Below are positions 1 through 64,000 of a stretch of 64,000 nucleotides of DNA, piece after piece. This stretch comes from Polyangiaceae bacterium (lineage in GTDB: Bacteria; Myxococcota_A; Polyangia; Polyangiales; Polyangiaceae), in NCBI GenBank assembly GCA_029261965.1, contig JAJDAH010000477.1:1-64000 (forward strand), given 5' to 3'. Position 1 is the first letter of the stretch. Every line of letters begins with the position of its first letter. The notes under the pieces are model-generated. The model worked only from the letters and a program-made list of their open reading frames with translations. It was not told where the DNA came from and ran no database searches. Both the position numbers and the translations under genes were made by a program.

Positions 1-1
1 C

Positions 2-1222
2 GTGATTGGCCTCCTGGGACTCGTCATCGTCGTCACGATGCCGATAATCCGGCGGCATCTCGTCGAGCGATACGGATCGGCGCCGTACGAGCCGCCCAGT
101 GTCGCCGCGACCACCGAAACTCGAATTTCACTCACCCCGGTGGCGACTGGCTTCAAGGAGGTCACCGACATCCAGCTCGTGCCGGGAACGGAACGCACCG
201 CGGCGATTGCGCAGAAGTCGGGCACCATCCGCATCATCGATCTCGGGGGCACGGGTTCACCGGCACCGGCAGCGAGCACCGAAGCGATCGTCACCGAGAA
301 GGTCCGGGTCACCTCCGAACTCGGGCTGCTCGGCCTCGCCTTTCACCCCGACTACCTCGAAAACGGGTTGTTCTACGTCAACAGCAACCCCGACGACGAT
401 GGCGCGATCCGCACGGTCGTTTCCGAGTGGAAGCTCACCAAGGACCAACTTCGCGGCGGGCAGGCGAAACGGACGAAGATCGTCTTGGAAGTCGAGCAGC
501 CCTACCAGAATCACAACGGCGGCCAACTCGTCTTCGGTCCAGACGGCATGCTGTACATCGGACTCGGAGATGGCGGATGGATGGATGACCCGCATGAGGC
601 TGGTCAGGATCTCGGGAACCTCCTTGGCAAGATGTTGCGTATCGACGTCGATCGATCCGAAGACGGCAAGAGCTACGGCATCCCCAAGGACAACCCGTTC
701 GTGGGCAAAGCCGGTGCGCGACCCGAGATCTGGGCGTACGGCCTTCGCAATCCGTGGCGCTACACCTTCGACCCGAAGGGGCGCTTGATCGTCGCCGACG
801 TCGGTCAGAACGAATGGGAAGAAGTCGACATCGTCGGCCGAGGGGCAAACCTCGGATGGAAAACCCGCGAGGGCCGACACTGCTTCTCGCCGAAGCAAGG
901 GTGCCCGAGCGCAGGGCTCATCGACCCGACATTCGAGTACGGCCGAGAGCTCGGCGAAAGTATCACCGGCGGCGTGGTTTACACGGGGTCTCAAATACCC
1001 GAGCTGGCAGGTCGTTACCTCGTAGCCGACTTCGCCAAAGGCCGCATGTGGGCGCTCGATCTGCCGGTCTCGATCGCGCGCGAGGTGCCACTCGCCAAGA
1101 GCGAGGTACTTGGCCAGTGGTCACGTTTGTTTTCTTGCTTTGCGAGGGACCGAGCCGGTGAGGTCTACGTCGGCGACTACTCGTCGGGTGACATCCTGCA
1201 GCTCGTCCGGGCGAGCGAGTGA
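2..1222 (+). CDS. PQQ-dependent sugar dehydrogenase-like (GSDH/HHIP family), 5' end at window edge
   Basis: This is probably a membrane-anchored or periplasmic beta-propeller oxidoreductase of the soluble glucose/sorbosone dehydrogenase family, which oxidises sugars with PQQ. Residues 3-16 form a hydrophobic anchor. The propeller runs from about residue 45, with the family-typical LGLLGLAFHPDY (107-118), NHNGGQLVFGPDG (170-182) and GLGDGG (187-192). H171 sits where the catalytic His of soluble glucose dehydrogenase lies. A later block, WAYGLRNPWRYTFDP, is also typical. A GTG at base 2 could be the start, but the gene may begin upstream, so treat the 5' end as unknown. Family assignment is firm; substrate is unknown. 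The gene converges with the TetR gene, leaving 9 bases between stops. Confidence 0.85.
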   Translation: MIGLLGLVIVVTMPIIRRHLVERYGSAPYEPPSVAATTETRISLTPVATGFKEVTDIQLVPGTERTAAIAQKSGTIRIIDLGGTGSPAPAASTEAIVTEKVRVTSELGLLGLAFHPDYLENGLFYVNSNPDDDGAIRTVVSEWKLTKDQLRGGQAKRTKIVLEVEQPYQNHNGGQLVFGPDGMLYIGLGDGGWMDDPHEAGQDLGNLLGKMLRIDVDRSEDGKSYGIPKDNPFVGKAGARPEIWAYGLRNPWRYTFDPKGRLIVADVGQNEWEEVDIVGRGANLGWKTREGRHCFSPKQGCPSAGLIDPTFEYGRELGESITGGVVYTGSQIPELAGRYLVADFAKGRMWALDLPVSIAREVPLAKSEVLGQWSRLFSCFARDRAGEVYVGDYSSGDILQLVRASE

Positions 1223-1231
1223 ATCGGTCGA

Positions 1232-1885
1232 CTATCGAAACGTCCTCATCACGATTTCGGTGAGCGGCTCGACCGCTTCCTCGATGCGGTCGGCCTGACC
1301 GTCCTCGACATAACGCATGCCCACCGCCTCGATGCCGGCGACGATGGCGTAGATCGTCGTTTCGTCCGCTTTTCGAGACGCCATGCCCAAATCATGCGCC
1401 TCGTCGATGCCCTCGGAGAACAGGCGAACGAAACGGCCGAGGGTCTCCCGGTGTCGAGCGGAGTGCTTGGGTCCAGCCGCGAGGATTTCGCGATGAACCA
1501 CGCGGGCGAGCTCGGCGTGCCGCCCGTACATGCGCAGGTAGGCGTGGATCCCGGCGCGGAGGCTCTTGATCGGATCGGACTCCGCACGAACTTGCGTTTC
1601 GACGTGCTCGAACAAAGTCATCACCGCAAAATCGTAAACCGCGAGGAAGGCGCCCGTCAGATCTTCGAAGTGTTCGTAGAAAGTCCGGCGACTCATTCGA
1701 GCGCCACGAATCACCGCGTCCACCGACGCCTTGTTGAACCCCTTGGCGGCAAAGACTTCAGCCGACGCGGCGATCAGGAGTGCCCGCTGCTCCGCCCGCC
1801 GTTCGGTGGCTGACTTCGAACGGTCGTATTGGCCCGGTCCGCGTTTGATGGACCGTCGTGCACGTGTGACCAGGGGAAGTGCCAT
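1232..1885 (-). CDS. TetR/AcrR family transcriptional regulator
   Basis: A 217-residue DNA-binding repressor-type protein. After a basic N-terminal leader (ARRSIKRG), a TetR helix-turn-helix covers roughly residues 30-75: AAEVFAAKGFNKASVDAVIRG followed by MSRRTFYEHFEDL, the recognition helix. The C-terminal half is an all-helical ligand-binding domain. The open frame extends 60 codons further upstream to 2065, but that part is proline/serine-rich, unlike the family, and covers a strong hairpin, so the ATG at 1885 is preferred. No clear Shine-Dalgarno precedes it. The target is not evident. The ABC operon starting at 2258 is divergent to it across a 372-base intergenic region and is the simplest candidate. 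Confidence 0.88.
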   Translation of the reverse strand: MALPLVTRARRSIKRGPGQYDRSKSATERRAEQRALLIAASAEVFAAKGFNKASVDAVIRGARMSRRTFYEHFEDLTGAFLAVYDFAVMTLFEHVETQVRAESDPIKSLRAGIHAYLRMYGRHAELARVVHREILAAGPKHSARHRETLGRFVRLFSEGIDEAHDLGMASRKADETTIYAIVAGIEAVGMRYVEDGQADRIEEAVEPLTEIVMRTFR

Positions 1886-1909
1886 GGAGAGCTGCAATGC
1901 CGGCAGAGA

Positions 1910-2002
1910 CCCCGAGTCTAGGCGATAGGGGCCGCGCCGAGTCACTTGGGGGCTATCGCCCCCAAGTCCCACAGGACTCATCGAAGTGCGGAAGACTCGG
2001 GG
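1910..2002. promoter_or_regulatory. Nested inverted repeats / structured leader of the TetR gene
   Basis: CCCCGAGTC at 1910-1918 is the reverse complement of GACTCGGGG at 1994-2002. Inside them, ACTTGGGGGC (1944-1953) pairs perfectly with GCCCCCAAGT (1958-1967) across a TATC loop. In addition GGCGATAG (1921-1928) can pair with CTATCGCC (1953-1960), which is mutually exclusive with the 10-bp stem. This could be a regulatory leader RNA for the minus-strand TetR gene, an operator, or a bidirectional terminator. There is no U-tract to favour a simple intrinsic terminator. Confidence 0.5.
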
Positions 2003-2068
2003 AATATTGGATGAACTCGTCGGTTTTGGCGTTCGCGCAACCGTGCTCCGGTGGGGGCCGCGCATTCG

Positions 2069-2096
2069 TTGACAGTCATTGCTTCGCCGCTACCAT
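2069..2096 (+). promoter_or_regulatory. Candidate sigma70-type promoter of the ABC operon
   Basis: TTGACA at 2069-2074 matches the -35 consensus exactly. It is followed after 16 bases by TACCAT at 2091-2096, which keeps the TA and final AT of the -10 consensus. It lies about 160 bases upstream of the first operon gene and points toward it. Confidence 0.4.
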
Positions 2097-2257
2097 CGCG
2101 CCCGCCTGAGCCGTGCCCTCTTTTCCTGAGCGAATTGGACGCGGCTTAGAGCGGCGAGGCGCCCCGCAAAAAGCGCCAATCAATCGTCCGAAGGAGCTCG
2201 CCCAACAATGAGCATCAGCAGGCACATCGCCCACGAACCCCGAGTCGGGAGCCAAAC

Positions 2258-3442
2258 ATGACGGACCTGATGATTTCTGCCGAAGGGCTGAGCAAGCGCT
2301 TCGGTGCCGTCCGTGCACTCGACAAGGTCAATTTCCAGGTCAACCGCGGCGAGATCGTCGGATTCCTGGGTCCGAACGGTGCCGGCAAATCGACGACGAT
2401 GCGGATCCTGACGTGTTTCATTTCGCCGTCGCTCGGTCAGGCCAAGGTGCACGGGCACGACGTGTTCGACGAGCCGCTCGAAGTTCGAAAGAAGATCGGG
2501 TACCTGCCCCAACGCGCGCCGCTCTATACGGACATGAACGCCTACGAGTACCTGCAGTTCGCAGCAGGTGTACGCGGGCTCGACGCTTCGACCTTCAAGA
2601 GCCGCCTGAGGAAGGTGGTCGAGGTCTGCGGTCTGGCCCAAGCGCTCGGCAAGGACATTCAAACGCTGTCGCACGGCTACCGGCAGCGGGTGGGGCTGGC
2701 GCAAGCTCTCATCCACGACCCGCCGATTCTGATCCTCGACGAACCGACGAGCGATCTCGATCCGAACGAGAAGGCGGAGGTCATCCGATACATCAAGGAG
2801 ATCGGAAAAGACCGGACGATTCTGCTGTCGACGCACAATCTGGCTGAAGTCGAAGAGGCGTGCGCCCGAGCCATCATCGTCAGCAAGGGGCGAGTCGTCG
2901 CCGATGGCCCGCTCGACGAAATTCGCGGCAAGAGCGGCAGGTCCCGCTACACGGTCGTCTTCAACGAGAAGGCCAACGGCAAGAGCGGCGCACCCCCAAC
3001 GGCGACCGAGGTCCAAGACGCCTTGGCCGAGCTCGACGAAGCCAAGGGTGTCCGGGAGCTGCCGACAGACGAGCGCGAGCACAAGTTCGAGCTCACGAGC
3101 CCGGAGGACACCGACCTCAGGCCGGACATTTTCTCCCTGGCGGTCGACAAGGGGTGGACGATGCTCGAGCTCCGCCGCGACACGCAGAGCCTAGATGCGG
3201 TTTTCCGCGAGCTGACCCGTGGCGACGAAAAGCTCGACCGCGGCGAGCGCTGGGCTCGCGCGTCCGACGACAACGACGACGACGACTTCGACGACGAGGA
3301 CGACGAGGACGACGACCAAGACGACCAAGACGAGGACGAGGGCCCTGACGAACCGGAAGATGATGAGCCGGAAGAAGACGAGGCCGAAGAAGAAGATGAC
3401 GACGATGACGACGATGACGATGACGACAAGGAGAAGGACTGA
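2258..3442 (+). CDS. ABC transporter ATP-binding protein, GldA-like, with long acidic tail
   Basis: This is the ATPase subunit of an ABC-2 type exporter. Walker A GPNGAGKS is at residues 38-45, the signature LSHGY at 137-141, Walker B ILILDEP at 157-163, and the switch His at 193 (STHNL). After an ordinary C-terminal region, residues from about 335 to 394 are almost purely Asp/Glu, a tail not normal for the family (usually about 300-320 residues; here 394). The permease gene follows after 3 bases and a GldG-like gene after that, the arrangement of the gliding-associated GldA/GldF/GldG system. Homologous systems are widespread in myxobacteria; the cargo is unknown. The acidic tail may bind cations or a basic partner (inference). 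Confidence 0.93.
   Translation: MTDLMISAEGLSKRFGAVRALDKVNFQVNRGEIVGFLGPNGAGKSTTMRILTCFISPSLGQAKVHGHDVFDEPLEVRKKIGYLPQRAPLYTDMNAYEYLQFAAGVRGLDASTFKSRLRKVVEVCGLAQALGKDIQTLSHGYRQRVGLAQALIHDPPILILDEPTSDLDPNEKAEVIRYIKEIGKDRTILLSTHNLAEVEEACARAIIVSKGRVVADGPLDEIRGKSGRSRYTVVFNEKANGKSGAPPTATEVQDALAELDEAKGVRELPTDEREHKFELTSPEDTDLRPDIFSLAVDKGWTMLELRRDTQSLDAVFRELTRGDEKLDRGERWARASDDNDDDDFDDEDDEDDDQDDQDEDEGPDEPEDDEPEEDEAEEEDDDDDDDDDDDKEKD
3266..3436 (+). repeat. GAC/GAT/GAG codon-repeat tract encoding the acidic tail
   Basis: Low-complexity run of aspartate and glutamate codons at the 3' end of the ABC ATPase gene, ending in near-uninterrupted GAC/GAT triplets at 3399-3427. The triplet structure could change length by slippage without shifting frame. 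Confidence 0.8.
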
Positions 3443-3445
3443 GCC

Positions 3446-4189
3446 ATGTCTCCGATGTTGACGATTGCCAAGCGGGAGTTTCGCTCCTACTTCGACTCGC
3501 CCCTGGCGTACGTCGTGTTCTGCCTGAGCTTCTTGTTCATGGGGGTCGTGTTCTTCCGTGGGCTACTCGGGTTCGGCGGTTTCTGGCAGGCCAACCGCGC
3601 CTCGATGCAGCAGATGTTCGAGTTGATTCCCATCGGGCTGACGCTGCTCGTCGTCCCGGTCGTGACGATGCGATTGATGGCCGAAGAGCGTCGCTCGGGC
3701 ACGCTGGAGATGCTCATCACTCTGCCGGTCAAAGACAGCGACGTCATTCTCGGCAAATACCTCGGGGCGCTCGGCCTCGTGTACGTGCTGATCCTGGGAA
3801 CCGTCGTCTACCCGATCGTCTTGTTCACCTGGCCGTACCAGCTGGGCCCCGTCGACTGGAACACCGTGGGCAGCGGATACCTCGGCCTCGTGCTCTACAG
3901 CGCGGCGACCGTGGCGATCGGCCTCCTGGTGAGCTCGCTGACTCAGAGCCAGGCGATCGCGTTCTTCGTGACGTTCTTCGCTCTCTTGAGCTTCTACTTC
4001 CTGTCGCGACTCGCCCAGGTGTTGCCAGCCAACATCGGCGTGGTGCTCAACTACATGAGCTTCGAACCGCACTTTCAGCCGTTCGCACGGGGGCTCATCG
4101 ACACCCGCGACGTGGTCTTTTTCCTCTCGATCGCGGCCCTAGCACTCATCTTGTCCTTCCGGGCCCTCGAGCGACGAAAGTGGGCGTGA
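3446..4189 (+). CDS. ABC-2 type permease, GldF-like
   Basis: A 247-residue integral membrane protein with about six predicted membrane segments, starting with a hydrophobic run after FDSPLAYVVFCLSFLFMGVV near residues 15-34. It carries the family block MRLMAEERRSGTLEMLITLPV (about 74-94), the cytoplasmic coupling segment typical of ABC-2 permeases (ABC2_membrane_3/GldF type). It forms the membrane channel for the ATPase encoded 3 bases upstream. The next gene starts 3 bases downstream, so translation is probably coupled. Assignment to the GldF/NosY-like group is by sequence pattern and operon order. Confidence 0.9.
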   Translation: MSPMLTIAKREFRSYFDSPLAYVVFCLSFLFMGVVFFRGLLGFGGFWQANRASMQQMFELIPIGLTLLVVPVVTMRLMAEERRSGTLEMLITLPVKDSDVILGKYLGALGLVYVLILGTVVYPIVLFTWPYQLGPVDWNTVGSGYLGLVLYSAATVAIGLLVSSLTQSQAIAFFVTFFALLSFYFLSRLAQVLPANIGVVLNYMSFEPHFQPFARGLIDTRDVVFFLSIAALALILSFRALERRKWA

Positions 4190-4192
4190 GCC

Positions 4193-6037
4193 ATGGCAAC
4201 CGTAGAACACAAGCGTAAAGCAGCGGCCCAGACGGGCATCTACATCATCGTCATCGCCGCGATCGTGGTCATCGCCAACATCATTTCGGCCGGAGTCTAC
4301 GGCCGAATCGATGCCACCAAGAACGAGCGGTACACCTTGAGCAAGGGCAGCGCGAGGCTCGTCGCCGGTTTGACCGAGCAGATGCAGATCGACTTCTACA
4401 TCACCACTGGTCTCGCTCAGCTGGACCTCTTCGTGCGCGACGTTACGGACCTGCTCAAGGAGTACGAGCGAGCTTCCGAGGGCCAGTTCAAGTTCACGAT
4501 CATCGAACCGGACACCGACGAGCTCAAGGAGAAGGCCAAAGAAGCCGGCCTTCAGCCGATGTTGTTCCAGGCCACCGAGGCCACGAGCGACGACCAAGCG
4601 CAGCTAAAGGAAGGCTATCTGGGCCTCGTCTTCAAGTATGGCGGCGAAAAGGCCGTGATGCCGACGCCCAGCCCGGGGCCCGGCGGCGCCCAAGGGTTCG
4701 AGTTCTGGATCACCAACAAGATCCGCGAGATTCGCGACAAAGAAGAAGACATCAAGCACCGCATCGGGGTCATCACCAACAAGGACGAGTTGAAGCTCAG
4801 CGACACCAACCTGACTCCGCGTCAGGGGCAGGGTGGCCACAGCATTCAGAGCGTCCTGACCCGAGCGTTTCCGTTCTACACGATCGAAGAAGTCGATCTG
4901 AAGGACGGTGGGGAAGAAATCGATCCCGAACTGTCGGGGTTGATCCTCACTCAACCGCGAAAGGTCTACACGGACAAAGAGCTCCGACGCATCGATCAGT
5001 TCCTGATGAAGGGCAACAAGGCCCTCACGGTGATCGCGTCGGCGGTGACCCTGAAGCCGAACGACGCCACGATGGAGGCGACGCTCGACCTGCACAACAT
5101 CGACAAGCTCTTGGCCGGCTACGGCATCAGCATGAAGAACGACGCCGTCATGGACCACGGCGCGCAGTTCCGCATCAGCGTGCCGACCCAGACGGGCATG
5201 GCGCAAATCCGCCACCCGGGCATCGCGGACGTCGTCGAAGACAACTCGGACGAAGAGACGAAGGTGCTCGACACGAGCTTCGCCGGCTTCTTCCGTCTGC
5301 AACAGCTGGCATTCCCCTTCCCGTCGACGCTCGAGCTGCTGCCCGAGAAACAGCCCGACGACGTCAAGGTGTACGCCGTTGCGCGGACGACCCCGCAGGC
5401 CACCGCCGAGACCGGCTCGACCGTGAAGATGAACCTCAGGGCCGAGTGGCCGCAAAGCGGTGAGAAGGCTCAGCGAATCATCGCGGCGGTCGCCGAAGGC
5501 AAGCTCAAGAGCGCGTTCGCTGGCGGCGGCGCCGACGAGGGCATCAAGACGGCGGAGCGCGCGTCGGAACCGTCCCGCGTGCTCGTGATTAGCTCGAGCC
5601 TGTTTCTGACGAACCCGTTCGCCTACGCCGGCAACGGGCCCGAGCTCGGGGGACAGTTCCAGATGTTCGGCAACATTGGCGGCGACCAGCAACTGCTCTT
5701 CGTCGCTCGGCCGTACGTGCAGTACCTCCAGGGCACCATTCTCGCCGTCAAGAACATCCTCGACTGGATGAGCGGCGATGCCGACCTCATCGCCACGAGC
5801 GCGAAGATCATGGGTGAAGCCCCATTGACCTATCGCGAGGTGTCGAAACCGAAAGCTGCCGACGGGGACGACGAAGAAGCCATACGCAAGAAGGAAGAGC
5901 AGTACCGCCAGCGACTGAAGAGCGTGCAGGACCGCGTCCAGTTGGGACTGATCGTGGGCCTTCCGCTGTTCTTCGCTGGATTCGGAATATTCAGATGGCG
6001 TTCGCGCGAGGCCAAGCGCGGCCGAATCAAGGTTTGA
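4193..6037 (+). CDS. GldG-like ABC system auxiliary protein
   Basis: A 614-residue protein with an N-terminal membrane helix (about residues 16-38), a large extracytoplasmic region, and a C-terminal helix (about 586-603, GLIVGLPLFFAGFGIFRW) followed by basic residues. The block RIDATKNERYTLSKGSARLV (about 42-61) is the hallmark of GldG/ABC-type uncharacterised auxiliary proteins, and a ThuA/GldG-like domain follows (GVITNKDELKL, LILTQPRK). In gliding Bacteroidetes GldG works with GldA and GldF. Here it sits between the permease and a DUF4340 gene, the usual order in Deltaproteobacteria-type clusters. Function beyond ABC partner is unknown. Confidence 0.88.
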   Translation: MATVEHKRKAAAQTGIYIIVIAAIVVIANIISAGVYGRIDATKNERYTLSKGSARLVAGLTEQMQIDFYITTGLAQLDLFVRDVTDLLKEYERASEGQFKFTIIEPDTDELKEKAKEAGLQPMLFQATEATSDDQAQLKEGYLGLVFKYGGEKAVMPTPSPGPGGAQGFEFWITNKIREIRDKEEDIKHRIGVITNKDELKLSDTNLTPRQGQGGHSIQSVLTRAFPFYTIEEVDLKDGGEEIDPELSGLILTQPRKVYTDKELRRIDQFLMKGNKALTVIASAVTLKPNDATMEATLDLHNIDKLLAGYGISMKNDAVMDHGAQFRISVPTQTGMAQIRHPGIADVVEDNSDEETKVLDTSFAGFFRLQQLAFPFPSTLELLPEKQPDDVKVYAVARTTPQATAETGSTVKMNLRAEWPQSGEKAQRIIAAVAEGKLKSAFAGGGADEGIKTAERASEPSRVLVISSSLFLTNPFAYAGNGPELGGQFQMFGNIGGDQQLLFVARPYVQYLQGTILAVKNILDWMSGDADLIATSAKIMGEAPLTYREVSKPKAADGDDEEAIRKKEEQYRQRLKSVQDRVQLGLIVGLPLFFAGFGIFRWRSREAKRGRIKV

Positions 6038-6050
6038 TTGTCACGGAGCC

Positions 6051-7157
6051 ATGGCCATGAACACGGAAAAAAAGCTCTACATCGCTCTCGGCGTGCTCGC
6101 GATTCTCGGCGGCGCGCTCTACCTGCAGCAGCAGAAAGCCAAGGACGAAGCCGCGGCCCACAGCATTTCGGGGCAAGCGGCCGACCTGCCGAAGATTGCA
6201 CTCACCGAAGAGCAGTCCAAAGCAGTCGACAAGGTCGTCATCACGACGCCAGCGGACGCGGACGCCGGCGCCGAGAAGGCACTCGAGGTCGAGCTCTCGA
6301 AGAAGGGCGAAGACTCCTGGGAGCTCAGCAAACCCGTCACGTACAAGGCCAACGCCTCGAACGTGACGAGTCTCACCAAGAACCTCGAGAAGCTCAAGAT
6401 CACCGAGCTCATCGCCGAGGGTGCGGATAGCTACGACAAGTACGGCCTCAGCGAAGACAAGGCGCTGCACGCCATCTTCAAGAAGGGCGACGAAGTCGTC
6501 GCCGACCTGTACTTCGGCGATTCGGGGGGTCGCGGCCAGATGACCCGGATCGCCGGCAAGGACGGCGTCTTCGCCGTGAAGGGTTACTCGAAGTACCTCT
6601 ACGCGCGCGATCTGAAGGGGTGGCGCGACCTGACGATCTTCAAGTTCGAAGACAAGGACGCGGTCAGCGTCGACATCGAAAACGAACACGGCAAGTTCTC
6701 GTTCGTGAAAGAAGGCGACGCCTGGGAAGGCAAGTTCAAGAAAGCCAAGTCGCCGATGGCCACCAAGATTGACGAATTCGATGCGAGCAAGGTCAACGAC
6801 ATGCTGCGCGCGTACAAGACGCTCAACGCCGCCGACTTCGGCGATGGCAAGAGCCCCGACGACACCGGCTTGGCTGAGCCGAAAGCAACGGTCACGATCA
6901 AGCTCAAGGCGGACAAAGCGACGTTCGCCTTGACCGTCGGTGACGCCGCCGAGGGGTCCAACCGTTGGGTGAAGAAGAACGGGAGCGATCAAGTCTTCAG
7001 CGTGAGTTCGTGGGCCGCCGACTGGGCGACGGCCGAAGTCTCGAAGTTCCAGAAGGGCGGCGACGACGACAAGAAGCCCGCAGCCCCACCCGGTGGAATG
7101 CCCGGAATGCCCGGAATGCCCGGAATGCCTGGCATGCCCGCGGGCATGCCGCAGTGA
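6051..7157 (+). CDS. DUF4340 domain protein with Met-Pro-Gly repeat tail
   Basis: A 368-residue protein with an N-terminal membrane helix (about residues 6-24, LYIALGVLAILGGALYL) and a DUF4340 body, the family that regularly follows GldG-like genes. Regular blocks such as DSWELSKPVTYKANASNVTSL and a later repeat of the same fold are seen. It is likely the extracytoplasmic last member of the ABC operon; its role is unknown. The C-terminus is odd: GGMPGMPGMPGMPGMPAG, encoded by tandem 9-base repeats and a 20-bp palindrome. The start at 6051 is preceded by GGAG; an ATG two codons later is also possible. Confidence 0.87.
   Translation: MAMNTEKKLYIALGVLAILGGALYLQQQKAKDEAAAHSISGQAADLPKIALTEEQSKAVDKVVITTPADADAGAEKALEVELSKKGEDSWELSKPVTYKANASNVTSLTKNLEKLKITELIAEGADSYDKYGLSEDKALHAIFKKGDEVVADLYFGDSGGRGQMTRIAGKDGVFAVKGYSKYLYARDLKGWRDLTIFKFEDKDAVSVDIENEHGKFSFVKEGDAWEGKFKKAKSPMATKIDEFDASKVNDMLRAYKTLNAADFGDGKSPDDTGLAEPKATVTIKLKADKATFALTVGDAAEGSNRWVKKNGSDQVFSVSSWAADWATAEVSKFQKGGDDDKKPAAPPGGMPGMPGMPGMPGMPAGMPQ
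7095..7155 (+). repeat. 9-bp tandem repeat and 20-bp palindrome at the end of the DUF4340 gene
   Basis: The unit GGAATGCCC is repeated four times from 7095, giving Pro-Gly-Met repeats. It runs into GGCATGCCCG (7131-7140) directly followed by its own reverse complement CGGGCATGCC (7141-7150). The palindrome lies 5 bases before the stop codon and could fold as a strong hairpin in the mRNA. Confidence 0.75.
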
Positions 7158-7229
7158 CGATTAGCTGACCAAGCTCGACTCGACGCTGGGGGAGCTCGGA
7201 GCAGGCGGTCCTTTCTCTACAATCGTTTG

Positions 7230-7886
7230 CTAGAGCGTTTCCGCCCACGAGACGTGCCACAGACAACGGGAGGCTCCGCGTGCTCGACACTCGACGTGCT
7301 CGGACTCGGGACTCCGGGTGTAAAACTCTTCGGCGAGCTCTTTGCTCCAACCCGTGATGGTGCAGCAAAGGAGGTAGTGAGGTTCGGGGATGTCGAGCAA
7401 CTCGATGAGAGCGTCGTTCTCGTTGACGGCGACAACGCGCATCTTGCCCTCGGAGTTGAAGCGGCTCCAGAGGCCGGCCACGCGCCTCATCAGGAACTCG
7501 GGTTTGGCGATGTACTTGGCCGCACGGACGATGGGATTGCCGAGGTTCACCTTGGCGCCCGCGACGCCGAGCTCTTTGCATAGCTCGCCATCTCCCGATC
7601 CGATGGTTCTCTCCGCCACTTCGAGGAACTCGATCAGCTCCTCGTACGGGTGCCAGTTGATCGCGATGCCGGTTTTGACTTGAGCCTGAACCGCCTCGCT
7701 CGACTCTGCGAGCACCCGGGCGAGCGCATCCCGACCGCGGCTGGCCTCGATGTGCTTGGCCGCATTGAGGAGCGCCTGGAGCTTGACGCGCACCCCAAGA
7801 CGTTCTGGCGACTGGCCCCTGAGCGCAAGCTCCGTGTCCGCCAAGCCAAATTTCGTCGAAGTTGCGCCGCACCGCAAGTTTGCCAC
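7230..7886 (-). CDS. DUF2378/V4R-like sensor-type protein (tentative)
   Basis: A 218-residue soluble protein. The helical N-terminal half contains INWHPYEELIEFLEVAERTIG. The C-terminal half has FLMRRVAGLWSRFNSEGKM, LLCCTITGW and a closing VECRARGASRCLWHVSW. This layout, with a C-terminal C-x-G-x-x-C-x-F/W-x-V-x-W ending, resembles the myxobacterial paralogous TIGR02265/DUF2378 family and V4R-type ligand-binding domains. Ligand and role are unknown. The open frame continues 223 codons upstream, but that part is antisense to a well-supported gene, so the GTG at 7886 is taken. A TTG at 7877 has better spacing from GGGAG. The start lies 33 bases from the divergent lipoprotein gene. Confidence 0.7.
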   Translation of the reverse strand: MANLRCGATSTKFGLADTELALRGQSPERLGVRVKLQALLNAAKHIEASRGRDALARVLAESSEAVQAQVKTGIAINWHPYEELIEFLEVAERTIGSGDGELCKELGVAGAKVNLGNPIVRAAKYIAKPEFLMRRVAGLWSRFNSEGKMRVVAVNENDALIELLDIPEPHYLLCCTITGWSKELAEEFYTRSPESEHVECRARGASRCLWHVSWAETL

Positions 7887-7919
7887 ACTCCCGGGCGTAG
7901 CTCGGAAGGAGCTCTCTAG

Positions 7920-10820
7920 ATGCGTGGACTTGCTTCGGGTGTGGGGCTGACCGGCGCCGTTTTGGTGGCAATCGTGGCTTGCTCGGGTTCGAGCGCGGAG
8001 AAGCTGAAAGCCGCCGAGCTCGCCGAAGGATGCGTCATCAACTCGGACTGCGCCGGCGACTTGGTGTGCGCATTTCGACGCTGTCACGTGCAGTGTGAAA
8101 CGAGCAAAGATTGCGACCCGGGTCTGCTCTGCGTCGTGAGCGACAAGCCGTTCAAGGTTTGCCAACTCCCGGTCGAAGTCCCTTGCGATAATTTCAACCA
8201 CTCGGGCTGTCCAGGTTCCCAGCTCTGCGCCGTGGACAACCGGTGTCGAGAAGCCTGTCGGTCCGACAACGATTGTGTGCCTCCGCAGGTGTGCCCCGAC
8301 GGGACGTGCGCGGAGCCCGAGGAGCTCGTGGCCGGGCAGCTGGTTCCCGCGGCTCCACCTTCGCCCACCGATCCGCCAACGCCAGGCCGACCGTGTACAC
8401 ACCATTCGAACTGCCCGGATCCGCTCGTATGCCTGTTCGGTCTCTGCTCCTTCGAGTGTTTCCAGGACCGCGACTGCGATGCGCCGGCCCGGTGCACGGA
8501 CAACGTGTGTGTCGGTCCGAGTGGACCGAGCACGAGCCAACCCAGTCATTGCCAAAACGGCGTGCTCGACGGTGACGAGTCCGACATCGATTGCGGCGGC
8601 GCCTGTTTTCCCTGTCCGCCCGCCTCCGCGTGCACGGGCGATGCCGACTGCTCGAGCAGTGCTTGCAGCTCGAACGTTTGTCAGACCCCCACCTGTAGTG
8701 ATGCGCGGAGAAATGGCGCTGAAACCGGGGTGGATTGTGGAGGCCCGGCTTGCCCGGCCTGCGCCATGGCGCAGGGCTGCACCCTGCCGAGCGACTGCGC
8801 GACATCAGTCTGCAAAAACGGCGTCTGTCAGGGCGTCGGCTGCGACGACGGACTGCAGAACGGCAACGAAACGGCGGTCGACTGCGGCGGCGGGGAGTGC
8901 CAGCCGTGCGACGCCACCGTAGCGTGCCTCATCGGCGGTGACTGCACGAGCGGCGTGTGCGTCGGCGGGCAGTGCCGCTTGGCCGCGTGCGATGACGGCG
9001 TGCAGAACGGCGGCGAAACCGGCGTGGATTGTGGGGGCCCGTGCTCGGCGTGCGCGCCGGGGCTCGCTTGCAGCGCCGCCGGCGACTGCACGAGCGGGGT
9101 CTGCGGAACCGACGGGATGTGTGCGTCGCCCACTTGCGCCGATTCTGTCACCAACGGCGCCGAAACCGGCGTGGATTGCGGCGGCAACGCTTGTGGTCCG
9201 TGCGCCGACGGCGACCCGTGCGCTACCGACGCGGACTGCCTCAGCTCGAGCTGTGCGTCGAACGTGTGCGGCAGCCGCCACACCCTGACGGTCACCCTCG
9301 CCGGAACCGGGACTGGCCAGGTGAGCTCGGTGCCCTCGGGAATACTTTGTGGTGGCGCGTGCTCCGCCGATTACCTCGACGGATCCACGGTGACGCTGTC
9401 TGCGAGCGCGGTCGGCTCCGGCACCTTCGACGGCTGGGCCGGGGCGGGGTGCTCCGGCACGGGAACGTGCGCCGTGGCGATGACGCAGGCGCAGATGGTA
9501 ACAGCGACGTTCGGCGGCGCGCCGGCGGGCAGCGGGATTTGGTCAAAAAAATTGGGCGAGACCAACGCACGCGACGAAGCGAAGTCGAGCGCCTTCGACT
9601 CGACGGGCAACGCTTTTGTGGCTGGCGTCTACCACGGCTCCTTCGACTTCGGTGGAGGCCCGCTTCTGGGTAATGGCAACGGCGACGTTTTTCTCGTCAA
9701 ATACTCGCCGACCGGAACGCATTTGTGGTCACGTCGATTCGGCTCGAGCTCCCCGGACAGCGGAGACGGCGTCGCCATTTCGCCGAACGGCGACGTGTTC
9801 CTCGGAGCGCGTCAGAGTGCCCTGAGCTCTCTCGGCGGCGCGCCGTTCACCTGCACGACACCCTATTCGGCGTTCGCACGGTTCGATGGCACCACGGCGT
9901 CACACGTCTGGTCGCGATGCGTGGGACCGGGCGTGCGAGTGCGCGCCGCCGCGTCCGATTCGAACGGCGACGTCATTTTCGTGGGCGAAGTGTCTGCTGA
10001 CGCCGACTTCGGCGGAGGGGTGGTCATCGCCGCCGGTGGCGCGCGCGCATTCGTGGCGAAGTACGCGGGAGCTGACGGAGCGTTCCGATGGGTCATGACG
10101 AGCTCGATCTTGTCGGGGCAAAGCTCCATGGCAAGCGTCGATACGGACGCCTCTGGGGACATTTACGTCACCGGTAACTTCACCACCACCTTCGACTTCG
10201 GCGCCGGACCGGCCATGGGTGCCGGGCAGCAAGACGTGCTGCTCGTCAAGCTCGACGGGTCCACCGGTGCGCCGATTTGGCGAAACACCTACGGCGACAG
10301 CGCCCAGGACGAAGGGCTCGCGGTGTCGGTCGGGCCGGACGGTGATCCGGTCGTGACAGGGTTCTTCGACGGCGCAATCGATTTCGGTGGTGGCCTGTTC
10401 AACAGCGTCGGCAGCAACGACATCTTCGTCGGCAAGTACTCGGGCGCGGACGGTGCACATCGCTGGTCTCGGCGCTATGGCGCCGCCGGGGAGGACCGTG
10501 GCGTCGGCCTCGGGGTCGGCCCGAGCAACGAGGTGGCCATCACCGGCAGGATTGGCGACGGTGTCGATTTCGGCGGCGGCTCGCCGCTGTCGTACGTCGG
10601 CGGCACCGACGTTTTTGTCGCCAAGCTCTCCGCGAGTGGCGGCCACCTTTGGTCGATGAGCTTCGGCGACACGACCAGCGACACTGGCAACACCGCGGCG
10701 GTATCACCCAGCGGCAACGTCGCCATCGGCGGCTACTACAGCGGTATCGTCGATTTGGGGACCGGACCGCTGCCGATGTCGGTAGTCGATGATGGCTTCT
10801 TCGCGCTCTTAGCGCCCTGA
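7920..10820 (+). CDS. Large Cys-rich modular lipoprotein with beta-propeller-like C-terminal half
   Basis: A 966-residue exported protein with a lipoprotein signal (VLVAIVACSGSS; Cys at about 21). Residues 35-200 are rich in paired cysteines (NSDCAGDLVC, SKDCDPGLLC types) resembling Dickkopf/EGF-like modules. Residues about 210-455 hold five tandem modules with NGxETxVDCGGxxC cores. Next is an about 75-residue domain of the divergent InlB/BACON-like kind found in myxobacterial surface proteins (TLTVTLAGTGTGQVSS, WAGAGCSGTGTC). From about residue 540 to the end are repeats of the SBBP type (FDFGGGP, FLVKYSPTGTHLWSRRFG), forming a likely beta-propeller. It probably acts at the cell surface; partner and function are unknown. 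Confidence 0.9.
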   Translation: MRGLASGVGLTGAVLVAIVACSGSSAEKLKAAELAEGCVINSDCAGDLVCAFRRCHVQCETSKDCDPGLLCVVSDKPFKVCQLPVEVPCDNFNHSGCPGSQLCAVDNRCREACRSDNDCVPPQVCPDGTCAEPEELVAGQLVPAAPPSPTDPPTPGRPCTHHSNCPDPLVCLFGLCSFECFQDRDCDAPARCTDNVCVGPSGPSTSQPSHCQNGVLDGDESDIDCGGACFPCPPASACTGDADCSSSACSSNVCQTPTCSDARRNGAETGVDCGGPACPACAMAQGCTLPSDCATSVCKNGVCQGVGCDDGLQNGNETAVDCGGGECQPCDATVACLIGGDCTSGVCVGGQCRLAACDDGVQNGGETGVDCGGPCSACAPGLACSAAGDCTSGVCGTDGMCASPTCADSVTNGAETGVDCGGNACGPCADGDPCATDADCLSSSCASNVCGSRHTLTVTLAGTGTGQVSSVPSGILCGGACSADYLDGSTVTLSASAVGSGTFDGWAGAGCSGTGTCAVAMTQAQMVTATFGGAPAGSGIWSKKLGETNARDEAKSSAFDSTGNAFVAGVYHGSFDFGGGPLLGNGNGDVFLVKYSPTGTHLWSRRFGSSSPDSGDGVAISPNGDVFLGARQSALSSLGGAPFTCTTPYSAFARFDGTTASHVWSRCVGPGVRVRAAASDSNGDVIFVGEVSADADFGGGVVIAAGGARAFVAKYAGADGAFRWVMTSSILSGQSSMASVDTDASGDIYVTGNFTTTFDFGAGPAMGAGQQDVLLVKLDGSTGAPIWRNTYGDSAQDEGLAVSVGPDGDPVVTGFFDGAIDFGGGLFNSVGSNDIFVGKYSGADGAHRWSRRYGAAGEDRGVGLGVGPSNEVAITGRIGDGVDFGGGSPLSYVGGTDVFVAKLSASGGHLWSMSFGDTTSDTGNTAAVSPSGNVAIGGYYSGIVDLGTGPLPMSVVDDGFFALLAP
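8556..9274 (+). repeat. Five tandem Cys-rich modules (about 46 codons each)
   Basis: Five diverged copies of a module with core NG-x-E-T-x-VDCGG-x-x-C-x-x-C followed by C-x5-DC-x-S-x-x-C. DNA identity is patchy but visible in the repeated stretches encoding ETGVDCGG. It lies in the N-terminal half of the lipoprotein gene. Confidence 0.85.
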
Positions 10821-11717
10821 CGCGACGATCTCGCGAAAACGCCCGAGCAAGAAGTCCCAGACCGCGGCGATCCGCGGGACACCGCGGTGAGCGCGGTGCC
10901 CCACCAACCAGAGCGAGCCTTCGGGGAGCGGAGGCAGCATCTTTTTCAATGCGGGAGCGAGCTTCACTTCGGCAAGACCGTCGAGACCGAGGAAAGGCGT
11001 GACCTCGGGTTTCACGCCAAGCCCGGACCTCACCGCCTGGATCTGCGCCGTCAAGCTGTTGGCCCGAAGCAAGATCCGCTCGGGGCTCACGTTGTCGACC
11101 ACCCAAGCGACTTCATCCAGGTGCGCGAGCTCCTCGCCGTAGGTCACCCAAGTGGCGTCATCGAGCCGGCAGAGCCGGCCCAGACGCTTCGCGACACCAG
11201 GTGACGCGAGCAACGTGTACTTCGCCCGACCGAGCCGCGTCGCGACGAGGTCGCCACTTTTCGGGCGCACGGCACGAAGAGCGATGTCAGCCTCACGCCG
11301 GGTCAAATCCGCGTAGGCGATGCTCGACAGCACCTCGATCCGGATCCGGGGATGACACGACACGAGATCGGCTATGACCGGCGCAAGAAAGTGGTCGACG
11401 AGGCCGGGCGGCGCAGCAACCCGCACGATGCCCTCGGGCTCGGACTCGAAACCATCGAGCGTTCGTGAAAACCCCAACGCCGCCCGCTCCATTTCCTCCG
11501 CGAACGGTACGAGCTCCTCGGCGGCAGCCGTAGGCCGCGTGCCCTCGGAGGATCGGTCGAACAAGTGCTGTCCTAGGTCGTCCTCCAGGGCGTCGAGTCG
11601 GCGAGCGACCGTGGAGACGTTCACGTCGAGCTCGCTCGCAGCAGCCTTCATCGATCCTCGCCGATAAACGCTCAGCAGAAGCTGGAGATCGTCCCAGCCG
11701 TATCGGTGGCTTTGCAT
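10809..11717 (-). CDS. LysR family transcriptional regulator
   Basis: A 302-residue LysR regulator of normal length. The winged HTH occupies residues 1-60 (LLLSVYRRGSMKAAASELDVNVSTVARRLDALEDDLG), followed by a linker helix and a two-lobed effector-binding domain (GIVRVAAPPGLVDHFLAPVI onward). It is divergently transcribed from the epimerase-like gene at 11806, a classic LysR-target layout, so autoregulation and control of that neighbour are the simplest inference. Its 3' end overlaps the convergent lipoprotein gene by 12 bases. The ATG at 11717 lies within a TTTGC-N6-GCAAA inverted repeat. Confidence 0.93.
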   Translation of the reverse strand: MQSHRYGWDDLQLLLSVYRRGSMKAAASELDVNVSTVARRLDALEDDLGQHLFDRSSEGTRPTAAAEELVPFAEEMERAALGFSRTLDGFESEPEGIVRVAAPPGLVDHFLAPVIADLVSCHPRIRIEVLSSIAYADLTRREADIALRAVRPKSGDLVATRLGRAKYTLLASPGVAKRLGRLCRLDDATWVTYGEELAHLDEVAWVVDNVSPERILLRANSLTAQIQAVRSGLGVKPEVTPFLGLDGLAEVKLAPALKKMLPPLPEGSLWLVGHRAHRGVPRIAAVWDFLLGRFREIVASGR

Positions 11718-11726
11718 GAGCGCAAA
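11711..11726. promoter_or_regulatory. Possible LysR operator (inverted repeat)
   Basis: TTTGC (11711-11715) and GCAAA (11722-11726) are inverted around six bases, and further GCAAA copies follow at about 11734. The site overlaps the LysR start codon in the divergent intergenic region, the position expected for an autoregulatory LysR box. Confidence 0.25.
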
Positions 11727-11792
11727 TCATGCCCGCAAAATCGCACATTTTCACGATGAATCGCAAAGCCCATGCTGTCTGTGGCTACGAAA

Positions 11793-11798
11793 AGGAGG
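11793..11798 (+). promoter_or_regulatory. Strong ribosome binding site fixing the epimerase start
   Basis: AGGAGG at 11793-11798 lies seven bases before the ATG at 11806. It selects this start over the longer open frame that reaches back to 11716 across the LysR promoter region. Confidence 0.8.
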
Positions 11799-11805
11799 AA
11801 AAAAC

Positions 11806-12765
11806 ATGAACCGTGAAAACCACATCCAAACGATTTTCGGCGCTGGGCAGGTTGGAGTGCCGCTTGCCGAGATGCTCGCCGGTCGAGGATTCGACGTCAG
11901 GCTCGTGCGAAGGCGCGCCCCGGGCCGGGCCATGCAAGGAGTCACCTGGATGCAGGGTGACGTCACCGACGCGACCTTCGCCAACGACGCCTGCCGCGGG
12001 GCCAGCGTCGTCTACAACTGTACCAATCCAAGCGACTACCACCGGTGGCACGGCGTACTCGCGCCGCTCTTCAACGGCGCTCGTGACGCCGCGGCTCGCG
12101 CAGGAGCGCGTTTCGTCGTGCTCGACAACCTGTACATGTATGGGCGCCCCGAGCGAACGCCCTTCGCGGAGGACACGCCGATGCGACCTTGCAGCGAGAA
12201 GGGTAGGTTGCGTGCCGAACTCGCCCGCGGGCTCTTCGAAGCTCACGAGCGGGGTGACGTGCGTGTCGCGGTTGGCCGAGCGTCGGATTTTTTCGGCCCG
12301 GACACGCCGAACGCGGCGATTTTTCGGCCTCAGTTCTTCCAGCAGCTGGCGAGGGGTCGCGCGGTCGACCTCATGGGCGATCCCGAGCAGCCGCACAGCT
12401 ACAGCTACACGCCGGATGTCGCGCGTGGCCTGATGACACTCGGCACGCGCGACGACGCTGTCGGCCGCGTTTGGCACTTGCCCGTCGCAGCTCAGCTGAC
12501 GACACGCGAGCTCGTCGAGCGCTTTGCGGCCGCTTCGGGGCGCAAGGCGAAAATTCGAGCCATACCGAGCTGGGCGCTCCGCGCCGTCGGGGTGGTCGTA
12601 CCGCTCATCGGCGCGGTGGCAGAAATGCTCTACCAATGGGAAGCGCCGTTCGTGGTCGACGACAGCGACTATCGGAGGACGTTCGGGGGCGAACCGACGC
12701 CGCTCGACGACGCGGTAGCGCGCACCCTGACGAGCTACGGCGTTACTCGGCCGCTGGCGGCGTGA
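11806..12765 (+). CDS. NAD(P)-dependent epimerase/dehydratase-like SDR protein
   Basis: A 319-residue extended short-chain dehydrogenase. The N-terminal Rossmann motif IFGAGQVGVPLAEMLAGRGF (about residues 9-28) has GxGxxG instead of the usual TGxxGxxG, which points to the atypical SDR group. VLDNLYMYG (about 104-112) occupies the position of the active-site segment. The C-terminal part has SYTPDVARGLM and RELVERFAAASG, typical of NAD-dependent epimerases. It likely acts on a nucleotide sugar or small carbonyl substrate, unknown. It is divergent from the LysR gene, so LysR-controlled expression is likely. The start is fixed by the strong Shine-Dalgarno. Confidence 0.85.
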   Translation: MNRENHIQTIFGAGQVGVPLAEMLAGRGFDVRLVRRRAPGRAMQGVTWMQGDVTDATFANDACRGASVVYNCTNPSDYHRWHGVLAPLFNGARDAAARAGARFVVLDNLYMYGRPERTPFAEDTPMRPCSEKGRLRAELARGLFEAHERGDVRVAVGRASDFFGPDTPNAAIFRPQFFQQLARGRAVDLMGDPEQPHSYSYTPDVARGLMTLGTRDDAVGRVWHLPVAAQLTTRELVERFAAASGRKAKIRAIPSWALRAVGVVVPLIGAVAEMLYQWEAPFVVDDSDYRRTFGGEPTPLDDAVARTLTSYGVTRPLAA

Positions 12766-12856
12766 CCCACGTCGATCCACGGTTCGCCGAAGAGTCTGTG
12801 GCCGTGTCATTTTTCCCAGCCGAACCAATTTCCTTCGCAATTGCTGTCACTTACCT

Positions 12857-13600
12857 ATGCTGCCGGACGTGTCCGACGAACTGGCCGCCGTACTCTTCGA
12901 CGCCGGCGGCACGCTCGTTCACATCGACTACGACTTCATCGTCGAGCAGGCCGGGAAGCTCGGGGTGCAGGTCCGGCGCGACGCCCTCGAGCTCGGCGAA
13001 GCCCAGGCACGCCGTCTCATCGACGAACGGGCCAAAGAGCACGGCACGGTCGAAGGTACCGACGCTTCGCGGATCGAGCGCTACTTCGTCGCGGTGGTTG
13101 CCGCTGCGGGGCTCGAGGGGCGCGTCGCGTCCGAGGTCGTCGGTAGCATGCTGAGCGAGCACGCGAGATCGAACCTTTGGCGGGTGGCATTTTCGGATGC
13201 CGCCGACACCCTCGACGGCTTGCGCGCGGCGGGCAAAAGGACCGCCGTCGTGAGCAACGCCGACGGGAGGATCCGTGCGCGGCTGGCGAACCTCGGGTTG
13301 GCCCAGCGGGTCGAATTCGTCTTGGACTCTTTCGAAGAGGGCGTCGAGAAACCCGACGCGGAAATCTTCCACCGCGCCATCAGGCGCCTAGGCATCCCGC
13401 CGGAGGCTACGGCATATGTCGGTGACATCTACTGTATCGATGTCGTCGGCGCGCGCGGCGCCGGCCTGGTGCCGATCCTCGTCGACCCGACGGGAGCCTA
13501 CGGCAACGTCGATTGCCGTACCGTTTCGTCACTCAGTGAGCTGCTCGTCGTCACTCAGCGCCCTCTCGCGTCAACGGGGTCAGGAAGCTCACCACCGTGA
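12857..13600 (+). CDS. HAD-superfamily hydrolase
   Basis: A 247-residue haloacid dehalogenase-like phosphatase. Motif I is AVLFDAGGTLVHIDYD (nucleophile Asp in FDAGGT), a helical cap occupies about residues 20-105, motif II is VVSNADG (about 132-138), motif III Lys is in EEGVEKPDAEIF, and motif IV is YVGDIYCIDVVGARGAG. All catalytic motifs look intact, so it should be an active phosphatase or dehalogenase; substrate unknown. The sequence best fits the subgroup that uses FDAGGT. It converges with the CpdA-like gene, with 6 bases between stops. Confidence 0.9.
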   Translation: MLPDVSDELAAVLFDAGGTLVHIDYDFIVEQAGKLGVQVRRDALELGEAQARRLIDERAKEHGTVEGTDASRIERYFVAVVAAAGLEGRVASEVVGSMLSEHARSNLWRVAFSDAADTLDGLRAAGKRTAVVSNADGRIRARLANLGLAQRVEFVLDSFEEGVEKPDAEIFHRAIRRLGIPPEATAYVGDIYCIDVVGARGAGLVPILVDPTGAYGNVDCRTVSSLSELLVVTQRPLASTGSGSSPP

Positions 13601-13606
13601 GAACGG

Positions 13607-14380
13607 TCAGGGCGGCAAAGGTGCCATCGGCCCTACTCGCACGACGCGCGTGCGGAGGCGCCCGTCACCGAGCTCGATGACACGAAACCCCGGGGCCTCG
13701 CCATCGATTTCGATGGGCCAGACATCGGGTTTGAACTGAAAGCACGTGGAAGGCACGGCGTGAACTGTCGCACCGGCGAAGCGACCCTCGAGCTCGTGGT
13801 GGATATGGCCATGAAAGATCGCTTCGACGCGACCGCTCGCCTCGATCACGTCGGCGAGCGCCGGGCCATTCTTGAGCATCACGGGATCGGGGGACGTCCG
13901 ACCGACGGGAACCGGCGGATGGTGCACGAACAGAATGACTCGGGCGCTAGCATCGGCTGCGAGCTCGTTGGCGAGCCAGTCGAGCTGCTCGCGGTCGATT
14001 CGCCCCCAGACTTCCCCTGGCACGTGCGAGTCGAGACCGACGAGACGGTAGCTGCCGACAGCAAGCGAAAAACTCACGGTGTCGGCCAGACGACTCGCGT
14101 CGGGAAACACACGAGCTAGTGCCGCCGGGTCGTCATGATTGCCAGCGACTACGCGGCACCGATCGGCGCGAGGGCCGAGCAGGTCTCTCAACAGTCGGTA
14201 GGTGCTCTCGCGCTCGTCGTGAGCTAGGTCGCCGGTGAGCACGAAGAGCTCCACGCTCGGCATCACTCGTGCCACACCATCGAGCACTCGCAACAACGTG
14301 CTCCGGGTATCAACTCCTTTGACGTTTTCCCCAGCCTCACTGACGAGGTGCGTGTCGGAGAGTTGAACGATGGTGGCCAA
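13607..14380 (-). CDS. CpdA-like metallophosphoesterase (3',5'-cyclic nucleotide phosphodiesterase family)
   Basis: A 257-residue calcineurin-like phosphoesterase. The metal-binding motifs appear in order: SDTHLV (D9, H11), TGDLAHDE, AGNHDD, a central HHPP, and GHIHHE. This spacing and length match class III cAMP phosphodiesterases (CpdA/Rv0805 type), which use two divalent metals to hydrolyse cyclic nucleotides. The MATIVQLSDTH start is typical. Whether cAMP is the real substrate cannot be told from sequence. The gene downstream-strand neighbour (DUF1993) lies 6 bases upstream in the same direction and may be co-transcribed. Confidence 0.87.
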   Translation of the reverse strand: MATIVQLSDTHLVSEAGENVKGVDTRSTLLRVLDGVARVMPSVELFVLTGDLAHDERESTYRLLRDLLGPRADRCRVVAGNHDDPAALARVFPDASRLADTVSFSLAVGSYRLVGLDSHVPGEVWGRIDREQLDWLANELAADASARVILFVHHPPVPVGRTSPDPVMLKNGPALADVIEASGRVEAIFHGHIHHELEGRFAGATVHAVPSTCFQFKPDVWPIEIDGEAPGFRVIELGDGRLRTRVVRVGPMAPLPP

Positions 14381-14386
14381 AGGGAG

Positions 14387-14902
14387 TCAGGATTTTTCTT
14401 GGAGCTTCAGCGAACCGATGAAGTCGCGCTTGCCGACCTGCACGCCGTCGTGCCGAAGGATGGCGTAGCTCGTGACGACGTGAAAGTAGAAGTTCGGCAG
14501 AGCCATTTCGTTGAGGTAGTCCTTACCGAGAATCGTGTTGCCCTCGAGAAAAGGCAGATCGATGTTTCGGTTGCTGGCGTCCGCGAAGTCTTTTTCACCG
14601 AAGCTGCCGAGGTATTGCACCGTGCTCGTGATGCGCTGACGGATCTCCGCGACGGTCTTCTCCTCGTCTGGATGTTTCGGGGCTTCTTTTCCGCTCAACC
14701 TCGCAGCGGCGAACTTGGCCGCGTCGCACGCGGACTGGATTTGGCGTACCAGCGGCCACTGATCGGGAGCCAGCCTCGACTGCAAGAGCACGTCGGGCTC
14801 GAATGACTTGTTCTTGGCGTGCGCAACCCCAAGTTCGATCCACCGATCGAGATTCTCGAGCGTCTTCTTCATCTGGGGGACTGAGGCTTCGTAGAGCGAC
14901 AT
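14387..14902 (-). CDS. DUF1993 family protein
   Basis: A 171-residue cytosolic protein of the DUF1993 family, which belongs to the DinB-like four-helix bundles. Hallmarks seen are the opening MSLYEASVPQMKKTLENLDRW, the central LAPDQWPLVRQIQSACDAAK and the closing LPNFYFHVVTSYAILRHDGV. The biochemical role is unknown. The ATG at 14902 is chosen because the family regularly begins at this Met; the frame extends 17 codons further without similarity. It is followed after 6 bases by the CpdA-like gene on the same strand. Confidence 0.88.
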   Translation of the reverse strand: MSLYEASVPQMKKTLENLDRWIELGVAHAKNKSFEPDVLLQSRLAPDQWPLVRQIQSACDAAKFAAARLSGKEAPKHPDEEKTVAEIRQRITSTVQYLGSFGEKDFADASNRNIDLPFLEGNTILGKDYLNEMALPNFYFHVVTSYAILRHDGVQVGKRDFIGSLKLQEKS

Positions 14903-15035
14903 TAGGGACCTTTCCGCATGGGCCGATGCGCGTTCATCGACCCGGCCGCACATAGTGCCGCACTCGCCGAGCCGCCAGGGGCTCTATTGCTGGGCTCTCC
15001 ATTCCGACGGCATCTTCGACTACCCTGCCAAGCCG

Positions 15036-16145
15036 ATGCAGACGAACACGGTGGTCATTGGAGCGAGCGCCGCTGGGCTTGCCACCGCAGGGTGTTTGGC
15101 CCAAGCGGGCGTCGACCACGTGGTGCTGGAGCAACGAGCGCAAGTCGGCACTGCGTGGCGCAATCACTACGAGCGCCTTCATTTGCACACGACGCGCGAT
15201 CTCTCGGGGCTGCCACACCTACCTATGCCCGCGCACTTCCCGCGTTATCCGGCTCGCGAACAGGTGGTGGAATACCTCGAGGGCTACGCGGCTCGGCTCG
15301 GGATATCACCGCATTTCGGGGAAGCGGCGGTCTCCGTGCGTCGTGAGAACGGGACGTGGAAAACCGAAACAGAGAAAGAGGAGTACACCTCGGAAAACGT
15401 GGTCGTGGCGACGGGGTACACCCGCATTCCCCACCTGCCGAGCTGGCCCGGCCAAGGACAGTTCTTGGGCGATCTGATCCACAGCTCGCAATACAAAAAT
15501 GGTGACGCTTATCGCGGGAAGAACGTGCTCGTCGTGGGTTTCGGCAACTCCGGGGGCGAAATCGCCATCGATCTCGCCGAGCGTGGCGCCTTTCCGACGA
15601 TCGCCGTGCGGAGCCCGGTCAACGTCGTGCCCCGCGACTTCCTCGGAGTGCCGATCCTCGCCGTCGGAATCGTCATGGGCGCCGTGCCAACCAAGATCGC
15701 CGACGCGATGGTGAAACCGCTCGTCGCCGGCGTCGTGGGAGACATCGAGAAACTCGGGTTGCGCAAGCTGCCCTACGGACCAAACGAGCAGATTCGGGAG
15801 CACGGGCGGATCCCGCTGCTCGACATCGGCACCATCGATCTCATTCGTCAGGGAAAGATCGAGGTCGCCCCGGGTGTCCGGCGTTTCACCGAGACCGGCG
15901 CAATCTTCGAAGACGACACCGAGCGCAGATTCGCCGGCATCGTGCTCGCCACCGGGTACCGCCCAAAGCTGTCCGAATTTCTCCACGACGCACACCAGGT
16001 CACCGACGAGCTCGGCGTGCCCACCAAGAGTGGGCACGAAACGCTGCCGGGTTTGTACTTCTGCGGGTTCTACGTCTCGCCGACGGGCATGCTGAGAGAA
16101 ATCGGCATCGAGGCGGCGCGCATCGCTGAGCGGATAGCGAATTGA
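15036..16145 (+). CDS. Flavin-containing monooxygenase-like NAD(P)/FAD oxidoreductase
   Basis: A 369-residue flavoprotein of the FMO/CzcO/YUCCA-like group. The FAD Rossmann motif VVIGASAAGLATAG is at residues 6-19. The FMO fingerprint F-x-G-x-x-x-H-S-S-x-Y appears as FLGDLIHSSQY. The NADPH Rossmann motif VVGFGNSGGEIA is intact, and a late VLATGYRPKL closes the FAD site. It probably oxygenates a soft nucleophile (N or S) or a ketone; substrate unknown. The ATG at 15036 is chosen because it places the FAD motif at the proper distance; an upstream frame reaches 14955. The next gene starts in a TTGA overlap with its stop. Confidence 0.9.
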   Translation: MQTNTVVIGASAAGLATAGCLAQAGVDHVVLEQRAQVGTAWRNHYERLHLHTTRDLSGLPHLPMPAHFPRYPAREQVVEYLEGYAARLGISPHFGEAAVSVRRENGTWKTETEKEEYTSENVVVATGYTRIPHLPSWPGQGQFLGDLIHSSQYKNGDAYRGKNVLVVGFGNSGGEIAIDLAERGAFPTIAVRSPVNVVPRDFLGVPILAVGIVMGAVPTKIADAMVKPLVAGVVGDIEKLGLRKLPYGPNEQIREHGRIPLLDIGTIDLIRQGKIEVAPGVRRFTETGAIFEDDTERRFAGIVLATGYRPKLSEFLHDAHQVTDELGVPTKSGHETLPGLYFCGFYVSPTGMLREIGIEAARIAERIAN

Positions 16146-16972
16146 GCCTGCGACGACTCGACGCCGTCGCGGCAATGTGCGCCTTCGCTGCCGCGCTCGG
16201 CTGCTCGGGCACCACCGGCGACCCGTGTCGGCTGCTCGATGGCGGCGCTCGTCTCTGCGGACCCACGGCCGTCGAGCTCCCGGTTCTCGGCGGTGGCAAT
16301 TCGCCGGTGCTGAACGCGACACTCGACGGAAAAAGCGTCGAGCTGCTCGTCGACACGGGGGCGCAGGCGACCGTAGTTTCCTCCTCACTGCTCGGAGTCG
16401 ACGATGAAACTTGGACGCCGACGTCGAGCCTTTGCTTCGGGGACCTCTGTGTGCAGGGCGAGCGCGTCTTCGGCTGGGACACGCCGTTCAGCTCACCGGA
16501 CGGGCCACACGGTCTCGTCGGTATGGAAACCCTTCGCCACTTCGTGCTCGAGCTCGACCGCGGGCAGAGTGTTCGATTGAGCCACACAGAGCCCGCCTGC
16601 CGGGGCGAGCGGAGGCCGATCACATTCTCGGAGCCCGGCACGCCGCTCGTGGACATCAGCATCGACGGACTCGTGCTCTCCGGCATCACCATTGACACCG
16701 GCGCCGAGTTCACCGTGCTCGACGATTCGACGGTCGCTCGGCTCGACGACTACGTCACCACCCAGAGTGTCGAAGCGGATGTCTGCACGATCGAAGGCTG
16801 CACGCCCGGCGGCGCCCGCACTTCGACGGTTCACGAGCTCTGCGTCGCCGACATTTGCCAGTCGGAAGTCGCGGTGAAGTACCCGGTCTTCGATGCGGTC
16901 GGAAACAGCTTCTTGGCGAGACAACGAGTGGCCTTCGACTTTCCTCGCTCGGAGATCGTGTTTTGCGACTGA
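16142..16972 (+). CDS. Lipoprotein with two retropepsin-like aspartic protease motifs
   Basis: A 276-residue exported protein with a lipobox (AAALGCSG, Cys21). It carries two aspartyl-protease motifs: LLVDTGAQATVV (DTG 71-73) and ITIDTGAEFTVL (DTG 185-187), each followed by a family-like hydrophobic/Gly block (HGLVGMETL; VGNSFL). Bacterial retropepsins usually have one DTG per chain and dimerise, so this looks like an internally duplicated, single-chain enzyme. It probably sits in the outer membrane or periplasm and may cleave envelope proteins. The start is TTG at 16142, overlapping the upstream stop as TTGA. Confidence 0.82.
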   Translation: MSLRRLDAVAAMCAFAAALGCSGTTGDPCRLLDGGARLCGPTAVELPVLGGGNSPVLNATLDGKSVELLVDTGAQATVVSSSLLGVDDETWTPTSSLCFGDLCVQGERVFGWDTPFSSPDGPHGLVGMETLRHFVLELDRGQSVRLSHTEPACRGERRPITFSEPGTPLVDISIDGLVLSGITIDTGAEFTVLDDSTVARLDDYVTTQSVEADVCTIEGCTPGGARTSTVHELCVADICQSEVAVKYPVFDAVGNSFLARQRVAFDFPRSEIVFCD

Positions 16973-16984
16973 ACGCGCGGTTCC

Positions 16985-17998
16985 GTGGCAGCGCGAGCAA
17001 GAGTGGCCGCTGAGTCGCCCTTCGCCCGCGCTCGCTCGAGACGCTCGGCCATCGTCACCGGCGCCGCGGGTTTTGTCGGCTCACACCTCGTCGATCGACT
17101 GCTCGCCGAGGGCTTCGACGTCGTTGGGACCGACAACCTGATGACCGGCGATCTCGCCAACCTCGAAGCGGCGGGGCGCGATCCTCATTTTCGCTTTCAC
17201 CGCCACGACGTACGTGAGCCCCTCGACCTGCCAGCCGACGTCGTCTTCAACTTCGCGTGTCCCGCATCGCCGGCGCACTACCAGCTAGATCCCCACGCCA
17301 CTCTCACGACCAGCGTGCTCGGCGCGCTTCGACTCGTCGAAATGGCGAGAAAGCGCGAATGCATGCTCGTACACGCTTCGACCTCAGAAGTGTACGGCGA
17401 CGCCGCGGTGCACCCTCAGACCGAGTCCTACTGGGGCAACGTCAATCCAACGGGAATGCGCGCTTGCTACGACGAGGGAAAGCGTTGCGCCGAGACCCTC
17501 TTGACGGACGCGAGACGGGTCTGGGGTATCGACGCCCGACTCGTGCGCATTTTCAATACTTACGGCCCGCGCATGGCGTTGAACGATGGACGGGTCGTCT
17601 CCAATTTCATCGTGCAGGCCCTCGAGGGCGAACCGTTGACCGTGTTCGGCGATGGTGCGCAAACGCGATCGTTCTGCTTCGTGGACGACCTCGTCGAAGG
17701 TATCTGGCGCCTCTTCCAACTCGAAGATGTCCCCGACCCAGTGAATCTCGGAAACCCGAGCGAGCTCAGCGTCGCCGAGCTTGCCCGCCGGGTGCTCGAG
17801 CTCACCGGCTCCTCCTCACGGATCGATCACCGCCCAATGCCGCCCGACGACCCGCGGAATCGACGACCGGATATCTCCCGAGTCCGGGCACTCTGTGACT
17901 TCGAGCCCCGGGTCGAGCTCACCGAGGGCCTGAAGCGAACAATCCAAGACATTCGAGCGCGGATGCCGCGCGGGACTGAGGTCCGCGCACGGCCCTGA
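16985..17998 (+). CDS. UDP-glucuronate decarboxylase-like (UXS family SDR)
   Basis: A 337-residue extended SDR. Features seen: NAD motif TGAAGFVGSHLVD (25-37), the UXS hallmark ACPASPAHYQ (91-100), STSEVYGD (132-139) and the catalytic Y162-x3-K166 (CYDEGKR), followed by RIFNTYGPRM. These are characteristic of UDP-glucuronate decarboxylase, which makes UDP-xylose for surface polysaccharides. A GTG start at 16985 gives a 20-residue basic leader; a start nearer residue 20 cannot be excluded. No glycosyltransferase lies beside it, so it probably serves a dispersed pathway. Confidence 0.92.
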   Translation: MAARARVAAESPFARARSRRSAIVTGAAGFVGSHLVDRLLAEGFDVVGTDNLMTGDLANLEAAGRDPHFRFHRHDVREPLDLPADVVFNFACPASPAHYQLDPHATLTTSVLGALRLVEMARKRECMLVHASTSEVYGDAAVHPQTESYWGNVNPTGMRACYDEGKRCAETLLTDARRVWGIDARLVRIFNTYGPRMALNDGRVVSNFIVQALEGEPLTVFGDGAQTRSFCFVDDLVEGIWRLFQLEDVPDPVNLGNPSELSVAELARRVLELTGSSSRIDHRPMPPDDPRNRRPDISRVRALCDFEPRVELTEGLKRTIQDIRARMPRGTEVRARP

Positions 17999-18156
17999 AA
18001 AAAACAAGGCGGTCAGACGGTGGCCAGATCGCCAAATTCGCTGCAAGTACAGGCGCTTGAGCCAGACCGCCGCGTGAGCGGCGAGGGCACGCCGCAGATT
18101 GACGTTAACGACATCGAGCGCTGCTTCGTCTTTGTCTGCGACCGCGAGAAACTCGG

Positions 18157-18702
18157 ATGTTGCCCGCCGACCCCCTTTCCGACGAACACGACGACATCTT
18201 GGTGCTCGTCGAGGCGGCGCGTCGGGGCGACAGCGAAGCGTTCGCGAGGCTCTACCGCGCGTTTGCACCGGCGGTGCACGCCGTCGTCCTCACGAAAGTA
18301 CCATCAGAACACGCGCCGGACCTGGTACACGACGCTTTCGAGAAGGCGTTCAAAGAACTCTGCAATCTGAAGGAACCGACAGCGTTTCCCAGTTGGTTGA
18401 ACACGATCGCGCGAAACCGAGCCATCGACTTCGTCCGACGCGAGCGTCCCGCGGAGCCGCTTCGCGAAGACCACCTCGTCGCGCCGTCGTCGTCACCGAC
18501 GATTGGCGCGGAGCTATTGAGCCTCGTGCGTTCGCTCCCCGAAACTTATTGCGAAACGCTCCTGATGCGTTTCGCCGAGGACATGACCGGGCCGGAGATC
18601 GCCGCGCGGACCGGCATGACCCCGGGCTCGGTTCGGGTGAACTTGAGTCGTGGAATGAAGCTGCTTCGCGCCAAGCTCGCGCTGAGAGGTCGTCATGTCT
18701 GA
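18157..18702 (+). CDS. ECF-type RNA polymerase sigma factor
   Basis: A 181-residue sigma factor with region 2 (FARLYRAFAPAVHAVVL, then PDLVHDAFEKAFKEL and PSWLNTIARNRAIDFVRRER, about residues 28-102) and region 4 (SLPETYCETLLMRFAEDMTGPEIAARTGMTPGSVRVNLSRG). No regulatory C-terminal extension is present. The next gene overlaps its last 8 bases and encodes a single-pass membrane protein, the arrangement of sigma/anti-sigma pairs, although that partner lacks an obvious zinc-finger anti-sigma domain. The 157 bases upstream hold no recognised gene. Confidence 0.93.
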   Translation: MLPADPLSDEHDDILVLVEAARRGDSEAFARLYRAFAPAVHAVVLTKVPSEHAPDLVHDAFEKAFKELCNLKEPTAFPSWLNTIARNRAIDFVRRERPAEPLREDHLVAPSSSPTIGAELLSLVRSLPETYCETLLMRFAEDMTGPEIAARTGMTPGSVRVNLSRGMKLLRAKLALRGRHV

Positions 18703-19546
18703 CGCCTACATGTGGGATCGCACGGGCATTCCGGACCTCGACGAGGTCCGACTCGAAGCCGAGCTCGGGCGCTTTGGCCTGCGGCACACGGATCACACTT
18801 TCTCCGGGAGAAATCTGCAACGACGTCAGGCGCGACGGCTGTTGGCCAGCGGCTGGCCACTCGCGCTGGCTGCCGCGATCGTGTTCGGCATCGGCGGCCT
18901 CGTGGCTGGGTTCTCGATGGCCGAAAGAGGTCGAACGCTCACCCCACAGCCCGAGGTCGTGGCGGCGCCTCCTGCGGTCGTGGGTTCCCGAGCAGCCGCG
19001 GGTTCCCCAACGGCTGTGGCACCCGGGGACGCCGGTACGCTGATCCGACCCGGCAGCGCGGTCATCGTGCCGACTCCGACTCCGACTCCGATTCCGGCTC
19101 CCACATCCGCGCCGGCCGTAAACCCGTACCTGCCGCCCTCGAAGCCGCGTTCGGCACCGCCAGCGCCGAAGCGGCCTTCGGGCATCATCGATCCTTGGAC
19201 CGGTCCTCCGCCCGGCAAGGCCAAGAGGGCTGGGCTGAGCTCTCGCGAAGTGCGGCAGGTGATTTCCCGACACACGGCGTCGGTCAAGCGCCGGTGCTGG
19301 GGCCCGAGCGACAGTTCTGGCGCAGGAACTGTGCGGGTCGTGGTCTCGCTCACGATCTCGCCGAACGGCGCGGTGGACAGAGTGACCGCGACCTCGACCG
19401 GAGACGACGCGATACGCGGGAAGGTCGCTCGATGTGTCGCCAGCCAAGTCGAGCGCTGGACCTTCCCCGAAGCGTCGAAGAAGACGACGGTCAACGTTCC
19501 CATCGTGTTCGCGCCCAAGAAACGGCTCATCGACCCGTTTCTCTGA
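18695..19546 (+). CDS. Membrane protein with AgmX/PglI-type C-terminal domain, partner of ECF sigma factor
   Basis: A 283-residue protein. An N-terminal cytoplasmic part of about 45 residues is followed by a membrane helix (ASGWPLALAAAIVFGIGGLVAGF, about 49-72), a Pro/Ala/Thr-rich linker (PTPTPTPIPAPTSAPA), the tag SGIIDPWTGPPP, and a C-terminal domain with REVRQVISRHTASVKRRCW and VERWTFPEA. That last domain matches the AgmX/PglI C-terminal (TonB-like energy-transducer) family of gliding myxobacteria. The 8-base overlap with the sigma factor suggests a membrane sensor or anti-sigma role (inference). Confidence 0.82.
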   Translation: MSDAYMWDRTGIPDLDEVRLEAELGRFGLRHTDHTFSGRNLQRRQARRLLASGWPLALAAAIVFGIGGLVAGFSMAERGRTLTPQPEVVAAPPAVVGSRAAAGSPTAVAPGDAGTLIRPGSAVIVPTPTPTPIPAPTSAPAVNPYLPPSKPRSAPPAPKRPSGIIDPWTGPPPGKAKRAGLSSREVRQVISRHTASVKRRCWGPSDSSGAGTVRVVVSLTISPNGAVDRVTATSTGDDAIRGKVARCVASQVERWTFPEASKKTTVNVPIVFAPKKRLIDPFL

Positions 19547-19629
19547 GTCGCTCTACCTCTTCGTTGTCCTTCTTCGAGGCGCCGTACTTCTTCGACGTGG
19601 TTAACTTTCCCTGGGCCGTCCTACGCGGG

Positions 19630-21063
19630 TCATTCGACGACGACCTCTTCGACGATCCGCGGCATCGGTCCCGATTCGTCGATCGACCAAATCTGGATCG
19701 GAGCCGTCACCTCCTCGGTGAGCGGGTCGAAGTCCAGCGCCCCCGACGCGCCCTCGATGTCGATACGCTGCCCCGCGCCGAACCGGTCGACGACATCGAG
19801 CCAACTGCTCGCCTTGACCTCGATGCGTTCGTCGCCGCCGGTCACACGCCGCAGGCCTCGGGCGATGCCCGAACTATCGACGCTAGACTCCTGAGCGTCC
19901 GCCCAGGCGGCACCATAAAACAGCAGCCATGCCGCGTCGTACGACTGGGCCGTGAAGGAGAACAGTCTCACGTCTTCTTCGTATTCGATTTGGTACGACG
20001 CGATGAAGTTGCCGTAGACGAAGTCTTCGGTCTGATCGAGCGGCGCGGGTCGGGACCCCCGGACTTGCGAAAAACGCGTCGGCGTCGCTCGGTCCAGCAG
20101 ATCTTGGTTCGCGGCACTGTCCGAGAGAAAAATGCCCTTGCTGTCGTAGCCCGGAATCGACGCCGCAGCGTTCATGAACGCGATGACATCCTGGGTCGCC
20201 GACGAGATGAACAGCACTTCGCTCGCCGGGCTGGTGCCAACCGCCGTGATGACCTCGGCTCGCTCACCATCTGTCGAGAAAGTCATGACCGACACCTGAC
20301 CCGAAAAGCTGTCCCGAAATGCTTCGGTGAGCCCGTCTCCGTAGGCGCCGACCTGGGCGATGACCGCGACGTCTGTGACGTTTCGATCGAAGAGATCGGC
20401 GGCGATCGCTCGGCCCTGAATCGAATCCGGCGGCGCCGTTCGCCATAGGCGCCCAGGCTCGGTGTCGCTGGCTTCGGGCTCGAGCGCCGTCAGCGCGGGA
20501 CTCGTCGCCGACGGGGAAATCAGCAAAGTCTCTCTAGGCTCGGTCGCTTCGAAAACTGCGATCACGTCTCCGGAACCCGGGGGGCCTAGAATCGCTGGAG
20601 CGCCGAGTTGATCGGTGAGGAACGCCGCAGCTTCGACCGCTGCTTCGGTCTGTGACAGGTCGTCCAAAGTGGCGTTCTCTTCGATCGTGCAAAAAACGAA
20701 GCCGAGTTGGCGACCACCGAGGCCGTCCGCTTCGTTGACCTGCACCGAAGCGAGTCTCGCGGAATCTTCCCGCGCACGATGGGTCGTGAGCGAGCGATCC
20801 ACGAGATTTCCGAACACTATGGTGTCGAGATGTCGCTCGGGCCGAGTCAACAAGTCTTCGGGGAATGTGCGTTCGCACCGGGGGGTCGGCGCCGCTGACG
20901 CGCAAAGACCGTCGCTCATGCAGACCGAGCCAACCCCGAACGCCGCTCGGCAGTCGGCGTTCGACGCGCAGTCGTCCTGTCCCACGCGACCCAAGGAGCA
21001 GCTGACGCTACCGAAAGAAACCAGCGGGAAGAGTCCCCACAGACACGCGCGGCGGGCAATCAA
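19630..21063 (-). CDS. LivJ-like periplasmic binding lipoprotein
   Basis: A 477-residue exported protein with a lipobox (FGSVSC, Cys22), then a Cys-containing spacer (CASNADCRAAFG, VCMSDGLCA), and a type 1 periplasmic-binding fold related to branched-chain amino-acid/receptor ligand-binding proteins. Recognisable parts are PAILGPPGSGDV, TLLISPSATSPAL, VAVIAQVGAYGDGL and SYDAAWLLFYGA. No ABC permease lies nearby; instead it ends an operon with a Ser/Thr kinase and a TPR protein, so a sensing rather than uptake role is possible. The start is TTG in a TTGA overlap with the TPR gene stop. Confidence 0.85.
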   Translation of the reverse strand: MIARRACLWGLFPLVSFGSVSCSLGRVGQDDCASNADCRAAFGVGSVCMSDGLCASAAPTPRCERTFPEDLLTRPERHLDTIVFGNLVDRSLTTHRAREDSARLASVQVNEADGLGGRQLGFVFCTIEENATLDDLSQTEAAVEAAAFLTDQLGAPAILGPPGSGDVIAVFEATEPRETLLISPSATSPALTALEPEASDTEPGRLWRTAPPDSIQGRAIAADLFDRNVTDVAVIAQVGAYGDGLTEAFRDSFSGQVSVMTFSTDGERAEVITAVGTSPASEVLFISSATQDVIAFMNAAASIPGYDSKGIFLSDSAANQDLLDRATPTRFSQVRGSRPAPLDQTEDFVYGNFIASYQIEYEEDVRLFSFTAQSYDAAWLLFYGAAWADAQESSVDSSGIARGLRRVTGGDERIEVKASSWLDVVDRFGAGQRIDIEGASGALDFDPLTEEVTAPIQIWSIDESGPMPRIVEEVVVE

Positions 21064-21926
21064 AAGTGCCCTCCCAACGTCATGCGCGCGCCGCCGGGTA
21101 ACGCGCTCGCACCGACCACGGCACGGCGCTTTTCGTCTCGCGACGACTTCACGACCAAGTACACGCCCACCGCCGCTGCGGCGACGCCCACTGCAAAGCT
21201 GACATCAGCGATGATCGAATTGCGCTGGTCGTCGTCGAGGTCGCCCCGGGCGCCGTCGGGACAACGGCGCGCCGAATCGACCTTGACGCACAAACTCTCG
21301 ACGGAATCCCGTGCTCGGAGTGCCTTGACACCAAACCCCGCGCCGAGCGCAAGTCCGAGCACACCAACACCGAGGAGGGAATACCCAGCGACTGGCGGAT
21401 TTTTTTCTGAGACGTTTGGAGCGGTGGATGGCGGCGTGGCAGCCGCAGCCTCGCCCGACTCCGGCCCAGGAGGCGTAGGCGCCGCGGTCGCCGCGCTCCG
21501 AGGCGGCGCGGCCCGCGCGGCGATCCGCGCTTCGAGCTGCTCGATTCGCTTCTGTACGACGAGCTTCTGTTCGCCGGTCGAGTGCGGCTCGAACCGTCGA
21601 AGCGCCGCCAAAGCTTCGTTCAGCCGACCGAGCCGCTCGAAGGCATTCGCGAGATTGAACTGGAGGGCGGGCCGACCGCTCAGCTCATAGGAACGAGAGA
21701 ACAGCTCGACCGCAGCCGCGTAGTCGCCCTCTGCGTATTTGGCGTCACCCGCGACGTACAGGCGCCGCGCTTCCACGTCCCGATCCGCCGAGGCCGCCGC
21801 TTCGTCAGCGGGTGGCTCGGCGGCAGGAGCACCGGCGTCCTCGGCGAGCACCGATGAGAGGCCTGTCGAGCAGAGCAGGAGAAAAACACCGACGCCGAGG
21901 AGTCGGGGACGCGCTATTGAGCCCAC
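21060..21926 (-). CDS. TPR protein with membrane anchor
   Basis: A 288-residue exported protein. The N-terminus has a signal sequence (LLGVGVFLLLCSTGLSSVLA). Residues about 50-120 form TPR helices (ARRLYVAGDAKYAEGDYAAAVELFSRSYELSG and FNLANAFERLGRLNEALAAL). An Ala/Pro linker follows, then two hydrophobic segments (YSLLGVGVLGLALGAGFGVKAL; IIADVSFAVGVAAAAVGVYLVV) around a short Cys-containing loop. This layout is common in myxobacterial kinase operons. It overlaps the kinase gene by 13 bases and the binding-protein gene by 4. It probably scaffolds envelope complexes; partner unknown. Confidence 0.85.
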   Translation of the reverse strand: MGSIARPRLLGVGVFLLLCSTGLSSVLAEDAGAPAAEPPADEAAASADRDVEARRLYVAGDAKYAEGDYAAAVELFSRSYELSGRPALQFNLANAFERLGRLNEALAALRRFEPHSTGEQKLVVQKRIEQLEARIAARAAPPRSAATAAPTPPGPESGEAAAATPPSTAPNVSEKNPPVAGYSLLGVGVLGLALGAGFGVKALRARDSVESLCVKVDSARRCPDGARGDLDDDQRNSIIADVSFAVGVAAAAVGVYLVVKSSRDEKRRAVVGASALPGGARMTLGGHF

Positions 21927-23485
21927 GGATCGATGTTATCCGTCGACGGCCGGGCGGGCGCAGGAGTTTCTTCCGAAGGCGCCGGCGGTGGCGTAGAACC
22001 CGCCCCTGGGCGAGCGGGCCGCGGCTCGACCGCCGATTCATCTGCTTTCACCGGCGGCCCCCCGCCCTCGTCGGGCTCCGGGACCTTGGCCGAGACTTCC
22101 GGGACTTCGAGCAGCGACACACGTTTGGGTGGCGGAGCATCGCGGAACGTCAGGATTTGGGTCTGGTAGCCCTCCCGAGACACGCGGAGCCGATGGATCT
22201 CGCCGTTCAACTCCAGGTCCCGCTCGAGTCGCCCAAGACCGACACGCCGCCCATCGAGCTCGATGACGGCGTCGCTCGGCACGACGGCGAGCACGACGGA
22301 GTAGCGACTGGGCTTGCTCGGGATCTCCGCCGCCGCCGACGCGGACCCGACGTCGTCCTCGGTCGAGTCCAGCTGTTTGGCCATGACGACCGCGCCCATG
22401 GCGAGCGCCACGGCGAGAACCGCTCGTAGCATCCACTTGCTGCGCGCGCTCGCCTGACTGCGGGCTCCGCCGAGGGTGTTGGCGCCGCGACCGAGGGTCG
22501 TCAGGTCGTCGCGATTGGTGCGCGCAATCGCTTGTCGTTCATGAACGGTCTCGTCCTCGGCGATGGATCGCGTGAGCGCGGCAATCGCCGGCTCGTACAG
22601 CGTGCGACCCCGGTCACTCGCGTAGGGCAACAATGCTTGCCCGAGCTCGCGCATCGTTGGGTACCGCGACCCGCGCTCGCGGTGCATCGCCTTCAGAATG
22701 ATGGCCTCGATCTCACTCGAGACCCCGGGCGCGCGAGACGAGGGTGGAGTGACGTCGCCGGTGGCGATCGAGTTCATCAACTCGAGGAACGGGACACCTT
22801 CGGATTCGTGGGGCCTGAGACCGGTCACGCCCTGATAGAGAATCGCGCCAACCGCGTATTGATCGGCTCGCTCGTCGACATACTTGGCGCCGCGCGCCTG
22901 CTCTGGCGCCATGTAGTGCGGCGTACCGAGCAGGGACGATGTCTGCGTCAGGTCTCCCTTGTCGTCGCCGTCCATGTTTTTCGAAATTCCGAAGTCGAGG
23001 ATTTTGGGGACGATTTGGTTCGACGACGTCTTCGACAAGAGGATGTTCCCGGGCTTGATGTCCCGGTGGATGATTCGGTTTTCGTGGGCGTGTCCGACAG
23101 CGGCGACGACCGGCAAAATCAAGTCGACCAGCCGCTCGGTTTCGAGTGGAGCCTCGCGCCTGAGCAGGTCAGAAAGGTCCTCGCCGTCGAGGAACTCCAT
23201 GACGAAGTAGGGGATGCCGTCGAGCTCGCCAACATCGGTGATGTCGACGATGTTGGGGTGGCTCAATTGCGAAGCCATCTCCCCTTCCCGGAGGAAGCGG
23301 GCGCGTTCGACCGGCTTGCGTGCGACGTCCCTGCGCAGCGCCTTCACCGCCACTCTCTTGTTGAGGCCCGTGTGCCGCGCCTCGTAGACCTCGCCCATGC
23401 CGCCGATACCGACACACCGCTCGATGACATAGGGACCCAGCTGCGATCCCGGCGGAAGATCCGCTTCCTCGACCTCGGTAGACAT
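21914..23485 (-). CDS. Ser/Thr protein kinase with PEGA domain
   Basis: A 523-residue Hanks-type kinase. The catalytic domain has GIGGMGEVYEARH, the VAVK lysine, HRDIKPGNILL, DFG and APEQARG, all intact, so it should be active. After a juxtamembrane region rich in Thr/Arg comes one membrane helix (WMLRAVLAVALAMGAVVMA), then an external PEGA domain (VPSDAVIELDGRRVGLG to VSREGYQTQI) and a Pro-rich tail ending in NIDPWAQ. Such kinases sense envelope signals. It starts an operon with a TPR protein and a binding lipoprotein. The ATG at 23485 is used; a frame upstream to 23707 is not kinase-like. Confidence 0.93.
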   Translation of the reverse strand: MSTEVEEADLPPGSQLGPYVIERCVGIGGMGEVYEARHTGLNKRVAVKALRRDVARKPVERARFLREGEMASQLSHPNIVDITDVGELDGIPYFVMEFLDGEDLSDLLRREAPLETERLVDLILPVVAAVGHAHENRIIHRDIKPGNILLSKTSSNQIVPKILDFGISKNMDGDDKGDLTQTSSLLGTPHYMAPEQARGAKYVDERADQYAVGAILYQGVTGLRPHESEGVPFLELMNSIATGDVTPPSSRAPGVSSEIEAIILKAMHRERGSRYPTMRELGQALLPYASDRGRTLYEPAIAALTRSIAEDETVHERQAIARTNRDDLTTLGRGANTLGGARSQASARSKWMLRAVLAVALAMGAVVMAKQLDSTEDDVGSASAAAEIPSKPSRYSVVLAVVPSDAVIELDGRRVGLGRLERDLELNGEIHRLRVSREGYQTQILTFRDAPPPKRVSLLEVPEVSAKVPEPDEGGGPPVKADESAVEPRPARPGAGSTPPPAPSEETPAPARPSTDNIDPWAQ

Positions 23486-23580
23486 GAGTCCGGTTACGCA
23501 CTTACTCGAACCGCCGCCCGCGCGCCACTTTGCCGGAAAAGGTGAGGCTTCTCGGGATGGCTCCGTGCGGCCCGTCCTGG

Positions 23581-24363
23581 TCAACGTGGTCCGACGAGCA
23601 AACTTTGAGCGGATCGACCGATCGGACCCGACTCGTCCCAAAGTCGAGTATCCGCGAGTCCAATCCCGGTCGCCTCGATCGTGCTCGTGGCATCCAGCGC
23701 AACCCACTCTCCGACGGGCAGGCGGTGCAGGTGCACCGACAAGTCGGGATTGATGAACAGGTAGTCTTTGGGATCGATGTGAAAGCTCACGCCATTGCCC
23801 GAGTCCGCGGCGATGAGCACGCGCTCGAGGGGCGAGGGCGTTTCATCCGCCAGCAGAGGCACGCGCATGCGCAGCCAAGCGAAGGACGGACCCTTTCCGA
23901 AGCCACCGCTGGCGAATCGGAGGTCGATCGCCGTGTGGTACCCGACAGGCCATCGAAAAAACGGAAACCTCGACTCTTCGCATTCATCGGGCTGACTCGA
24001 CGGGGCCGGGTGTCGTGGCAGAGACGGCAGCGAGACGGACTCCAATCGGATCAGCGAAGCGCGGGCGCGACAAACCAAAACCCCGTCGACGCTGAGCTCG
24101 GCGCAAAACCTGCGAGAGCTGCGCCCGCCACCTTCTTCGTCGACCCGAAGAGACAATGGCGCGATGGGCACGGGCTTGACGAACTCTACCGTGACGCGGG
24201 TGACGGCCATGTCCGGAGCGGACTTCGCGCCGGCGAGCCGAATCGCTCGGCCGAGAAGCGCCGCTGGCGGTCCTCCGTGCTGATGATCCGCGCTCCAGGG
24301 TCCGCGGGTGTGCTCGGTTGCCACGAAGCGGCCACGATCCTCGACGAAAAATGCCTCGGTCAC
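23581..24363 (-). CDS. TesB-like acyl-CoA thioesterase family protein
   Basis: A 260-residue double-hotdog protein. The opening VTEAFFVEDRGRFVATEHTRGPWSADHQHGGPPAALLGRA is typical of the TesB-like acyl-CoA thioesterase group (HGGPPAALL block). The second hotdog contains GNGVSFHIDPKDYLFINPDLSVHLHR and ends with a short strand LADTRLWDESG. It likely hydrolyses acyl-CoAs in the cytosol; chain preference is unknown. The frame extends to a TTG at 24426, but the family begins at the GTG at 24363. It is divergent from pheT and follows the kinase gene on the same strand after 95 bases. Confidence 0.82.
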   Translation of the reverse strand: MTEAFFVEDRGRFVATEHTRGPWSADHQHGGPPAALLGRAIRLAGAKSAPDMAVTRVTVEFVKPVPIAPLSLRVDEEGGGRSSRRFCAELSVDGVLVCRARASLIRLESVSLPSLPRHPAPSSQPDECEESRFPFFRWPVGYHTAIDLRFASGGFGKGPSFAWLRMRVPLLADETPSPLERVLIAADSGNGVSFHIDPKDYLFINPDLSVHLHRLPVGEWVALDATSTIEATGIGLADTRLWDESGPIGRSAQSLLVGPR

Positions 24364-24497
24364 GACGAAGGATGTGGGGTCGCAGCAGAGAACCGTCAAA
24401 CGCCGAAGCGCAGGACGGAGCTGCAATCGCGCCCAGAGTCCAGGTGCACCCTCTCGTGGGCCCTGCTAGAAGGAAGCCCCTTCGAGGACCGCCGAAC

Positions 24498-26978
24498 ATG
24501 CGCGTTTCTTACAACTGGCTGCGCGAGCTGCTGCCGGGGCTCGATGCCCCGCCCGCCGAGGTCGCAGAACGTCTCACTCGAGCCGGCCTCGAGGTCGAGA
24601 GCCTCGACACAATCGGCGCGGGTCTCGACCGCGTGGTGCTGGCGACGGTCGAGAAAGTCGAACCGCATCCGAAGCGCGAGAAGCTCCAGCTCGTGACGGT
24701 AAACCATGGTGACGGTCGGCAGCGCGTGGTCTGCGGGGCGGCCAACGTGCCAGGGTCGGGCGGCAAGGTGGTGCTCGCCCGCGTCGGAACGACGCTCCCG
24801 GCCATCGGTGTGACGTTGACCACGCGAGACATCGGCGGAGTACCGAGCGAAGGCATGCTGCTCAGCGAGGTCGAGATGGGCCTCGGCGCCGATTCCGACG
24901 GGATCCTCGTGCTCCCGAGCGAAGCTGGCGAACCCGGCACATTGCTACCAACCGCGCTGCCCGAGGCAATGGACACCATCTACGACATCGGAGTCACGCC
25001 GAACCGACCCGACGCGCTCGGGCATGTTGGCGTGGCCCGCGACGTCGCGGCGCTTTTCGAGCTCGAGTTCGAAAAGCTCCCGGTCGAGAAACCGAAACGC
25101 GTCGCGGACGCGAAGCTCGAGGACCTGATCTCGGTCACCATCGAAGATGGCGACCGCTGTCCTCTGTATGCGGCGGCTGCCGTACTCGACGTCGAAATCC
25201 GACAATCACCGACGTGGCTGCGCTGGCGCCTACACAGTCTCGGAGTACGGCCGATCAACAACGTCGTCGACATCACGAACCTGCTGCTCTTCGAATTTGG
25301 CCAGCCAATGCACGCTTTCGATCTGGATTTGGTGCGAGGCTCGAAAATCGTCGTCCGGCGAGCAAGACCGGAAGAGCGGCTGCGCACACTCGACGGCGTG
25401 GACCGCAAGCTCGACGCCGACGACCTCGTCATCTGCGACGGAGACGGACCGACCGCGCTCGCTGGCGTCATGGGTGGCGAGACGAGCGAAATTCGGGAGA
25501 CGACGAAACGAGTCCTACTCGAATGCGCCTACTTCACGCCGCGCGGGGTTCGCCGCACGGGCCGACGCCATGGGCTTCACACCGAGTCGAGCTTCAGGTT
25601 CGAACGCGGAACCGACTGGGGTGGCGTGTCGCGAGTTCTCGACCGCGCCAAGACGTTGCTGTCGTCGCTCGCATCCGGCGCCGAAGTTCCTGGGGCGCTG
25701 CGGGTCGAGGGTGATGCGCTCACCGTACCCACCATGACTCTCCGCTCGAAGCGTCTCGACGCCCTAGTCGGCGTCGAGATCCCCTTCGACGAGGCCTGTG
25801 CATCGCTCACTCGACTCGGGCTCTCGGTGAAACGAAACGGCGGCACCGCGGAGATCACCGGCGCCTCCTGGCGCCCGGACATCGGTCGAGAAGTCGACCT
25901 GATCGAGGAGGTCGCGCGACTGCGCGGGCTCGACGAAATTCCGACGCTCCTGCCGGCCACGCCGCCGCCAGCGCCGCGAACTACAGGTCGGCTCGAGCGC
26001 CGAGCAGCGGAGATCGCCGTTTCGCTCGGTTTGAGCGAGACCGTGACCTATAGCTTCGTTTCCGAGCGAGAGCTCGAGGCCGTGCGAGCGCCAAAGTCGA
26101 CAGTTCATCTGGCCAATCCGTTGAGCGAGGAACGGAGCCGGATGCGAACGAGTCTGCTGCCCGGACTGCTCGAGACACTTCGTCGGGCACGGCGCCGCGG
26201 AGAAAAATCCGTTGGACTTTTCGCCACCGGTGCTCGGTTCCTGCCTCCTCGGGCGAAGCGCGGTTCCGACGCGCTGGCCGCGCGCCCACCCCTACCCGAA
26301 GACGAACGTCTGCTTCCCTACGAGCATCTGAGCTTCGCGGCGGCGTTGGGCGGGCCACGGCGAGCGCATCTCGAGAAACCCACCGATGTCGACGCCTTCG
26401 ACGCCAAGGGCGTCGCCGTGGAGCTCATCGAGCGGCTCACCGGACGGACCTCGAGCGTTGGACACGCCACCGGCGAGGGCACGAGCCACTTGCATCCGCG
26501 CGCGGCGGGCGAGGTGCGCATCGAGGACGAAAGGGTCGGTCTATTTGGGCCGCTTCATCCCGACGTCGTGGACGCGCTCGATCTCGACGGCCCGGCGATG
26601 ATCGTCGAGGTCGATCTCGAAGCCGTCGAACGGCTCGGCCGTCCGCGCGTCGCATTCCGGCCGATACCCCGGCTGCCCGCGGTCACTCGCGATCTAGCCC
26701 TCGTGGTGAGCGACGACGTCAGCGCTGGCGACGTCGGCCGCGCCATCGCCAAAAGCGGCGGAAAGCTCTGCGAGTCGGTCGAGCTGTTCGATCTGTTCCG
26801 GGGTGGGTCGATTCCCGACGGGCACCGGTCGCTCGCTTTTCACGTCGTCTACCGGGATCCGAAAGCCGCAACGGACCCCGACGACGCCAGGACTCTGACG
26901 GACAAGGAGGTAGATTCGCAGCACGCCTCCGTCGTCAGAGCCGTGAACGAAGAGTTCGGCGCCACGTTGAGGAAATGA
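24498..26978 (+). CDS. pheT: Phenylalanine-tRNA ligase beta subunit
   Basis: An 826-residue PheRS beta chain of bacterial length. Seen in order: start MRVSYNWLRELLPG; the EMAP/tRNA-binding domain (VEPHPKREKLQLVTVNHG); the B3/B4 region (GVTPNRPDALGHVGVARDVA; RPINNVVDITNLLLFEFGQPMHAFD); the B5 helical domain (SWRPDIGREVDLIEEVARL); the catalytic-like core; and the C-terminal ferredoxin-like anticodon-binding domain (IPRLPAVTRDLALVV, HVVYRDPKAATDPDDARTLTD). It pairs with PheS to charge tRNA-Phe. Unusually, pheS is not adjacent: the upstream gene is a divergent thioesterase. The downstream gene overlaps its stop as ATGA. Confidence 0.96.
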   Translation: MRVSYNWLRELLPGLDAPPAEVAERLTRAGLEVESLDTIGAGLDRVVLATVEKVEPHPKREKLQLVTVNHGDGRQRVVCGAANVPGSGGKVVLARVGTTLPAIGVTLTTRDIGGVPSEGMLLSEVEMGLGADSDGILVLPSEAGEPGTLLPTALPEAMDTIYDIGVTPNRPDALGHVGVARDVAALFELEFEKLPVEKPKRVADAKLEDLISVTIEDGDRCPLYAAAAVLDVEIRQSPTWLRWRLHSLGVRPINNVVDITNLLLFEFGQPMHAFDLDLVRGSKIVVRRARPEERLRTLDGVDRKLDADDLVICDGDGPTALAGVMGGETSEIRETTKRVLLECAYFTPRGVRRTGRRHGLHTESSFRFERGTDWGGVSRVLDRAKTLLSSLASGAEVPGALRVEGDALTVPTMTLRSKRLDALVGVEIPFDEACASLTRLGLSVKRNGGTAEITGASWRPDIGREVDLIEEVARLRGLDEIPTLLPATPPPAPRTTGRLERRAAEIAVSLGLSETVTYSFVSERELEAVRAPKSTVHLANPLSEERSRMRTSLLPGLLETLRRARRRGEKSVGLFATGARFLPPRAKRGSDALAARPPLPEDERLLPYEHLSFAAALGGPRRAHLEKPTDVDAFDAKGVAVELIERLTGRTSSVGHATGEGTSHLHPRAAGEVRIEDERVGLFGPLHPDVVDALDLDGPAMIVEVDLEAVERLGRPRVAFRPIPRLPAVTRDLALVVSDDVSAGDVGRAIAKSGGKLCESVELFDLFRGGSIPDGHRSLAFHVVYRDPKAATDPDDARTLTDKEVDSQHASVVRAVNEEFGATLRK

Positions 26979-27934
26979 CGCTGCGCCACCGCCCCCGGCG
27001 TCCACCTACCGCGCCTGCAGCGGGACTCGGGCTCGTGAGCGGCCTGAGCCTCGTTTTCTGCACGCTGAGCGCCCCGGCGGAGGCCCAGGCGCCAGCAAAC
27101 GAGCCTCCGGCGACGGAACAGGCCCCAGAGCCAGCCCCCGGCGCGCGGCCCGACGACGAGGCCAACCAGGCGCCTGAAGCGGCAAGAGACAGCAAGAAGG
27201 TCGACTCGACATCCGGCGACGATGAGCTTGCGGACAGAGACCTCGAAGAGACCGTGCCAGCACCGCCGCCGGCCATGCCGACAATGGCCGACCAAACACC
27301 GTTGCCCTACCTTCCGAAAGACGAATCAGATGCGGCCCGACATCGCGCGTCCGTCGGCCCGGACTTCGGTGTCATGGCGCGCCCATCGGCTGGTGACAAC
27401 GGCGATTTCTACGACCCAGGACTCACTTGGGGGGTGCACGTCCGGATGGAGGGGCCGCATTGGCTCGGCGTGCGACTTCAGTTTCTGAAAAGCAAACACG
27501 GCATCAACGCGGCTCCGAACGAGCTCTTCGCCGGAGCCGCGAATCTCGACCTCGGGGACCTCGTCGTCCATCAACTGAGCGCGCGGATCGAGCCGACCTG
27601 GCAATTCGCCGAACAGGCGCGCGCGTGGGTCGGGGTCGGCATCGGATGGGGCCGGATAGAAGCTCCGGGGCTCCGCATCGACGATATCGAGCTGCCTCGT
27701 CGAGTTTCGACAATGGTCGAGTATCCATTCGAGCTCGGGGCCTCGGTCGAGCTCATCGACGGCTGGTTGGCCCTGTCCGGCCTCTTCACGGCAGCACTCG
27801 TGAACAACCAAAGAGGAGACGTCTTCCGCAGCGCCACCATCGTCGACGGCACTGGTCAGCTGCGCCAAGTGGACGGGCTGCCAAAGTTCCGTACAGGGCT
27901 CGGCGGAATTTTGAGCATCGAGCTGATGCTTTGA
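26975..27934 (+). CDS. Putative outer-membrane beta-barrel protein
   Basis: A 319-residue exported protein. A twin-basic N-terminus and hydrophobic core end at an AQA-type cleavage site (SAPAEAQAPA, about residues 32-41). A disordered Ala/Pro/Glu-rich stretch follows to about residue 125. Residues about 128-319 alternate hydrophobic and polar strands (WGVHVRMEGPHWLGVRLQFLKS; LSARIEPTWQFAEQARAWVGVGIGWG) as in an 8- to 10-strand porin-like barrel. No family is recognised. It is translationally coupled to pheT by an ATGA overlap, an unusual association. Confidence 0.75.
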   Translation: MTLRHRPRRPPTAPAAGLGLVSGLSLVFCTLSAPAEAQAPANEPPATEQAPEPAPGARPDDEANQAPEAARDSKKVDSTSGDDELADRDLEETVPAPPPAMPTMADQTPLPYLPKDESDAARHRASVGPDFGVMARPSAGDNGDFYDPGLTWGVHVRMEGPHWLGVRLQFLKSKHGINAAPNELFAGAANLDLGDLVVHQLSARIEPTWQFAEQARAWVGVGIGWGRIEAPGLRIDDIELPRRVSTMVEYPFELGASVELIDGWLALSGLFTAALVNNQRGDVFRSATIVDGTGQLRQVDGLPKFRTGLGGILSIELML

Positions 27935-27962
27935 ACTGCGGCTCCTTGTAGGCTGTGCACCC

Positions 27963-28655
27963 GTGGCTGGCGACACTCCTCAATGGCACGTGCACACCGA
28001 GGGTGGCGGAACCGTAGGACCGGTTTCGTGGAAACGGGTGGTCGAAGGCATCCGGTCCGGCAAGGTTCCGATGGATGCTTTCCTCCGACGAAAGGGGGAC
28101 GAGTGGCGCCGCGTGGACAGCTACCCCCAATTGGCAAAGCTCGACCCCGAAAACAAGAAAACGAGCAAGTCCAAATCCAAGTCCACACCCGACACCAAAC
28201 GGGTGCTGTTCGAGAGCAAGCTAGAGCTCGAGCATGCGCGCATCCATGCCGCTGCAATCTATTGCAGCGACGGTCGGTGGGGCGAGCAGATGGACGACTT
28301 CATGCAAAACGGCCTGGGGTTGCCACGCTATGACCGACTCGCGATTCCCGGCGGCTCCGCTTGTCTGTCGGGAAACTTGACGGCGTTCCTCGCCGGACGC
28401 GACGCTGAAGAGCACCTCGCTTTTCTCATCAATGTCCACGAGCTCGAGCGCATCGTGCTCATCGCGCACGAAAGCTGCGCTTACTATCTGAAAACCCTCA
28501 AAACGCCCGAGGACAAACTCGACACCCAGCAGCGCGCCGATCTGGCTGCCGCCGCAAGGCGCATCGCTCTATTGAGGACCGAGTTGAGCGTCGAGACCTA
28601 CGTGGCTCGAGCAAGCGGCAACGGCGTCGCTTTTTTGCGCGTCGAACGCGACTAG
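27963..28655 (+). CDS. GYF_2 domain fused to beta-carbonic-anhydrase-like domain
   Basis: A 230-residue protein with two parts. Residues 6-58 form a GYF_2-type adaptor domain (WHVHTEGGGTVGPVSWKRV, then IRSGKVPMDAFLRRKGDEW). A Lys/Ser-rich linker (about 65-80) joins it to a beta-carbonic-anhydrase-like domain: C101-x-D103-x-R105 (YCSDGRWGEQ) and H169-x-x-C172 (LIAHESCAYY) keep the zinc ligands and the Asp-Arg dyad. GYF_2 domains usually mediate protein or membrane-component contacts. The CA part resembles small CA-like proteins of Deltaproteobacteria whose activity is untested. The start is GTG; no close Shine-Dalgarno is seen. Confidence 0.8.
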   Translation: MAGDTPQWHVHTEGGGTVGPVSWKRVVEGIRSGKVPMDAFLRRKGDEWRRVDSYPQLAKLDPENKKTSKSKSKSTPDTKRVLFESKLELEHARIHAAAIYCSDGRWGEQMDDFMQNGLGLPRYDRLAIPGGSACLSGNLTAFLAGRDAEEHLAFLINVHELERIVLIAHESCAYYLKTLKTPEDKLDTQQRADLAAAARRIALLRTELSVETYVARASGNGVAFLRVERD

Positions 28656-28694
28656 CGGCGTCCGCGCAAACTCGAGTTACCTCCAGAGGAGGCG

Positions 28695-30290
28695 CTACGC
28701 TTTCGGTCCGGCGTCACGAACGCCGCCGTCGGCCTCGGCAGAAAACTGCTCGAAGTTGGACTTGAACTGCGTGGCGAGTTTCTTCGCCTGCGCGTCGTAC
28801 GCGTGTCCGTCCTTCCAAGTGGTCCGCGGATCGAGCACCTCACCCGGGACGTCGGGCACGCCTTCCGGGATGCCGACATTGAAGACGGGATGGGGTTTGG
28901 TCGCGACATCCTTCAGTTTGCCTTGGATCGCCGCACGGACCATTGCGCGCGTGTGCCGGATGGCCATGCGGTTGCCCACACCGTAGGGGCCCCCGGTCCA
29001 GCCAGTGTTGACGAGCCACACCTGGGCATTGTGCTTCTCGATCTTCTCGCCGAGCAGTTTGGCGTAGGCCGTGGGATGCATCGGCAAGAACGGCGCCCCG
29101 AAACACGCGCTGAAGGTCGCCTGCGGCTCGGTCACGCCCCGCTCGGTCCCCGCTACTTTAGCGGTGTAGCCAGAGATGAAGTGATACATGGCCTGCTCGG
29201 CTGTGAGACGCGCGATCGGTGGCAGGACCCCGTAGGCGTCCGCAGTGAGCATGATGATGGTGTTCGGGTGACCGGCGACACCGCTCTGACTGGCGTTGCG
29301 GATCCGTTCGAGTTGGTATGCCGCTCGGGTATTTTCCGTGAGCTTGTCACTGTCGAGATCCAGCTCTCGGGTGTCGGGATCCATGACCACGTTTTCGAGA
29401 ACCGTCCCGTAGGAATGAACGGCGTTCCAGATGTCTGGTTCTGCTTTCTCGGAAAGCCGGATCGTCTTGGCGTAACAGCCACCTTCGAAGTTGAACGTCG
29501 CGTCGTCGCTCCACCCATGCTCGTCGTCACCGATGAGTGTGCGTTCGGGATCCGCCGAGAGCGTCGTCTTGCCGGTTCCAGAAAGGCCGAAGAAAACCGT
29601 CGCGTCGCCGGACTCGCCAACGTTGAGCGAGGCGTGCATCGGCAAAATGCCACGAATCGGCAAGAGGTAGTTGAGTAGCGAGAAAACACTCTTTTTGATC
29701 TCGCCGGCGTACTGCGTGCCACCGATGAGCACGAGCTTCTTGGCGTAGTTGACGAGGATGAACGTTTCGCTGTTGGTGCCATCCTGCTTGGGGTTCGCCT
29801 GGAAATCCGGCGCGTGCAGGACGGTGAACTCCGGGACGGCTTCCTGACGTTCGACTCTCGACGGACGAAGAAGCATCGTACGCGCGAAGAGCGAGTGCCA
29901 GGCGTTCGTGGTCACCACCCGAATCGGCAGGCCGTGGGCGGCCCCGGCACGTGCGTCTTGAACGAAGAGATCTCGACCCTGAAAATACGCACAGACCCGC
30001 GCGTGCATGCGGTCGAACATTTCCGCCTCGAAGGGGCGATTGACTTTGCCCCAGTCGATCCGCCCCTCGCTCGAGGGCTCCTTTACGATGAACTTGTCGT
30101 TGGGCGACCGACCGGTATGTTTTCCGGTCGTGACCACAAAAGCCCCGTGCGCGCTCAGCTGCCCTTCCCCCCTCGAAACCGCCTGCTCGATGAGAGCGGT
30201 GGTGGACAGGTTCCAGTACACGCGTCGGGCATTGACGACGCCGTGATTCTCGATTCCGTGACTGCTACGAACCGGCCCCAGGTGCTCCAT
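28695..30290 (-). CDS. pckA: Phosphoenolpyruvate carboxykinase (ATP)
   Basis: A 531-residue ATP-type PEPCK, which converts oxaloacetate to phosphoenolpyruvate in gluconeogenesis. Motifs seen are TTGKHTGRSPNDKFIVKEP near the N-terminus, the PEPCK-specific FFGLSGTGKTTLSADP (kinase-1a), LIGDDEHGWSDD (kinase-2/metal), FEGGCYAKTI, and the C-terminal NTGWTGGPYGVGNRM. Start choice: the ATG at 30290 is preceded by GAGGAG seven bases upstream. The frame extends to 30377 but that segment would overlap the divergent promoter region. It is divergent from a small lipoprotein gene. Confidence 0.97.
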   Translation of the reverse strand: MEHLGPVRSSHGIENHGVVNARRVYWNLSTTALIEQAVSRGEGQLSAHGAFVVTTGKHTGRSPNDKFIVKEPSSEGRIDWGKVNRPFEAEMFDRMHARVCAYFQGRDLFVQDARAGAAHGLPIRVVTTNAWHSLFARTMLLRPSRVERQEAVPEFTVLHAPDFQANPKQDGTNSETFILVNYAKKLVLIGGTQYAGEIKKSVFSLLNYLLPIRGILPMHASLNVGESGDATVFFGLSGTGKTTLSADPERTLIGDDEHGWSDDATFNFEGGCYAKTIRLSEKAEPDIWNAVHSYGTVLENVVMDPDTRELDLDSDKLTENTRAAYQLERIRNASQSGVAGHPNTIIMLTADAYGVLPPIARLTAEQAMYHFISGYTAKVAGTERGVTEPQATFSACFGAPFLPMHPTAYAKLLGEKIEKHNAQVWLVNTGWTGGPYGVGNRMAIRHTRAMVRAAIQGKLKDVATKPHPVFNVGIPEGVPDVPGEVLDPRTTWKDGHAYDAQAKKLATQFKSNFEQFSAEADGGVRDAGPKA

Positions 30291-30377
30291 GAAAACAGCT
30301 CCTCGAGTGATGGGAGGCAGGCACATACCATAAGCAGGGACCCTGGGAGCTGACCGCGCGTTTAGGTTCGAGGCCAA

Positions 30378-30740
30378 ATGATGAAAAAAATCAGCTACTT
30401 GCCAATAATAATCGCTGGACTGTCGCTCGGATGCGCCCGCGAGCTGCCGGGGCGCATCGAGTGCACGGAATTCGCCCTCCGGTCGCTCGGAACGAGGCTG
30501 GATGCCCCGATAAACCCCCCTGAACGCTTGGCCCTGCAGCGGATCGTCCGGCGGTGCCTGACCGCGCCGTACGACAGTCGCTTCCTCCAGTGCGCCTCGG
30601 AAAAGAGCGGCGCGAGCCGCGCATGCCTGCTTCCGAAATACGACCAGGTCCTAGTACCCTGCGTCGAAGCATCCGGGCCCCGGCGCTCGTGCTTCGCCGA
30701 GCTTGCCCAACGACGGGCAGCCGGTGACCGAGATGGATGA
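30378..30740 (+). CDS. Small Cys-rich lipoprotein
   Basis: A 120-residue exported protein with a lipoprotein signal (YLPIIIAGLSLGCARE; Cys at about 19). The mature part contains six further cysteines in short spacings (RIECTEF, VRRCL, LQCASE, RACLL, VPCVE, RSCFAE), suggesting disulfide bonds in the periplasm. No family is recognised. It lies 87 bases from the divergent pckA start and 54 bases before the pseudokinase gene. The start has two adjacent ATGs; either may be used. Confidence 0.65.
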   Translation: MMKKISYLPIIIAGLSLGCARELPGRIECTEFALRSLGTRLDAPINPPERLALQRIVRRCLTAPYDSRFLQCASEKSGASRACLLPKYDQVLVPCVEASGPRRSCFAELAQRRAAGDRDG

Positions 30741-30794
30741 AGCCGGCCCCCACCCCCACCCCGAATAGTGTCGCGAGATCATTGGCTTTGAGGC

Positions 30795-33056
30795 ATGGAA
30801 GCGCCGAAACCAGTCGCCGATCGTTACCGCTTCCTCAAGGCGCTTCGCGGAAGCTCGAAGACGCTGATCTGGCTGGCGACTGACGACGAAACCAATCAGA
30901 CGGTCGTCGCTTCGCTTCTGCCCAAAGCGCGAGCGGCTGGAATCAAGCCGCTCACACAAGTCACCCACCCGCACCTAGCGAAGATCCATGCGGTCGTGGA
31001 GAAGTTCGACCGCGACAGTCTTCCGTCGGAGGAGGCGCGCGCCGACGGAGCAGTCGTCATCGCGGAGTATGTGCCGGGAAGGACTTTACATCAGCGGCTC
31101 GAGTCAGGCTCGCTCGATCCGAACAAGGCGGTGCAGGTCGTGATGCGCCTCGCCAAGGCGCTCCGCGCCATCCACGACAAGGGTGGAGTGCACGGGGCCG
31201 TCAGCCCACGCAGCGTCATCGTCACGCGAGCCGAGCTCGGCGTGGTCCCCGTGCTCACCCAGCTGCTCGCCGCTCCGAACGGGGCCTATTGTTCACCCGA
31301 GCGCGTCACCGGCGGTGGCCCGAGCAAAGAAGACGACACGTGGGCGCTGCACTCGACGCTCTACGCCGCGCTCACCGGGCGCCCGCCCTTCTCCGGCGAA
31401 TCGCGGAAAGAGCTCGCTCGCATGATCCTCGCCGGCAAGCCCGTGCCGTTGTCGGCGTTCGGCGTGGAAGATCCCGAGCTTCAGACGTTGCTCACCTCCG
31501 GCGTGACCGGCAAGCCGGACACTCGAGTCTCCACCGTGAAGGCGCTCGAAACGGAGCTTGCCACGTGGAGCCGGCGCTCGGGTGGCGACAGCCCGCCTCC
31601 GTCGCAAGCCCCACCGAGCATTCAGCTCGAGACGGTGCCCGACGAAAAGCCGGGAGATACGGCGCCCCCGCCACCGGCAGTGGACGACGAGGGAATTACC
31701 GAAGCGGTGCTCGAGCCCACGAGCCCGAACGCGAATCTGAAAACCAGCGTCTACGCCATGCCGGCGCAGCGGCCGTCGGCGAAAAAGAAGAGCGACGACC
31801 CGCCTCCAGACGTCGAGGTCAAGCGGCCGAGCATTCACGACCAGGAAGACATCCTGATGGCGCTCGCTTCGCAACCCTCAGCGGCCGAAGGGGGCGACCA
31901 AGAGCCGCGCCTCGTCGAAGACGATGACGACAGCGAAGGGGATCGTCCGACCCAGCCGCGCACCGACGACGTTGCGAAAACCGACGATGTGAAGCCGGCG
32001 AGCAAGGACTCCGAGAAGAAAGAAGACAAGAAAACCTCGGGCAACGACGAGAAGAAAATTTCCCGCGCCGGGGTGGAGAAAAAGCCCGCCAAGGACAACG
32101 AGAAATCGAAAGCCCCCGCCCCCGAAGGCAGCAAGAAGGCGGCAAAGAAGAAACCGGCGGCGGCTCGCGAGCCCGAAGAGGAAACGAAGTCCTCGGGTGG
32201 ACTTTGGATTTATGCGCTGCTTGCAGTGCTCGTCGTTGTTGGCATCGTTTACGCGAAGCGTTCCTCGGACGAAGCAGGCCCGAGCAAACCGACGCCGACC
32301 GCCACCACGACAACGGACCCAAGCCCGACGGTGACGACCAAAACGACCGCAGCACCGACGAACAGCGCGGCGCCGATGAACAGCGCGGTACCGGCGAACG
32401 GCGCGCTGCCAATCAGTAGCGCCGCGCCGATGAACAGCGCGGCACCGGACGCCGCCTCATCCGCTGGCCCGAAACCGTCCGCTGCGCCCACCCCAACGGC
32501 CGCACCAACGGCCGCACCAACAGCAACGCCAACGGCAACGGCGGCGCCAACACCGACCGCGGCAGCGGCTCCCAAGGGAGTCGGGGAATGCGTGGCCCAG
32601 TACTACCCCGAAGCGACTTTCAAGAACGCCGACGGCTTCGAGTTTGTCTGCGAGCTCACTGATCCCCGCAAAGTCGCCACCAAAATGCACTCGAAGATCG
32701 TCGTCGGTGGTCTGGGCAAGCTCACCGAAGGCATGCGCATCTGGTCGCAGCTCAGCTGGTACGAAATGGCCTCGGTATCCGTCGCCCGAGCCGGGTGCTG
32801 CCCGTCTGCCGCGCCACTCAAGCTACCGCACCCGAGCGAAGCGTGTCCTGACCTGGCCGCCGCGTTGACGGCGTTGGGCGTCGCCCGGACCAAGAACAAA
32901 GATGCCTCGATCGAAATCATGGCGTTCCACGACACGGTCGGCTGCTACTTCGACAAGAACTACCCGAAGCCCTACCGCTACAAACAGCGCCCCTCGGGCC
33001 CGAACCGCACCATGTTCGAAGGGTTGATCGAAGACGCGCCGACGCCGGGCAACTGA
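30795..33056 (+). CDS. Membrane-anchored pseudokinase with Cys-containing external domain
   Basis: A 753-residue protein. Residues about 10-255 have a Hanks kinase fold (IAEYVPGRTLHQRLESGSL; YCSPERVTGGGPSKEDDTWALHSTLYAALTGRPPF), but key residues are lost: no VAxK lysine (VVASLLP), HRDxKPxN is HGAVSPRSV, and no DFG (VLTQL). It is therefore probably catalytically dead. A long acidic/Lys-rich cytoplasmic linker follows, then a membrane helix (about 470-488, LWIYALLAVLVVVGIVYA), a Thr/Pro/Ala/Asn-Ser repeat region, and a C-terminal external domain with six cysteines (GECVAQYY, FVCELT, AGCCPSA, EACPD, VGCYFD). It may be a signalling scaffold. Confidence 0.85.
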   Translation: MEAPKPVADRYRFLKALRGSSKTLIWLATDDETNQTVVASLLPKARAAGIKPLTQVTHPHLAKIHAVVEKFDRDSLPSEEARADGAVVIAEYVPGRTLHQRLESGSLDPNKAVQVVMRLAKALRAIHDKGGVHGAVSPRSVIVTRAELGVVPVLTQLLAAPNGAYCSPERVTGGGPSKEDDTWALHSTLYAALTGRPPFSGESRKELARMILAGKPVPLSAFGVEDPELQTLLTSGVTGKPDTRVSTVKALETELATWSRRSGGDSPPPSQAPPSIQLETVPDEKPGDTAPPPPAVDDEGITEAVLEPTSPNANLKTSVYAMPAQRPSAKKKSDDPPPDVEVKRPSIHDQEDILMALASQPSAAEGGDQEPRLVEDDDDSEGDRPTQPRTDDVAKTDDVKPASKDSEKKEDKKTSGNDEKKISRAGVEKKPAKDNEKSKAPAPEGSKKAAKKKPAAAREPEEETKSSGGLWIYALLAVLVVVGIVYAKRSSDEAGPSKPTPTATTTTDPSPTVTTKTTAAPTNSAAPMNSAVPANGALPISSAAPMNSAAPDAASSAGPKPSAAPTPTAAPTAAPTATPTATAAPTPTAAAAPKGVGECVAQYYPEATFKNADGFEFVCELTDPRKVATKMHSKIVVGGLGKLTEGMRIWSQLSWYEMASVSVARAGCCPSAAPLKLPHPSEACPDLAAALTALGVARTKNKDASIEIMAFHDTVGCYFDKNYPKPYRYKQRPSGPNRTMFEGLIEDAPTPGN
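32350..32570 (+). repeat. Ala/Pro/Thr/Asn-Ser low-complexity repeat in the pseudokinase
   Basis: Imperfect repeats of an ATGAACAGCGCG-like unit encode MNSAAP/MNSAVP copies, followed by runs of PTAAPTA and PTATPTA. They form a flexible spacer between the membrane helix and the external domain. Confidence 0.75.
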
Positions 33057-33176
33057 GCCAGCTGGTCGCTTGGACGATCGGCGACTCGGCCAAACGATCT
33101 GCGCGGAGCTGCAGTGAGCAGGGGAACGTCGCGGTGCTGCTCCACAAGCTGACGGATTCGGAGTGATCGACGTGCT

Positions 33177-33968
33177 TCACGCTTCGGCTAGCGCTGCGCT
33201 CCCGGCTCGCACGCAGTCTGGTGTGGTCAGGACCTCGCATCCCTCTCGCGTCACGAGCACGGTGTGCTCGAATTGAGCAGATAGCGAGCCGTCGGCAGTG
33301 ACGACGGTCCAGCCATCGTCGAGGAAAAGCACGTCGGCGGCACCAAGATTGATCATGGGCTCGACGGTCAGCGCCATCCCCGCTTTCAGGCGAATCCCGG
33401 TTCCGGCGCACCCATGATGCGGGACGTGAGGGTCGGCGTGCATCGAGCGGCCGATTCCGTGGCCACCGAGCTCACGCACGACCGAACACCCCTCGCGTTG
33501 GGCGAGCGCTTCGATGCTGGCACCGATGTCGCCGAGTCGCGCGCCGTGACGCACGGCGGAAATGCCCACGTCGCGACACCGCTTTGCCACGTCCACCACG
33601 TGCCGCGCCTCCGGCGAGGGGTCACCGATGAAAAACGTCGCTGACGTGTCGCCGTGAAACCCGGCGAAGCGAGTCGTGACGTCCACGTTGATGATGTCAC
33701 CCAGTTCGAGCAGCTCGTTCGCGCTGGGGATCCCGTGGCAGACGACGGAATTCTTGCTCGTGCAGACCGCCGCCGGAAATCCCTGATAGCCGAGCTGACT
33801 CGGCGTTCCGCCGCGGGCCTCGGTGTCCCGACGGACGAGCGCGTCGATTTCCGCGGTCGCCATGCCCGGCCGGAGACTCTGCGCGACGGCTTGCAGCGTG
33901 GCTCTCGCGACCGCGCCAGCCCGCCTCATTCGCGAGCAGTCCCGGGCGCTCAGGATGGTGATCGCCAT
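33177..33968 (-). CDS. map: Methionine aminopeptidase, type I
   Basis: A 263-residue type I methionine aminopeptidase, which removes the N-terminal Met from nascent proteins. The five metal ligands are visible: Asp in INVDVTTRF, Asp in FHGDTSATF, His in GHGIGRSMHADP, Glu in LTVEPMI, and Glu in SAQFEHTVLV. The substrate His region (VCHGIPS) is also present. The ATG at 33968 gives MAITILSARDCSRMRRAGAVA, typical for the family; the frame extends 12 codons further. Unlike the housekeeping copy, it is not in a ribosomal-protein operon, so a second map may exist elsewhere. Confidence 0.95.
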   Translation of the reverse strand: MAITILSARDCSRMRRAGAVARATLQAVAQSLRPGMATAEIDALVRRDTEARGGTPSQLGYQGFPAAVCTSKNSVVCHGIPSANELLELGDIINVDVTTRFAGFHGDTSATFFIGDPSPEARHVVDVAKRCRDVGISAVRHGARLGDIGASIEALAQREGCSVVRELGGHGIGRSMHADPHVPHHGCAGTGIRLKAGMALTVEPMINLGAADVLFLDDGWTVVTADGSLSAQFEHTVLVTREGCEVLTTPDCVRAGSAALAEA

Positions 33969-34054
33969 GCACCAACTTGCAGCTCGACGACGGTGCGCGT
34001 CCAATACCTTGTCGGTATCGAACGCGACTGCGGCCGTGTGCTACGCTCATCACG

Positions 34055-34339
34055 GTGAGTCTCGCCCAGATTCGGTACTTCGTAGCGGTCGCTGAAGAAG
34101 GCCACCTCGGCCGAGCAGCGCAGCGGTTGCACATTTCACAGCCGCCATTGACCCGCCAAATCAAGAGCCTCGAGCACGAACTCGGGGCCGAGCTCTTTCG
34201 CCGCACGCCCCGCGGCATGCATCTGTTGCCGAGCGGCCAACGTTTCCTCGAGCACGCTCGAAGAATCCTCTCGGAGGTCGAAGCCGCGATGGCATTGTGT
34301 GGCGCTCGCCAACGCGAGCGACGCGTCGTCCGGGATTGA
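34055..34339 (+). pseudogene. Truncated LysR family regulator (HTH only)
   Basis: About 94 codons from a GTG encode a perfect LysR winged HTH (SLAQIRYFVAVAEEGHLGRAAQRLHISQPPLTRQIKSLE and ELFRRTPRGMHLLPSGQ) and the linker helix, then stop. The effector-binding domain (about 200 residues) is missing and no remnant was recognised downstream, where a convergent lipoprotein gene ends at 34351. It is either a decayed regulator or a stand-alone DNA-binding protein. It is divergent from map. Confidence 0.7.
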
Positions 34340-34350
34340 CATGCCGCGAA

Positions 34351-34581
34351 TCAGCGGCAGCAGTGAATGAACCTGTGGATGTGGCGCTCAGTTTTTCCCG
34401 TGGCGGGGTCGAAGCGGGACTCGTTCGTTCGAATCTCGTCGCAGCCCAGGCTCAATAGTGGGGGCTTGCTGTAGGCGTTCGGCTTTTCCGCATCGCAGGC
34501 GCCATCGTCGCTGGGCGTGCGGTTTCCGCACCCGCAAAGAAGTATTGCAAAACTCACGGGGAAGAGGGCCAGGCGCTTCAC
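34351..34581 (-). CDS. Small lipoprotein of unknown function
   Basis: A 76-residue protein with a clear lipoprotein signal: KRLALFPVSFAILLCGCGN, lipobox LCGC. The short mature part has no recognised domain but contains His and paired Cys near the end (HIHRFIHCC). It lies just downstream of the radical SAM operon on the same strand, 52 bases after its last stop, so it may be co-transcribed. Coding status rests on the signal peptide. Confidence 0.55.
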   Translation of the reverse strand: MKRLALFPVSFAILLCGCGNRTPSDDGACDAEKPNAYSKPPLLSLGCDEIRTNESRFDPATGKTERHIHRFIHCCR

Positions 34582-34633
34582 GCGGACAGGCTATCGGGCA
34601 TCGAGAGCGCCTCCAAGCCTCGCCCCTGCGAGC

Positions 34634-36304
34634 CTATTCTGCGGCTCGATCGCCCGCCTGGAGCGGCACCAGCGGCGCATAACCATGGGCGCGGACGAAG
34701 TTGATGTGCACTCCCCGACACGACGAATCGTGCACGCACTCTTTGCATCGACGACTCTTCGTCAGGAAGCGATCGGCGATGTAGCGCTGGGCATACTTGT
34801 TCATGTCCAGGCGCGCGTCAGCGCCGAGCATCCCGCCGTCGAGTCGAGTTTGACTCGCCTCAGGAATGCGCGAACCGAGGCACGGGGGAATGTTCTCCGT
34901 TTTTACTTCCGGAGGGAGGGTCGAAAGAAACGCGCGAAGGTCGGCCACGTCATTTTTTCGATTGAGCGTGACCCGGTCGTAGTAAGGCTGGGCCACCATG
35001 AGCCTCGGCGATATCGGCGAATGAGCGCGGATCCAGGCCTCAGTGTCACGGTTCAAGTACGCACACACCGCGAAATCACCGGGCACCCCCAAGAGGCGCT
35101 CTAGTTCTTCAGCCGTACTGGCGTAGCAGCGCCCGAGCTTCTTGCCGAAAACGAGGCCCGCGTCATTCAGGTGATCGGGGAGACCACCGTAGGCCGGTAG
35201 CTCGAGCCAGATCTGCTCGGCGTCAGCGCGATCCGCCAGCCGCTTCGCTGCGGGGTAGTCGTCCGCCACGACCCTCACCACTCGAGCTTTCGGTAGCTCG
35301 CCAGCCACCGGCGCGGGTTCTTCGAGCCGAAGCAACTCCACTTCGTCACGTTTCCGCTCGTCGATGGCTTCGTCCAGGGTGTCGCAGAGCTGATTCAGAT
35401 AGCAGTAGTGACACCGCTCGGGCTGACGGCAGGAGAGCTTCTTTCCAACCGACAGGAACTGGTCGAACTCCTCGCGTCGACCGCGCACCTCGTCGTTCAT
35501 CTTGTAGGGATCTTGGATGAGGTCCTCGAACCCCTCGGTGTAGGGCGGGGGGAATCGATTGAGCCAGATGTGAAGGTCGGGGCGCCGAGAGAACTCGAAC
35601 GCTTTTCGCAAAGCCTCTTCGTTGCCCTCGAGGTCGTAGAAAAGATGCTCTTTGGCCGGTCCCCAGGCATTGCCGAATGGAATGATGTGAAGCAGGTCGA
35701 ACTCCTGCACGCCCCATCCGACGAACGTCTCGAGCATCTCGGGGAGGTGCTTGACGTTCTGCTTGTTGATCACGATGTCGACATTGACGATGAATCTGCC
35801 GGAGGCGAGTGCCGCCTTTAGTCCGGCACTCTCTTGCTCGAACGCACCAGGGGTACCGACGAGCGCATCGTGCAACTTCGCGGTGTGTCCGTGGAGCGAG
35901 AACGTAATTTCGTCGAGTCCGTTCTCCGCCGCCGTTTGGAGAAACTCCGGGTACTGAAACATGCGCCCATTGGTGACGGTCTGCACCTTGGGATAGCCGG
36001 AGCGTTTCCCCAGCTTCACGAAGTCGAGAAAGTTGGGGTGCATCGTCGGCTCGCCGCCGCTCAAGATCAGGCGCTCGCACCCCTTCTTGCGTCCCTCGAT
36101 TATCTGCACCTTCACATCCATCACGCTGCGCATCGTTCCGTTGTGCGCGAGCGTATCGAGACAAAACGTGCAGTGATTGTTGCAGTCCATCGTCAGTCGG
36201 ACCCAGTTGCGTTTTTGGTGCGCGGCCTCTTCGTGGCTCTCGACCTTCTGCAGGTCGTCGTCGGCCGACGTCAGCGCGCCGAGTGCGTCGTGCTCACCAA
36301 TCAC
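34634..36304 (-). CDS. Radical SAM protein with two CX2CX5C auxiliary cysteine motifs
   Basis: A 556-residue radical SAM enzyme. From the GTG at 36304, the [4Fe-4S] motif CNNHCTFC is at residues 41-48, followed by LSGGEPTMHP and the TIM barrel (TVTNGRMFQ, SLHGHTAKLHD). After the barrel a first CX2CX5C motif (CHYCYLNQLC) follows near residue 320. The second half looks like a degenerate repeat of the barrel lacking CX3CX2C, and ends in a second CX2CX5C (CKECVHDSSCRG) resembling SPASM/twitch auxiliary clusters. GTG at 36304 forms a GTGA overlap with the methyltransferase stop; the frame reaches 36337. It probably modifies a protein or peptide substrate in the Hxs-like operon. Confidence 0.85.
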   Translation of the reverse strand: MIGEHDALGALTSADDDLQKVESHEEAAHQKRNWVRLTMDCNNHCTFCLDTLAHNGTMRSVMDVKVQIIEGRKKGCERLILSGGEPTMHPNFLDFVKLGKRSGYPKVQTVTNGRMFQYPEFLQTAAENGLDEITFSLHGHTAKLHDALVGTPGAFEQESAGLKAALASGRFIVNVDIVINKQNVKHLPEMLETFVGWGVQEFDLLHIIPFGNAWGPAKEHLFYDLEGNEEALRKAFEFSRRPDLHIWLNRFPPPYTEGFEDLIQDPYKMNDEVRGRREEFDQFLSVGKKLSCRQPERCHYCYLNQLCDTLDEAIDERKRDEVELLRLEEPAPVAGELPKARVVRVVADDYPAAKRLADRADAEQIWLELPAYGGLPDHLNDAGLVFGKKLGRCYASTAEELERLLGVPGDFAVCAYLNRDTEAWIRAHSPISPRLMVAQPYYDRVTLNRKNDVADLRAFLSTLPPEVKTENIPPCLGSRIPEASQTRLDGGMLGADARLDMNKYAQRYIADRFLTKSRRCKECVHDSSCRGVHINFVRAHGYAPLVPLQAGDRAAE

Positions 36305-37257
36305 GGGTGACCCACTTTCCGGTACTGGAGCAACCACTGGTTGCTCGTTTCTGGGCCCACGTCGCGGCGTTCTTCGAGCCGCAGCGGGAGCGCGTCACAA
36401 ACAGCATGTGCTTCGACCGACGAGTCGTTTCTGTAGTGCTCGAAAGCGCCGGGCCCGCCCTCAGCGCGGCTCGCGTGCTCCTTCGACCGAACGAGACCGA
36501 ACGCAACGTTGTCGGCGACCAGCAACCTCCCACCGGGTCGCAACAATTGCACGGCACGCATCATCGCCTCTCGAGGGTCGGGGAGGTGGTTGTAGCTGCG
36601 AAGCACGAGCACGTGGTCAAAGCTCTCAGGACCTTGGAGCAGATCCAAGACCGTACCGACATGATAGCGCGCCCACGGGTGACGCGATGCGAGCAGGCCA
36701 ACACGAGCCTCGTCAGGGTCGACACCCAGATAGGTCGCCTGGCCGGCTTCCACTTGCTGGGCAATATCAGCGACATACACGCCTTCCCCACAGCCAACGT
36801 CGAGCAGATCACCGTCTAATGTGCCAAGAATATCCCGAAGAAAACCGTCGTCGCGCTCGAAAGCGCCGCCGGCACTGAGCTGCCACGAGCCCCCACAGCC
36901 CGCGCGATGGGCGCAACGCTCGCACTCGCGCGAAAGCGTGAGCTTCTTCAGGTCTGCGACAAAGTCATCCGGTGCGAGCTTGCTCGAGACGTCCAAATAG
37001 ATCTGGCCGAGCGATTCTTTGATCTTCAGCAACTCTTCGTCGGAGAAATCGCTGGAGTCCGTACGAAACAAGCGCATGCGGTCGTGCAAGCGCAGGAAGA
37101 GCTCTCGCGAAACGTCGCTAGCGAATTCCCCGGTGGCAGGGAGCGGGCACCGGCTCTTCGGGGGCCGGGCAACATCCCGTCTAGAGACGAAGTTGAACGA
37201 ATTCGACCGCAGACGCGACACCCGTCCAGCGTAGCAGCTCCGCCATCTGGCCCGCAC
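36301..37257 (-). CDS. SAM-dependent methyltransferase with N-terminal CX2CX5C cysteine motif
   Basis: A protein of up to 318 residues. The C-terminal two-thirds is a class I methyltransferase: motif I LLDVGCGEGVYVADI, motif II GVDPDEARVGLL, and VLVLRSYNHLPDPREAM. The N-terminal part (DEELLKIKESLGQIYLDVSSKL) is helical and ends with CERCAHRAGCGG, a CX2CX5C motif like those in the four radical SAM proteins of this window; it may bind an iron-sulfur cluster. It overlaps the radical SAM gene (GTGA) and follows an HxsD-like gene by 15 bases. Start is uncertain: GTG at 37257 or GTG at 37221. Confidence 0.8.
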   Translation of the reverse strand: MRARWRSCYAGRVSRLRSNSFNFVSRRDVARPPKSRCPLPATGEFASDVSRELFLRLHDRMRLFRTDSSDFSDEELLKIKESLGQIYLDVSSKLAPDDFVADLKKLTLSRECERCAHRAGCGGSWQLSAGGAFERDDGFLRDILGTLDGDLLDVGCGEGVYVADIAQQVEAGQATYLGVDPDEARVGLLASRHPWARYHVGTVLDLLQGPESFDHVLVLRSYNHLPDPREAMMRAVQLLRPGGRLLVADNVAFGLVRSKEHASRAEGGPGAFEHYRNDSSVEAHAVCDALPLRLEERRDVGPETSNQWLLQYRKVGHP

Positions 37258-37272
37258 CGCCCCCGGCGCGCG

Positions 37273-37494
37273 CTACTTCTCGGTGCCTCGTTCTTCGACC
37301 GTAGCGCCTAGCGCATAGTTGCCGAGCTCGTCGGCGATGGCGTCCGCTGGAAAGTCGCCGGTGGGCGTAAACCGCACGATGTACTCCTCGTCGGTCTTTT
37401 CGAGATCGAAGTCGGCGTACTCGCCGTAGACCTTGACCGCGGAATCGATGGCGAAACCGGAATACAGATCCGTTTTGAACCGAAGCTCGGTCAC
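37273..37494 (-). CDS. HxsD-like small protein (second copy)
   Basis: A 73-residue protein. The pattern LYSGFAIDSAVKVYGEYADF followed by DELGNYALGATVEE resembles the HxsD family of the His-Xaa-Ser system (Y-S-x-x-A-I-x-x-A-x-x-Y and a closing L-x-N-Y-x-L motif). HxsD proteins accompany radical SAM enzymes HxsB/HxsC and are thought to assist peptide modification. The GTG start overlaps the stop of the upstream HxsD-like gene (GTGA), and the methyltransferase follows 15 bases downstream. Assignment is by motif only. Confidence 0.6.
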   Translation of the reverse strand: MTELRFKTDLYSGFAIDSAVKVYGEYADFDLEKTDEEYIVRFTPTGDFPADAIADELGNYALGATVEERGTEK

Positions 37495-37997
37495 CCGCCC
37501 TCTTTCGACTTGCTCTCGCCATCTGTGAGTAGCTCTTCGGACGCCTGCTTCGCCTCTTCAGCGTCCTTCTTCGTGTCCTTCTTCTTGTACTTGTCTTCCC
37601 AGCTCATCGCGATGCCGAGCGGGTCCTCGAACGCTGTGTCCTCGTCGATGTCCATGCCCAGAAGGTCGTCGAGACCCGGGGGACCGGCGGCACCCGCCAT
37701 AGCCTGGGTCGACACCTGCTCGATCAAGCGCCGATTCTCTTCGATGATCAGACGGCGCCACGCCTGACCGAGGAGCTCGTTCTCGAACTCGCCGGCGAGA
37801 TCGTCCAGGGATGGTTTGACATCCGGTTTGAGCCGCAACCGGACAGAGAGTCGACCTTCCTTGGGGCGGTCGAGCCACACGTAGCACCGGTCGATGAAAA
37901 TGTACGCAGCGCCGTATACCGCGTCCTTCGGATAGAGCGACTCGTCGAGCTCGAGGATGAGCGTCCCCTCGGCTTTCGACGTCTCGAGATCGGTCAT
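37491..37997 (-). CDS. HxsD-like protein with Lys/Asp-rich tail (first copy)
   Basis: A 168-residue cytosolic protein. Residues about 10-95 follow the HxsD pattern: ESLYPKDAVYGAAYIFIDRCYVWL and a later GEFENELLGQAWRRLI with a following helix ending in QAM (family core N-E-L-L-x-Q-x-x-R). The C-terminal 60 residues are charged and low-complexity (KKKDTKKDAEEAK). The ATG at 37997 is used; the frame continues to 38228 without family resemblance. It lies 74 bases downstream of the MopE-like gene and is coupled by GTGA overlap to the second HxsD-like gene. Confidence 0.6.
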   Translation of the reverse strand: MTDLETSKAEGTLILELDESLYPKDAVYGAAYIFIDRCYVWLDRPKEGRLSVRLRLKPDVKPSLDDLAGEFENELLGQAWRRLIIEENRRLIEQVSTQAMAGAAGPPGLDDLLGMDIDEDTAFEDPLGIAMSWEDKYKKKDTKKDAEEAKQASEELLTDGESKSKEGG

Positions 37998-38071
37998 GGG
38001 CAAGAAGTCATGACCCTCCGCCGCCGGGCCGTCAAGCGGCTCGAACGAACAATCGACCCGCCTGCTGCAGA

Positions 38072-39772
38072 CTATTGCGTGATCGAAACACTGAACGGCG
38101 AACATGCGCCGCCGCCGATGCTTTCGCGAGTGATCTGCACGATGATCGTGCTGGGAAGCGACGAGTCGTTGGTGCAGGCACCGTTCGACCCGCCACAGCC
38201 GGCGTTCAGCGTGAAGTCCATGCTCCACGTCGCAATGTCCGAGCCCGTGCCGCTACCACTGCGAGATGCGGGCTGGGGACAAGCCATGAACTGACCACCG
38301 CCGCATCCGTTCAGCACGTCCATTCGGTACTCCGACGCCCCTTGAACGAGCTGAATCGTCGGTTGGTTGGAAACACCTGGCACCGGGGGATTGAAGTTGA
38401 CGCGGGCGTACACCGACTCGCCGACGGTCACGATCTGGCCGGCAAAGGCGCCGACGCCCGGGGTTGCCGGGTTGCCGCAGGTGGTGGATGCCGGAGAGGT
38501 CGCGCAGGTCGTGCCTTCGCAGCCGTTGCACACGTTGCCATCAGCATTGACACGACCGGGCTCGCAGCCGTCGATGACGCACGTCGCGGACGAGCAACGC
38601 ATGGCGGTCACGAAAGGCAGCGTGCCACCCGGCACGCCACAGGTCCGAGCGCATAGCTCTATTGCCGGTCCGTTGTCCGGAGTGCCGTCGCAATCTTCGT
38701 CGACGCCGTCGCAAGACTCCGCCGTGGGCGTGCTCGTCTGCTGACAACCACCAGTACCGAAGGAGCACGTCGTCAACCCGGCGGAGCAAATGCCGTCGAG
38801 GCCGGTCGTGCAGGGTTGCCCGACGACCTTGGCAGGCTCGTCGATGCCCGTGGTGCAGTCATTGTCGAGCCCGTCACAGATCTCGATGCTCGCCATCACG
38901 TTCTGCACGCAACTGAGCTGGCCGAACTCACAATTGAATGTACCCGCCGCGCAGACTCCTTCGAGACCCGTAGAGCAAGGCAGAGCTCCGCCAGGATTGC
39001 CTTCATCGGCCTGGCCGTCACAGTTGTCATCGAGCCCGTTGCAGGTCTCCATCTGCGGCATGAAGTTGGCCGTGCAGCTGATCGTTCCTGCTGCGCACGA
39101 GGTCGTGCCCGCACTGCAGATGCCCATTTGCCCGGTCGAACAAGACATGCCAGCGCCGGGATCACCCTCGTCGATTCCGCCGTTGCAGTTGTCGTCGAGG
39201 CCGTTGCACGTCTCCGGTGCCGGAGAGTTCACCTGCACGCATTGGATAGTCCCGCTCACACACGATGTCTCGCCGTCGCGACAGACGCCGGACGTGGCTG
39301 GAACGGTGCAAGACTGACCCCCGCCAGGGTTGCCTTCGTCGATCTGTCCGTTCGCGTTGTTGTCCAGACCGTCGCAAATCTCGCCGTTGCCCGCATCTGA
39401 GCCGGCAACACCCGCGCCTCCAGCGGCGCCCGCGACTCCCGCTGCGCCGGCGCTGGCGCCCGCACCGGCGACTCCGCCAGTTCCAGGACCGCCCCCCGTG
39501 TTCGGACCGCCCCCAGTGCTCGGGCCACCGCCCGTGCTCGGAGCGCCGCCGGCGCCTGGCGCGCCACCCGTCACGATACCCCCACCAGCACCGCCGGTCT
39601 GGCCGCCGCCATCGGTGGTCCCTCCGGTGCCACCGGCACTCGTCGAGCCGCCGGTGTTGGCGAAGGTGCCGCCGGAGCCGCCTCCGGCGCAGGCCGCGGC
39701 GCCGAACGCGCCGAGCGCGCCGACCACCGTGAACAGTCCAAGATTTCGTGCCTTCAGATTTGAGCGAGCCAT
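38072..39772 (-). CDS. MopE-like Cys-rich lipoprotein
   Basis: A 566-residue exported protein. Lipobox AAACAGG (Cys28) follows a hydrophobic core. A Gly/Ala/Thr-rich linker spans about residues 30-125. Five tandem MopE-type modules follow (EICDGLDNNANGQIDEG, ETCNGLDDNCNGGIDEG, ETCNGLDDNCDGQADEG and similar), with Asp-rich loops and Cys; such modules are annotated as metal-binding. The C-terminal about 170 residues form a beta-rich domain with disulfide-prone cysteines (CEGTTCATS; NGCGGG). It sits in the minus-strand operon between a radical SAM gene and HxsD-like genes, so it is a candidate substrate of the modifying enzymes. Confidence 0.85.
   Translation of the reverse strand: MARSNLKARNLGLFTVVGALGAFGAAACAGGGSGGTFANTGGSTSAGGTGGTTDGGGQTGGAGGGIVTGGAPGAGGAPSTGGGPSTGGGPNTGGGPGTGGVAGAGASAGAAGVAGAAGGAGVAGSDAGNGEICDGLDNNANGQIDEGNPGGGQSCTVPATSGVCRDGETSCVSGTIQCVQVNSPAPETCNGLDDNCNGGIDEGDPGAGMSCSTGQMGICSAGTTSCAAGTISCTANFMPQMETCNGLDDNCDGQADEGNPGGALPCSTGLEGVCAAGTFNCEFGQLSCVQNVMASIEICDGLDNDCTTGIDEPAKVVGQPCTTGLDGICSAGLTTCSFGTGGCQQTSTPTAESCDGVDEDCDGTPDNGPAIELCARTCGVPGGTLPFVTAMRCSSATCVIDGCEPGRVNADGNVCNGCEGTTCATSPASTTCGNPATPGVGAFAGQIVTVGESVYARVNFNPPVPGVSNQPTIQLVQGASEYRMDVLNGCGGGQFMACPQPASRSGSGTGSDIATWSMDFTLNAGCGGSNGACTNDSSLPSTIIVQITRESIGGGACSPFSVSITQ
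38665..39390 (-). repeat. Five tandem MopE-type modules
   Basis: Five copies of a module with core C-[DN]-G-[LV]-D-[DEN]-[DN]-C-x-G-x-x-D, spaced about 45-50 codons, each followed by a G-x-x-C-x-x-G-x-x-x-C segment. The calcium-like Asp loops recall MopE/thrombospondin-3 type repeats. Confidence 0.8.
39391..39690 (-). repeat. Gly/Ala/Thr-rich linker coding repeat
   Basis: Low-complexity coding DNA with repeats of a GGxxGTGG-type unit encodes TGGGPSTGGGPNTGGGP and GAAGVAGAAGG-like copies. It separates the lipid anchor from the MopE modules. Confidence 0.75.
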
Positions 39773-39834
39773 CGCGTCCTACCTCGCTAGCGTGCGTGGG
39801 AATGCACTAGCCAATCCAAGAAAGTGGGGGAGTG

Positions 39835-40641
39835 TCATGGGGCGACTGCCCCCGCTGAGTGCGTCGGCACCGCGTCGATGACCCGGAGATGGCGCACGTC
39901 GTCGTAGGCCTGACCGTTTTGGGGCCGAACGTTTGCTTCGACCGTTCCGAGGTCGGCGAACCAATCGTGGGCGGGGTCGGCACTCGCCGCCGTCCCCACC
40001 ACATACGGGAGACCCAGCGTTTGCGCGAGACCAAGCGCTTGGCCGAGCGCGGAACGAACCATGACTTTGTTCGGAACGACGGCCCGAGCGTTGCGGGCGG
40101 CCGACCCATGAGGGCGGGCAAGCTCGAAACGGACCGCTCGGGCGCCGAGGGTGTGCGCCAGCCGGACCATCTCCCCGAGATGCCGAAAATTGGAGCGGGT
40201 CACCACGGTCGTGATCGCGAACGGCAGGTGGGCGGCCCGAGCGCGGCGCAAACCGAGCACCGTTTGCTTGAAGCTGCCGACCACTCCGGTGTGGTGGTCC
40301 TGCATGTCGACGGTCGTGCCGTGCAACGACACGTCGAAGCTGGCGCCTTCCAAGCTGTTCAAATAGGAACGATTGGCGAGACGGCGCCCATTCGTTTGCA
40401 CGAGCACGTGAGCCGCACCGCGGCTTCGGGCTCGTGCGAGCAATTCCCCGAGGTCGTCGAGCAGGGTCGGCTCACCGCCAACGAAAGCGACGGTGTCGGC
40501 GGAGCTGGTGTCGATCGGCAGAGCGTCGACCTCGGCTTCGATACTGGACCGAGGCTTGGGTTCCGAGGTGCTCCTCAGCCGCCCCTGCGCGCAGAAAACG
40601 CAGTGGTTGTTGCATTGGAGCGTGACTTCGACGACGTGCAC
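39835..40641 (-). CDS. Small radical SAM protein without SPASM domain
   Basis: A 268-residue radical SAM enzyme. The cluster motif CNNHCVFC is at residues 10-17, then VGGEPTLLDD, VQTNGRRLANR and a TIM-barrel to about residue 200. There is no cysteine after the cluster motif, so no auxiliary cluster is carried on this chain. The closest look-alike in the window is the second module of the double radical SAM protein at 51151. The start is GTG at 40641. It lies 44 bases after the Tat-protein gene and 62 before the MopE-like gene on the same strand. Confidence 0.85.
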   Translation of the reverse strand: MHVVEVTLQCNNHCVFCAQGRLRSTSEPKPRSSIEAEVDALPIDTSSADTVAFVGGEPTLLDDLGELLARARSRGAAHVLVQTNGRRLANRSYLNSLEGASFDVSLHGTTVDMQDHHTGVVGSFKQTVLGLRRARAAHLPFAITTVVTRSNFRHLGEMVRLAHTLGARAVRFELARPHGSAARNARAVVPNKVMVRSALGQALGLAQTLGLPYVVGTAASADPAHDWFADLGTVEANVRPQNGQAYDDVRHLRVIDAVPTHSAGAVAP

Positions 40642-40685
40642 TCTTTAGGGGTTCCGGTTGGAATGTCTCGAGAGAGAAAAGCCGA

Positions 40686-41234
40686 TCAGACGTGAACGCG
40701 GGCGGCTGACAGCCGTTCCGCCAAGGTGAGGTACTCGCTGAGGTCGACGTGTTGCTCGTTCGAACGGATGACGTCGGCAAGCGCCATCGCCACCAACCCG
40801 TGGTCTTCCACGGTCGCCGTAGTTCCATCGCCGCGGTTGGCGACGAACACCTCGAAGTACTCCGAGCGGCCCGGGGCAGCAGCAGCGCCGGGAGAGTCGT
40901 CCCGAGCGCAGATGTCGAGTTGGAACGTTTGCTTGGATGCATCGCTCACGATCACCGACGCGGCGCCGTTCTCCGTCGCAATCACCCGTTCGACCGTCCA
41001 AAGGTCGAGCCGGGAACCCGGGGCGAGCGGCGCGACGAGCTTGTCGGCCGTAGAGAGCGGGGCGGGAGTGGGCGCGGTGCGGCGGGGCGACGACTTGGCG
41101 CCCCGACGCTGCGCTTTGGAACCACCCTTGGTCTGAGCGGCCCGAGCGACCTTCGACACCGAGGTGGCGGTACCAACCACGCTCGCGCTCAAGGCAGCAA
41201 CAACGGTTCGACGGCTAAGATTTCTGCGCTTCAT
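40686..41234 (-). CDS. Tat-exported protein of unknown family, candidate substrate of the radical SAM operon
   Basis: A 182-residue protein with a twin-arginine signal: NLSRRTVVAALSASVVG, ending at VARAAQ. A basic Ser/Arg/Lys linker follows, then a small folded domain (RLDLWTVERVIATENGAASV; DKQTFQL-like strand FQLDICARDD; SEYFEVFVANRGDG; VEDHGLVAMALADVIRSNE). Tat export implies that it folds or receives a cofactor/modification in the cytoplasm first. It is the first gene of the minus-strand radical SAM run. No known family is recognised. A Shine-Dalgarno (GGAGG) lies eight bases before the ATG. Confidence 0.75.
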   Translation of the reverse strand: MKRRNLSRRTVVAALSASVVGTATSVSKVARAAQTKGGSKAQRRGAKSSPRRTAPTPAPLSTADKLVAPLAPGSRLDLWTVERVIATENGAASVIVSDASKQTFQLDICARDDSPGAAAAPGRSEYFEVFVANRGDGTTATVEDHGLVAMALADVIRSNEQHVDLSEYLTLAERLSAARVHV

Positions 41235-41242
41235 GGATCAAG

Positions 41243-41247
41243 CCTCC
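41243..41247 (-). promoter_or_regulatory. Ribosome binding site of the Tat-protein gene
   Basis: GGAGG on the minus strand, eight bases before the ATG at 41234. It is the clearest Shine-Dalgarno of this operon and supports 41234 as the first start. Confidence 0.7.
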
Positions 41248-41390
41248 GACTCGAATGGTCCGACAAGGGTGCTCTGAGCGTCAATCTCGCGCCAGGTTGG
41301 AAAGGCACACCGACCGCCTCGCCGCGCCACTCGAACTCGATTAAGGCCGTCGAAACGAGCGTTTCCGCCCAAGTGGTCGGCCCCAAGGCC

Positions 41391-41411
41391 GATGTTAACA
41401 TTGGCAACATC
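41391..41411. promoter_or_regulatory. Inverted repeat upstream of the radical SAM operon
   Basis: GATGTT (41391-41396) and AACATC (41406-41411) are inverted around nine bases, and ATGTTAACAT (41392-41401) is itself palindromic. It sits in the 234-base gap between the clpB-like stop and the operon's first gene, so it could be an operator. No consensus promoter was assigned. Confidence 0.3.
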
Positions 41412-41468
41412 GCCCGTCGCGAGTCCGACGCTGCGAGACGGAGGCGGGGCGCACGGCGCCGCCCGATT

Positions 41469-44057
41469 TCAGCCGTCGAATTCGAACGCGTCGTCGGTCC
41501 AGCGAACCCGGATCACGCTTCCGCGGGCGTATCCGCCAGAGAGGATCGTCTCGGCGAGCGGATCCTGAATCTCCCGGAGAATGGCGCGCTTGAGCGGACG
41601 CGCCCCGAGCGCCGGATCATAGCCGAGCTCGACCAGCTGGTCTTTGGCGGAGTCGTCGAGCTCGAGTCGTATCTCGCGGTCCACGAGCAGGCGCGCGACG
41701 CCGCGAAGTTGAATGTCGACGATCAGTCTCAGGTGCTCGCGGGCGAGAGTGCGGAACACCACGACGTCGTCCACTCGGTTGAGGAATTCAGGCCGAAAGA
41801 ACTCGTTGAGCTTTTCGAGCAACACATCCCGAAGAGCTTCACGACCGTCGGCCGACTCGAACAGCTTCGGATCAGTGTCGAGAATCCGATCCGACCCGAT
41901 GTTGCTCGTCATGATGACAACCGTGTTCGTGAAGTCGGCGAGCCGGCCCCGACCGTCGGTGAGTCGCCCGTCGTCGAGCACCTGAAGCAGCAGATTGAAG
42001 ACGTCTTGGTGCGCCTTTTCGACTTCGTCGAAGAGCAGCACCGAGTAAGGGCGCTTGCGGACGGCCTCGGTGAGGAAACCGCCCTTGTCACTGTCGGCGT
42101 AGCCCGGAGGCGCGCCGAGCAAGCGTTGAGCCATGTGGCGCTCCATGAATTCGCTCATGTCGAGCCGGGTGAGCGCCGCTTCGTCGTCGAACAGAAACTC
42201 CGCGAGCGCCTTGGCCAGCTCGGTTTTGCCTACCCCGCTCGGACCGAGAAACAGAAATGAGCCGATCGGCCGCTTCGGGTCTCTGAGGCCGACGCGGCCG
42301 CGGCGCACTGCACGCGATATGGCACGAACGGCGTCGTCCTGACCGATCACGCGCTGGGCTAGTCGGTCCTCCATCTTGAGAAGTTTTTCCGCTTCGGCCT
42401 CGAGCATTTTTGCGACAGGAATGCCCGTCCACTCGGCCAAGGTCTTCGCGACGTCGCCTTCGGAGAGCGCACTCTTCGAGTCGGCTACGCCGATGTTGCG
42501 GGCGGCCGCTTCGGCCTTGGCGAGGCGCGTCTCGAGATCTGGAATGACGACGTGCTCGAGTTCGCCGAGCGTCGGCAGGTCCCGCTTTTCGCGCGCGGTG
42601 GTCTCGGAGACTCGTGCATCCTCTAGCTCCTTCTGAAGCGCGCGAACCGCCGCGACAGCGCCCCGGCGCGATTCGAGCTCGCCACGCAATTCTTTGACGA
42701 GCGGAGTCAGGTCAGCGACCTCTCGCTCGAGCTTGCGCCGAGCATCCATCGATGCCGAATCGTCTGCTCCCTCGAGCGAGTGAAGCTGGGCCTCGACGGA
42801 CTCGAGTCTACGTAGCTGTCGATCGGTTTCTTCGGGCACCCCGTCGATGGAAACCCGCTTGCCGGCGGCAGCCTCGTCGAGCAAGTCGATGGCGCTGTCT
42901 GGCAGAAAGCGATCCTGCAGATAGCGCTTCGCGAGAATCACCGAAGAGACGACGGCGCTTTCGCCGATCTGGACCTGATGATGCGCTTCGTACCGACTGG
43001 CTATGCCGCGGAGGATTTCCTTGGCCTCGTCGTCGGTCGGTTCCTCGATGGTCAGCGTCGTGAACAAACGCAGCGCGGCGGCATCCCGGTCTTGGATCTT
43101 GCGGAGCCCCTCCGGCGTCGTCGTTCCGAGCAGCCGCACCTCGCCACGGGTGAGCGCTGGCTTGAGCAACTCACCGACCGCCGAGCCCGCAGGGCCCTGA
43201 CCGAAGAGTTGATCGAGATCTTTGGCGACCAGCACCGTGTCGCCGGCTGCGCCGAGCTCGTCGATGAGCTTGCGCACTCGCTGTTCGATCTCCCCTCGGA
43301 GGCGAGCGCCGGCCACCAGCGAGCCCGAGTCGAGCTCGAGCAGCTTCGCTCCGGCCAGACTCGTCGGCACGTCCCCGCCGGCGATCCGCTGCGCCACCGC
43401 ACGTACGATTGCGCCCTTGCCGACGCCGGGCTCGCCAACGAGCAGTGGATGGCTTTTTTGGCGCCGCTCGAGGATGGTGAGCAAACGTCGGACCTCCGAT
43501 GAGCGTCCGATGACGGGGTCGGTACCGCCGCCGCGGGCCTCGTCGACCAAATCGCGAGTGAACTGAGCCACGTGCGATCCGCCGCTTTGGCGTTCGGGAC
43601 GAGACACGGTCTTCAGCACGCCGACGTGAGCCCTCAATGCCCCGGGTCCGATGCCAAAGGCACCGAGGATCTCGCCGGCCTGACCGCGGATCTCTTGGCT
43701 CATCGCGTTTAGCAAGTGCCCTACCTCGACCTCTCCGGCGCGCTCGCGTTCGCTCTCGCGCTCCGCCCGCTCGAGCAAATCGAGGAATGCCACGGCGAGG
43801 TACGCGGGCTCGTTGGATCGCGGCAGCTGCGCGAGGGCCTTGGTGACCGCCGACTGAAGCTCCATCAGATTTGCGCCAGCGCGCCGAAAGACCTCGCTCA
43901 CGCCACGATCGCCCTCGAGCCCCCGGACCAAAAGGTGCAGCGGCTGCACCTCGGCGTGATTCCGCTCGTCCGCCAGGGCTTGGGCCCCCGCGACCAACGC
44001 CTTGGCGTCCGCTGCGTAGCGCTCGAGCGACATGGTCGTCGCGCCCTCTTTCGACAT
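41469..44057 (-). CDS. ClpB/ClpC-like AAA+ protein with degenerate first ATPase domain
   Basis: An 862-residue Hsp100-like protein: N-domain (about 1-145), NBD1, coiled M-like region, NBD2 and C-terminal D2-small domain. NBD2 is intact (GPSGVGKTELAKAL, LLFDEVEKAH, pore GAPPGYADSDKGG). NBD1 is damaged: Walker A GEPGVGKG (208-215) lacks the Thr, Walker B reads LVAKDLDQ (DE replaced by KD near 279-280), the pore loop is RLRG instead of KYRG, and the paired Arg finger is reduced (ALRLF). It therefore probably hydrolyses ATP only in ring 2. It may disaggregate or remodel specific proteins. Alternative start at Met9 (MSLERYAAD). Confidence 0.88.
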   Translation of the reverse strand: MSKEGATTMSLERYAADAKALVAGAQALADERNHAEVQPLHLLVRGLEGDRGVSEVFRRAGANLMELQSAVTKALAQLPRSNEPAYLAVAFLDLLERAERESERERAGEVEVGHLLNAMSQEIRGQAGEILGAFGIGPGALRAHVGVLKTVSRPERQSGGSHVAQFTRDLVDEARGGGTDPVIGRSSEVRRLLTILERRQKSHPLLVGEPGVGKGAIVRAVAQRIAGGDVPTSLAGAKLLELDSGSLVAGARLRGEIEQRVRKLIDELGAAGDTVLVAKDLDQLFGQGPAGSAVGELLKPALTRGEVRLLGTTTPEGLRKIQDRDAAALRLFTTLTIEEPTDDEAKEILRGIASRYEAHHQVQIGESAVVSSVILAKRYLQDRFLPDSAIDLLDEAAAGKRVSIDGVPEETDRQLRRLESVEAQLHSLEGADDSASMDARRKLEREVADLTPLVKELRGELESRRGAVAAVRALQKELEDARVSETTAREKRDLPTLGELEHVVIPDLETRLAKAEAAARNIGVADSKSALSEGDVAKTLAEWTGIPVAKMLEAEAEKLLKMEDRLAQRVIGQDDAVRAISRAVRRGRVGLRDPKRPIGSFLFLGPSGVGKTELAKALAEFLFDDEAALTRLDMSEFMERHMAQRLLGAPPGYADSDKGGFLTEAVRKRPYSVLLFDEVEKAHQDVFNLLLQVLDDGRLTDGRGRLADFTNTVVIMTSNIGSDRILDTDPKLFESADGREALRDVLLEKLNEFFRPEFLNRVDDVVVFRTLAREHLRLIVDIQLRGVARLLVDREIRLELDDSAKDQLVELGYDPALGARPLKRAILREIQDPLAETILSGGYARGSVIRVRWTDDAFEFDG

Positions 44058-44146
44058 GCGCCGAAGGTACCCGAGGCCGGGAGCCGATAGAAGAGATCGA
44101 GTCTTGGGGTGGGCGGAGACAGATTCCGTGCTTATCTGTCGTAGTG

Positions 44147-44428
44147 ATGGCTGCGGACGTCGTGCTCTACCGAACCCCTTGGTGCGGATTCTGTGTCCGT
44201 GCCGCCGAGCTGCTCGGCAAGAAGGGTGTGCCTTTCAAAGAGGTGGACGTCAGCGATGACATGGGCCGACGTCGTTGGCTCGCCCAAGTCACGGGCCAAC
44301 GTACGGTCCCACAGATCTTCATCAACGACCGCCCAATAGGTGGGTGCACCGAGCTCTTCCGGCTCGAACGGGCGGGGACCCTCGACGGGATGCTGGCCGA
44401 GGGCGGGGCGGGGGGCGCGCCAGAATGA
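44147..44428 (+). CDS. grxC: Glutaredoxin (GrxC type)
   Basis: A 93-residue dithiol glutaredoxin. The active site is RTPWCGFCVRA (C13, C16), followed by TVPQIFIND with the cis-Pro and the GG-C block IGGCTELFRL. It reduces disulfides or glutathionylated proteins with glutathione. The start ATG at 44147 is chosen because the family begins close to the first strand; a GTG one codon earlier is possible. It is divergent from the clpB-like gene. Confidence 0.92.
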   Translation: MAADVVLYRTPWCGFCVRAAELLGKKGVPFKEVDVSDDMGRRRWLAQVTGQRTVPQIFINDRPIGGCTELFRLERAGTLDGMLAEGGAGGAPE

Positions 44429-44477
44429 GCCCGCCGGTCTGTTTGGGCTGAGGGGCGTCGCGCGATAGCTTTCGGAC

Positions 44478-45443
44478 GTGCCGATTCTCGCGGAGCTACC
44501 CAACTGGTTCCTCCGGCTCCTCGCCGTGTCGTTGGGACTCGCGTTCGGCAGCTTCCTCAACGTCGTCATCCATCGGCTGCCGCGGGAGCAAAGTCTCTCT
44601 CTGCCCGGCTCGCGATGCCCCGGATGCGAAACACCCATCCGCGTGTACGACAACATCCCGGTGTTGAGCTGGCTCGTGCTTCGAGGCCGTGCCCGATGTT
44701 GCGGGAACCGAATTTCGCCGCGCTATCCGTTGGTGGAAGCGATCGGCGGCTTGCTCGCGTGGGCAGTCGTCGAGCAGATCGTACTGCCGATGGCGCCCAC
44801 TACCTCAGGATGGGTGGCCCTCGGAGCGTTTGCATCCAGCCTGGCACTCGGCTTGGGGCTGATTGCACTGGCGTTCATCGACCTCGAGTTCATGATCCTC
44901 CCGGACGAAATCACGATCGGAGGCGCGGTGCTCGGGCTGGCCACCGTCCCACTTCGCACCATCGGGTGGGTCGGTTCGATCGCGGCGTCGGCCGGGGCGT
45001 TTCTCCTCGTTTGGCTCCTGTTCGACGTGGCCTACCGGGCGCTTCGAGGCCAGAGCGGGATGGGGCTCGGCGACGCCAAGCTCCTCATGCTGGCGGGGGC
45101 GTGGTTCGGATGGCAGGGCGCGACTTTCGCGCTACTTGCCGGCGCGGTGCAGGGAACACTGGTCACGTTGGTGGTTTTTTTGGTCCAAGGGCGCATCGAA
45201 GAACCTGAAGCCGTGAAACGAGAACGCGAAGAGCTCTTGGCCGAGATCGAAAACGCCGAAGGCGCCGAACGCGCCGAGCTCGAAGAGGAGCTCGCTCGCG
45301 ATCCGCTCGGAACCGAGGCAACGGAGGGCCTCGCTGGTGCGAGAATTCCCTTCGGCCCATTTCTCGCGATCGCCACCCTCGAGTATTTGCTGCTCGGCGA
45401 CGTCATCGTGAACGAGGCGAACGCCTTTCTCTTGATGCCGTGA
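44478..45443 (+). CDS. pilD: Type IV prepilin peptidase
   Basis: A 321-residue membrane aspartic protease, which cleaves and N-methylates type IV prepilins. Seen: GSFLNVVIHRLPREQS (24-39), CPGC (C47, C50), a second metal-like pair altered to ARCC (A72, C75, extra C74), RYPLVEAIGG, first catalytic Asp in FIDLEFMILPDEIT, and MGLGDAK (GxGD). A charged coiled segment (about residues 236-283) is inserted before the last helices, longer than usual. The GTG start at 44478 lies just after the glutaredoxin gene. The next gene starts as GTGA within its stop. Substrate: type IV pilins or pseudopilins. Confidence 0.93.
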   Translation: MPILAELPNWFLRLLAVSLGLAFGSFLNVVIHRLPREQSLSLPGSRCPGCETPIRVYDNIPVLSWLVLRGRARCCGNRISPRYPLVEAIGGLLAWAVVEQIVLPMAPTTSGWVALGAFASSLALGLGLIALAFIDLEFMILPDEITIGGAVLGLATVPLRTIGWVGSIAASAGAFLLVWLLFDVAYRALRGQSGMGLGDAKLLMLAGAWFGWQGATFALLAGAVQGTLVTLVVFLVQGRIEEPEAVKREREELLAEIENAEGAERAELEEELARDPLGTEATEGLAGARIPFGPFLAIATLEYLLLGDVIVNEANAFLLMP

Positions 45444-45868
45444 AGCGCTCGAACACCATCGCCCTCGTTGCCCTGGCCGCCGCTTGCACGCCCGGGCTCC
45501 GGAAACCGCCGACGGGACCACACCCCGCGTTCGGCGCCGAGCCGATCTTCGTGGATGAAGCGCCGCCTCCAGCGAAGATCGACGAAGTGCCGCCCGCGCC
45601 GTCGAACGAAAGCTGTGTGTGGATCGATGGCGCGTGGGCCTATACCGACCGAGGTTGGCAGTGGACGGCCGGCGAGTGGATTCTCCCGCCCGCCAGCTGC
45701 TACTTCGCGCCACCCGCGATCGGGTGGATCAACGCGGACGAAAAGGGCTTGCTCTGGTACCGACCTGGTCGATGGTATGGCCCCGAGGGCTCGAGCACCG
45801 GCGAGAAGTCCGCGACGTGCGCCGAGCCCACCCCGTGCGGACCACGACGCCCCGGCGTCGATCAGTGA
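45440..45868 (+). CDS. Lipoprotein with W-x-W repeats
   Basis: A 142-residue exported protein with a lipobox (LAAACTPG, Cys16). The mature part has the aromatic repeats CVWIDGAWAYTDRGWQWTAGEW and GLLWYRPGRWYGPEG, like YXWXGXW-type envelope proteins of Deltaproteobacteria, plus cysteines near the end. It is likely attached to the outer membrane. Its GTG start overlaps the prepilin peptidase stop as GTGA. Confidence 0.72.
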   Translation: MKRSNTIALVALAAACTPGLRKPPTGPHPAFGAEPIFVDEAPPPAKIDEVPPAPSNESCVWIDGAWAYTDRGWQWTAGEWILPPASCYFAPPAIGWINADEKGLLWYRPGRWYGPEGSSTGEKSATCAEPTPCGPRRPGVDQ

Positions 45869-45932
45869 AGCCTGCGGCCAGACATTTCAGCCGTCGCTCA
45901 CGCGCCGAACGCGTCTGCTATAAGGGCGCGTC

Positions 45933-47297
45933 TTGTCGCGCCACATGTTTCGCGAATACGACATCCGAGGTGTCGCCGACCGCGATCTTCCGGATGCTCT
46001 CGTCACCAAGCTCGGTCGCGCCCTCGCGGACGTGTTCCACGAAAGCAGCCCGTCCACGCCCCGCATCGTCGTGTGCCGCGACTGTCGAGCTTCGAGCCGA
46101 CGAATCAAAGACGCACTCGTCGCCGGGCTCGTCGAAGGCGGTGTAGACGTGATCGGCATCGGGACTGGCCCGACCCCGTTGCTGTATTTCGGCGTCCACC
46201 ATCTCGACGCCTCCGGTGGAGTGATGATCACCGGCAGCCACAACCCGCCCGAAGACAACGGCTTCAAGATCATGCGAGGAAAGGCGGCGTTCTTCGGCGA
46301 CGACATTCAAAAACTCGCGACATTGGTCGAAGCGGGAGAATTTGAGCGACGCCGACCCGGGTCGATCGAAACTGCCTCCCTCGACGAAGACTACGTTCAC
46401 AAGCTGCGCGATTCGGTCGACATCGAGCCCAACGAGCTCGTCGTGGTCGTCGACGCTGGCAATGGAGCCGCCGGTCCCCTAGCTCTCCGTGCCCTTCGTG
46501 GGGTGGGCGTCGACCCGACTCCCTTGTTTTGCGAGATGGACGGCACGTTTCCCAACCACCATCCCGACCCGACGGTCCCGGAGAATCTCGTGACCCTGAT
46601 CGAGACCGTAAGGGCGAAAAACGCCGATGTGGGGATCGCGTGGGACGGCGATGGCGACCGTTTGGGGGTCGTGAGCGCCGAGGGAGAGATGGTGTACGGC
46701 GATCGTCTGCTTGCGCTCTTCGCTCGCGATCTCCTGCGTACACGGCCAGGGGCAACCGTGATCGGCGAGGTGAAATGCAGCGAGGCGCTCTACGACGACA
46801 TCGCCAAGCATGGGGGCAAAGCCATCATGTGGAAAACGGGGCACTCGCTCATCAAGACGAAAATGCGCGAAGAAAACGCGTTGCTCGCTGGAGAAATGAG
46901 CGGGCACTTCTTTTTCGCCGACCGCTACTACGGCTACGACGACGGCATCTACGCCGCGCTCAGGCTGGTCGAGCTACTCGCGCGAGAGAAACGTTCGATC
47001 CGAGAGCTGCTCTCGGACTTGCCGCAGGGTTTCTCGACCCCCGAGATCCGAGTCGATTGCCCCGACGATCAAAAATTTCTCGTCGTCGAGCGCGTCCGGG
47101 AGGCGCTCCGCGACGAGGGTGAGCTCAGCGACATCGACGGAGTGCGGATCCGGTATGACGATGGCTCGTGGGCGCTAGTTCGGCCGTCGAACACCGGTCC
47201 GGTCATCGTCTTGAGATTCGAAGCGCCAACCGAGCCCAGGCTCGCCGAAATCCGCCAGCGCATCGAGACGGCAGTGGCAGAGGCGCGAGCGACCTGA
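45933..47297 (+). CDS. Phosphomannomutase/phosphoglucomutase family protein
   Basis: A 454-residue alpha-D-phosphohexomutase of the AlgC-like PMM/PGM group. Motifs: start region MFREYDIRGVA, phosphoserine loop ITGSHNPPEDNGFKI, metal loop AWDGDGDRLGVV, sugar loop GEMSGHFFF and phosphate loop RPSNTGPVIVLRFEA. It interconverts hexose-1- and 6-phosphates for surface polysaccharides. Start: TTG at 45933 with AAGGG seven bases upstream, or ATG at 45945 just before the conserved MFREYD; both keep the catalytic domains. It could supply precursors for the UXS and epimerase genes in this window. Confidence 0.92.
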   Translation: MSRHMFREYDIRGVADRDLPDALVTKLGRALADVFHESSPSTPRIVVCRDCRASSRRIKDALVAGLVEGGVDVIGIGTGPTPLLYFGVHHLDASGGVMITGSHNPPEDNGFKIMRGKAAFFGDDIQKLATLVEAGEFERRRPGSIETASLDEDYVHKLRDSVDIEPNELVVVVDAGNGAAGPLALRALRGVGVDPTPLFCEMDGTFPNHHPDPTVPENLVTLIETVRAKNADVGIAWDGDGDRLGVVSAEGEMVYGDRLLALFARDLLRTRPGATVIGEVKCSEALYDDIAKHGGKAIMWKTGHSLIKTKMREENALLAGEMSGHFFFADRYYGYDDGIYAALRLVELLAREKRSIRELLSDLPQGFSTPEIRVDCPDDQKFLVVERVREALRDEGELSDIDGVRIRYDDGSWALVRPSNTGPVIVLRFEAPTEPRLAEIRQRIETAVAEARAT

Positions 47298-47358
47298 GCT
47301 CGCGAATCGGCAACCAGACTTTGACTCGGCCCGACGAGGCCGGATAATCGACGCCAAA

Positions 47359-48042
47359 GTGCTCAAAGAGCTCCTATCCATCCTACGGGCGAAATCCACG
47401 CCGCTCGAAGCCGTCACCGACGACTTCGAGCACATGCTCGCGCTGAGCAAAGAAATGACGCTCGAAGCCAGCAAGGTGTTTTGGGGCAAACACCAATCGC
47501 CCGAGGAGCGCACCGCGCTCTACGAGAAGGACGTGCTCGTGAACAAGCTCGAGCGCAAGATCCGCAAGGGCCTGGTCTCGCATCTGAGCCTGCGCGAGCC
47601 GGCAGACGTGCCCTATTGCCTGCTCTTGATGAGTCTGATCAAGGATCTCGAGCGAATAGGCGACTACGCCAAAAACCTCACCGAGCTCGTCGACATCGCC
47701 CAGGGCCCATTCCCAGAAGACGAAACCGTGGCCGAGCTGAGGGAAATCAGAAAGGGCGCGGAGTCGCTCGCACGTCAGGCCCCGCGAGCTTTCTCCAGCA
47801 ACGATCGCAGCCTGGCCATCGACCTGACCCTCGAAGGTCGAGCGCTCTCGAAACGTTGCGACGCCATCATCGACGAAATCGCGCACTCGACCTACACCGC
47901 GCCGATCGTCGTCACCCTTACGCTCGGCGCACGGTTCTACAAGCGGCTCGTCGGGCACATGCTCAACGTGCTCTCCGGCGTCTTGATGCCGCTGCACAAG
48001 GTCGACTACTTCGACGAAGAGCTCGTGAGTGGTGGGCAGTGA
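47359..48042 (+). CDS. PhoU-like protein (phosphate-associated)
   Basis: A 227-residue helical protein. It has PhoU-type helices (VTDDFEHMLALSKEMTLEASKVFW, ERKIRKGLVSHLSL, LLLMSLIKDLERIGDYAKNL) with the metal-binding E/D-x-x-x-D pattern in the IKDLERIGDYAKN helix. PhoU proteins link phosphate transport and signalling; no pst genes lie nearby. The start is GTG at 47359. The next gene begins in a GTGA overlap with its stop. Confidence 0.85.
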   Translation: MLKELLSILRAKSTPLEAVTDDFEHMLALSKEMTLEASKVFWGKHQSPEERTALYEKDVLVNKLERKIRKGLVSHLSLREPADVPYCLLLMSLIKDLERIGDYAKNLTELVDIAQGPFPEDETVAELREIRKGAESLARQAPRAFSSNDRSLAIDLTLEGRALSKRCDAIIDEIAHSTYTAPIVVTLTLGARFYKRLVGHMLNVLSGVLMPLHKVDYFDEELVSGGQ

Positions 48043-48929
48043 CCACCGAAAGGAACGAAGCTCGCGGTTCGGAGTGGACGATCCAACGAGTTTTGACCTG
48101 GGCATCAGACGACTTCAAGAAGCGCGGACTCGAGTCCGCGCGCCTCGACGCGGAGCTGCTCCTCACCCAAGTGCTCGGCGTCGACCGGGTGCGCCTGATC
48201 GTCGATTCGAAGCGGCCGCTCGTCGGTGCCGAGCTGACACGCTACCGCTCGCTCATCCAGCGGCGTCGAACGAATGAGCCGATGGCGTACATCCTCGGCG
48301 CGAAGGAGTTTTTTGGGCGCGCTTTTCGCGCCGACCGTCGGGCGCTCATTCCTCGACCGGACACCGAGACTCTGGTCGAGGTCGCGCTCGACCGAACGCG
48401 GCTGAGCTCGCTCGACGGCGACGCCCTCGACCTGTGCACCGGTAGTGGGTGTGTCGCCGTCACACTGAAAAAGGAGCGCCCGACCTGGAGGGTCACTGCG
48501 ATCGACATTTCCGAAGAGGCGATCGCTCTCGCCCGGGAGAACGCCCTGAGACTCAACGCGGTGTGGGGCTCACGGTTTCTCGTGAGTGATCTGACGAGCG
48601 CTCTTCGCACCGAAGAAAAGTTCGACCTCGTTACCGCCAACCCGCCATACATTCCGTCGAGCGCCGTCGACGAGCTCGACGTCGGCATTCGGGAATTCGA
48701 GCCACGGGTCGCGCTCGACGGAGGCGCCGACGGCTTCGACTTGATCCGCCGGGTCGTGCAGCAGGGAGCCGAACGGCTGAGGCCCGGCGGGGTGTTCGCC
48801 ACCGAGGTCATGCTCGGTCAGGCCGCCGCGGTTCGCGAGCTACTCGAAAAAGCCGGGCTCGAGTCGATCTCGACCGCTCGAGACTACGCGGGCATCGAAC
48901 GCGTCGTCAGCGGTCGGCGTCACTCCTGA
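48039..48929 (+). CDS. prmC: Peptide chain release factor N5-glutamine methyltransferase
   Basis: A 296-residue enzyme that methylates the Gln of the GGQ motif in release factors. The N-terminal helical domain ends in YILGAKEFFGRAF. The SAM domain has ALDLCTGSGCVAVTL, the catalytic NPPYIPS motif (ANPPYI) and ALDGGADGFDLIRRV. The GTG at 48039 overlaps the PhoU-like stop (GTGA); the open frame extends upstream but antisense-like into the phoU gene. It is convergent with the outer-membrane gene, overlapping by 10 bases. Confidence 0.95.
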   Translation: MTTERNEARGSEWTIQRVLTWASDDFKKRGLESARLDAELLLTQVLGVDRVRLIVDSKRPLVGAELTRYRSLIQRRRTNEPMAYILGAKEFFGRAFRADRRALIPRPDTETLVEVALDRTRLSSLDGDALDLCTGSGCVAVTLKKERPTWRVTAIDISEEAIALARENALRLNAVWGSRFLVSDLTSALRTEEKFDLVTANPPYIPSSAVDELDVGIREFEPRVALDGGADGFDLIRRVVQQGAERLRPGGVFATEVMLGQAAAVRELLEKAGLESISTARDYAGIERVVSGRRHS

Positions 48930-49708
48930 GCGCCGGGCCCGCTGGGTTGGGGGCCAGGCCGCACTGGCGCCACGCTCGGGTGATACGGGTAGTCTTGCAG
49001 ATCGGGTCCGCGTTCTGGAGGGGTGGGACCGCCGTAGAACGCGAGCCGGAACCCCAAGAACCCAGCGTGACCGTCGAGCGACAAGCTGAATAGGCGTTGG
49101 TACTCCAGAAACGGTCCAGCGCTGAACTTCGAGAACTGTAGCGGTTCCCACAGGACTCCGAGTCCGATGATCGAGAGCGCACCGCTGTCGCCGACGGTCT
49201 CTTGATCCTGGTTCTTGACCTTCATCGAACCGGCTCCGAAGTCGCCGTAGATGCCGAGGTCCTCAAAGACACCGCCTTGGTAGAACAAGGGGAAGGTTTC
49301 GACTCGAAACAGGACCGCGGTGCTCCCCGCGTCGAGGTCGTTTCCGCTGACACTCGTCACGCCAACGCCGATGCCGAAGGTGAGCCAGTCGGCGAGCGCG
49401 CCGCCGAGCCACAGCTTGAAGTTGTATCCGGCAGCCGCCCCGGTATCCGCCTCGAAGCGGCTGTCACCGATCTTGTCGCCCTCGTTGGGAAACGCCTGGA
49501 TTTGTGCCATCGCGCCGCTCGCCGCGACGCCAAACGTGACGTCACTCCGGCGCTTGGCCTTCTCGGCGTCGAACCCGCCCGTCCAGTCGTCTTGTTGAGC
49601 TCGGGCGGGAAGCGAAACCAAGAGCACCGCCACGAGCACTCCGGCGCCGAGCGCGACGCCAAACGCGCCGGGCGAGCTCAGCGAGGAACTTGAACGTTGG
49701 TCTCGCAT
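48920..49708 (-). CDS. Putative outer-membrane beta-barrel protein
   Basis: An about 262-residue exported protein. The signal core FGVALGAGVLVAVLLVSLPARAQ ends at an ARAQ site. The mature part alternates strands rich in Gly and aromatic residues (DVTFGVAASGAMAQIQAF; LADWLTFGIGVGVTSVSG; LSLDGHAGFLGFRLAFYGG) as in small porin-like barrels, and ends with Pro/Gly-rich residues. No family is recognised. The ATG at 49708 overlaps the vWA gene by 31 bases; no Shine-Dalgarno is seen, so the start is uncertain. Confidence 0.7.
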   Translation of the reverse strand: MRDQRSSSSLSSPGAFGVALGAGVLVAVLLVSLPARAQQDDWTGGFDAEKAKRRSDVTFGVAASGAMAQIQAFPNEGDKIGDSRFEADTGAAAGYNFKLWLGGALADWLTFGIGVGVTSVSGNDLDAGSTAVLFRVETFPLFYQGGVFEDLGIYGDFGAGSMKVKNQDQETVGDSGALSIIGLGVLWEPLQFSKFSAGPFLEYQRLFSLSLDGHAGFLGFRLAFYGGPTPPERGPDLQDYPYHPSVAPVRPGPQPSGPGAQE

Positions 49709-51072
49709 CCGAACAAAACGTCGATTCGTCCGTTCTCGTCTCGTGTGATCACGTCGCAGGTCGCATCGCATGCCAGCACCCTCGTCGGCGAGGTGTTGTC
49801 ATCGTAATACCAGCCCCCGCTCGGTCCACAATCCCCAGCGCTCTGGTGGAAAAAGATGTCCTCTGGGGCGCCGGCTCCGGGCGTGAACCTCACGTTGACG
49901 AGGTCTTTGTCGAACGTTTGTCCCGCCGGCGGTGCGGGGATGTCCCACTCGCAGCTGAGCTGGGCGCCGGCGATCACGCCTTGCGCGATCGCTTGAAACA
50001 TCGCGTCGAAGTCGTCGTTGCGACAGGTGGGCCACCTGAGGCCACCAGTGAGGACGCTGAGTCCCTGGTAGCCCGTTCCGGCGCCGTCCGAACCCGGTGA
50101 GCATTCACCCGTCTGAATCGGTGCGGTCGGCGGCCACGGCTCGCTCGCCGGCGCGTTCTCGCTCATGGCTACGATGCTGAACCAGTTGTAGTTGCGGCTC
50201 GCCGCGGTTCCGAAGTGCTGGGGGGATAGAGCGAGCAGCGCCGCGTCGAAGTCTTGAGCCACCCGCTGTCCGCCGGCGACGCCGTTGCCGTCGTCGAAGT
50301 CGTAACCGTACTTGTTGCAAGAGACGTCGTCATCGGTGATCTCGACGAAGGTCTTGAACGAATCGGGCCTCAAGAACTCGGACCAGCCGTTGGCGGCGAC
50401 CGGCGTCCAGTTGAACGGTCGATTGCCGAGATCGTTGTTGTCGTCCGCGAGCTCGTCGCCCGTGCCGAATGCCTCGAGCAGTTTGCAGAGCGAATCGCGA
50501 CTCTCGATGTCGGTGCTGTGGTGGAAGAATCTCGGCGGATTGTTCTGGAGCTGCGTGTTGTGCGGATCGGCGCAGTCCGACGCACCGAGGGGCGCACGGA
50601 TGCACACCGGATTGTCGCTACCACCGAGTCGACGGCCGACCTCGCCGTAGCGCGTCACCATGATCACGCGATAGTCGATGCCGCTCGCCTCGATGATCTG
50701 CGCGAAGTCGTCGTTGATGCGGTCTTGGACTTGGTTGATCTCGCCGTCCATGCTGCTCGAGTTGTCGATGACAAAGATCACGTCGACCGGCTTCTTGATC
50801 GATTCGGCCTGCTGAACGACGGCCGCGCACTCGCCCCCGTCCGTCAGGCCCCCGCCGGAGCCGGCGCCGCTTCCGCCGGCGCCGCTTCCGCCGGTGCCGG
50901 TGCCCGCGCCGATGCCCAGCCCGCCGTCGCTGGTCCCCGCGCCTCCGCTCGCCGTTCCGGCATCCCCTTCCGACCCGTCAGCGGCGCTCTCAGTACCGCT
51001 GGACGAGCACGCCAGCACAACTGCGATCGATCCCAAAGAAAGAGCGCCCCAGCGCCGCGACGTCATCGCCAT
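49678..51072 (-). CDS. vWA-domain lipoprotein
   Basis: A 464-residue exported protein with a lipobox (VVLACSSS, Cys22). A Gly/Ser/Thr linker to about residue 80 leads to a von Willebrand factor A domain with an intact MIDAS start (DVIFVIDNSSSMDGE). The domain is large and holds several Cys (CIRAPLGASDC, DDDVSCNKY). The C-terminal part (CEWDIPAPPAG; CDATCDVIT) adds more cysteines. Myxobacterial vWA lipoproteins of this type are predicted to be surface-exposed; ligands unknown. The ATG at 51072 (or 51066) is used; the frame reaches 52158 over an antisense region. Confidence 0.85.
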   Translation of the reverse strand: MAMTSRRWGALSLGSIAVVLACSSSGTESAADGSEGDAGTASGGAGTSDGGLGIGAGTGTGGSGAGGSGAGSGGGLTDGGECAAVVQQAESIKKPVDVIFVIDNSSSMDGEINQVQDRINDDFAQIIEASGIDYRVIMVTRYGEVGRRLGGSDNPVCIRAPLGASDCADPHNTQLQNNPPRFFHHSTDIESRDSLCKLLEAFGTGDELADDNNDLGNRPFNWTPVAANGWSEFLRPDSFKTFVEITDDDVSCNKYGYDFDDGNGVAGGQRVAQDFDAALLALSPQHFGTAASRNYNWFSIVAMSENAPASEPWPPTAPIQTGECSPGSDGAGTGYQGLSVLTGGLRWPTCRNDDFDAMFQAIAQGVIAGAQLSCEWDIPAPPAGQTFDKDLVNVRFTPGAGAPEDIFFHQSAGDCGPSGGWYYDDNTSPTRVLACDATCDVITRDENGRIDVLFGCETNVQVPR

Positions 51073-51150
51073 AACGCCCGAAGATACCACGACCGCCCTT
51101 TGCCTGCCCTGATCCGGCGCGCGCGGCGGATCCGCGTTAGACTGGCGCCA

Positions 51151-53526
51151 ATGGCTCGAGTCGCGGTGGTTTTCCCACCGCTGCGCGTCGCGCGCGACTT
51201 CATCGACTACCCGTACTTCGCCGACCTCGGCGCGGTGCAGGCGGCGGCCCTCCTGCGTGCCCAGGGCCACGACGTGCAGCTCGTTGACGCCCTCGCCCGC
51301 CCGGGGGCCGAGCTCGCACCATTGGACGGGGACTACGTTCGGCTCGGCACGACCATCGACGACGTCGTGGGGGCCACCGAAAACGCCGACGTGTTCGTCC
51401 TCGCTTTCACGCCGTTTCATCGGCCGCCGGAACGTGAGCCCTTGCTCGCCGAGTTGCTCGAGAAGCTCCGCGCACACGGCGACGCCTCGATCGTGCTCGC
51501 CGACCTCTACCAAACGGGCCAACACGTCGTCGACGTGCCCTCGACCGCCTTGCTCGCCACCTACCCGGAAGTCGACGCCGTCGTTCGGTACGAGGCCGAG
51601 GGGGTGCTGCCGGCGCTCGTCGCAGAGCTGGCCGCTACCGGCCGCCCAAGTCGCCCGCGGGTCGAAATTGGCCACGAATTCCCCAAGCTCGACGAGCTCC
51701 CGTTGCCCGCGTGGGATCTCACCGACCCGGCGGCCTATTGGCGCTTTCACGAGAGCGTCATGGTCGGGCTCGGTCGCCCCGAGTGGGCATTCCCGATCGA
51801 CCGACGCAGCATGCCCATGCTGTCGACTCGAGGTTGTCCGTTTCGGTGCGCCCACTGCTCTTCGAACGCGGGCCTGCCGGCGGGCACGCCAAAAAACCAG
51901 CGGCGCCACTCGGTCGAGTACTTGGGCCGCTACCTGGACATGTTGAAGGCGCTTGGCGCCGAGCGAGTGCACCTGCTCGACGAGCTCGCCAACGTCAACG
52001 AGCGCCACTTCGACCGGTTGCTCGAAATGCTCGAAGAGCGCCAGCTGGCCTTCGAAATCCCCAACGGGGTGCGTGCCGACTACGTGCTCGAGAAACATCT
52101 CCGAGCGATGAAGGGGCGGCTCACCACGTTGAGCGTCAGCGCCGAGAGCGGCGTGCAACGGGTGGTCGACGAAGTGGTCGGCAAAGACCTCGATCTGGCC
52201 GCGATCCTCACGGTCGCCGAGCGCGCCCAGACGGCTGACGTGCCTCTACTCGTTCACTTCATGATCGGGCTGCCGGGCGAGACCAAGAACGAGATCAACG
52301 GGACGCTCGACTTCGCGATGAAGCTGCACGACGAGTTCGATGCCTGGCCGAGCGTGCAGTTCGCCACCCCGCTGCCCGGCACTCGCTTGGCGAAAATGGC
52401 CAGCGAGAGCGCGAGAGTGCTGCCGACGGTGCAGGACTGGGGGCCGCATTTCCAGAAGGCGCCGACCATCGCCACGCAGGACTTCACGCTCGAGGATCTC
52501 GAAGTCTTCAAGTCCACGTTCGACATGCGCTTCGCGGCGTCCGGCGGACCGAAAAAGGTGATCATGAACGTCACCTACAAGTGCAACAATCGGTGCACGT
52601 TCTGCGCCGTGGGCACGCGCACGCAGTTCGACGGTGATTTCGACCAGCAGAAGGAGCTATTGGTCAAGTATCGCAAACGCGGAGTCGAGCTACTCGACTA
52701 CGACGGCGGCGAGCCGACCCTCAACCCGAGGTTGTTTCAGCTCATCAAATTCGCTCGCCGCATCGGCTACGAAAAAGTCAACGTCACGACGAACGGACGA
52801 ATGGCGCAATACGAAGAGTACGCCCAGAAGCTCGTCACCTCGGGAATCACGACGCTTCTGTTCAGCATTCACGGGCCGAACCGATGGATTCATGCGGCAA
52901 ACGTCGGAGTACCCGAGGCATTCGACCAGACGCTCGACGGCGTGCGAAATTGCCGACGCCTCGCGCCCGACAGCGTCGAACTCGGTGCCAACATCACGCT
53001 GACGAAAAGCAACTACAAACACATCGGTGAGACCGTCGAGCTCATCCACAGCCTCGGTCTCGGATGGCTCAACGTGCAGTTCTTGACACCTTTCGGACGC
53101 GCGACGAACACCGTGAATCCGGACACCCAAGCGGCAGCCGACGCGACCATGCGCGCCATCGACGAGTGGAAGGACCGCGTGAGGTTCTGCGTGATCAATC
53201 TGCCCTGGTGCTACATGCCCGGCTACGAAGAGTTCTTGATGGGCGACTTGCTCAAGCTCGAGCGGCACATGCTGTTCGTGAACAACGAAGAAGTGAACTT
53301 GTTCGAGTACTTGCGAGAGCAGCGCGAGTACACCGAGCCATGCGGAGGATGCACACGCCGCGTCTTCTGTGGCGGGTTTTATCGAATGGACGACGTGCCC
53401 GAGCCCGAATGGTTGATCGAACCCGAGGATCTCGTCCGCCCCATCGAGACCGACGGCCTGACAGCGCACCCGCGGCCCGAAAGGCCCCGGGGCGCGCAGC
53501 TCAAAGTCGTTGCCGACGCCGAATGA
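51151..53526 (+). CDS. Fusion of two radical SAM modules with B12-binding-like N-terminus
   Basis: A 791-residue protein. Residues 1-170 resemble a B12-binding domain (VVFPPLRVARDFIDYPYFADLG, DVFVLAFTPFHRPPEREP), though no clear DxHxxG was seen. The first radical SAM module has CPFRCAHC at 229-236 and HFMIGLPGETKNEI. The second has CNNRCTFC at 478-485, DYDGGEPTLNP and a SPASM-like CGGCTRRVFC starting at 731. Two complete active-site motifs on one chain are rare. The second module is most like the radical SAM proteins of the 34-41 kb operon. The next gene starts in an ATGA overlap. Start ATG at 51151. Confidence 0.85.
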   Translation: MARVAVVFPPLRVARDFIDYPYFADLGAVQAAALLRAQGHDVQLVDALARPGAELAPLDGDYVRLGTTIDDVVGATENADVFVLAFTPFHRPPEREPLLAELLEKLRAHGDASIVLADLYQTGQHVVDVPSTALLATYPEVDAVVRYEAEGVLPALVAELAATGRPSRPRVEIGHEFPKLDELPLPAWDLTDPAAYWRFHESVMVGLGRPEWAFPIDRRSMPMLSTRGCPFRCAHCSSNAGLPAGTPKNQRRHSVEYLGRYLDMLKALGAERVHLLDELANVNERHFDRLLEMLEERQLAFEIPNGVRADYVLEKHLRAMKGRLTTLSVSAESGVQRVVDEVVGKDLDLAAILTVAERAQTADVPLLVHFMIGLPGETKNEINGTLDFAMKLHDEFDAWPSVQFATPLPGTRLAKMASESARVLPTVQDWGPHFQKAPTIATQDFTLEDLEVFKSTFDMRFAASGGPKKVIMNVTYKCNNRCTFCAVGTRTQFDGDFDQQKELLVKYRKRGVELLDYDGGEPTLNPRLFQLIKFARRIGYEKVNVTTNGRMAQYEEYAQKLVTSGITTLLFSIHGPNRWIHAANVGVPEAFDQTLDGVRNCRRLAPDSVELGANITLTKSNYKHIGETVELIHSLGLGWLNVQFLTPFGRATNTVNPDTQAAADATMRAIDEWKDRVRFCVINLPWCYMPGYEEFLMGDLLKLERHMLFVNNEEVNLFEYLREQREYTEPCGGCTRRVFCGGFYRMDDVPEPEWLIEPEDLVRPIETDGLTAHPRPERPRGAQLKVVADAE

Positions 53527-54794
53527 GCCAGCAAACCATGGCCCAGAAGGTCCTCGCTCGGGCGGCGGGGCGAAACAGCACCCAGGCCGGGGAATACGTC
53601 ACGGCGAAAGTCGATCGCATCATGGCTCACGAGGCGTTCAGCTTGTGTGTCATGAAGCTGATGAAGATCGGCGTGAACCAGGTCTTCGATCCCGAAAAAG
53701 TAATCGTCATTCTCGATCACTATTTTCCCGCGCCAACCCAGGAGATGGCGGCGGGACACTTGATGGCGCGCAGCCTCGCAAAGTCCCTGGGCATCAAACA
53801 TTTTCTCGGACACGCAGGCATTTGCCACCAGGTCTTGACCGAGCGCGGCTTGGTGCGCCCGGGACACCTGGTGTTCGGCACCGACTCGCACAGCACGACC
53901 TACGGCGCCATCGGTGCTGCTGGCACGGGGCTCGGACTCACCGAAATCAGCTACGCGATGGCCACCGGCGAGCTCTGGCTCCAGGTGCCGCCGACCATTC
54001 GCTTCGTGCTCGAGGGCCAGGCCCGCGCAGGCTTGATGAGCAAAGACGTCATCCTGCACATCGCCGGAAAGCACGGCACCGAGGCGGCCCAGTATCGGTC
54101 GATCGAGTTCGCCGGCGACGCGGCGGAACGCATGACCATCGCCAGCCGGATGACCATGAGTAACATGGGCGTCGAAATCGGCGCCAAATTCGCGTTCTTC
54201 GCCGCCGACTCTACCACTTGCGACTACCTGTTCGAGCGTACGGGAGAGAACGTAGAGCCGTTCGGCCCGGACACGGATCCCGAATACGAAGAGACGCACA
54301 TCGTCGACGTCGCCGAGCTCGAGCCGCAAGTGGCCCGACCCCACAGCCCTGGCAACGTGGCAAAAGTGAGCGACCTTCGCGACGTGCCGGTGGCGCAAGC
54401 TTTCATCGGCTCGTGCACGAACGCACGGCTCGAAGACTTCGAGGTCGCGGCGAAGGTGCTCGCGGGCAGGCGGGTTCACGCCGAGACACGATTGATCGTC
54501 ACCCCGGCATCCCAGGACGTTCACCTCGAAGCAACCAAGGCCGGCTTTGTTCAAACCCTGCTCGAAGCCGGGGCCCACGTCACCGCGTCGGGGTGCGGCG
54601 CCTGTCCCGGCGGTCACAACGGAGTCGTCGGTCCCGGTGAAGCCTGCATCTCTTCGACCAACCGTAACTTCCGCGGTCGAATGGGCAGCACGGAGGCCGA
54701 GATCTATCTCGCTTCCCCCGCGACGGTTGCCGCCTCGGCCATCACGGGCAAAATCACCGATCCGCGAGACTTCTGGGACGGAACGACGCTGTGA
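53523..54794 (+). CDS. LeuC-like aconitase family large subunit (isopropylmalate/homoaconitate type)
   Basis: A 423-residue [4Fe-4S] hydro-lyase large subunit of the short LeuC/HacA type. Features: HYFPAPTQEM, FGTDSHSTTYGAIGA, and the cluster cysteines in IGSCTNARLED and ASGCGACPGGHNG. It would isomerise 3-isopropylmalate, homocitrate or (R)-citramalate-type substrates with LeuD encoded next door. It overlaps the radical SAM fusion gene by ATGA, which is unusual: leuCD are normally with leuA/leuB. Substrate cannot be decided from the sequence alone. Confidence 0.9.
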   Translation: MSQQTMAQKVLARAAGRNSTQAGEYVTAKVDRIMAHEAFSLCVMKLMKIGVNQVFDPEKVIVILDHYFPAPTQEMAAGHLMARSLAKSLGIKHFLGHAGICHQVLTERGLVRPGHLVFGTDSHSTTYGAIGAAGTGLGLTEISYAMATGELWLQVPPTIRFVLEGQARAGLMSKDVILHIAGKHGTEAAQYRSIEFAGDAAERMTIASRMTMSNMGVEIGAKFAFFAADSTTCDYLFERTGENVEPFGPDTDPEYEETHIVDVAELEPQVARPHSPGNVAKVSDLRDVPVAQAFIGSCTNARLEDFEVAAKVLAGRRVHAETRLIVTPASQDVHLEATKAGFVQTLLEAGAHVTASGCGACPGGHNGVVGPGEACISSTNRNFRGRMGSTEAEIYLASPATVAASAITGKITDPRDFWDGTTL

Positions 54795-55306
54795 GCGCGA
54801 ACGAAACCCATCGCCGCCGAGGCAAAGTCTGGGTGTTCGGTGACGACGTCGACACCGATCAAATGGCGCCCTTCGCGACCCTGACGTCTGGGTGGGACGA
54901 AATAAAAAAGGCGATGTTTCCCGAGCGTCGCGACTTCGTCGACAGCGTGCAACCCGGTGACATCATCGTCGCAGGAAGGAACTGGGGTTGCGGCTCGAGC
55001 CGCGAGCACGCCCCGGAGAACCTGAAGAAGCTCGGCGTCAGCGCCGTTCTCGCCGAGTCCTTCGCGCGGATCTATTTCCGAAATTGCATTGCCATTGCGT
55101 TCCCGAACGCGGCCTGCCCTGGCATCACCCAGGCGGTCGACGCCCGAGACGAGGTCGAGCTCGACCTCGAGACCGGCATCGTGAAAAACCTCACGCGGAG
55201 CAGGCAGCTCCGGGCAAACCCCTACACCAAGGAGATGCTCGACATCGTCGCCGAAGGCGGGCTGATGAACCGGCTCGCCGCGCAAATCGCGGCGAGCAAT
55301 CGTTGA
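54791..55306 (+). CDS. LeuD-like aconitase family small subunit
   Basis: A 171-residue small subunit with the family motifs [16 protein letters not shown] (about 12-27), [20 protein letters not shown] (about 63-82) and [16 protein letters not shown]. The YLRT-like specificity loop is not clear, so isopropylmalate versus homoaconitate cannot be separated. It overlaps the large-subunit stop by ATGA, so the two are made in equal amounts. A short cytochrome c-like remnant lies just downstream. Confidence 0.9.
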
Positions 55307-55323
55307 GCGTCGTTAGACATTGC

Positions 55324-55404
55324 ATGCGCTGGAAGCGGGCAATATGGGCGCAGCTCGACCCCGAGCAGATCGCCGATCTCACGCTGTTTCTGAAATCGCT
55401 CTAA
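55324..55404 (+). pseudogene. Possible cytochrome c C-terminal remnant
   Basis: A 26-codon stretch from ATG ends with LDPEQIADLTLFLKSL, resembling the C-terminal helix of class I cytochromes c. No CXXCH is present in it or upstream, so any ancestral haem-binding part is lost. The adjacent convergent gene encodes a 4-cresol-dehydrogenase-like flavoprotein, whose family uses a cytochrome c partner, which makes the remnant suggestive. It could equally be chance. Confidence 0.3.
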
Positions 55405-55413
55405 GCCGCCACT

Positions 55414-56994
55414 CTAGTCGCCGCGGCCCGTGGGAAACTCGTAGCGGCCGGGCGACAGTACACCGCTCGGATCGAGCGCAGCTTTGATCCGCCGGAGCAC
55501 CGCACCGTGCTCGTCTCGCGGCGGGGCGAGCGAGCGCATGCTCTGAACCCCGAGGCGATACGGTAGGTATCCGAACGCCCTGAGAGCTTCGAGCAGCGCG
55601 TCGTGACAAGCCAGGGCGCGACCGTCTTCGCCGTCGACGTCGCGGTCGTAGATGATGAGCGGGACGAGGTACATGACGCGTTCGGTCTGCGCGATCATCG
55701 CGATGAGCGGCTCGAACCCATGAGCGGGCATTTTTTCTTCGCAGAGCTTCACCGCGCGGACGACATCCGCGCCGCGAAGCGGCACTGCCGGACACACCCA
55801 CAAGACGCCGCAGCCGTCGCGATCGGGATCCAGCTCGCTGGCGGGCGGCGGAGCGCGCTTGCGCCAGTAGACGCTGCGCAAGCTGCCCTCGTGGGGAATG
55901 CCTTGCAGGAAGTCGAGCGCCGGCTCGTGCTCAGTGAACAGCTCATGACCGCTCGTCGGCTCTCCGGTGCGTTCGAGAATCGACAGATCGTCGACCCGAG
56001 GGCTCAGCGTCTTTTCCATGTGCAAACGATGCGCGCGTCCCTGCTCGGCGCTTGCCGCATAGATCGCGGTCAGCCCGAACCAAGTCGCCCCGCCCCACCG
56101 CTTGCTGAGCTTTTCGACGACCTCGCGTGAAAGGGGCGTCGTTCCACGTGCTTCGTCCCAGGGATACTGTCCGTCAGTCGAGAGAACACGGTAGTCGTTC
56201 CAAATACCGACCGCCGAACGAATCGTACCGTCGAGTCGGAGCGTCCGGCATGCGTCGACGAGCCCCGCGAGCTTGTCCGGATCTCGCAACCGAAACCGCA
56301 CGGCGTGGAGCGAGCGTGGAAGCGGCTGCAGCCAGACGGTCATGCGAGTCACGACGCCGAGATTCGATTGGCTGAACAGGCCGTCGAGGGCCGGACCCAC
56401 GCCCCAACGGTGCAAGGGACCGAGCGGGGTGTCGTCGAATCGACCGAAACCCGTGTTGACGACCTCGCCGGTCGAAAGCACGACTTCGAGCGCGCACACG
56501 TGTGCCCAGCGGTCACCGTAGGGTCCGGTCCCATCGCCGCGCTCGATGGCGTTGCCGACCACGCTCGCCCGTGGACTCGCCCCGGTGGTATTCGCGAAGA
56601 GCCGAGACCCCCGCTCTTTCAGAAAGTCGTAGAGCTGGCCGAAGGTGACGCCGGGCTCCACAGTCACGTGCGCCATCTCCTCGTCGAAGAAGGTGATCCG
56701 GTTCATGCGTCCGAGATCGAGCAGAATGGCCCCGTCGCTCGTCGGCACGCGGGAGCCGAGGCCCCAATTTCGTCCCCCACTGATTGGGTAGACTGCCAAC
56801 CGGTGTTTCGCGACGACCAATAGGCAGGCCCGAACCTCGTCCCGGTCCGCCGGTCGTACGATGGCGGCGATTTTCTGCGTGGTGGCGAACGTGGCGCGCT
56901 CCGCGGCACGCACCGACGAATCGTCGAGCAAGTGCTCGGGGCCGACGACGCCGGAGAGCTCCCGTAGCGCCTCCGCCCGGCCCGGATGCTTCAC
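55414..56994 (-). CDS. FAD-binding oxidoreductase, vanillyl-alcohol oxidase / 4-cresol dehydrogenase-like
   Basis: A 526-residue flavoprotein of the VAO/PCMH family. The FAD domain shows AIVRPADRDEVRACLLVV and VYPISGGRNWGLGSRVP, then GASPRASVVGNAIERGDG. The substrate domain contains GIPHEGSLRSVYWRKR and the end LDPSGVLSPGRYEF. Family members oxidise p-substituted phenols; p-cresol methylhydroxylase works with a cytochrome c. The covalent-FAD residue cannot be fixed without an alignment. It converges with the leuD side, leaving 9 bases after the cytochrome c-like remnant. Confidence 0.88.
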   Translation of the reverse strand: MKHPGRAEALRELSGVVGPEHLLDDSSVRAAERATFATTQKIAAIVRPADRDEVRACLLVVAKHRLAVYPISGGRNWGLGSRVPTSDGAILLDLGRMNRITFFDEEMAHVTVEPGVTFGQLYDFLKERGSRLFANTTGASPRASVVGNAIERGDGTGPYGDRWAHVCALEVVLSTGEVVNTGFGRFDDTPLGPLHRWGVGPALDGLFSQSNLGVVTRMTVWLQPLPRSLHAVRFRLRDPDKLAGLVDACRTLRLDGTIRSAVGIWNDYRVLSTDGQYPWDEARGTTPLSREVVEKLSKRWGGATWFGLTAIYAASAEQGRAHRLHMEKTLSPRVDDLSILERTGEPTSGHELFTEHEPALDFLQGIPHEGSLRSVYWRKRAPPPASELDPDRDGCGVLWVCPAVPLRGADVVRAVKLCEEKMPAHGFEPLIAMIAQTERVMYLVPLIIYDRDVDGEDGRALACHDALLEALRAFGYLPYRLGVQSMRSLAPPRDEHGAVLRRIKAALDPSGVLSPGRYEFPTGRGD

Positions 56995-57047
56995 GGCTTT
57001 CCTCGGGGCACGTCGCCTACGGTTCTAGCAGGATCCAGCGCTCGAGA

Positions 57048-58088
57048 TCAGTCGCCGTTGCCCTCGTAGTACCAGTTGTAGCCGTCCGTACCGCCCTCTT
57101 CGTAGAGGGCGAGGAACGCGTCCGGCTCGTCGATGTAAACGAACGGGAAGATGCACATTTCGTGTTTGTCCGCGGTGGGTCCGAAAACCAAGGGCTCATC
57201 GAGATCGAAGTTCTTGTGGGTGCACTCGAACCGAATCTGGTCCCCCCGTTGTGGGCGCAGCACGAGTGGTGGCTTCCCGTCGGCGGCGAGGATCTCCAAG
57301 GGCGGCCCGTCGTACTGCTCGGTGGAATAGACCTTCTGCTCGACGCCATCCACGGTCGCCCACGCCTCGAACAGCGTGCCGTGCCGGTGCATGTGCGACG
57401 TCATCAAGAGGATGGCCACGTCAGTTTCAGGCACCCACGTACGTCCGATGGTGCGCTCTTCTCGCGGGGGCACGTTGATTTCGGAGTTTCCTGGCTGCGC
57501 CTCCACGGCGAGGAACCGAACGTCCTCGGCGGCCACCGTCTTGATCTTGACCCGCGAGTGCCCGGTTACCGTCTCGTTCGTGGCATTCAGGTAGTGCGCG
57601 TTGTGAATGAAGTACGCGCCGGTCGGCACTTCCATGCCAACGTATTTTCCCGTGTCGATGTAGACGTACTTGAAGACCGACCCCGCAACGATGGCGCCGA
57701 GGGTGTCGCCCACGACGGCCAGCCCCTCCGAGCTGAAGAGGTCGTAGGGTCCGCCGAGCGGGGGCACACCATCGCCCTTCCAGAGTGAAACGATGTAGTG
57801 GTGGCTCAGCGCCCCGAGCTGGTCGACCTCCATCTGCACGATGGCGCGATCCTCGAGATTACCGACCTCGTAGATCTGAAACCCCTGGTACTCCTCGCCC
57901 GGAGCCACGTCGATCGGTCCGAAGTCGTGACAAATGACCCCCAGCTCGTCGCAGCTAGCGTCGAAGCTCGGGCGCGAATTCGACCGAGGCTCGGCTCCGC
58001 CGGGCTCGGCTCCGCCGTCGTCGCCACCACCACAAGCTACACCCGTGACCGAAACGAGCGCCATGAACCACGCGCCACGAAGCGACAT
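57048..58088 (-). CDS. PHM-like copper type II monooxygenase lipoprotein
   Basis: A 346-residue exported protein with lipobox VTGVACGG (Cys19). The copper ligands of peptidylglycine alpha-hydroxylating monooxygenase are in place: H96-H97 (LSHHYIV), H165 (IHNAHYLN), H232-x-H234 (SHMHRHGT) and M311 (KHEMCIF), in the order expected for Cu(H) and Cu(M). The fold should be two jelly-roll domains. Likely oxidises a small substrate or peptide at the cell surface; substrate unknown. The ATG at 58088 is preceded by GGAGG five bases upstream. The neighbouring flavoprotein lies 53 bases downstream. Confidence 0.82.
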   Translation of the reverse strand: MSLRGAWFMALVSVTGVACGGGDDGGAEPGGAEPRSNSRPSFDASCDELGVICHDFGPIDVAPGEEYQGFQIYEVGNLEDRAIVQMEVDQLGALSHHYIVSLWKGDGVPPLGGPYDLFSSEGLAVVGDTLGAIVAGSVFKYVYIDTGKYVGMEVPTGAYFIHNAHYLNATNETVTGHSRVKIKTVAAEDVRFLAVEAQPGNSEINVPPREERTIGRTWVPETDVAILLMTSHMHRHGTLFEAWATVDGVEQKVYSTEQYDGPPLEILAADGKPPLVLRPQRGDQIRFECTHKNFDLDEPLVFGPTADKHEMCIFPFVYIDEPDAFLALYEEGGTDGYNWYYEGNGD

Positions 58089-58231
58089 GTCAGCCTCCAC
58101 GAAAGAACCGTTTCACGAATTGTCTTCGACGCGGAAGATGATCGCAAGCGAGCATGCGCAACACGGCGATGAGCTCATCGGGTACGCGGGCGTTTTGATT
58201 GCAATGACCCGGCCAGGGTCCGCCGGGTGTT

Positions 58232-59281
58232 TCAATGGGTTTCGGTTTCGATGCCGCGCGAACCGAAAAGCGCGTCGAGATCTCCGCCAACCAGATCGGC
58301 GGCGGGTTCGCTGCCTTTGAGCGTCGCATCCAGATGAGCGAGCCCGAGGCTGACCGTGATGTCGTGCCCATGCTGAGCGGGGCACAGATCGGAAAAGGGC
58401 GCCATGTCCTTGTTGACGCTGGTCAGCCCCTGGTCCTGTGGCAGCATGCGATACATCTCGTGTGAGGTGCGCGCGCTATCACAGAAGTGAAAATGGTCGG
58501 CGTTCTTGAGCACGACGAGACGCTTGGGACCACGAGTCTCGCCGTAGATTTCGTGCATGCCCTCGAGCGGGAGGAGCGTGTCCTTCTCCGCGACGATGTA
58601 GAACGTGGGCACGTCTCGGTCCCAGTCGAGCTTTATGAGGTCCCGGAGCGGATTACCCGGAATCGTGCTGGCTCCTCCGGCGGGCGCCAGGGGTAAGACG
58701 GCGCGGATGCGTGACTCGCTCGCGGTCACCGTGAGCGACGTCCACCCGCCGAGGCTGTGGCCGCAAACCCCGATGCGGTCGCGGTCGACCAGTGGCGCGG
58801 ACCATTCGTCGTCGAGCACTCGGTCAATCGATGCGACGACGTCATTCGGACGAGCCTGCAGGATGAACGGCAAGTCCGAATACATGGCGCCGAGATCGCC
58901 GCTCATGACGGAACGCATCATGTCGTGGATGGTGTTGCCGATGTGGTCCGGTGCAGCCACGACGTAGCCGTGGCTCGCGAGGTGAGTGCACAGGAACGTG
59001 GACTGGCGGCGATGCCCAGCGAACCCATGGCTGAAGATGATGAGCGGCTTCTTGCCAGGGCGGGCTTCGGCGTCGCGCACCGCGCGCTGGTAGGTCGACA
59101 TGCCGCCGACGAGCTCGAACACATCGCGGGTGTCTTCAGCGAGGTCCCGGCCCTTTTGTTCGTCGGTTGCCGGGTACCAGATCTCGAGCGGCAGGGTGCG
59201 ACCGTCTCTCGAGGCGTTCGGGATCTCGAGGGTGCGTGCGCCAACGGGGAGAGCGCCGCGCTCGAAAGGGTCGTAGCTCAT
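58232..59281 (-). CDS. Alpha/beta hydrolase, PAF acetylhydrolase/dienelactone hydrolase-like
   Basis: A 349-residue serine hydrolase. The oxyanion/strand block KPLIIFSHGFAGHRRQSTF, nucleophile GHSLGGW, and acid/His parts (FYIVAEKDTLLPLEG; LKNADHFHF) make up a full catalytic triad. An extended N-terminus (GARTLEIPNASRDGRTLPLEIWYPA) is typical of PAF-AH/chlorophyllase-like enzymes. No signal peptide is evident. It starts at 59281, just beyond the 3' end of the radical SAM gene at 59358 on the same strand. Confidence 0.88.
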   Translation of the reverse strand: MSYDPFERGALPVGARTLEIPNASRDGRTLPLEIWYPATDEQKGRDLAEDTRDVFELVGGMSTYQRAVRDAEARPGKKPLIIFSHGFAGHRRQSTFLCTHLASHGYVVAAPDHIGNTIHDMMRSVMSGDLGAMYSDLPFILQARPNDVVASIDRVLDDEWSAPLVDRDRIGVCGHSLGGWTSLTVTASESRIRAVLPLAPAGGASTIPGNPLRDLIKLDWDRDVPTFYIVAEKDTLLPLEGMHEIYGETRGPKRLVVLKNADHFHFCDSARTSHEMYRMLPQDQGLTSVNKDMAPFSDLCPAQHGHDITVSLGLAHLDATLKGSEPAADLVGGDLDALFGSRGIETETH

Positions 59282-59357
59282 GTGGCGCCAGGTTCGGTCG
59301 CGACGCAGGGTCGAGTCAAGCCGTTCAGGCGCGTCGGGACGGACATGCCCCCGTGGA

Positions 59358-60293
59358 TCAGTCGCTGGCTACGGGGCGCACTTCCTCGGCGCCGAAGATT
59401 TCGACGTAGTCGGAGCGCAAGCCCGGGCATTCGTCGACGTAGCGGCACTGCCCACACGGCGGGGGTTTGACACCACCGGTGAGCCGCGAGTCGACGAGGT
59501 CGAAGCAATCGTCAGGCGTGACGACGCGCACGCCGTCGGCACCGGGGTGATGCACGTGAGCTTCGTCGCCGGGGAGAAAGCACCGTGGAACGTGAAGCGA
59601 GTGCACCTCGTAGCCTCCGGCGCGGGCCGCCCTGAACACTCGGCGAAGAACCGGCGCAACATCGCTGATTTTCGGCAGCTGATCCACGTTCGCGACGTTC
59701 TTGTCAGTGAGCGAGACGAGCCAGAGTCGAAATCGTCGGAGGCCCTGCCCGACGAGCGACGCGACCCATTTTTCGAGCGAAGGCAGCGTGTCGTTCTTCA
59801 GAATCAGGTCGGCTACAGGGTCGAGGTCGCGCTCGATCAGGTGGGCCAACGCCTCGCGCCGAAGCTTCGCGGTGCCGGTGAGCTGCACGGTGCGTTCGTA
59901 CGCCCCATCGTCGAACGCGTGGAACGACACGTGGAAGAGGTTGGCCCCGGCCCCGACGAGATGGTCGAGGTATGGTGCGTGCGCGTAGCGCAAGCCGTTC
60001 GACTGGATTTTTATTTCGCTGAAGCCGCGGCCCTTGGCGAAGCGCACGAGTTTGGGCAAGTCGTCGAAAATCGTGGGCTCTCCTCCAGTGAAGGCGATTC
60101 GCGTCCAGCCTCGGTCGGCGGCCTGCTCTATCTCCCGCGCGATGACACGCGTGTCCATGGCGCGCCGGCGCATCTCGTCGGTAATCGTGCAGTAGGTGCA
60201 CTTGAGGTTGCAGTCGTAGCCGAGCACGACGTCGAGCAGAGGCACCCGGGCAGTCTGACACCCGCGCGGACGAGAAGTGTCGATTTCACGCAA
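59358..60293 (-). CDS. Radical SAM/SPASM-like protein
   Basis: A 311-residue enzyme. The cluster motif CNLKCTYC is at residues 28-35, then FTGGEPTIFDD, IQSNGLRY and a TIM barrel. The C-terminus has CGQCRYVDEC, a CX2CX5C motif shared with three other proteins in this window, likely holding an auxiliary cluster. The open frame begins with TTG at 60293; a GTG at 60245 would give a start 16 residues later and looks equally good. The gene is followed by the alpha/beta hydrolase. Confidence 0.85.
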   Translation of the reverse strand: MREIDTSRPRGCQTARVPLLDVVLGYDCNLKCTYCTITDEMRRRAMDTRVIAREIEQAADRGWTRIAFTGGEPTIFDDLPKLVRFAKGRGFSEIKIQSNGLRYAHAPYLDHLVGAGANLFHVSFHAFDDGAYERTVQLTGTAKLRREALAHLIERDLDPVADLILKNDTLPSLEKWVASLVGQGLRRFRLWLVSLTDKNVANVDQLPKISDVAPVLRRVFRAARAGGYEVHSLHVPRCFLPGDEAHVHHPGADGVRVVTPDDCFDLVDSRLTGGVKPPPCGQCRYVDECPGLRSDYVEIFGAEEVRPVASD

Positions 60294-60323
60294 CCGGGGA
60301 TGCGCGCCATCCGATAGGGGGGC

Positions 60324-60977
60324 ATGACGGACCGCATCCAGGGCGCGGCCTTGCCACGACCTCCCTCCCCCAAAGACCGAGCCGGGCGCGGTCCGTCAGC
60401 TAATTTCGCCGCGACGCTCGAGCGACGCACGCCGCTCGGGCCGTCGGAGGCAGCCGCTCACCTCCACGAAGCGTGGAAGACCGAACTTGGCAATCCTCCA
60501 CCACGCGCGGTGGGGATCCTATGGGCCCAGTGGGCTCTCGAAACGGGGCGCGGCAAGCACATGCGCGGGTTCAACTACGGCGGCCTGAAGGGAACGTCGC
60601 CCGAAGGGAAGAGCGCCGTGTTCTCGACTCGGGAGGGATTTGGTGAGACCGAGCACCGGATCCGTTCGCGGTTCCGAGTGTACGACGACGCCGGGCAGGG
60701 CGCGCGCGACTACGTTCGAACCCTGGCGACGTCGTACCCGGAAGCCATCGAGCGAGCTCGAGCCGGCGACGCCGCCGGGTTTTCCGACGCCCTCGCCCGG
60801 GCGCGTTACTTCACGGCGAGCCCGGACGCTTATAAAAGCGCGATCGTGAGTCTCGAGCGCGAATACACACGGGTGGGACCCGTCGACGGACGGCTTCGGG
60901 CGCAGGATCCGGGCCCGCTCGTGGAGGCTTTGCTCCATTCGTTGGGCCGTGTGATCGCGCGTCGAGCAGCCGGCTGA
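60324..60977 (+). CDS. Glucosaminidase-like (GH73/FlgJ type) peptidoglycan hydrolase
   Basis: A 217-residue protein. A disordered N-terminus (about 1-50) precedes a GH73-like lysozyme fold: WALETGRGKHM (catalytic Glu), GFNYGGLKGTSPEG, HRIRSRFRVYDDAGQGARDYVRTL and YFTASPDAYKSAI. It would cleave the glycan chain of peptidoglycan. No signal peptide is obvious, so export may be by another route, or the protein is a toxin/effector. It precedes a YkuD homologue, 33 bases downstream, also related to the cell wall. Confidence 0.85.
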   Translation: MTDRIQGAALPRPPSPKDRAGRGPSANFAATLERRTPLGPSEAAAHLHEAWKTELGNPPPRAVGILWAQWALETGRGKHMRGFNYGGLKGTSPEGKSAVFSTREGFGETEHRIRSRFRVYDDAGQGARDYVRTLATSYPEAIERARAGDAAGFSDALARARYFTASPDAYKSAIVSLEREYTRVGPVDGRLRAQDPGPLVEALLHSLGRVIARRAAG

Positions 60978-61010
60978 GCACGCACAAAACTGGGCCGATT
61001 CACGCTCCCC

Positions 61011-62381
61011 ATGCAACCGCGGGGCATGCGGAACAGCCTCAGCACGCTAATCCTCCACGCTCTGACCACCGTCACCGCCCTTTGGGCGGCAACCGCCGCC
61101 CCCGGCTGCAATGGCTCGAGCGACGCCGGGCCCTCGCTCTCCAAGGGCGCAGCGGGTGGGTCGGAGGAAATCCCGAAAGTACCCGTACCTCCGGCGGACG
61201 GACCGAAACTCGGTGCGTTGGCCGACGTGACGCCGATTCTCGATCGACCGAGCAAGAGTGGAATACAGATCGGTTATCTGCACGCTGGTGCCAAAGTCGC
61301 GCGCGCCGAAGAGGCCTTCTCGACCGACGGCTGCGACGGCGGCTGGTACCCGATACGTCCGAGGGGTTTCGTGTGCGCTGGGGAAACCGCAAGCACCGAG
61401 CTCGAGCATCCGACGCTGGTCGCCATGGCGCTCCAGCCGTCCCTCGAGCAAGCGCTGCCCTACACCTACGCAAGGACGCGAAAGGAAACGACGCTCTTCG
61501 AACGAGACCCGGACCGCGAAAACGCGGTGCGCCCGATGGGGAAGATCTCACGCCGAAGCGGCATGGCCGTCGTCGGGTCGTGGTCGGCGCTCGATCACGA
61601 GGGACAGATGTCCCGGCTCGGCATGCTCACCAACGGCAAATTCGTGAAAGCCGCGGACCTCCGCGCGGCGGAGCCCAGCGAGTTCGCTGGCGCCAACATC
61701 GACGAGAACGCCAAGCTACCCATGGGCTTCATCGTCAAGCGTGGCGTGCGCGAGTGGCACATCGAAAAGGGCGAAGCCTACAAGCGCAAGAAGTTCACCT
61801 ACCACCAGACGCTTCCTCTCACCGGGCGCTTCCGCACGGTCCGCGGCCAGAAGTTCTGGGCGTTCGACGAAGATCGTTGGGCGCGCCACCAGGACATCAC
61901 GATCGCGCGGCGACGCAACACATACCCGGACTTCGCCACCGGCGAGCAAAAGTGGATCGACGTCAGCATCGTGACGGGAGTGATGGTGCTCTACGAAGGC
62001 AAGCGTCCTGTCTTCGCCACGCTCGTCAGCGTCGGAACCGATCGGCTGGGCGATCCCAAAGAAAGCGCATCCACCGCACGCGGAACCTTCGAAGTGAGCG
62101 CCAAGCACACCACGGCCGCCGGAACCGATCCGAAATCCTTCGCCAACGGCGTCTCGATCTACGACACGCCGTGGGCCCTGGAGCTTTCCTCCGGCCAGCT
62201 CATTCACGGATCTTTCTGGCACGACCGCTTCGGCATCGAGCACGGCCCGGGCAACATCCAACTATCGCCGAGCGACGCAGCGAAAGTTTGGCAGTGGGCG
62301 GACCCCGGCCTGCCGGAATCGTGGCATGGCGCGATGCGCCCGACCGACGGAAGCAAGACGCTCGTCGTCGTGCGCAAGTAA
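61011..62381 (+). CDS. YkuD-fold lipoprotein lacking the catalytic cysteine
   Basis: A 456-residue exported protein with a lipobox (TAAPGCNG). Residues about 60-300 hold envelope-type domains with Cys (DGCDGGWYPIRPRGFVCAGE). The C-terminal L,D-transpeptidase (YkuD) fold is recognisable: HGSFW with H399, and SPSDAAKVWQWADPGLPESWHGAM. The active-site S-H-G-C motif reads E410-H411-G412-P413-G414, so the nucleophilic Cys is replaced. It is probably a non-catalytic peptidoglycan-binding or scaffold protein. The start may be ATG at 61011 or 61026. Confidence 0.85.
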   Translation: MQPRGMRNSLSTLILHALTTVTALWAATAAPGCNGSSDAGPSLSKGAAGGSEEIPKVPVPPADGPKLGALADVTPILDRPSKSGIQIGYLHAGAKVARAEEAFSTDGCDGGWYPIRPRGFVCAGETASTELEHPTLVAMALQPSLEQALPYTYARTRKETTLFERDPDRENAVRPMGKISRRSGMAVVGSWSALDHEGQMSRLGMLTNGKFVKAADLRAAEPSEFAGANIDENAKLPMGFIVKRGVREWHIEKGEAYKRKKFTYHQTLPLTGRFRTVRGQKFWAFDEDRWARHQDITIARRRNTYPDFATGEQKWIDVSIVTGVMVLYEGKRPVFATLVSVGTDRLGDPKESASTARGTFEVSAKHTTAAGTDPKSFANGVSIYDTPWALELSSGQLIHGSFWHDRFGIEHGPGNIQLSPSDAAKVWQWADPGLPESWHGAMRPTDGSKTLVVVRK

Positions 62382-62476
62382 GCGATCTCACAAAATCTGG
62401 CGGGATCCGCAGGCGGATCGGCGCACCCTCCGCGCCAGATGACGGCGCGCCCCCCACGCTGTAGGCCTTGGGGGTC

Positions 62477-63250
62477 ATGAGCGAATTCTGCAACGTCGAG
62501 CGCGACGGCCGCGTGCTGACCGTCACCATCAACCGTCCCGAAGTCCTGAACGCGATTCATCCGCCGACGAGCGACGCGCTACAAGCCGCATTCGACGAGT
62601 TCGAGAGCGATCCTGAGCTTTGGGTGGCCATCCTCACGGGCGCTGGCGACCGCGCGTTTTGCGCGGGCAACGACCTCAAGTTCCAAGCTGCGGGCGGGCA
62701 GATCACGATTCCCGCCGGTGGCTTCGGCGGGCTGACCGGGCGCCACGACATGGTCAAGCCGCTCATCGCCGCCGTCAACGGCGTCGCCATGGGGGGAGGC
62801 TTCGAAATGGCGCTGGCCTGCGACATCATCATCGCCTCGGACAACGCGCTGTTCGCGCTGCCGGAGCCACGCGTGGGCCTGGCAGCGATGGCCGGCGGCA
62901 TGCATCGTCTACCGCGACAGATCCCGCTGAAGCAGGCGATGGGCATGCTGTTGACCGGCCGCCGCGTTGGGGCAGAAGAGGGGCAGAAGCTCGGTTTCGT
63001 GAACGAGGTCGTGTCGCGAACAGACTTGATGAGCACCGCGCGAAAATGGGCGGCTCAGATCCTCGAGTGCGCGCCGTTGAGCGTGCGGGCGAGCAAACAG
63101 TGCGCGATGCAGGGGCTCGGCGAGCCTTCGGTCGCCGCCGCGATGGCCCGCCAATACGACGCCGTCTCGGCGCTCTACTCGTCGAAGGACTTCGTGGAGG
63201 GACCTCGAGCATTCGCCGAGAAGCGCAAGCCCGAGTGGAAGGGTGAGTAG
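62477..63250 (+). CDS. Enoyl-CoA hydratase/isomerase
   Basis: A 257-residue crotonase-fold enzyme. Hallmarks: INRPEVLNAIHPPTSDAL near the start, the oxyanion-hole loop GAGDRAFCAGNDLKF, and VNGVAMGGGFEMALACDIIIAS. The Glu positions differ slightly from classical hydratases (EPRVGLAAMAGG), so isomerase or another acyl-CoA reaction is possible. The ATG at 62477 is preceded by a G-rich Shine-Dalgarno; a TTG at 62468 is in frame. The next lipoprotein gene overlaps its stop region by 8 bases. Confidence 0.93.
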   Translation: MSEFCNVERDGRVLTVTINRPEVLNAIHPPTSDALQAAFDEFESDPELWVAILTGAGDRAFCAGNDLKFQAAGGQITIPAGGFGGLTGRHDMVKPLIAAVNGVAMGGGFEMALACDIIIASDNALFALPEPRVGLAAMAGGMHRLPRQIPLKQAMGMLLTGRRVGAEEGQKLGFVNEVVSRTDLMSTARKWAAQILECAPLSVRASKQCAMQGLGEPSVAAAMARQYDAVSALYSSKDFVEGPRAFAEKRKPEWKGE

Positions 63251-63818
63251 CTTCGGAGTGAACGCTTCGCCGAGATCGCGCTCGTGGGCCGCCCGTTGGC
63301 TGGTCCTGTTCGCCTTCGGTGGCTGCGAAAATTCGGCTCGCGCCCGCGCGAGCAACCCCGCGACCGTGGAGGTTCCCGAGGTCTCCGAGATGGAGCTCGC
63401 CGACGCGCCGGGCGACTCGGGGGTGCCAGAGGCGGAGCGGCCACCGTTCGAAGCGGCGAGCGCCCCGGACTACTTCGAGGGGACCTGGAACGGCGAGTAC
63501 CACGGGACCCAGGCCTTCTCGACCTTGTACGTGCAGCCCGGTGGCACCTTCACGGCATCGGTGACTGCTGGGCCGTCGCACCGATGTTCGGCCCAGGGCA
63601 AGCTGTGGTTCTCAGACGGCCTTTTTCAGATGGAATTCGACTACAACGACTGCGAGTCGTCCGACGATACGGCACTCATCACCCGGCGTGTGCTGTATGC
63701 GAGCGAGAACGAATTCCAGGTCGCGGACGAAAAGCTGCTGTCGGCGGTTCAGCGGCTGCCCGATGGCGGTGTCTTCGGTCCCGTCTGGACCTACCGCCGT
63801 CAGACACGCGAGGATTGA
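63243..63818 (+). CDS. Putative lipoprotein with lipocalin-like beta domain
   Basis: A 191-residue exported protein with a likely lipobox (AFGGCENS). After an acidic/Pro linker, residues about 80-185 form antiparallel strands (GTWNGEYHGTQAFSTLYVQ; FTASVTAGPSHRCSAQGKLWF; FQMEFDYNDCESSDD) as in small beta-barrel lipoproteins. Two cysteines could form a disulfide. The function is unknown. The GTG start overlaps the enoyl-CoA hydratase stop. Confidence 0.65.
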   Translation: MSSFGVNASPRSRSWAARWLVLFAFGGCENSARARASNPATVEVPEVSEMELADAPGDSGVPEAERPPFEAASAPDYFEGTWNGEYHGTQAFSTLYVQPGGTFTASVTAGPSHRCSAQGKLWFSDGLFQMEFDYNDCESSDDTALITRRVLYASENEFQVADEKLLSAVQRLPDGGVFGPVWTYRRQTRED

Positions 63819-63824
63819 TAGCTC

Positions 63825-64000
63825 ATGAGCGATCCCGCCCCAGCGACCGCGCCCATCCCGACGCAATACATCTGTCTCGACTGCAAGGACGGGGAACTGA
63901 CGCTCGGTCTCGGCGCGGACAAAGCATTCATGCTCGCGCTGGCTCTGTGGGACGACGGCACCCAATCGCACGTCGCCCGCAAAATCATCATCGGGCAGTG
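63825..64000 (+). CDS. Unknown protein, 5' part only (runs off window)
   Basis: About 58 codons from the ATG at 63825 are visible. The start has a Pro/Ala/Thr run, then PTQYICLDCKDGELTLGLGADK. A single CxxC pair (C-L-D-C) may bind metal. The rest lies beyond the window end, so no family can be assigned. It is 6 bases after the lipoprotein stop. Confidence 0.6.
   Translation, partial: MSDPAPATAPIPTQYICLDCKDGELTLGLGADKAFMLALALWDDGTQSHVARKIIIGQ

Follow-up and report, generated by a model that had tools for sequence, protein, structure and literature searches.

A seven-gene operon on the minus strand of a 64,000-nucleotide stretch of Polyangiaceae DNA (hereafter the window) is probably part of a scattered, enlarged Hxs RiPP pathway of the HxsA4 type, in which HxsA4 is the substrate and the operon supplies auxiliary enzymes and binding proteins. 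The likely substrate is thus HxsA4 and not the MopE-like lipoprotein encoded in the operon. Sequence evidence establishes which families the genes belong to, that their order is conserved, that they are inherited together, that HxsA4 and HxsB are encoded in the genome, and that relatives carry the cluster intact. What is new is the scattering, together with four co-inherited components, among them a twin-arginine protein family that neither Pfam nor NCBIfam contains.

The Hxs (His-Xaa-Ser) system was reportedly defined by Haft and Basu through the families TIGR03976 (HxsD), TIGR03977 (HxsC), TIGR03978 (HxsB) and TIGR03979 (HxsA), and NCBIfam holds what we take to be a further branch, with HxsA4 (NF038313), HxsC4 (NF038332) and HxsD_rel (NF038315). 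To our knowledge, Hxs systems have been known from sequence for more than a decade without a product, and we found almost nothing about them in the open literature.

The operon and its gene families

The genes of the window assigned to the pathway, in their order along the operon and with the separate gene last, are:

40686-41234, minus strand: Tat-signal protein, 182 aa, a new family not in Pfam or NCBIfam
39835-40641, minus strand: small radical SAM protein (rSAM2), 268 aa, related to HxsC/HxsC4 and far under their cut-offs
38072-39772, minus strand: MopE-like (PF11617) repeat lipoprotein, 566 aa, treated as accessory
37491-37997, minus strand: HxsD (TIGR03976), 168 aa
37273-37494, minus strand: HxsD_rel (HxsD-like), 73 aa, overlapping HxsD by 4 bases
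36301-37221, minus strand: SAM methyltransferase (MT) with an N-terminal CX2CX5C domain, 306 aa
34634-36304, minus strand: rSAM1, 556 aa, with a radical SAM domain and, in its second half, two C...CX2CX5C cluster motifs
51151-53526, plus strand: tandem radical SAM protein, 791 aa, with two radical SAM domains and a weakly B12-binding-like N-terminus

All seven minus-strand reading frames lie in the order and at the positions given in the preliminary description of this DNA, which placed the last four genes within overlaps or 15 bases of one another. The overlap of HxsD and HxsD_rel stands, but the 15-base gap between HxsD_rel and MT probably does not: homologues of the methyltransferase begin at RSNSF, which puts its start probably at 37221 and not 37257 and widens the gap to about 50 bases. 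Homologue alignment likewise puts the start of rSAM1 probably at 36304, overlapping the MT stop by 4 bases.

The HxsD-like character proposed for the two proteins at 37273-37997 is borne out by the curated models. The longer one scores 55.0 bits against TIGR03976 (cut-off 50) and is HxsD; the shorter scores 71.1 bits against NF038315 (cut-off 41) and is HxsD_rel. Each is the sole such match in the 9.59-Mb assembly. The CX2CX5C motifs noted earlier, one in the methyltransferase (C112/C115/C121) and two in rSAM1 (C309/C312/C318 and C531/C534/C540), are present and invariant in the homologue alignments. In rSAM1 the latter belong to two further C...CX2CX5C cluster sites that accompany an invariant CxxxCxxC site. 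The methyltransferase corresponds to the C-terminal part of radical SAM-methyltransferase fusions found in relatives.

The two radical SAM proteins of the operon score best with the HxsC4 and HxsC models, far below the cut-offs. Among the window proteins tested, P0007 reached 99.8 bits against 267.9 for HxsC and 124.6 against 500 for HxsC4, and P0002 reached 80.7 (HxsC) and 86.2 (HxsC4); none reaches the equivalog cut-off of HxsC or HxsC4, and we treat them as related proteins without filing them as HxsC. rSAM2 forms its own clade. The idea that it is the radical SAM half split from a radical SAM-methyltransferase fusion found no support, given this separate clade and a genome (G198) that carries both forms. 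An anti-phage role for the locus was also dropped, as PADLOC returned only superfamily-level viperin and methyltransferase matches.

The range of seven genes first delimited is incomplete by one pathway gene, the tandem radical SAM gene at 51151-53526, which is separated from the cassette by about 10 kb with housekeeping genes in between. It matches two radical SAM domains, and its N-terminus scores 19.2 bits against PF02310 (B12-binding), under the cut-off of 32.1. It is the homologue of a protein that stands beside rSAM1 in many genomes, and this adjacency, with its co-occurrence, places it in the same pathway.

Gene-order conservation in relatives had been proposed as a check on the operon, and the neighbourhood is indeed kept in divergent genomes of the same family, in the order Tat, small radical SAM, (MopE), HxsD, HxsD_rel, MT and radical SAM. 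Because the proteins of these genomes are mostly only 40-76% identical, such conservation of order is far beyond chance. The locus is thus Hxs-related, and two outcomes named beforehand as refuting the proposal, a lack of HxsD matches and a lack of neighbourhood conservation, did not occur.

Precursor and maturase encoded in trans

We found no HxS-repeat ORF in the window, an observation from which the preliminary description had argued for a new substrate. That argument falls, since both HxsA4 and HxsB are encoded elsewhere in the same genome (G000), with one copy of each above cut-off. HxsB (G000:C110:9222-10622) scores 557 bits against TIGR03978 (cut-off 370), and HxsA4 (G000:C455:12056-12298) scores 98.8 bits against NF038313 (cut-off 55). 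HxsA4 is a 90-aa peptide in which (SHG)n repeats and a final Trp come after a conserved leader (...SFSRSARGMLSKSEDAVIEKARDNC...PAQHC). The G000 sequence reads (M)PPKQNGSGKLPSFSRSARGMLSKSEDAVIEKARDNCDEVPAPGDADGTFPAQHC, then SHG repeats, and ends in GSW; its GTG start is conserved in seven relatives. The C-terminus is SHG[SQ]W in all 30 complete sequences from the loci fetched for that comparison.

The Hxs genes of G000 are therefore spread over at least three contigs, with HxsA, HxsB and HxsD not clustered. Unrelated housekeeping genes flank the HxsB and HxsA4 loci on both sides, and the arrangement is syntenic in other members of the family: the same pgpA-like gene adjoins HxsB in G000, G052 and G116, and hemL- and glyS-like genes lie near HxsA4 in the genomes of one family (f1). 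Both loci are to be regarded as native to the genome. Because of these flanks and this synteny, the scattering is read as a feature of the group and not an assembly artefact. Contamination or an assembly split as its cause is ruled out by the same observations and by identical scattering in the long-contig genomes G103, G052 and G283. Inspection by eye of the upstream regions of the three loci revealed no obvious shared promoter motif.

Distribution and co-inheritance

Of 284 genomes sampled from the phylum, 97 (about a third) have HxsD_rel. The arrangement seen in most lineages places a protein of about 500 aa and a short SHG-repeat peptide after HxsD and HxsD_rel; in the examples scanned these match HxsB (TIGR03978, 545 bits) and HxsA4 (NF038313). 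In the family of the window, the genes run in the order ClpB-like gene, Tat, rSAM2, (MopE), HxsD, HxsD_rel, MT and rSAM1, without linked HxsB or HxsA4. The components scattered here stand together in other myxobacteria. An uncultured Archangium sp. (L239) carries MT, HxsD, HxsD_rel, HxsB, HxsA4, rSAM2, Tat, rSAM1 and the tandem radical SAM gene within about 15 kb, and a Myxococcaceae contig (L209) packs these families into about 17 kb. Linkage of HxsA4 to rSAM1 and Tat recurs at two further loci, L104 (genome G169), where a radical SAM-methyltransferase fusion is linked as well, and L116 (G140).

Co-occurrence was examined in 41 genomes, 21 positive and 20 negative for HxsD_rel. HxsB was present in 21/21 positive and 1/20 negative genomes; MT and the tandem radical SAM protein were each present in every positive genome and in none of the negative ones (21/21 against 0/20), as were Tat and rSAM1 with one positive genome lacking each (20/21 against 0/20). 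Across the 284 genomes, 73 have both Tat and HxsD_rel, four have Tat only, 24 HxsD_rel only and 183 neither (Fisher 2.7e-41). As the genomes are related, this value overstates independence, and the Tat profile was derived mostly from proteins encoded near HxsD. Of the 73 genomes with both genes, 25 carry them unlinked. Within each of two families (f1 and f2) some genomes are positive and others negative, and all components come and go together. The physical clusters, the co-inheritance in 41 genomes and the Tat/HxsD_rel association in 284 are the grounds on which the scattered genes are assigned to one pathway.

Compared with the Hxs system of the HxsA4 branch, the genome of the window has HxsD, HxsD_rel, HxsB and HxsA4 all above the curated cut-offs. 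It differs in that its genes lie on at least three contigs, whereas they are clustered in L239, L209 and others; in that no window protein tested exceeds the HxsC or HxsC4 cut-off; and in the added Tat protein, rSAM1, radical SAM-derived methyltransferase and tandem radical SAM protein.

Predicted fold of HxsD

The HxsD model has high confidence over residues 1-100, with two strands, a helix, two strands and a long helix. Its best fold matches in the PDB are the polymerase subunits Rpb11/RpoL (E 4.9e-4 to 1e-2), a moderate resemblance with TM-scores by target mostly of 0.40-0.59. The HxsD sequence had no match among PDB chains, and the protein has no polymerase context, so the likeness to Rpb11/RpoL is one of fold only. 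HxsD and HxsD_rel are homologous to each other (hhalign E 5.9e-9). Given this homology and the predicted Rpb11-like fold of HxsD, a heterodimer of the Rpb3-Rpb11 type is plausible and a reasonable inference. The C-terminal tail of HxsD (DPLGIAxxWE) is near-invariant among homologues and may serve in partner binding.

The Tat protein, the MopE-like protein and possible alternative substrates

A twin Arg near the N-terminus was seen in 25 of the 26 Tat-protein homologues listed, the exception being lipoprotein-like on inspection. The protein matched no family in Pfam or NCBIfam. Its domain (residues 60-182) was modelled at a pLDDT of about 97 and matched no PDB fold, and no Cys, His, Trp or Tyr is invariant across the family. 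Inspection of HxsA4 showed no evident signal peptide, which makes the Tat protein the obvious candidate for transporting or accepting the product.

In 18 of 40 loci the Tat gene is immediately followed by the rSAM2 gene, and because the two are often adjacent rSAM2 may act on the Tat protein. One could accordingly picture a mixed system in which HxsD, HxsD_rel, rSAM1, MT and the tandem radical SAM protein work on HxsA4 and rSAM2 separately modifies the Tat protein, which would bind or use the mature peptide outside the cytoplasm. Tat export requires a folded, often cofactor-bearing protein, which agrees with this picture, and the Tat-rSAM2 pair persists at loci where it is unlinked to HxsD (L104, L108). 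More than half of the Tat genes, however, have no adjacent rSAM2 and many stand by HxsD instead, and the Tat domain offers no conserved reactive residue; we consider the mixed system unlikely.

The preliminary description suggested a divergent Hxs system, independent of HxsA4, with the Tat protein, the MopE-like protein or both as new substrate. Beyond the Tat-rSAM2 adjacency, what speaks for it is a modest enrichment of MopE-like genes, of which there are 13 in about 1.06 Mb near Hxs genes against 2 in about 1.06 Mb of control DNA. The window protein itself has five repeats of the Cu-binding_MopE family (PF11617; 72.8 bits, cut-off 27), and another MopE-like gene lies 2.3 kb from HxsA4 in this genome. 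The MopE-like gene is not part of every cassette, however, being missing from those of G103, G116 and G251. HxsA4 and HxsB are present in the genome and co-inherited with the cassette, HxsA4 adjoins the cassette families in the intact clusters of other myxobacteria, and the Tat family lacks an invariant Cys, His, Trp or Tyr. As the new substrate in place of HxsA4, neither exported protein thus finds support, and an HxsA4-independent system is quite improbable.

It is scarcely credible that the cassette and HxsA4/HxsB co-occur only because bigger myxobacterial genomes retain more accessory genes. HxsD_rel-positive genomes do have a larger mean size in the family and order of the window, but size alone is insufficient: the four cassette families tested are all missing from ten negative genomes of 5.2-8.5 Mb, whereas positives of only 5.3-5.7 Mb carry all or most of them. 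Presence and absence also switch jointly within f1 and f2, and one physical cluster exists (L239, L209).

Proposed pathway

In the scattered HxsA4 pathway that we favour, HxsD and HxsD_rel would form an Rpb11/Rpb3-like heterodimer that binds the leader, the maturases or both. HxsB, a SPASM radical SAM protein encoded on a third contig, would modify every His-Gly-Ser unit, the most likely reaction being a cross-link of His(i) to Ser(i+2). Further changes, methylation among them, would be added by rSAM1, rSAM2, MT and the tandem radical SAM protein, and the Tat protein, exported folded, would carry, receive or anchor the product outside the cytoplasm.

The chemistry assigned to HxsB draws on known enzymes. 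Triceptide maturases such as MscB, HaaB and YhhB are radical SAM enzymes that form three-residue cyclophanes, and the cross-links known from this group run from His(i) to Ala(i+2) or to Arg(i+2), and from Phe(i) to Ser(i+2) (PMC11002830). As these known enzymes join i to i+2, a link between His(i) and Ser(i+2) within each HGS unit is by analogy the most likely guess. The Hxs pathway shares with the triceptide systems a SPASM radical SAM maturase and an i/i+2 motif, the His-Xaa-Ser spacing being the same; it differs in its many tandem repeats and extra enzymes. HxsB does not belong to the families of those maturases compared: it scores 52.5 bits against 310 for GrrM/OscB, 49.3 against 445 for YhhB and 55.8 against 425 for AmcB.

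A broader picture may be offered tentatively, of a pathway that spans the Myxococcota and comprises at least nine genes. Four or more radical SAM enzymes would cross-link a long (His-Gly-Ser)n peptide at each repeat and methylate it, an Rpb11-like heterodimer of HxsD and HxsD_rel would hold it, and a dedicated carrier family exported through Tat would deliver it; such a product could represent a new class of exported, multiply modified repeat peptide.

Four further families are tied by these results to one Hxs branch: the Tat-exported protein, two tandem radical SAM proteins (rSAM1 and the one encoded at 51151-53526) and a methyltransferase that often occurs as a fusion with a radical SAM domain. 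The results provide a likely full gene list for reconstitution and propose how HxsD folds and pairs. They also show that the genes of a RiPP pathway can lie dispersed over a chromosome; finders based on gene neighbourhood therefore overlook the precursor or label the cluster 'substrate unknown', as was the case in the preliminary description of this operon.

Gene content of Hxs loci

The number of repeats in the HxsA4 precursor varies widely among genomes, from about seven to 50 or more, and at three loci two HxsA4 precursors lie adjacent to each other (L199:388-1779, L109:3620-4267 and L183:11513-12488). The surroundings of Hxs genes are enriched in MopE-like genes. In the window's own genome, 2.3 kb separates the HxsA4 gene from one such gene:

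L085:12136-15906, minus strand, large MopE-repeat protein

The intact Hxs cluster of the Myxococcaceae contig L209 houses, together with the Tat protein gene, a gene whose product (33 protein letters not shown) resembles TatA on reading:

L209:15730-15987, minus strand, TatA-like gene

The Hxs locus on contig C96 of genome G067 (L115) has HxsB and a short HxsD, lacks HxsD_rel, Tat, rSAM1, MT and the tandem radical SAM gene, and apparently represents a different subtype.

Other radical SAM genes of the genome

Directly 3' of the tandem radical SAM gene of the window lies a gene pair, and the window also carries a stand-alone radical SAM gene:

53538-55306, plus strand, two genes similar to those for the large and the small 3-isopropylmalate dehydratase subunit
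59358-60245, minus strand, 295-aa radical SAM protein

Elsewhere in this genome, numerous radical SAM or radical-SAM-like proteins are encoded close together, several in tandem, on contig C272 (positions 1-40000; L011 and L012), interspersed with phytanoyl-CoA-dioxygenase-like and further oxygenase-like genes; this region looks like another modification cluster.
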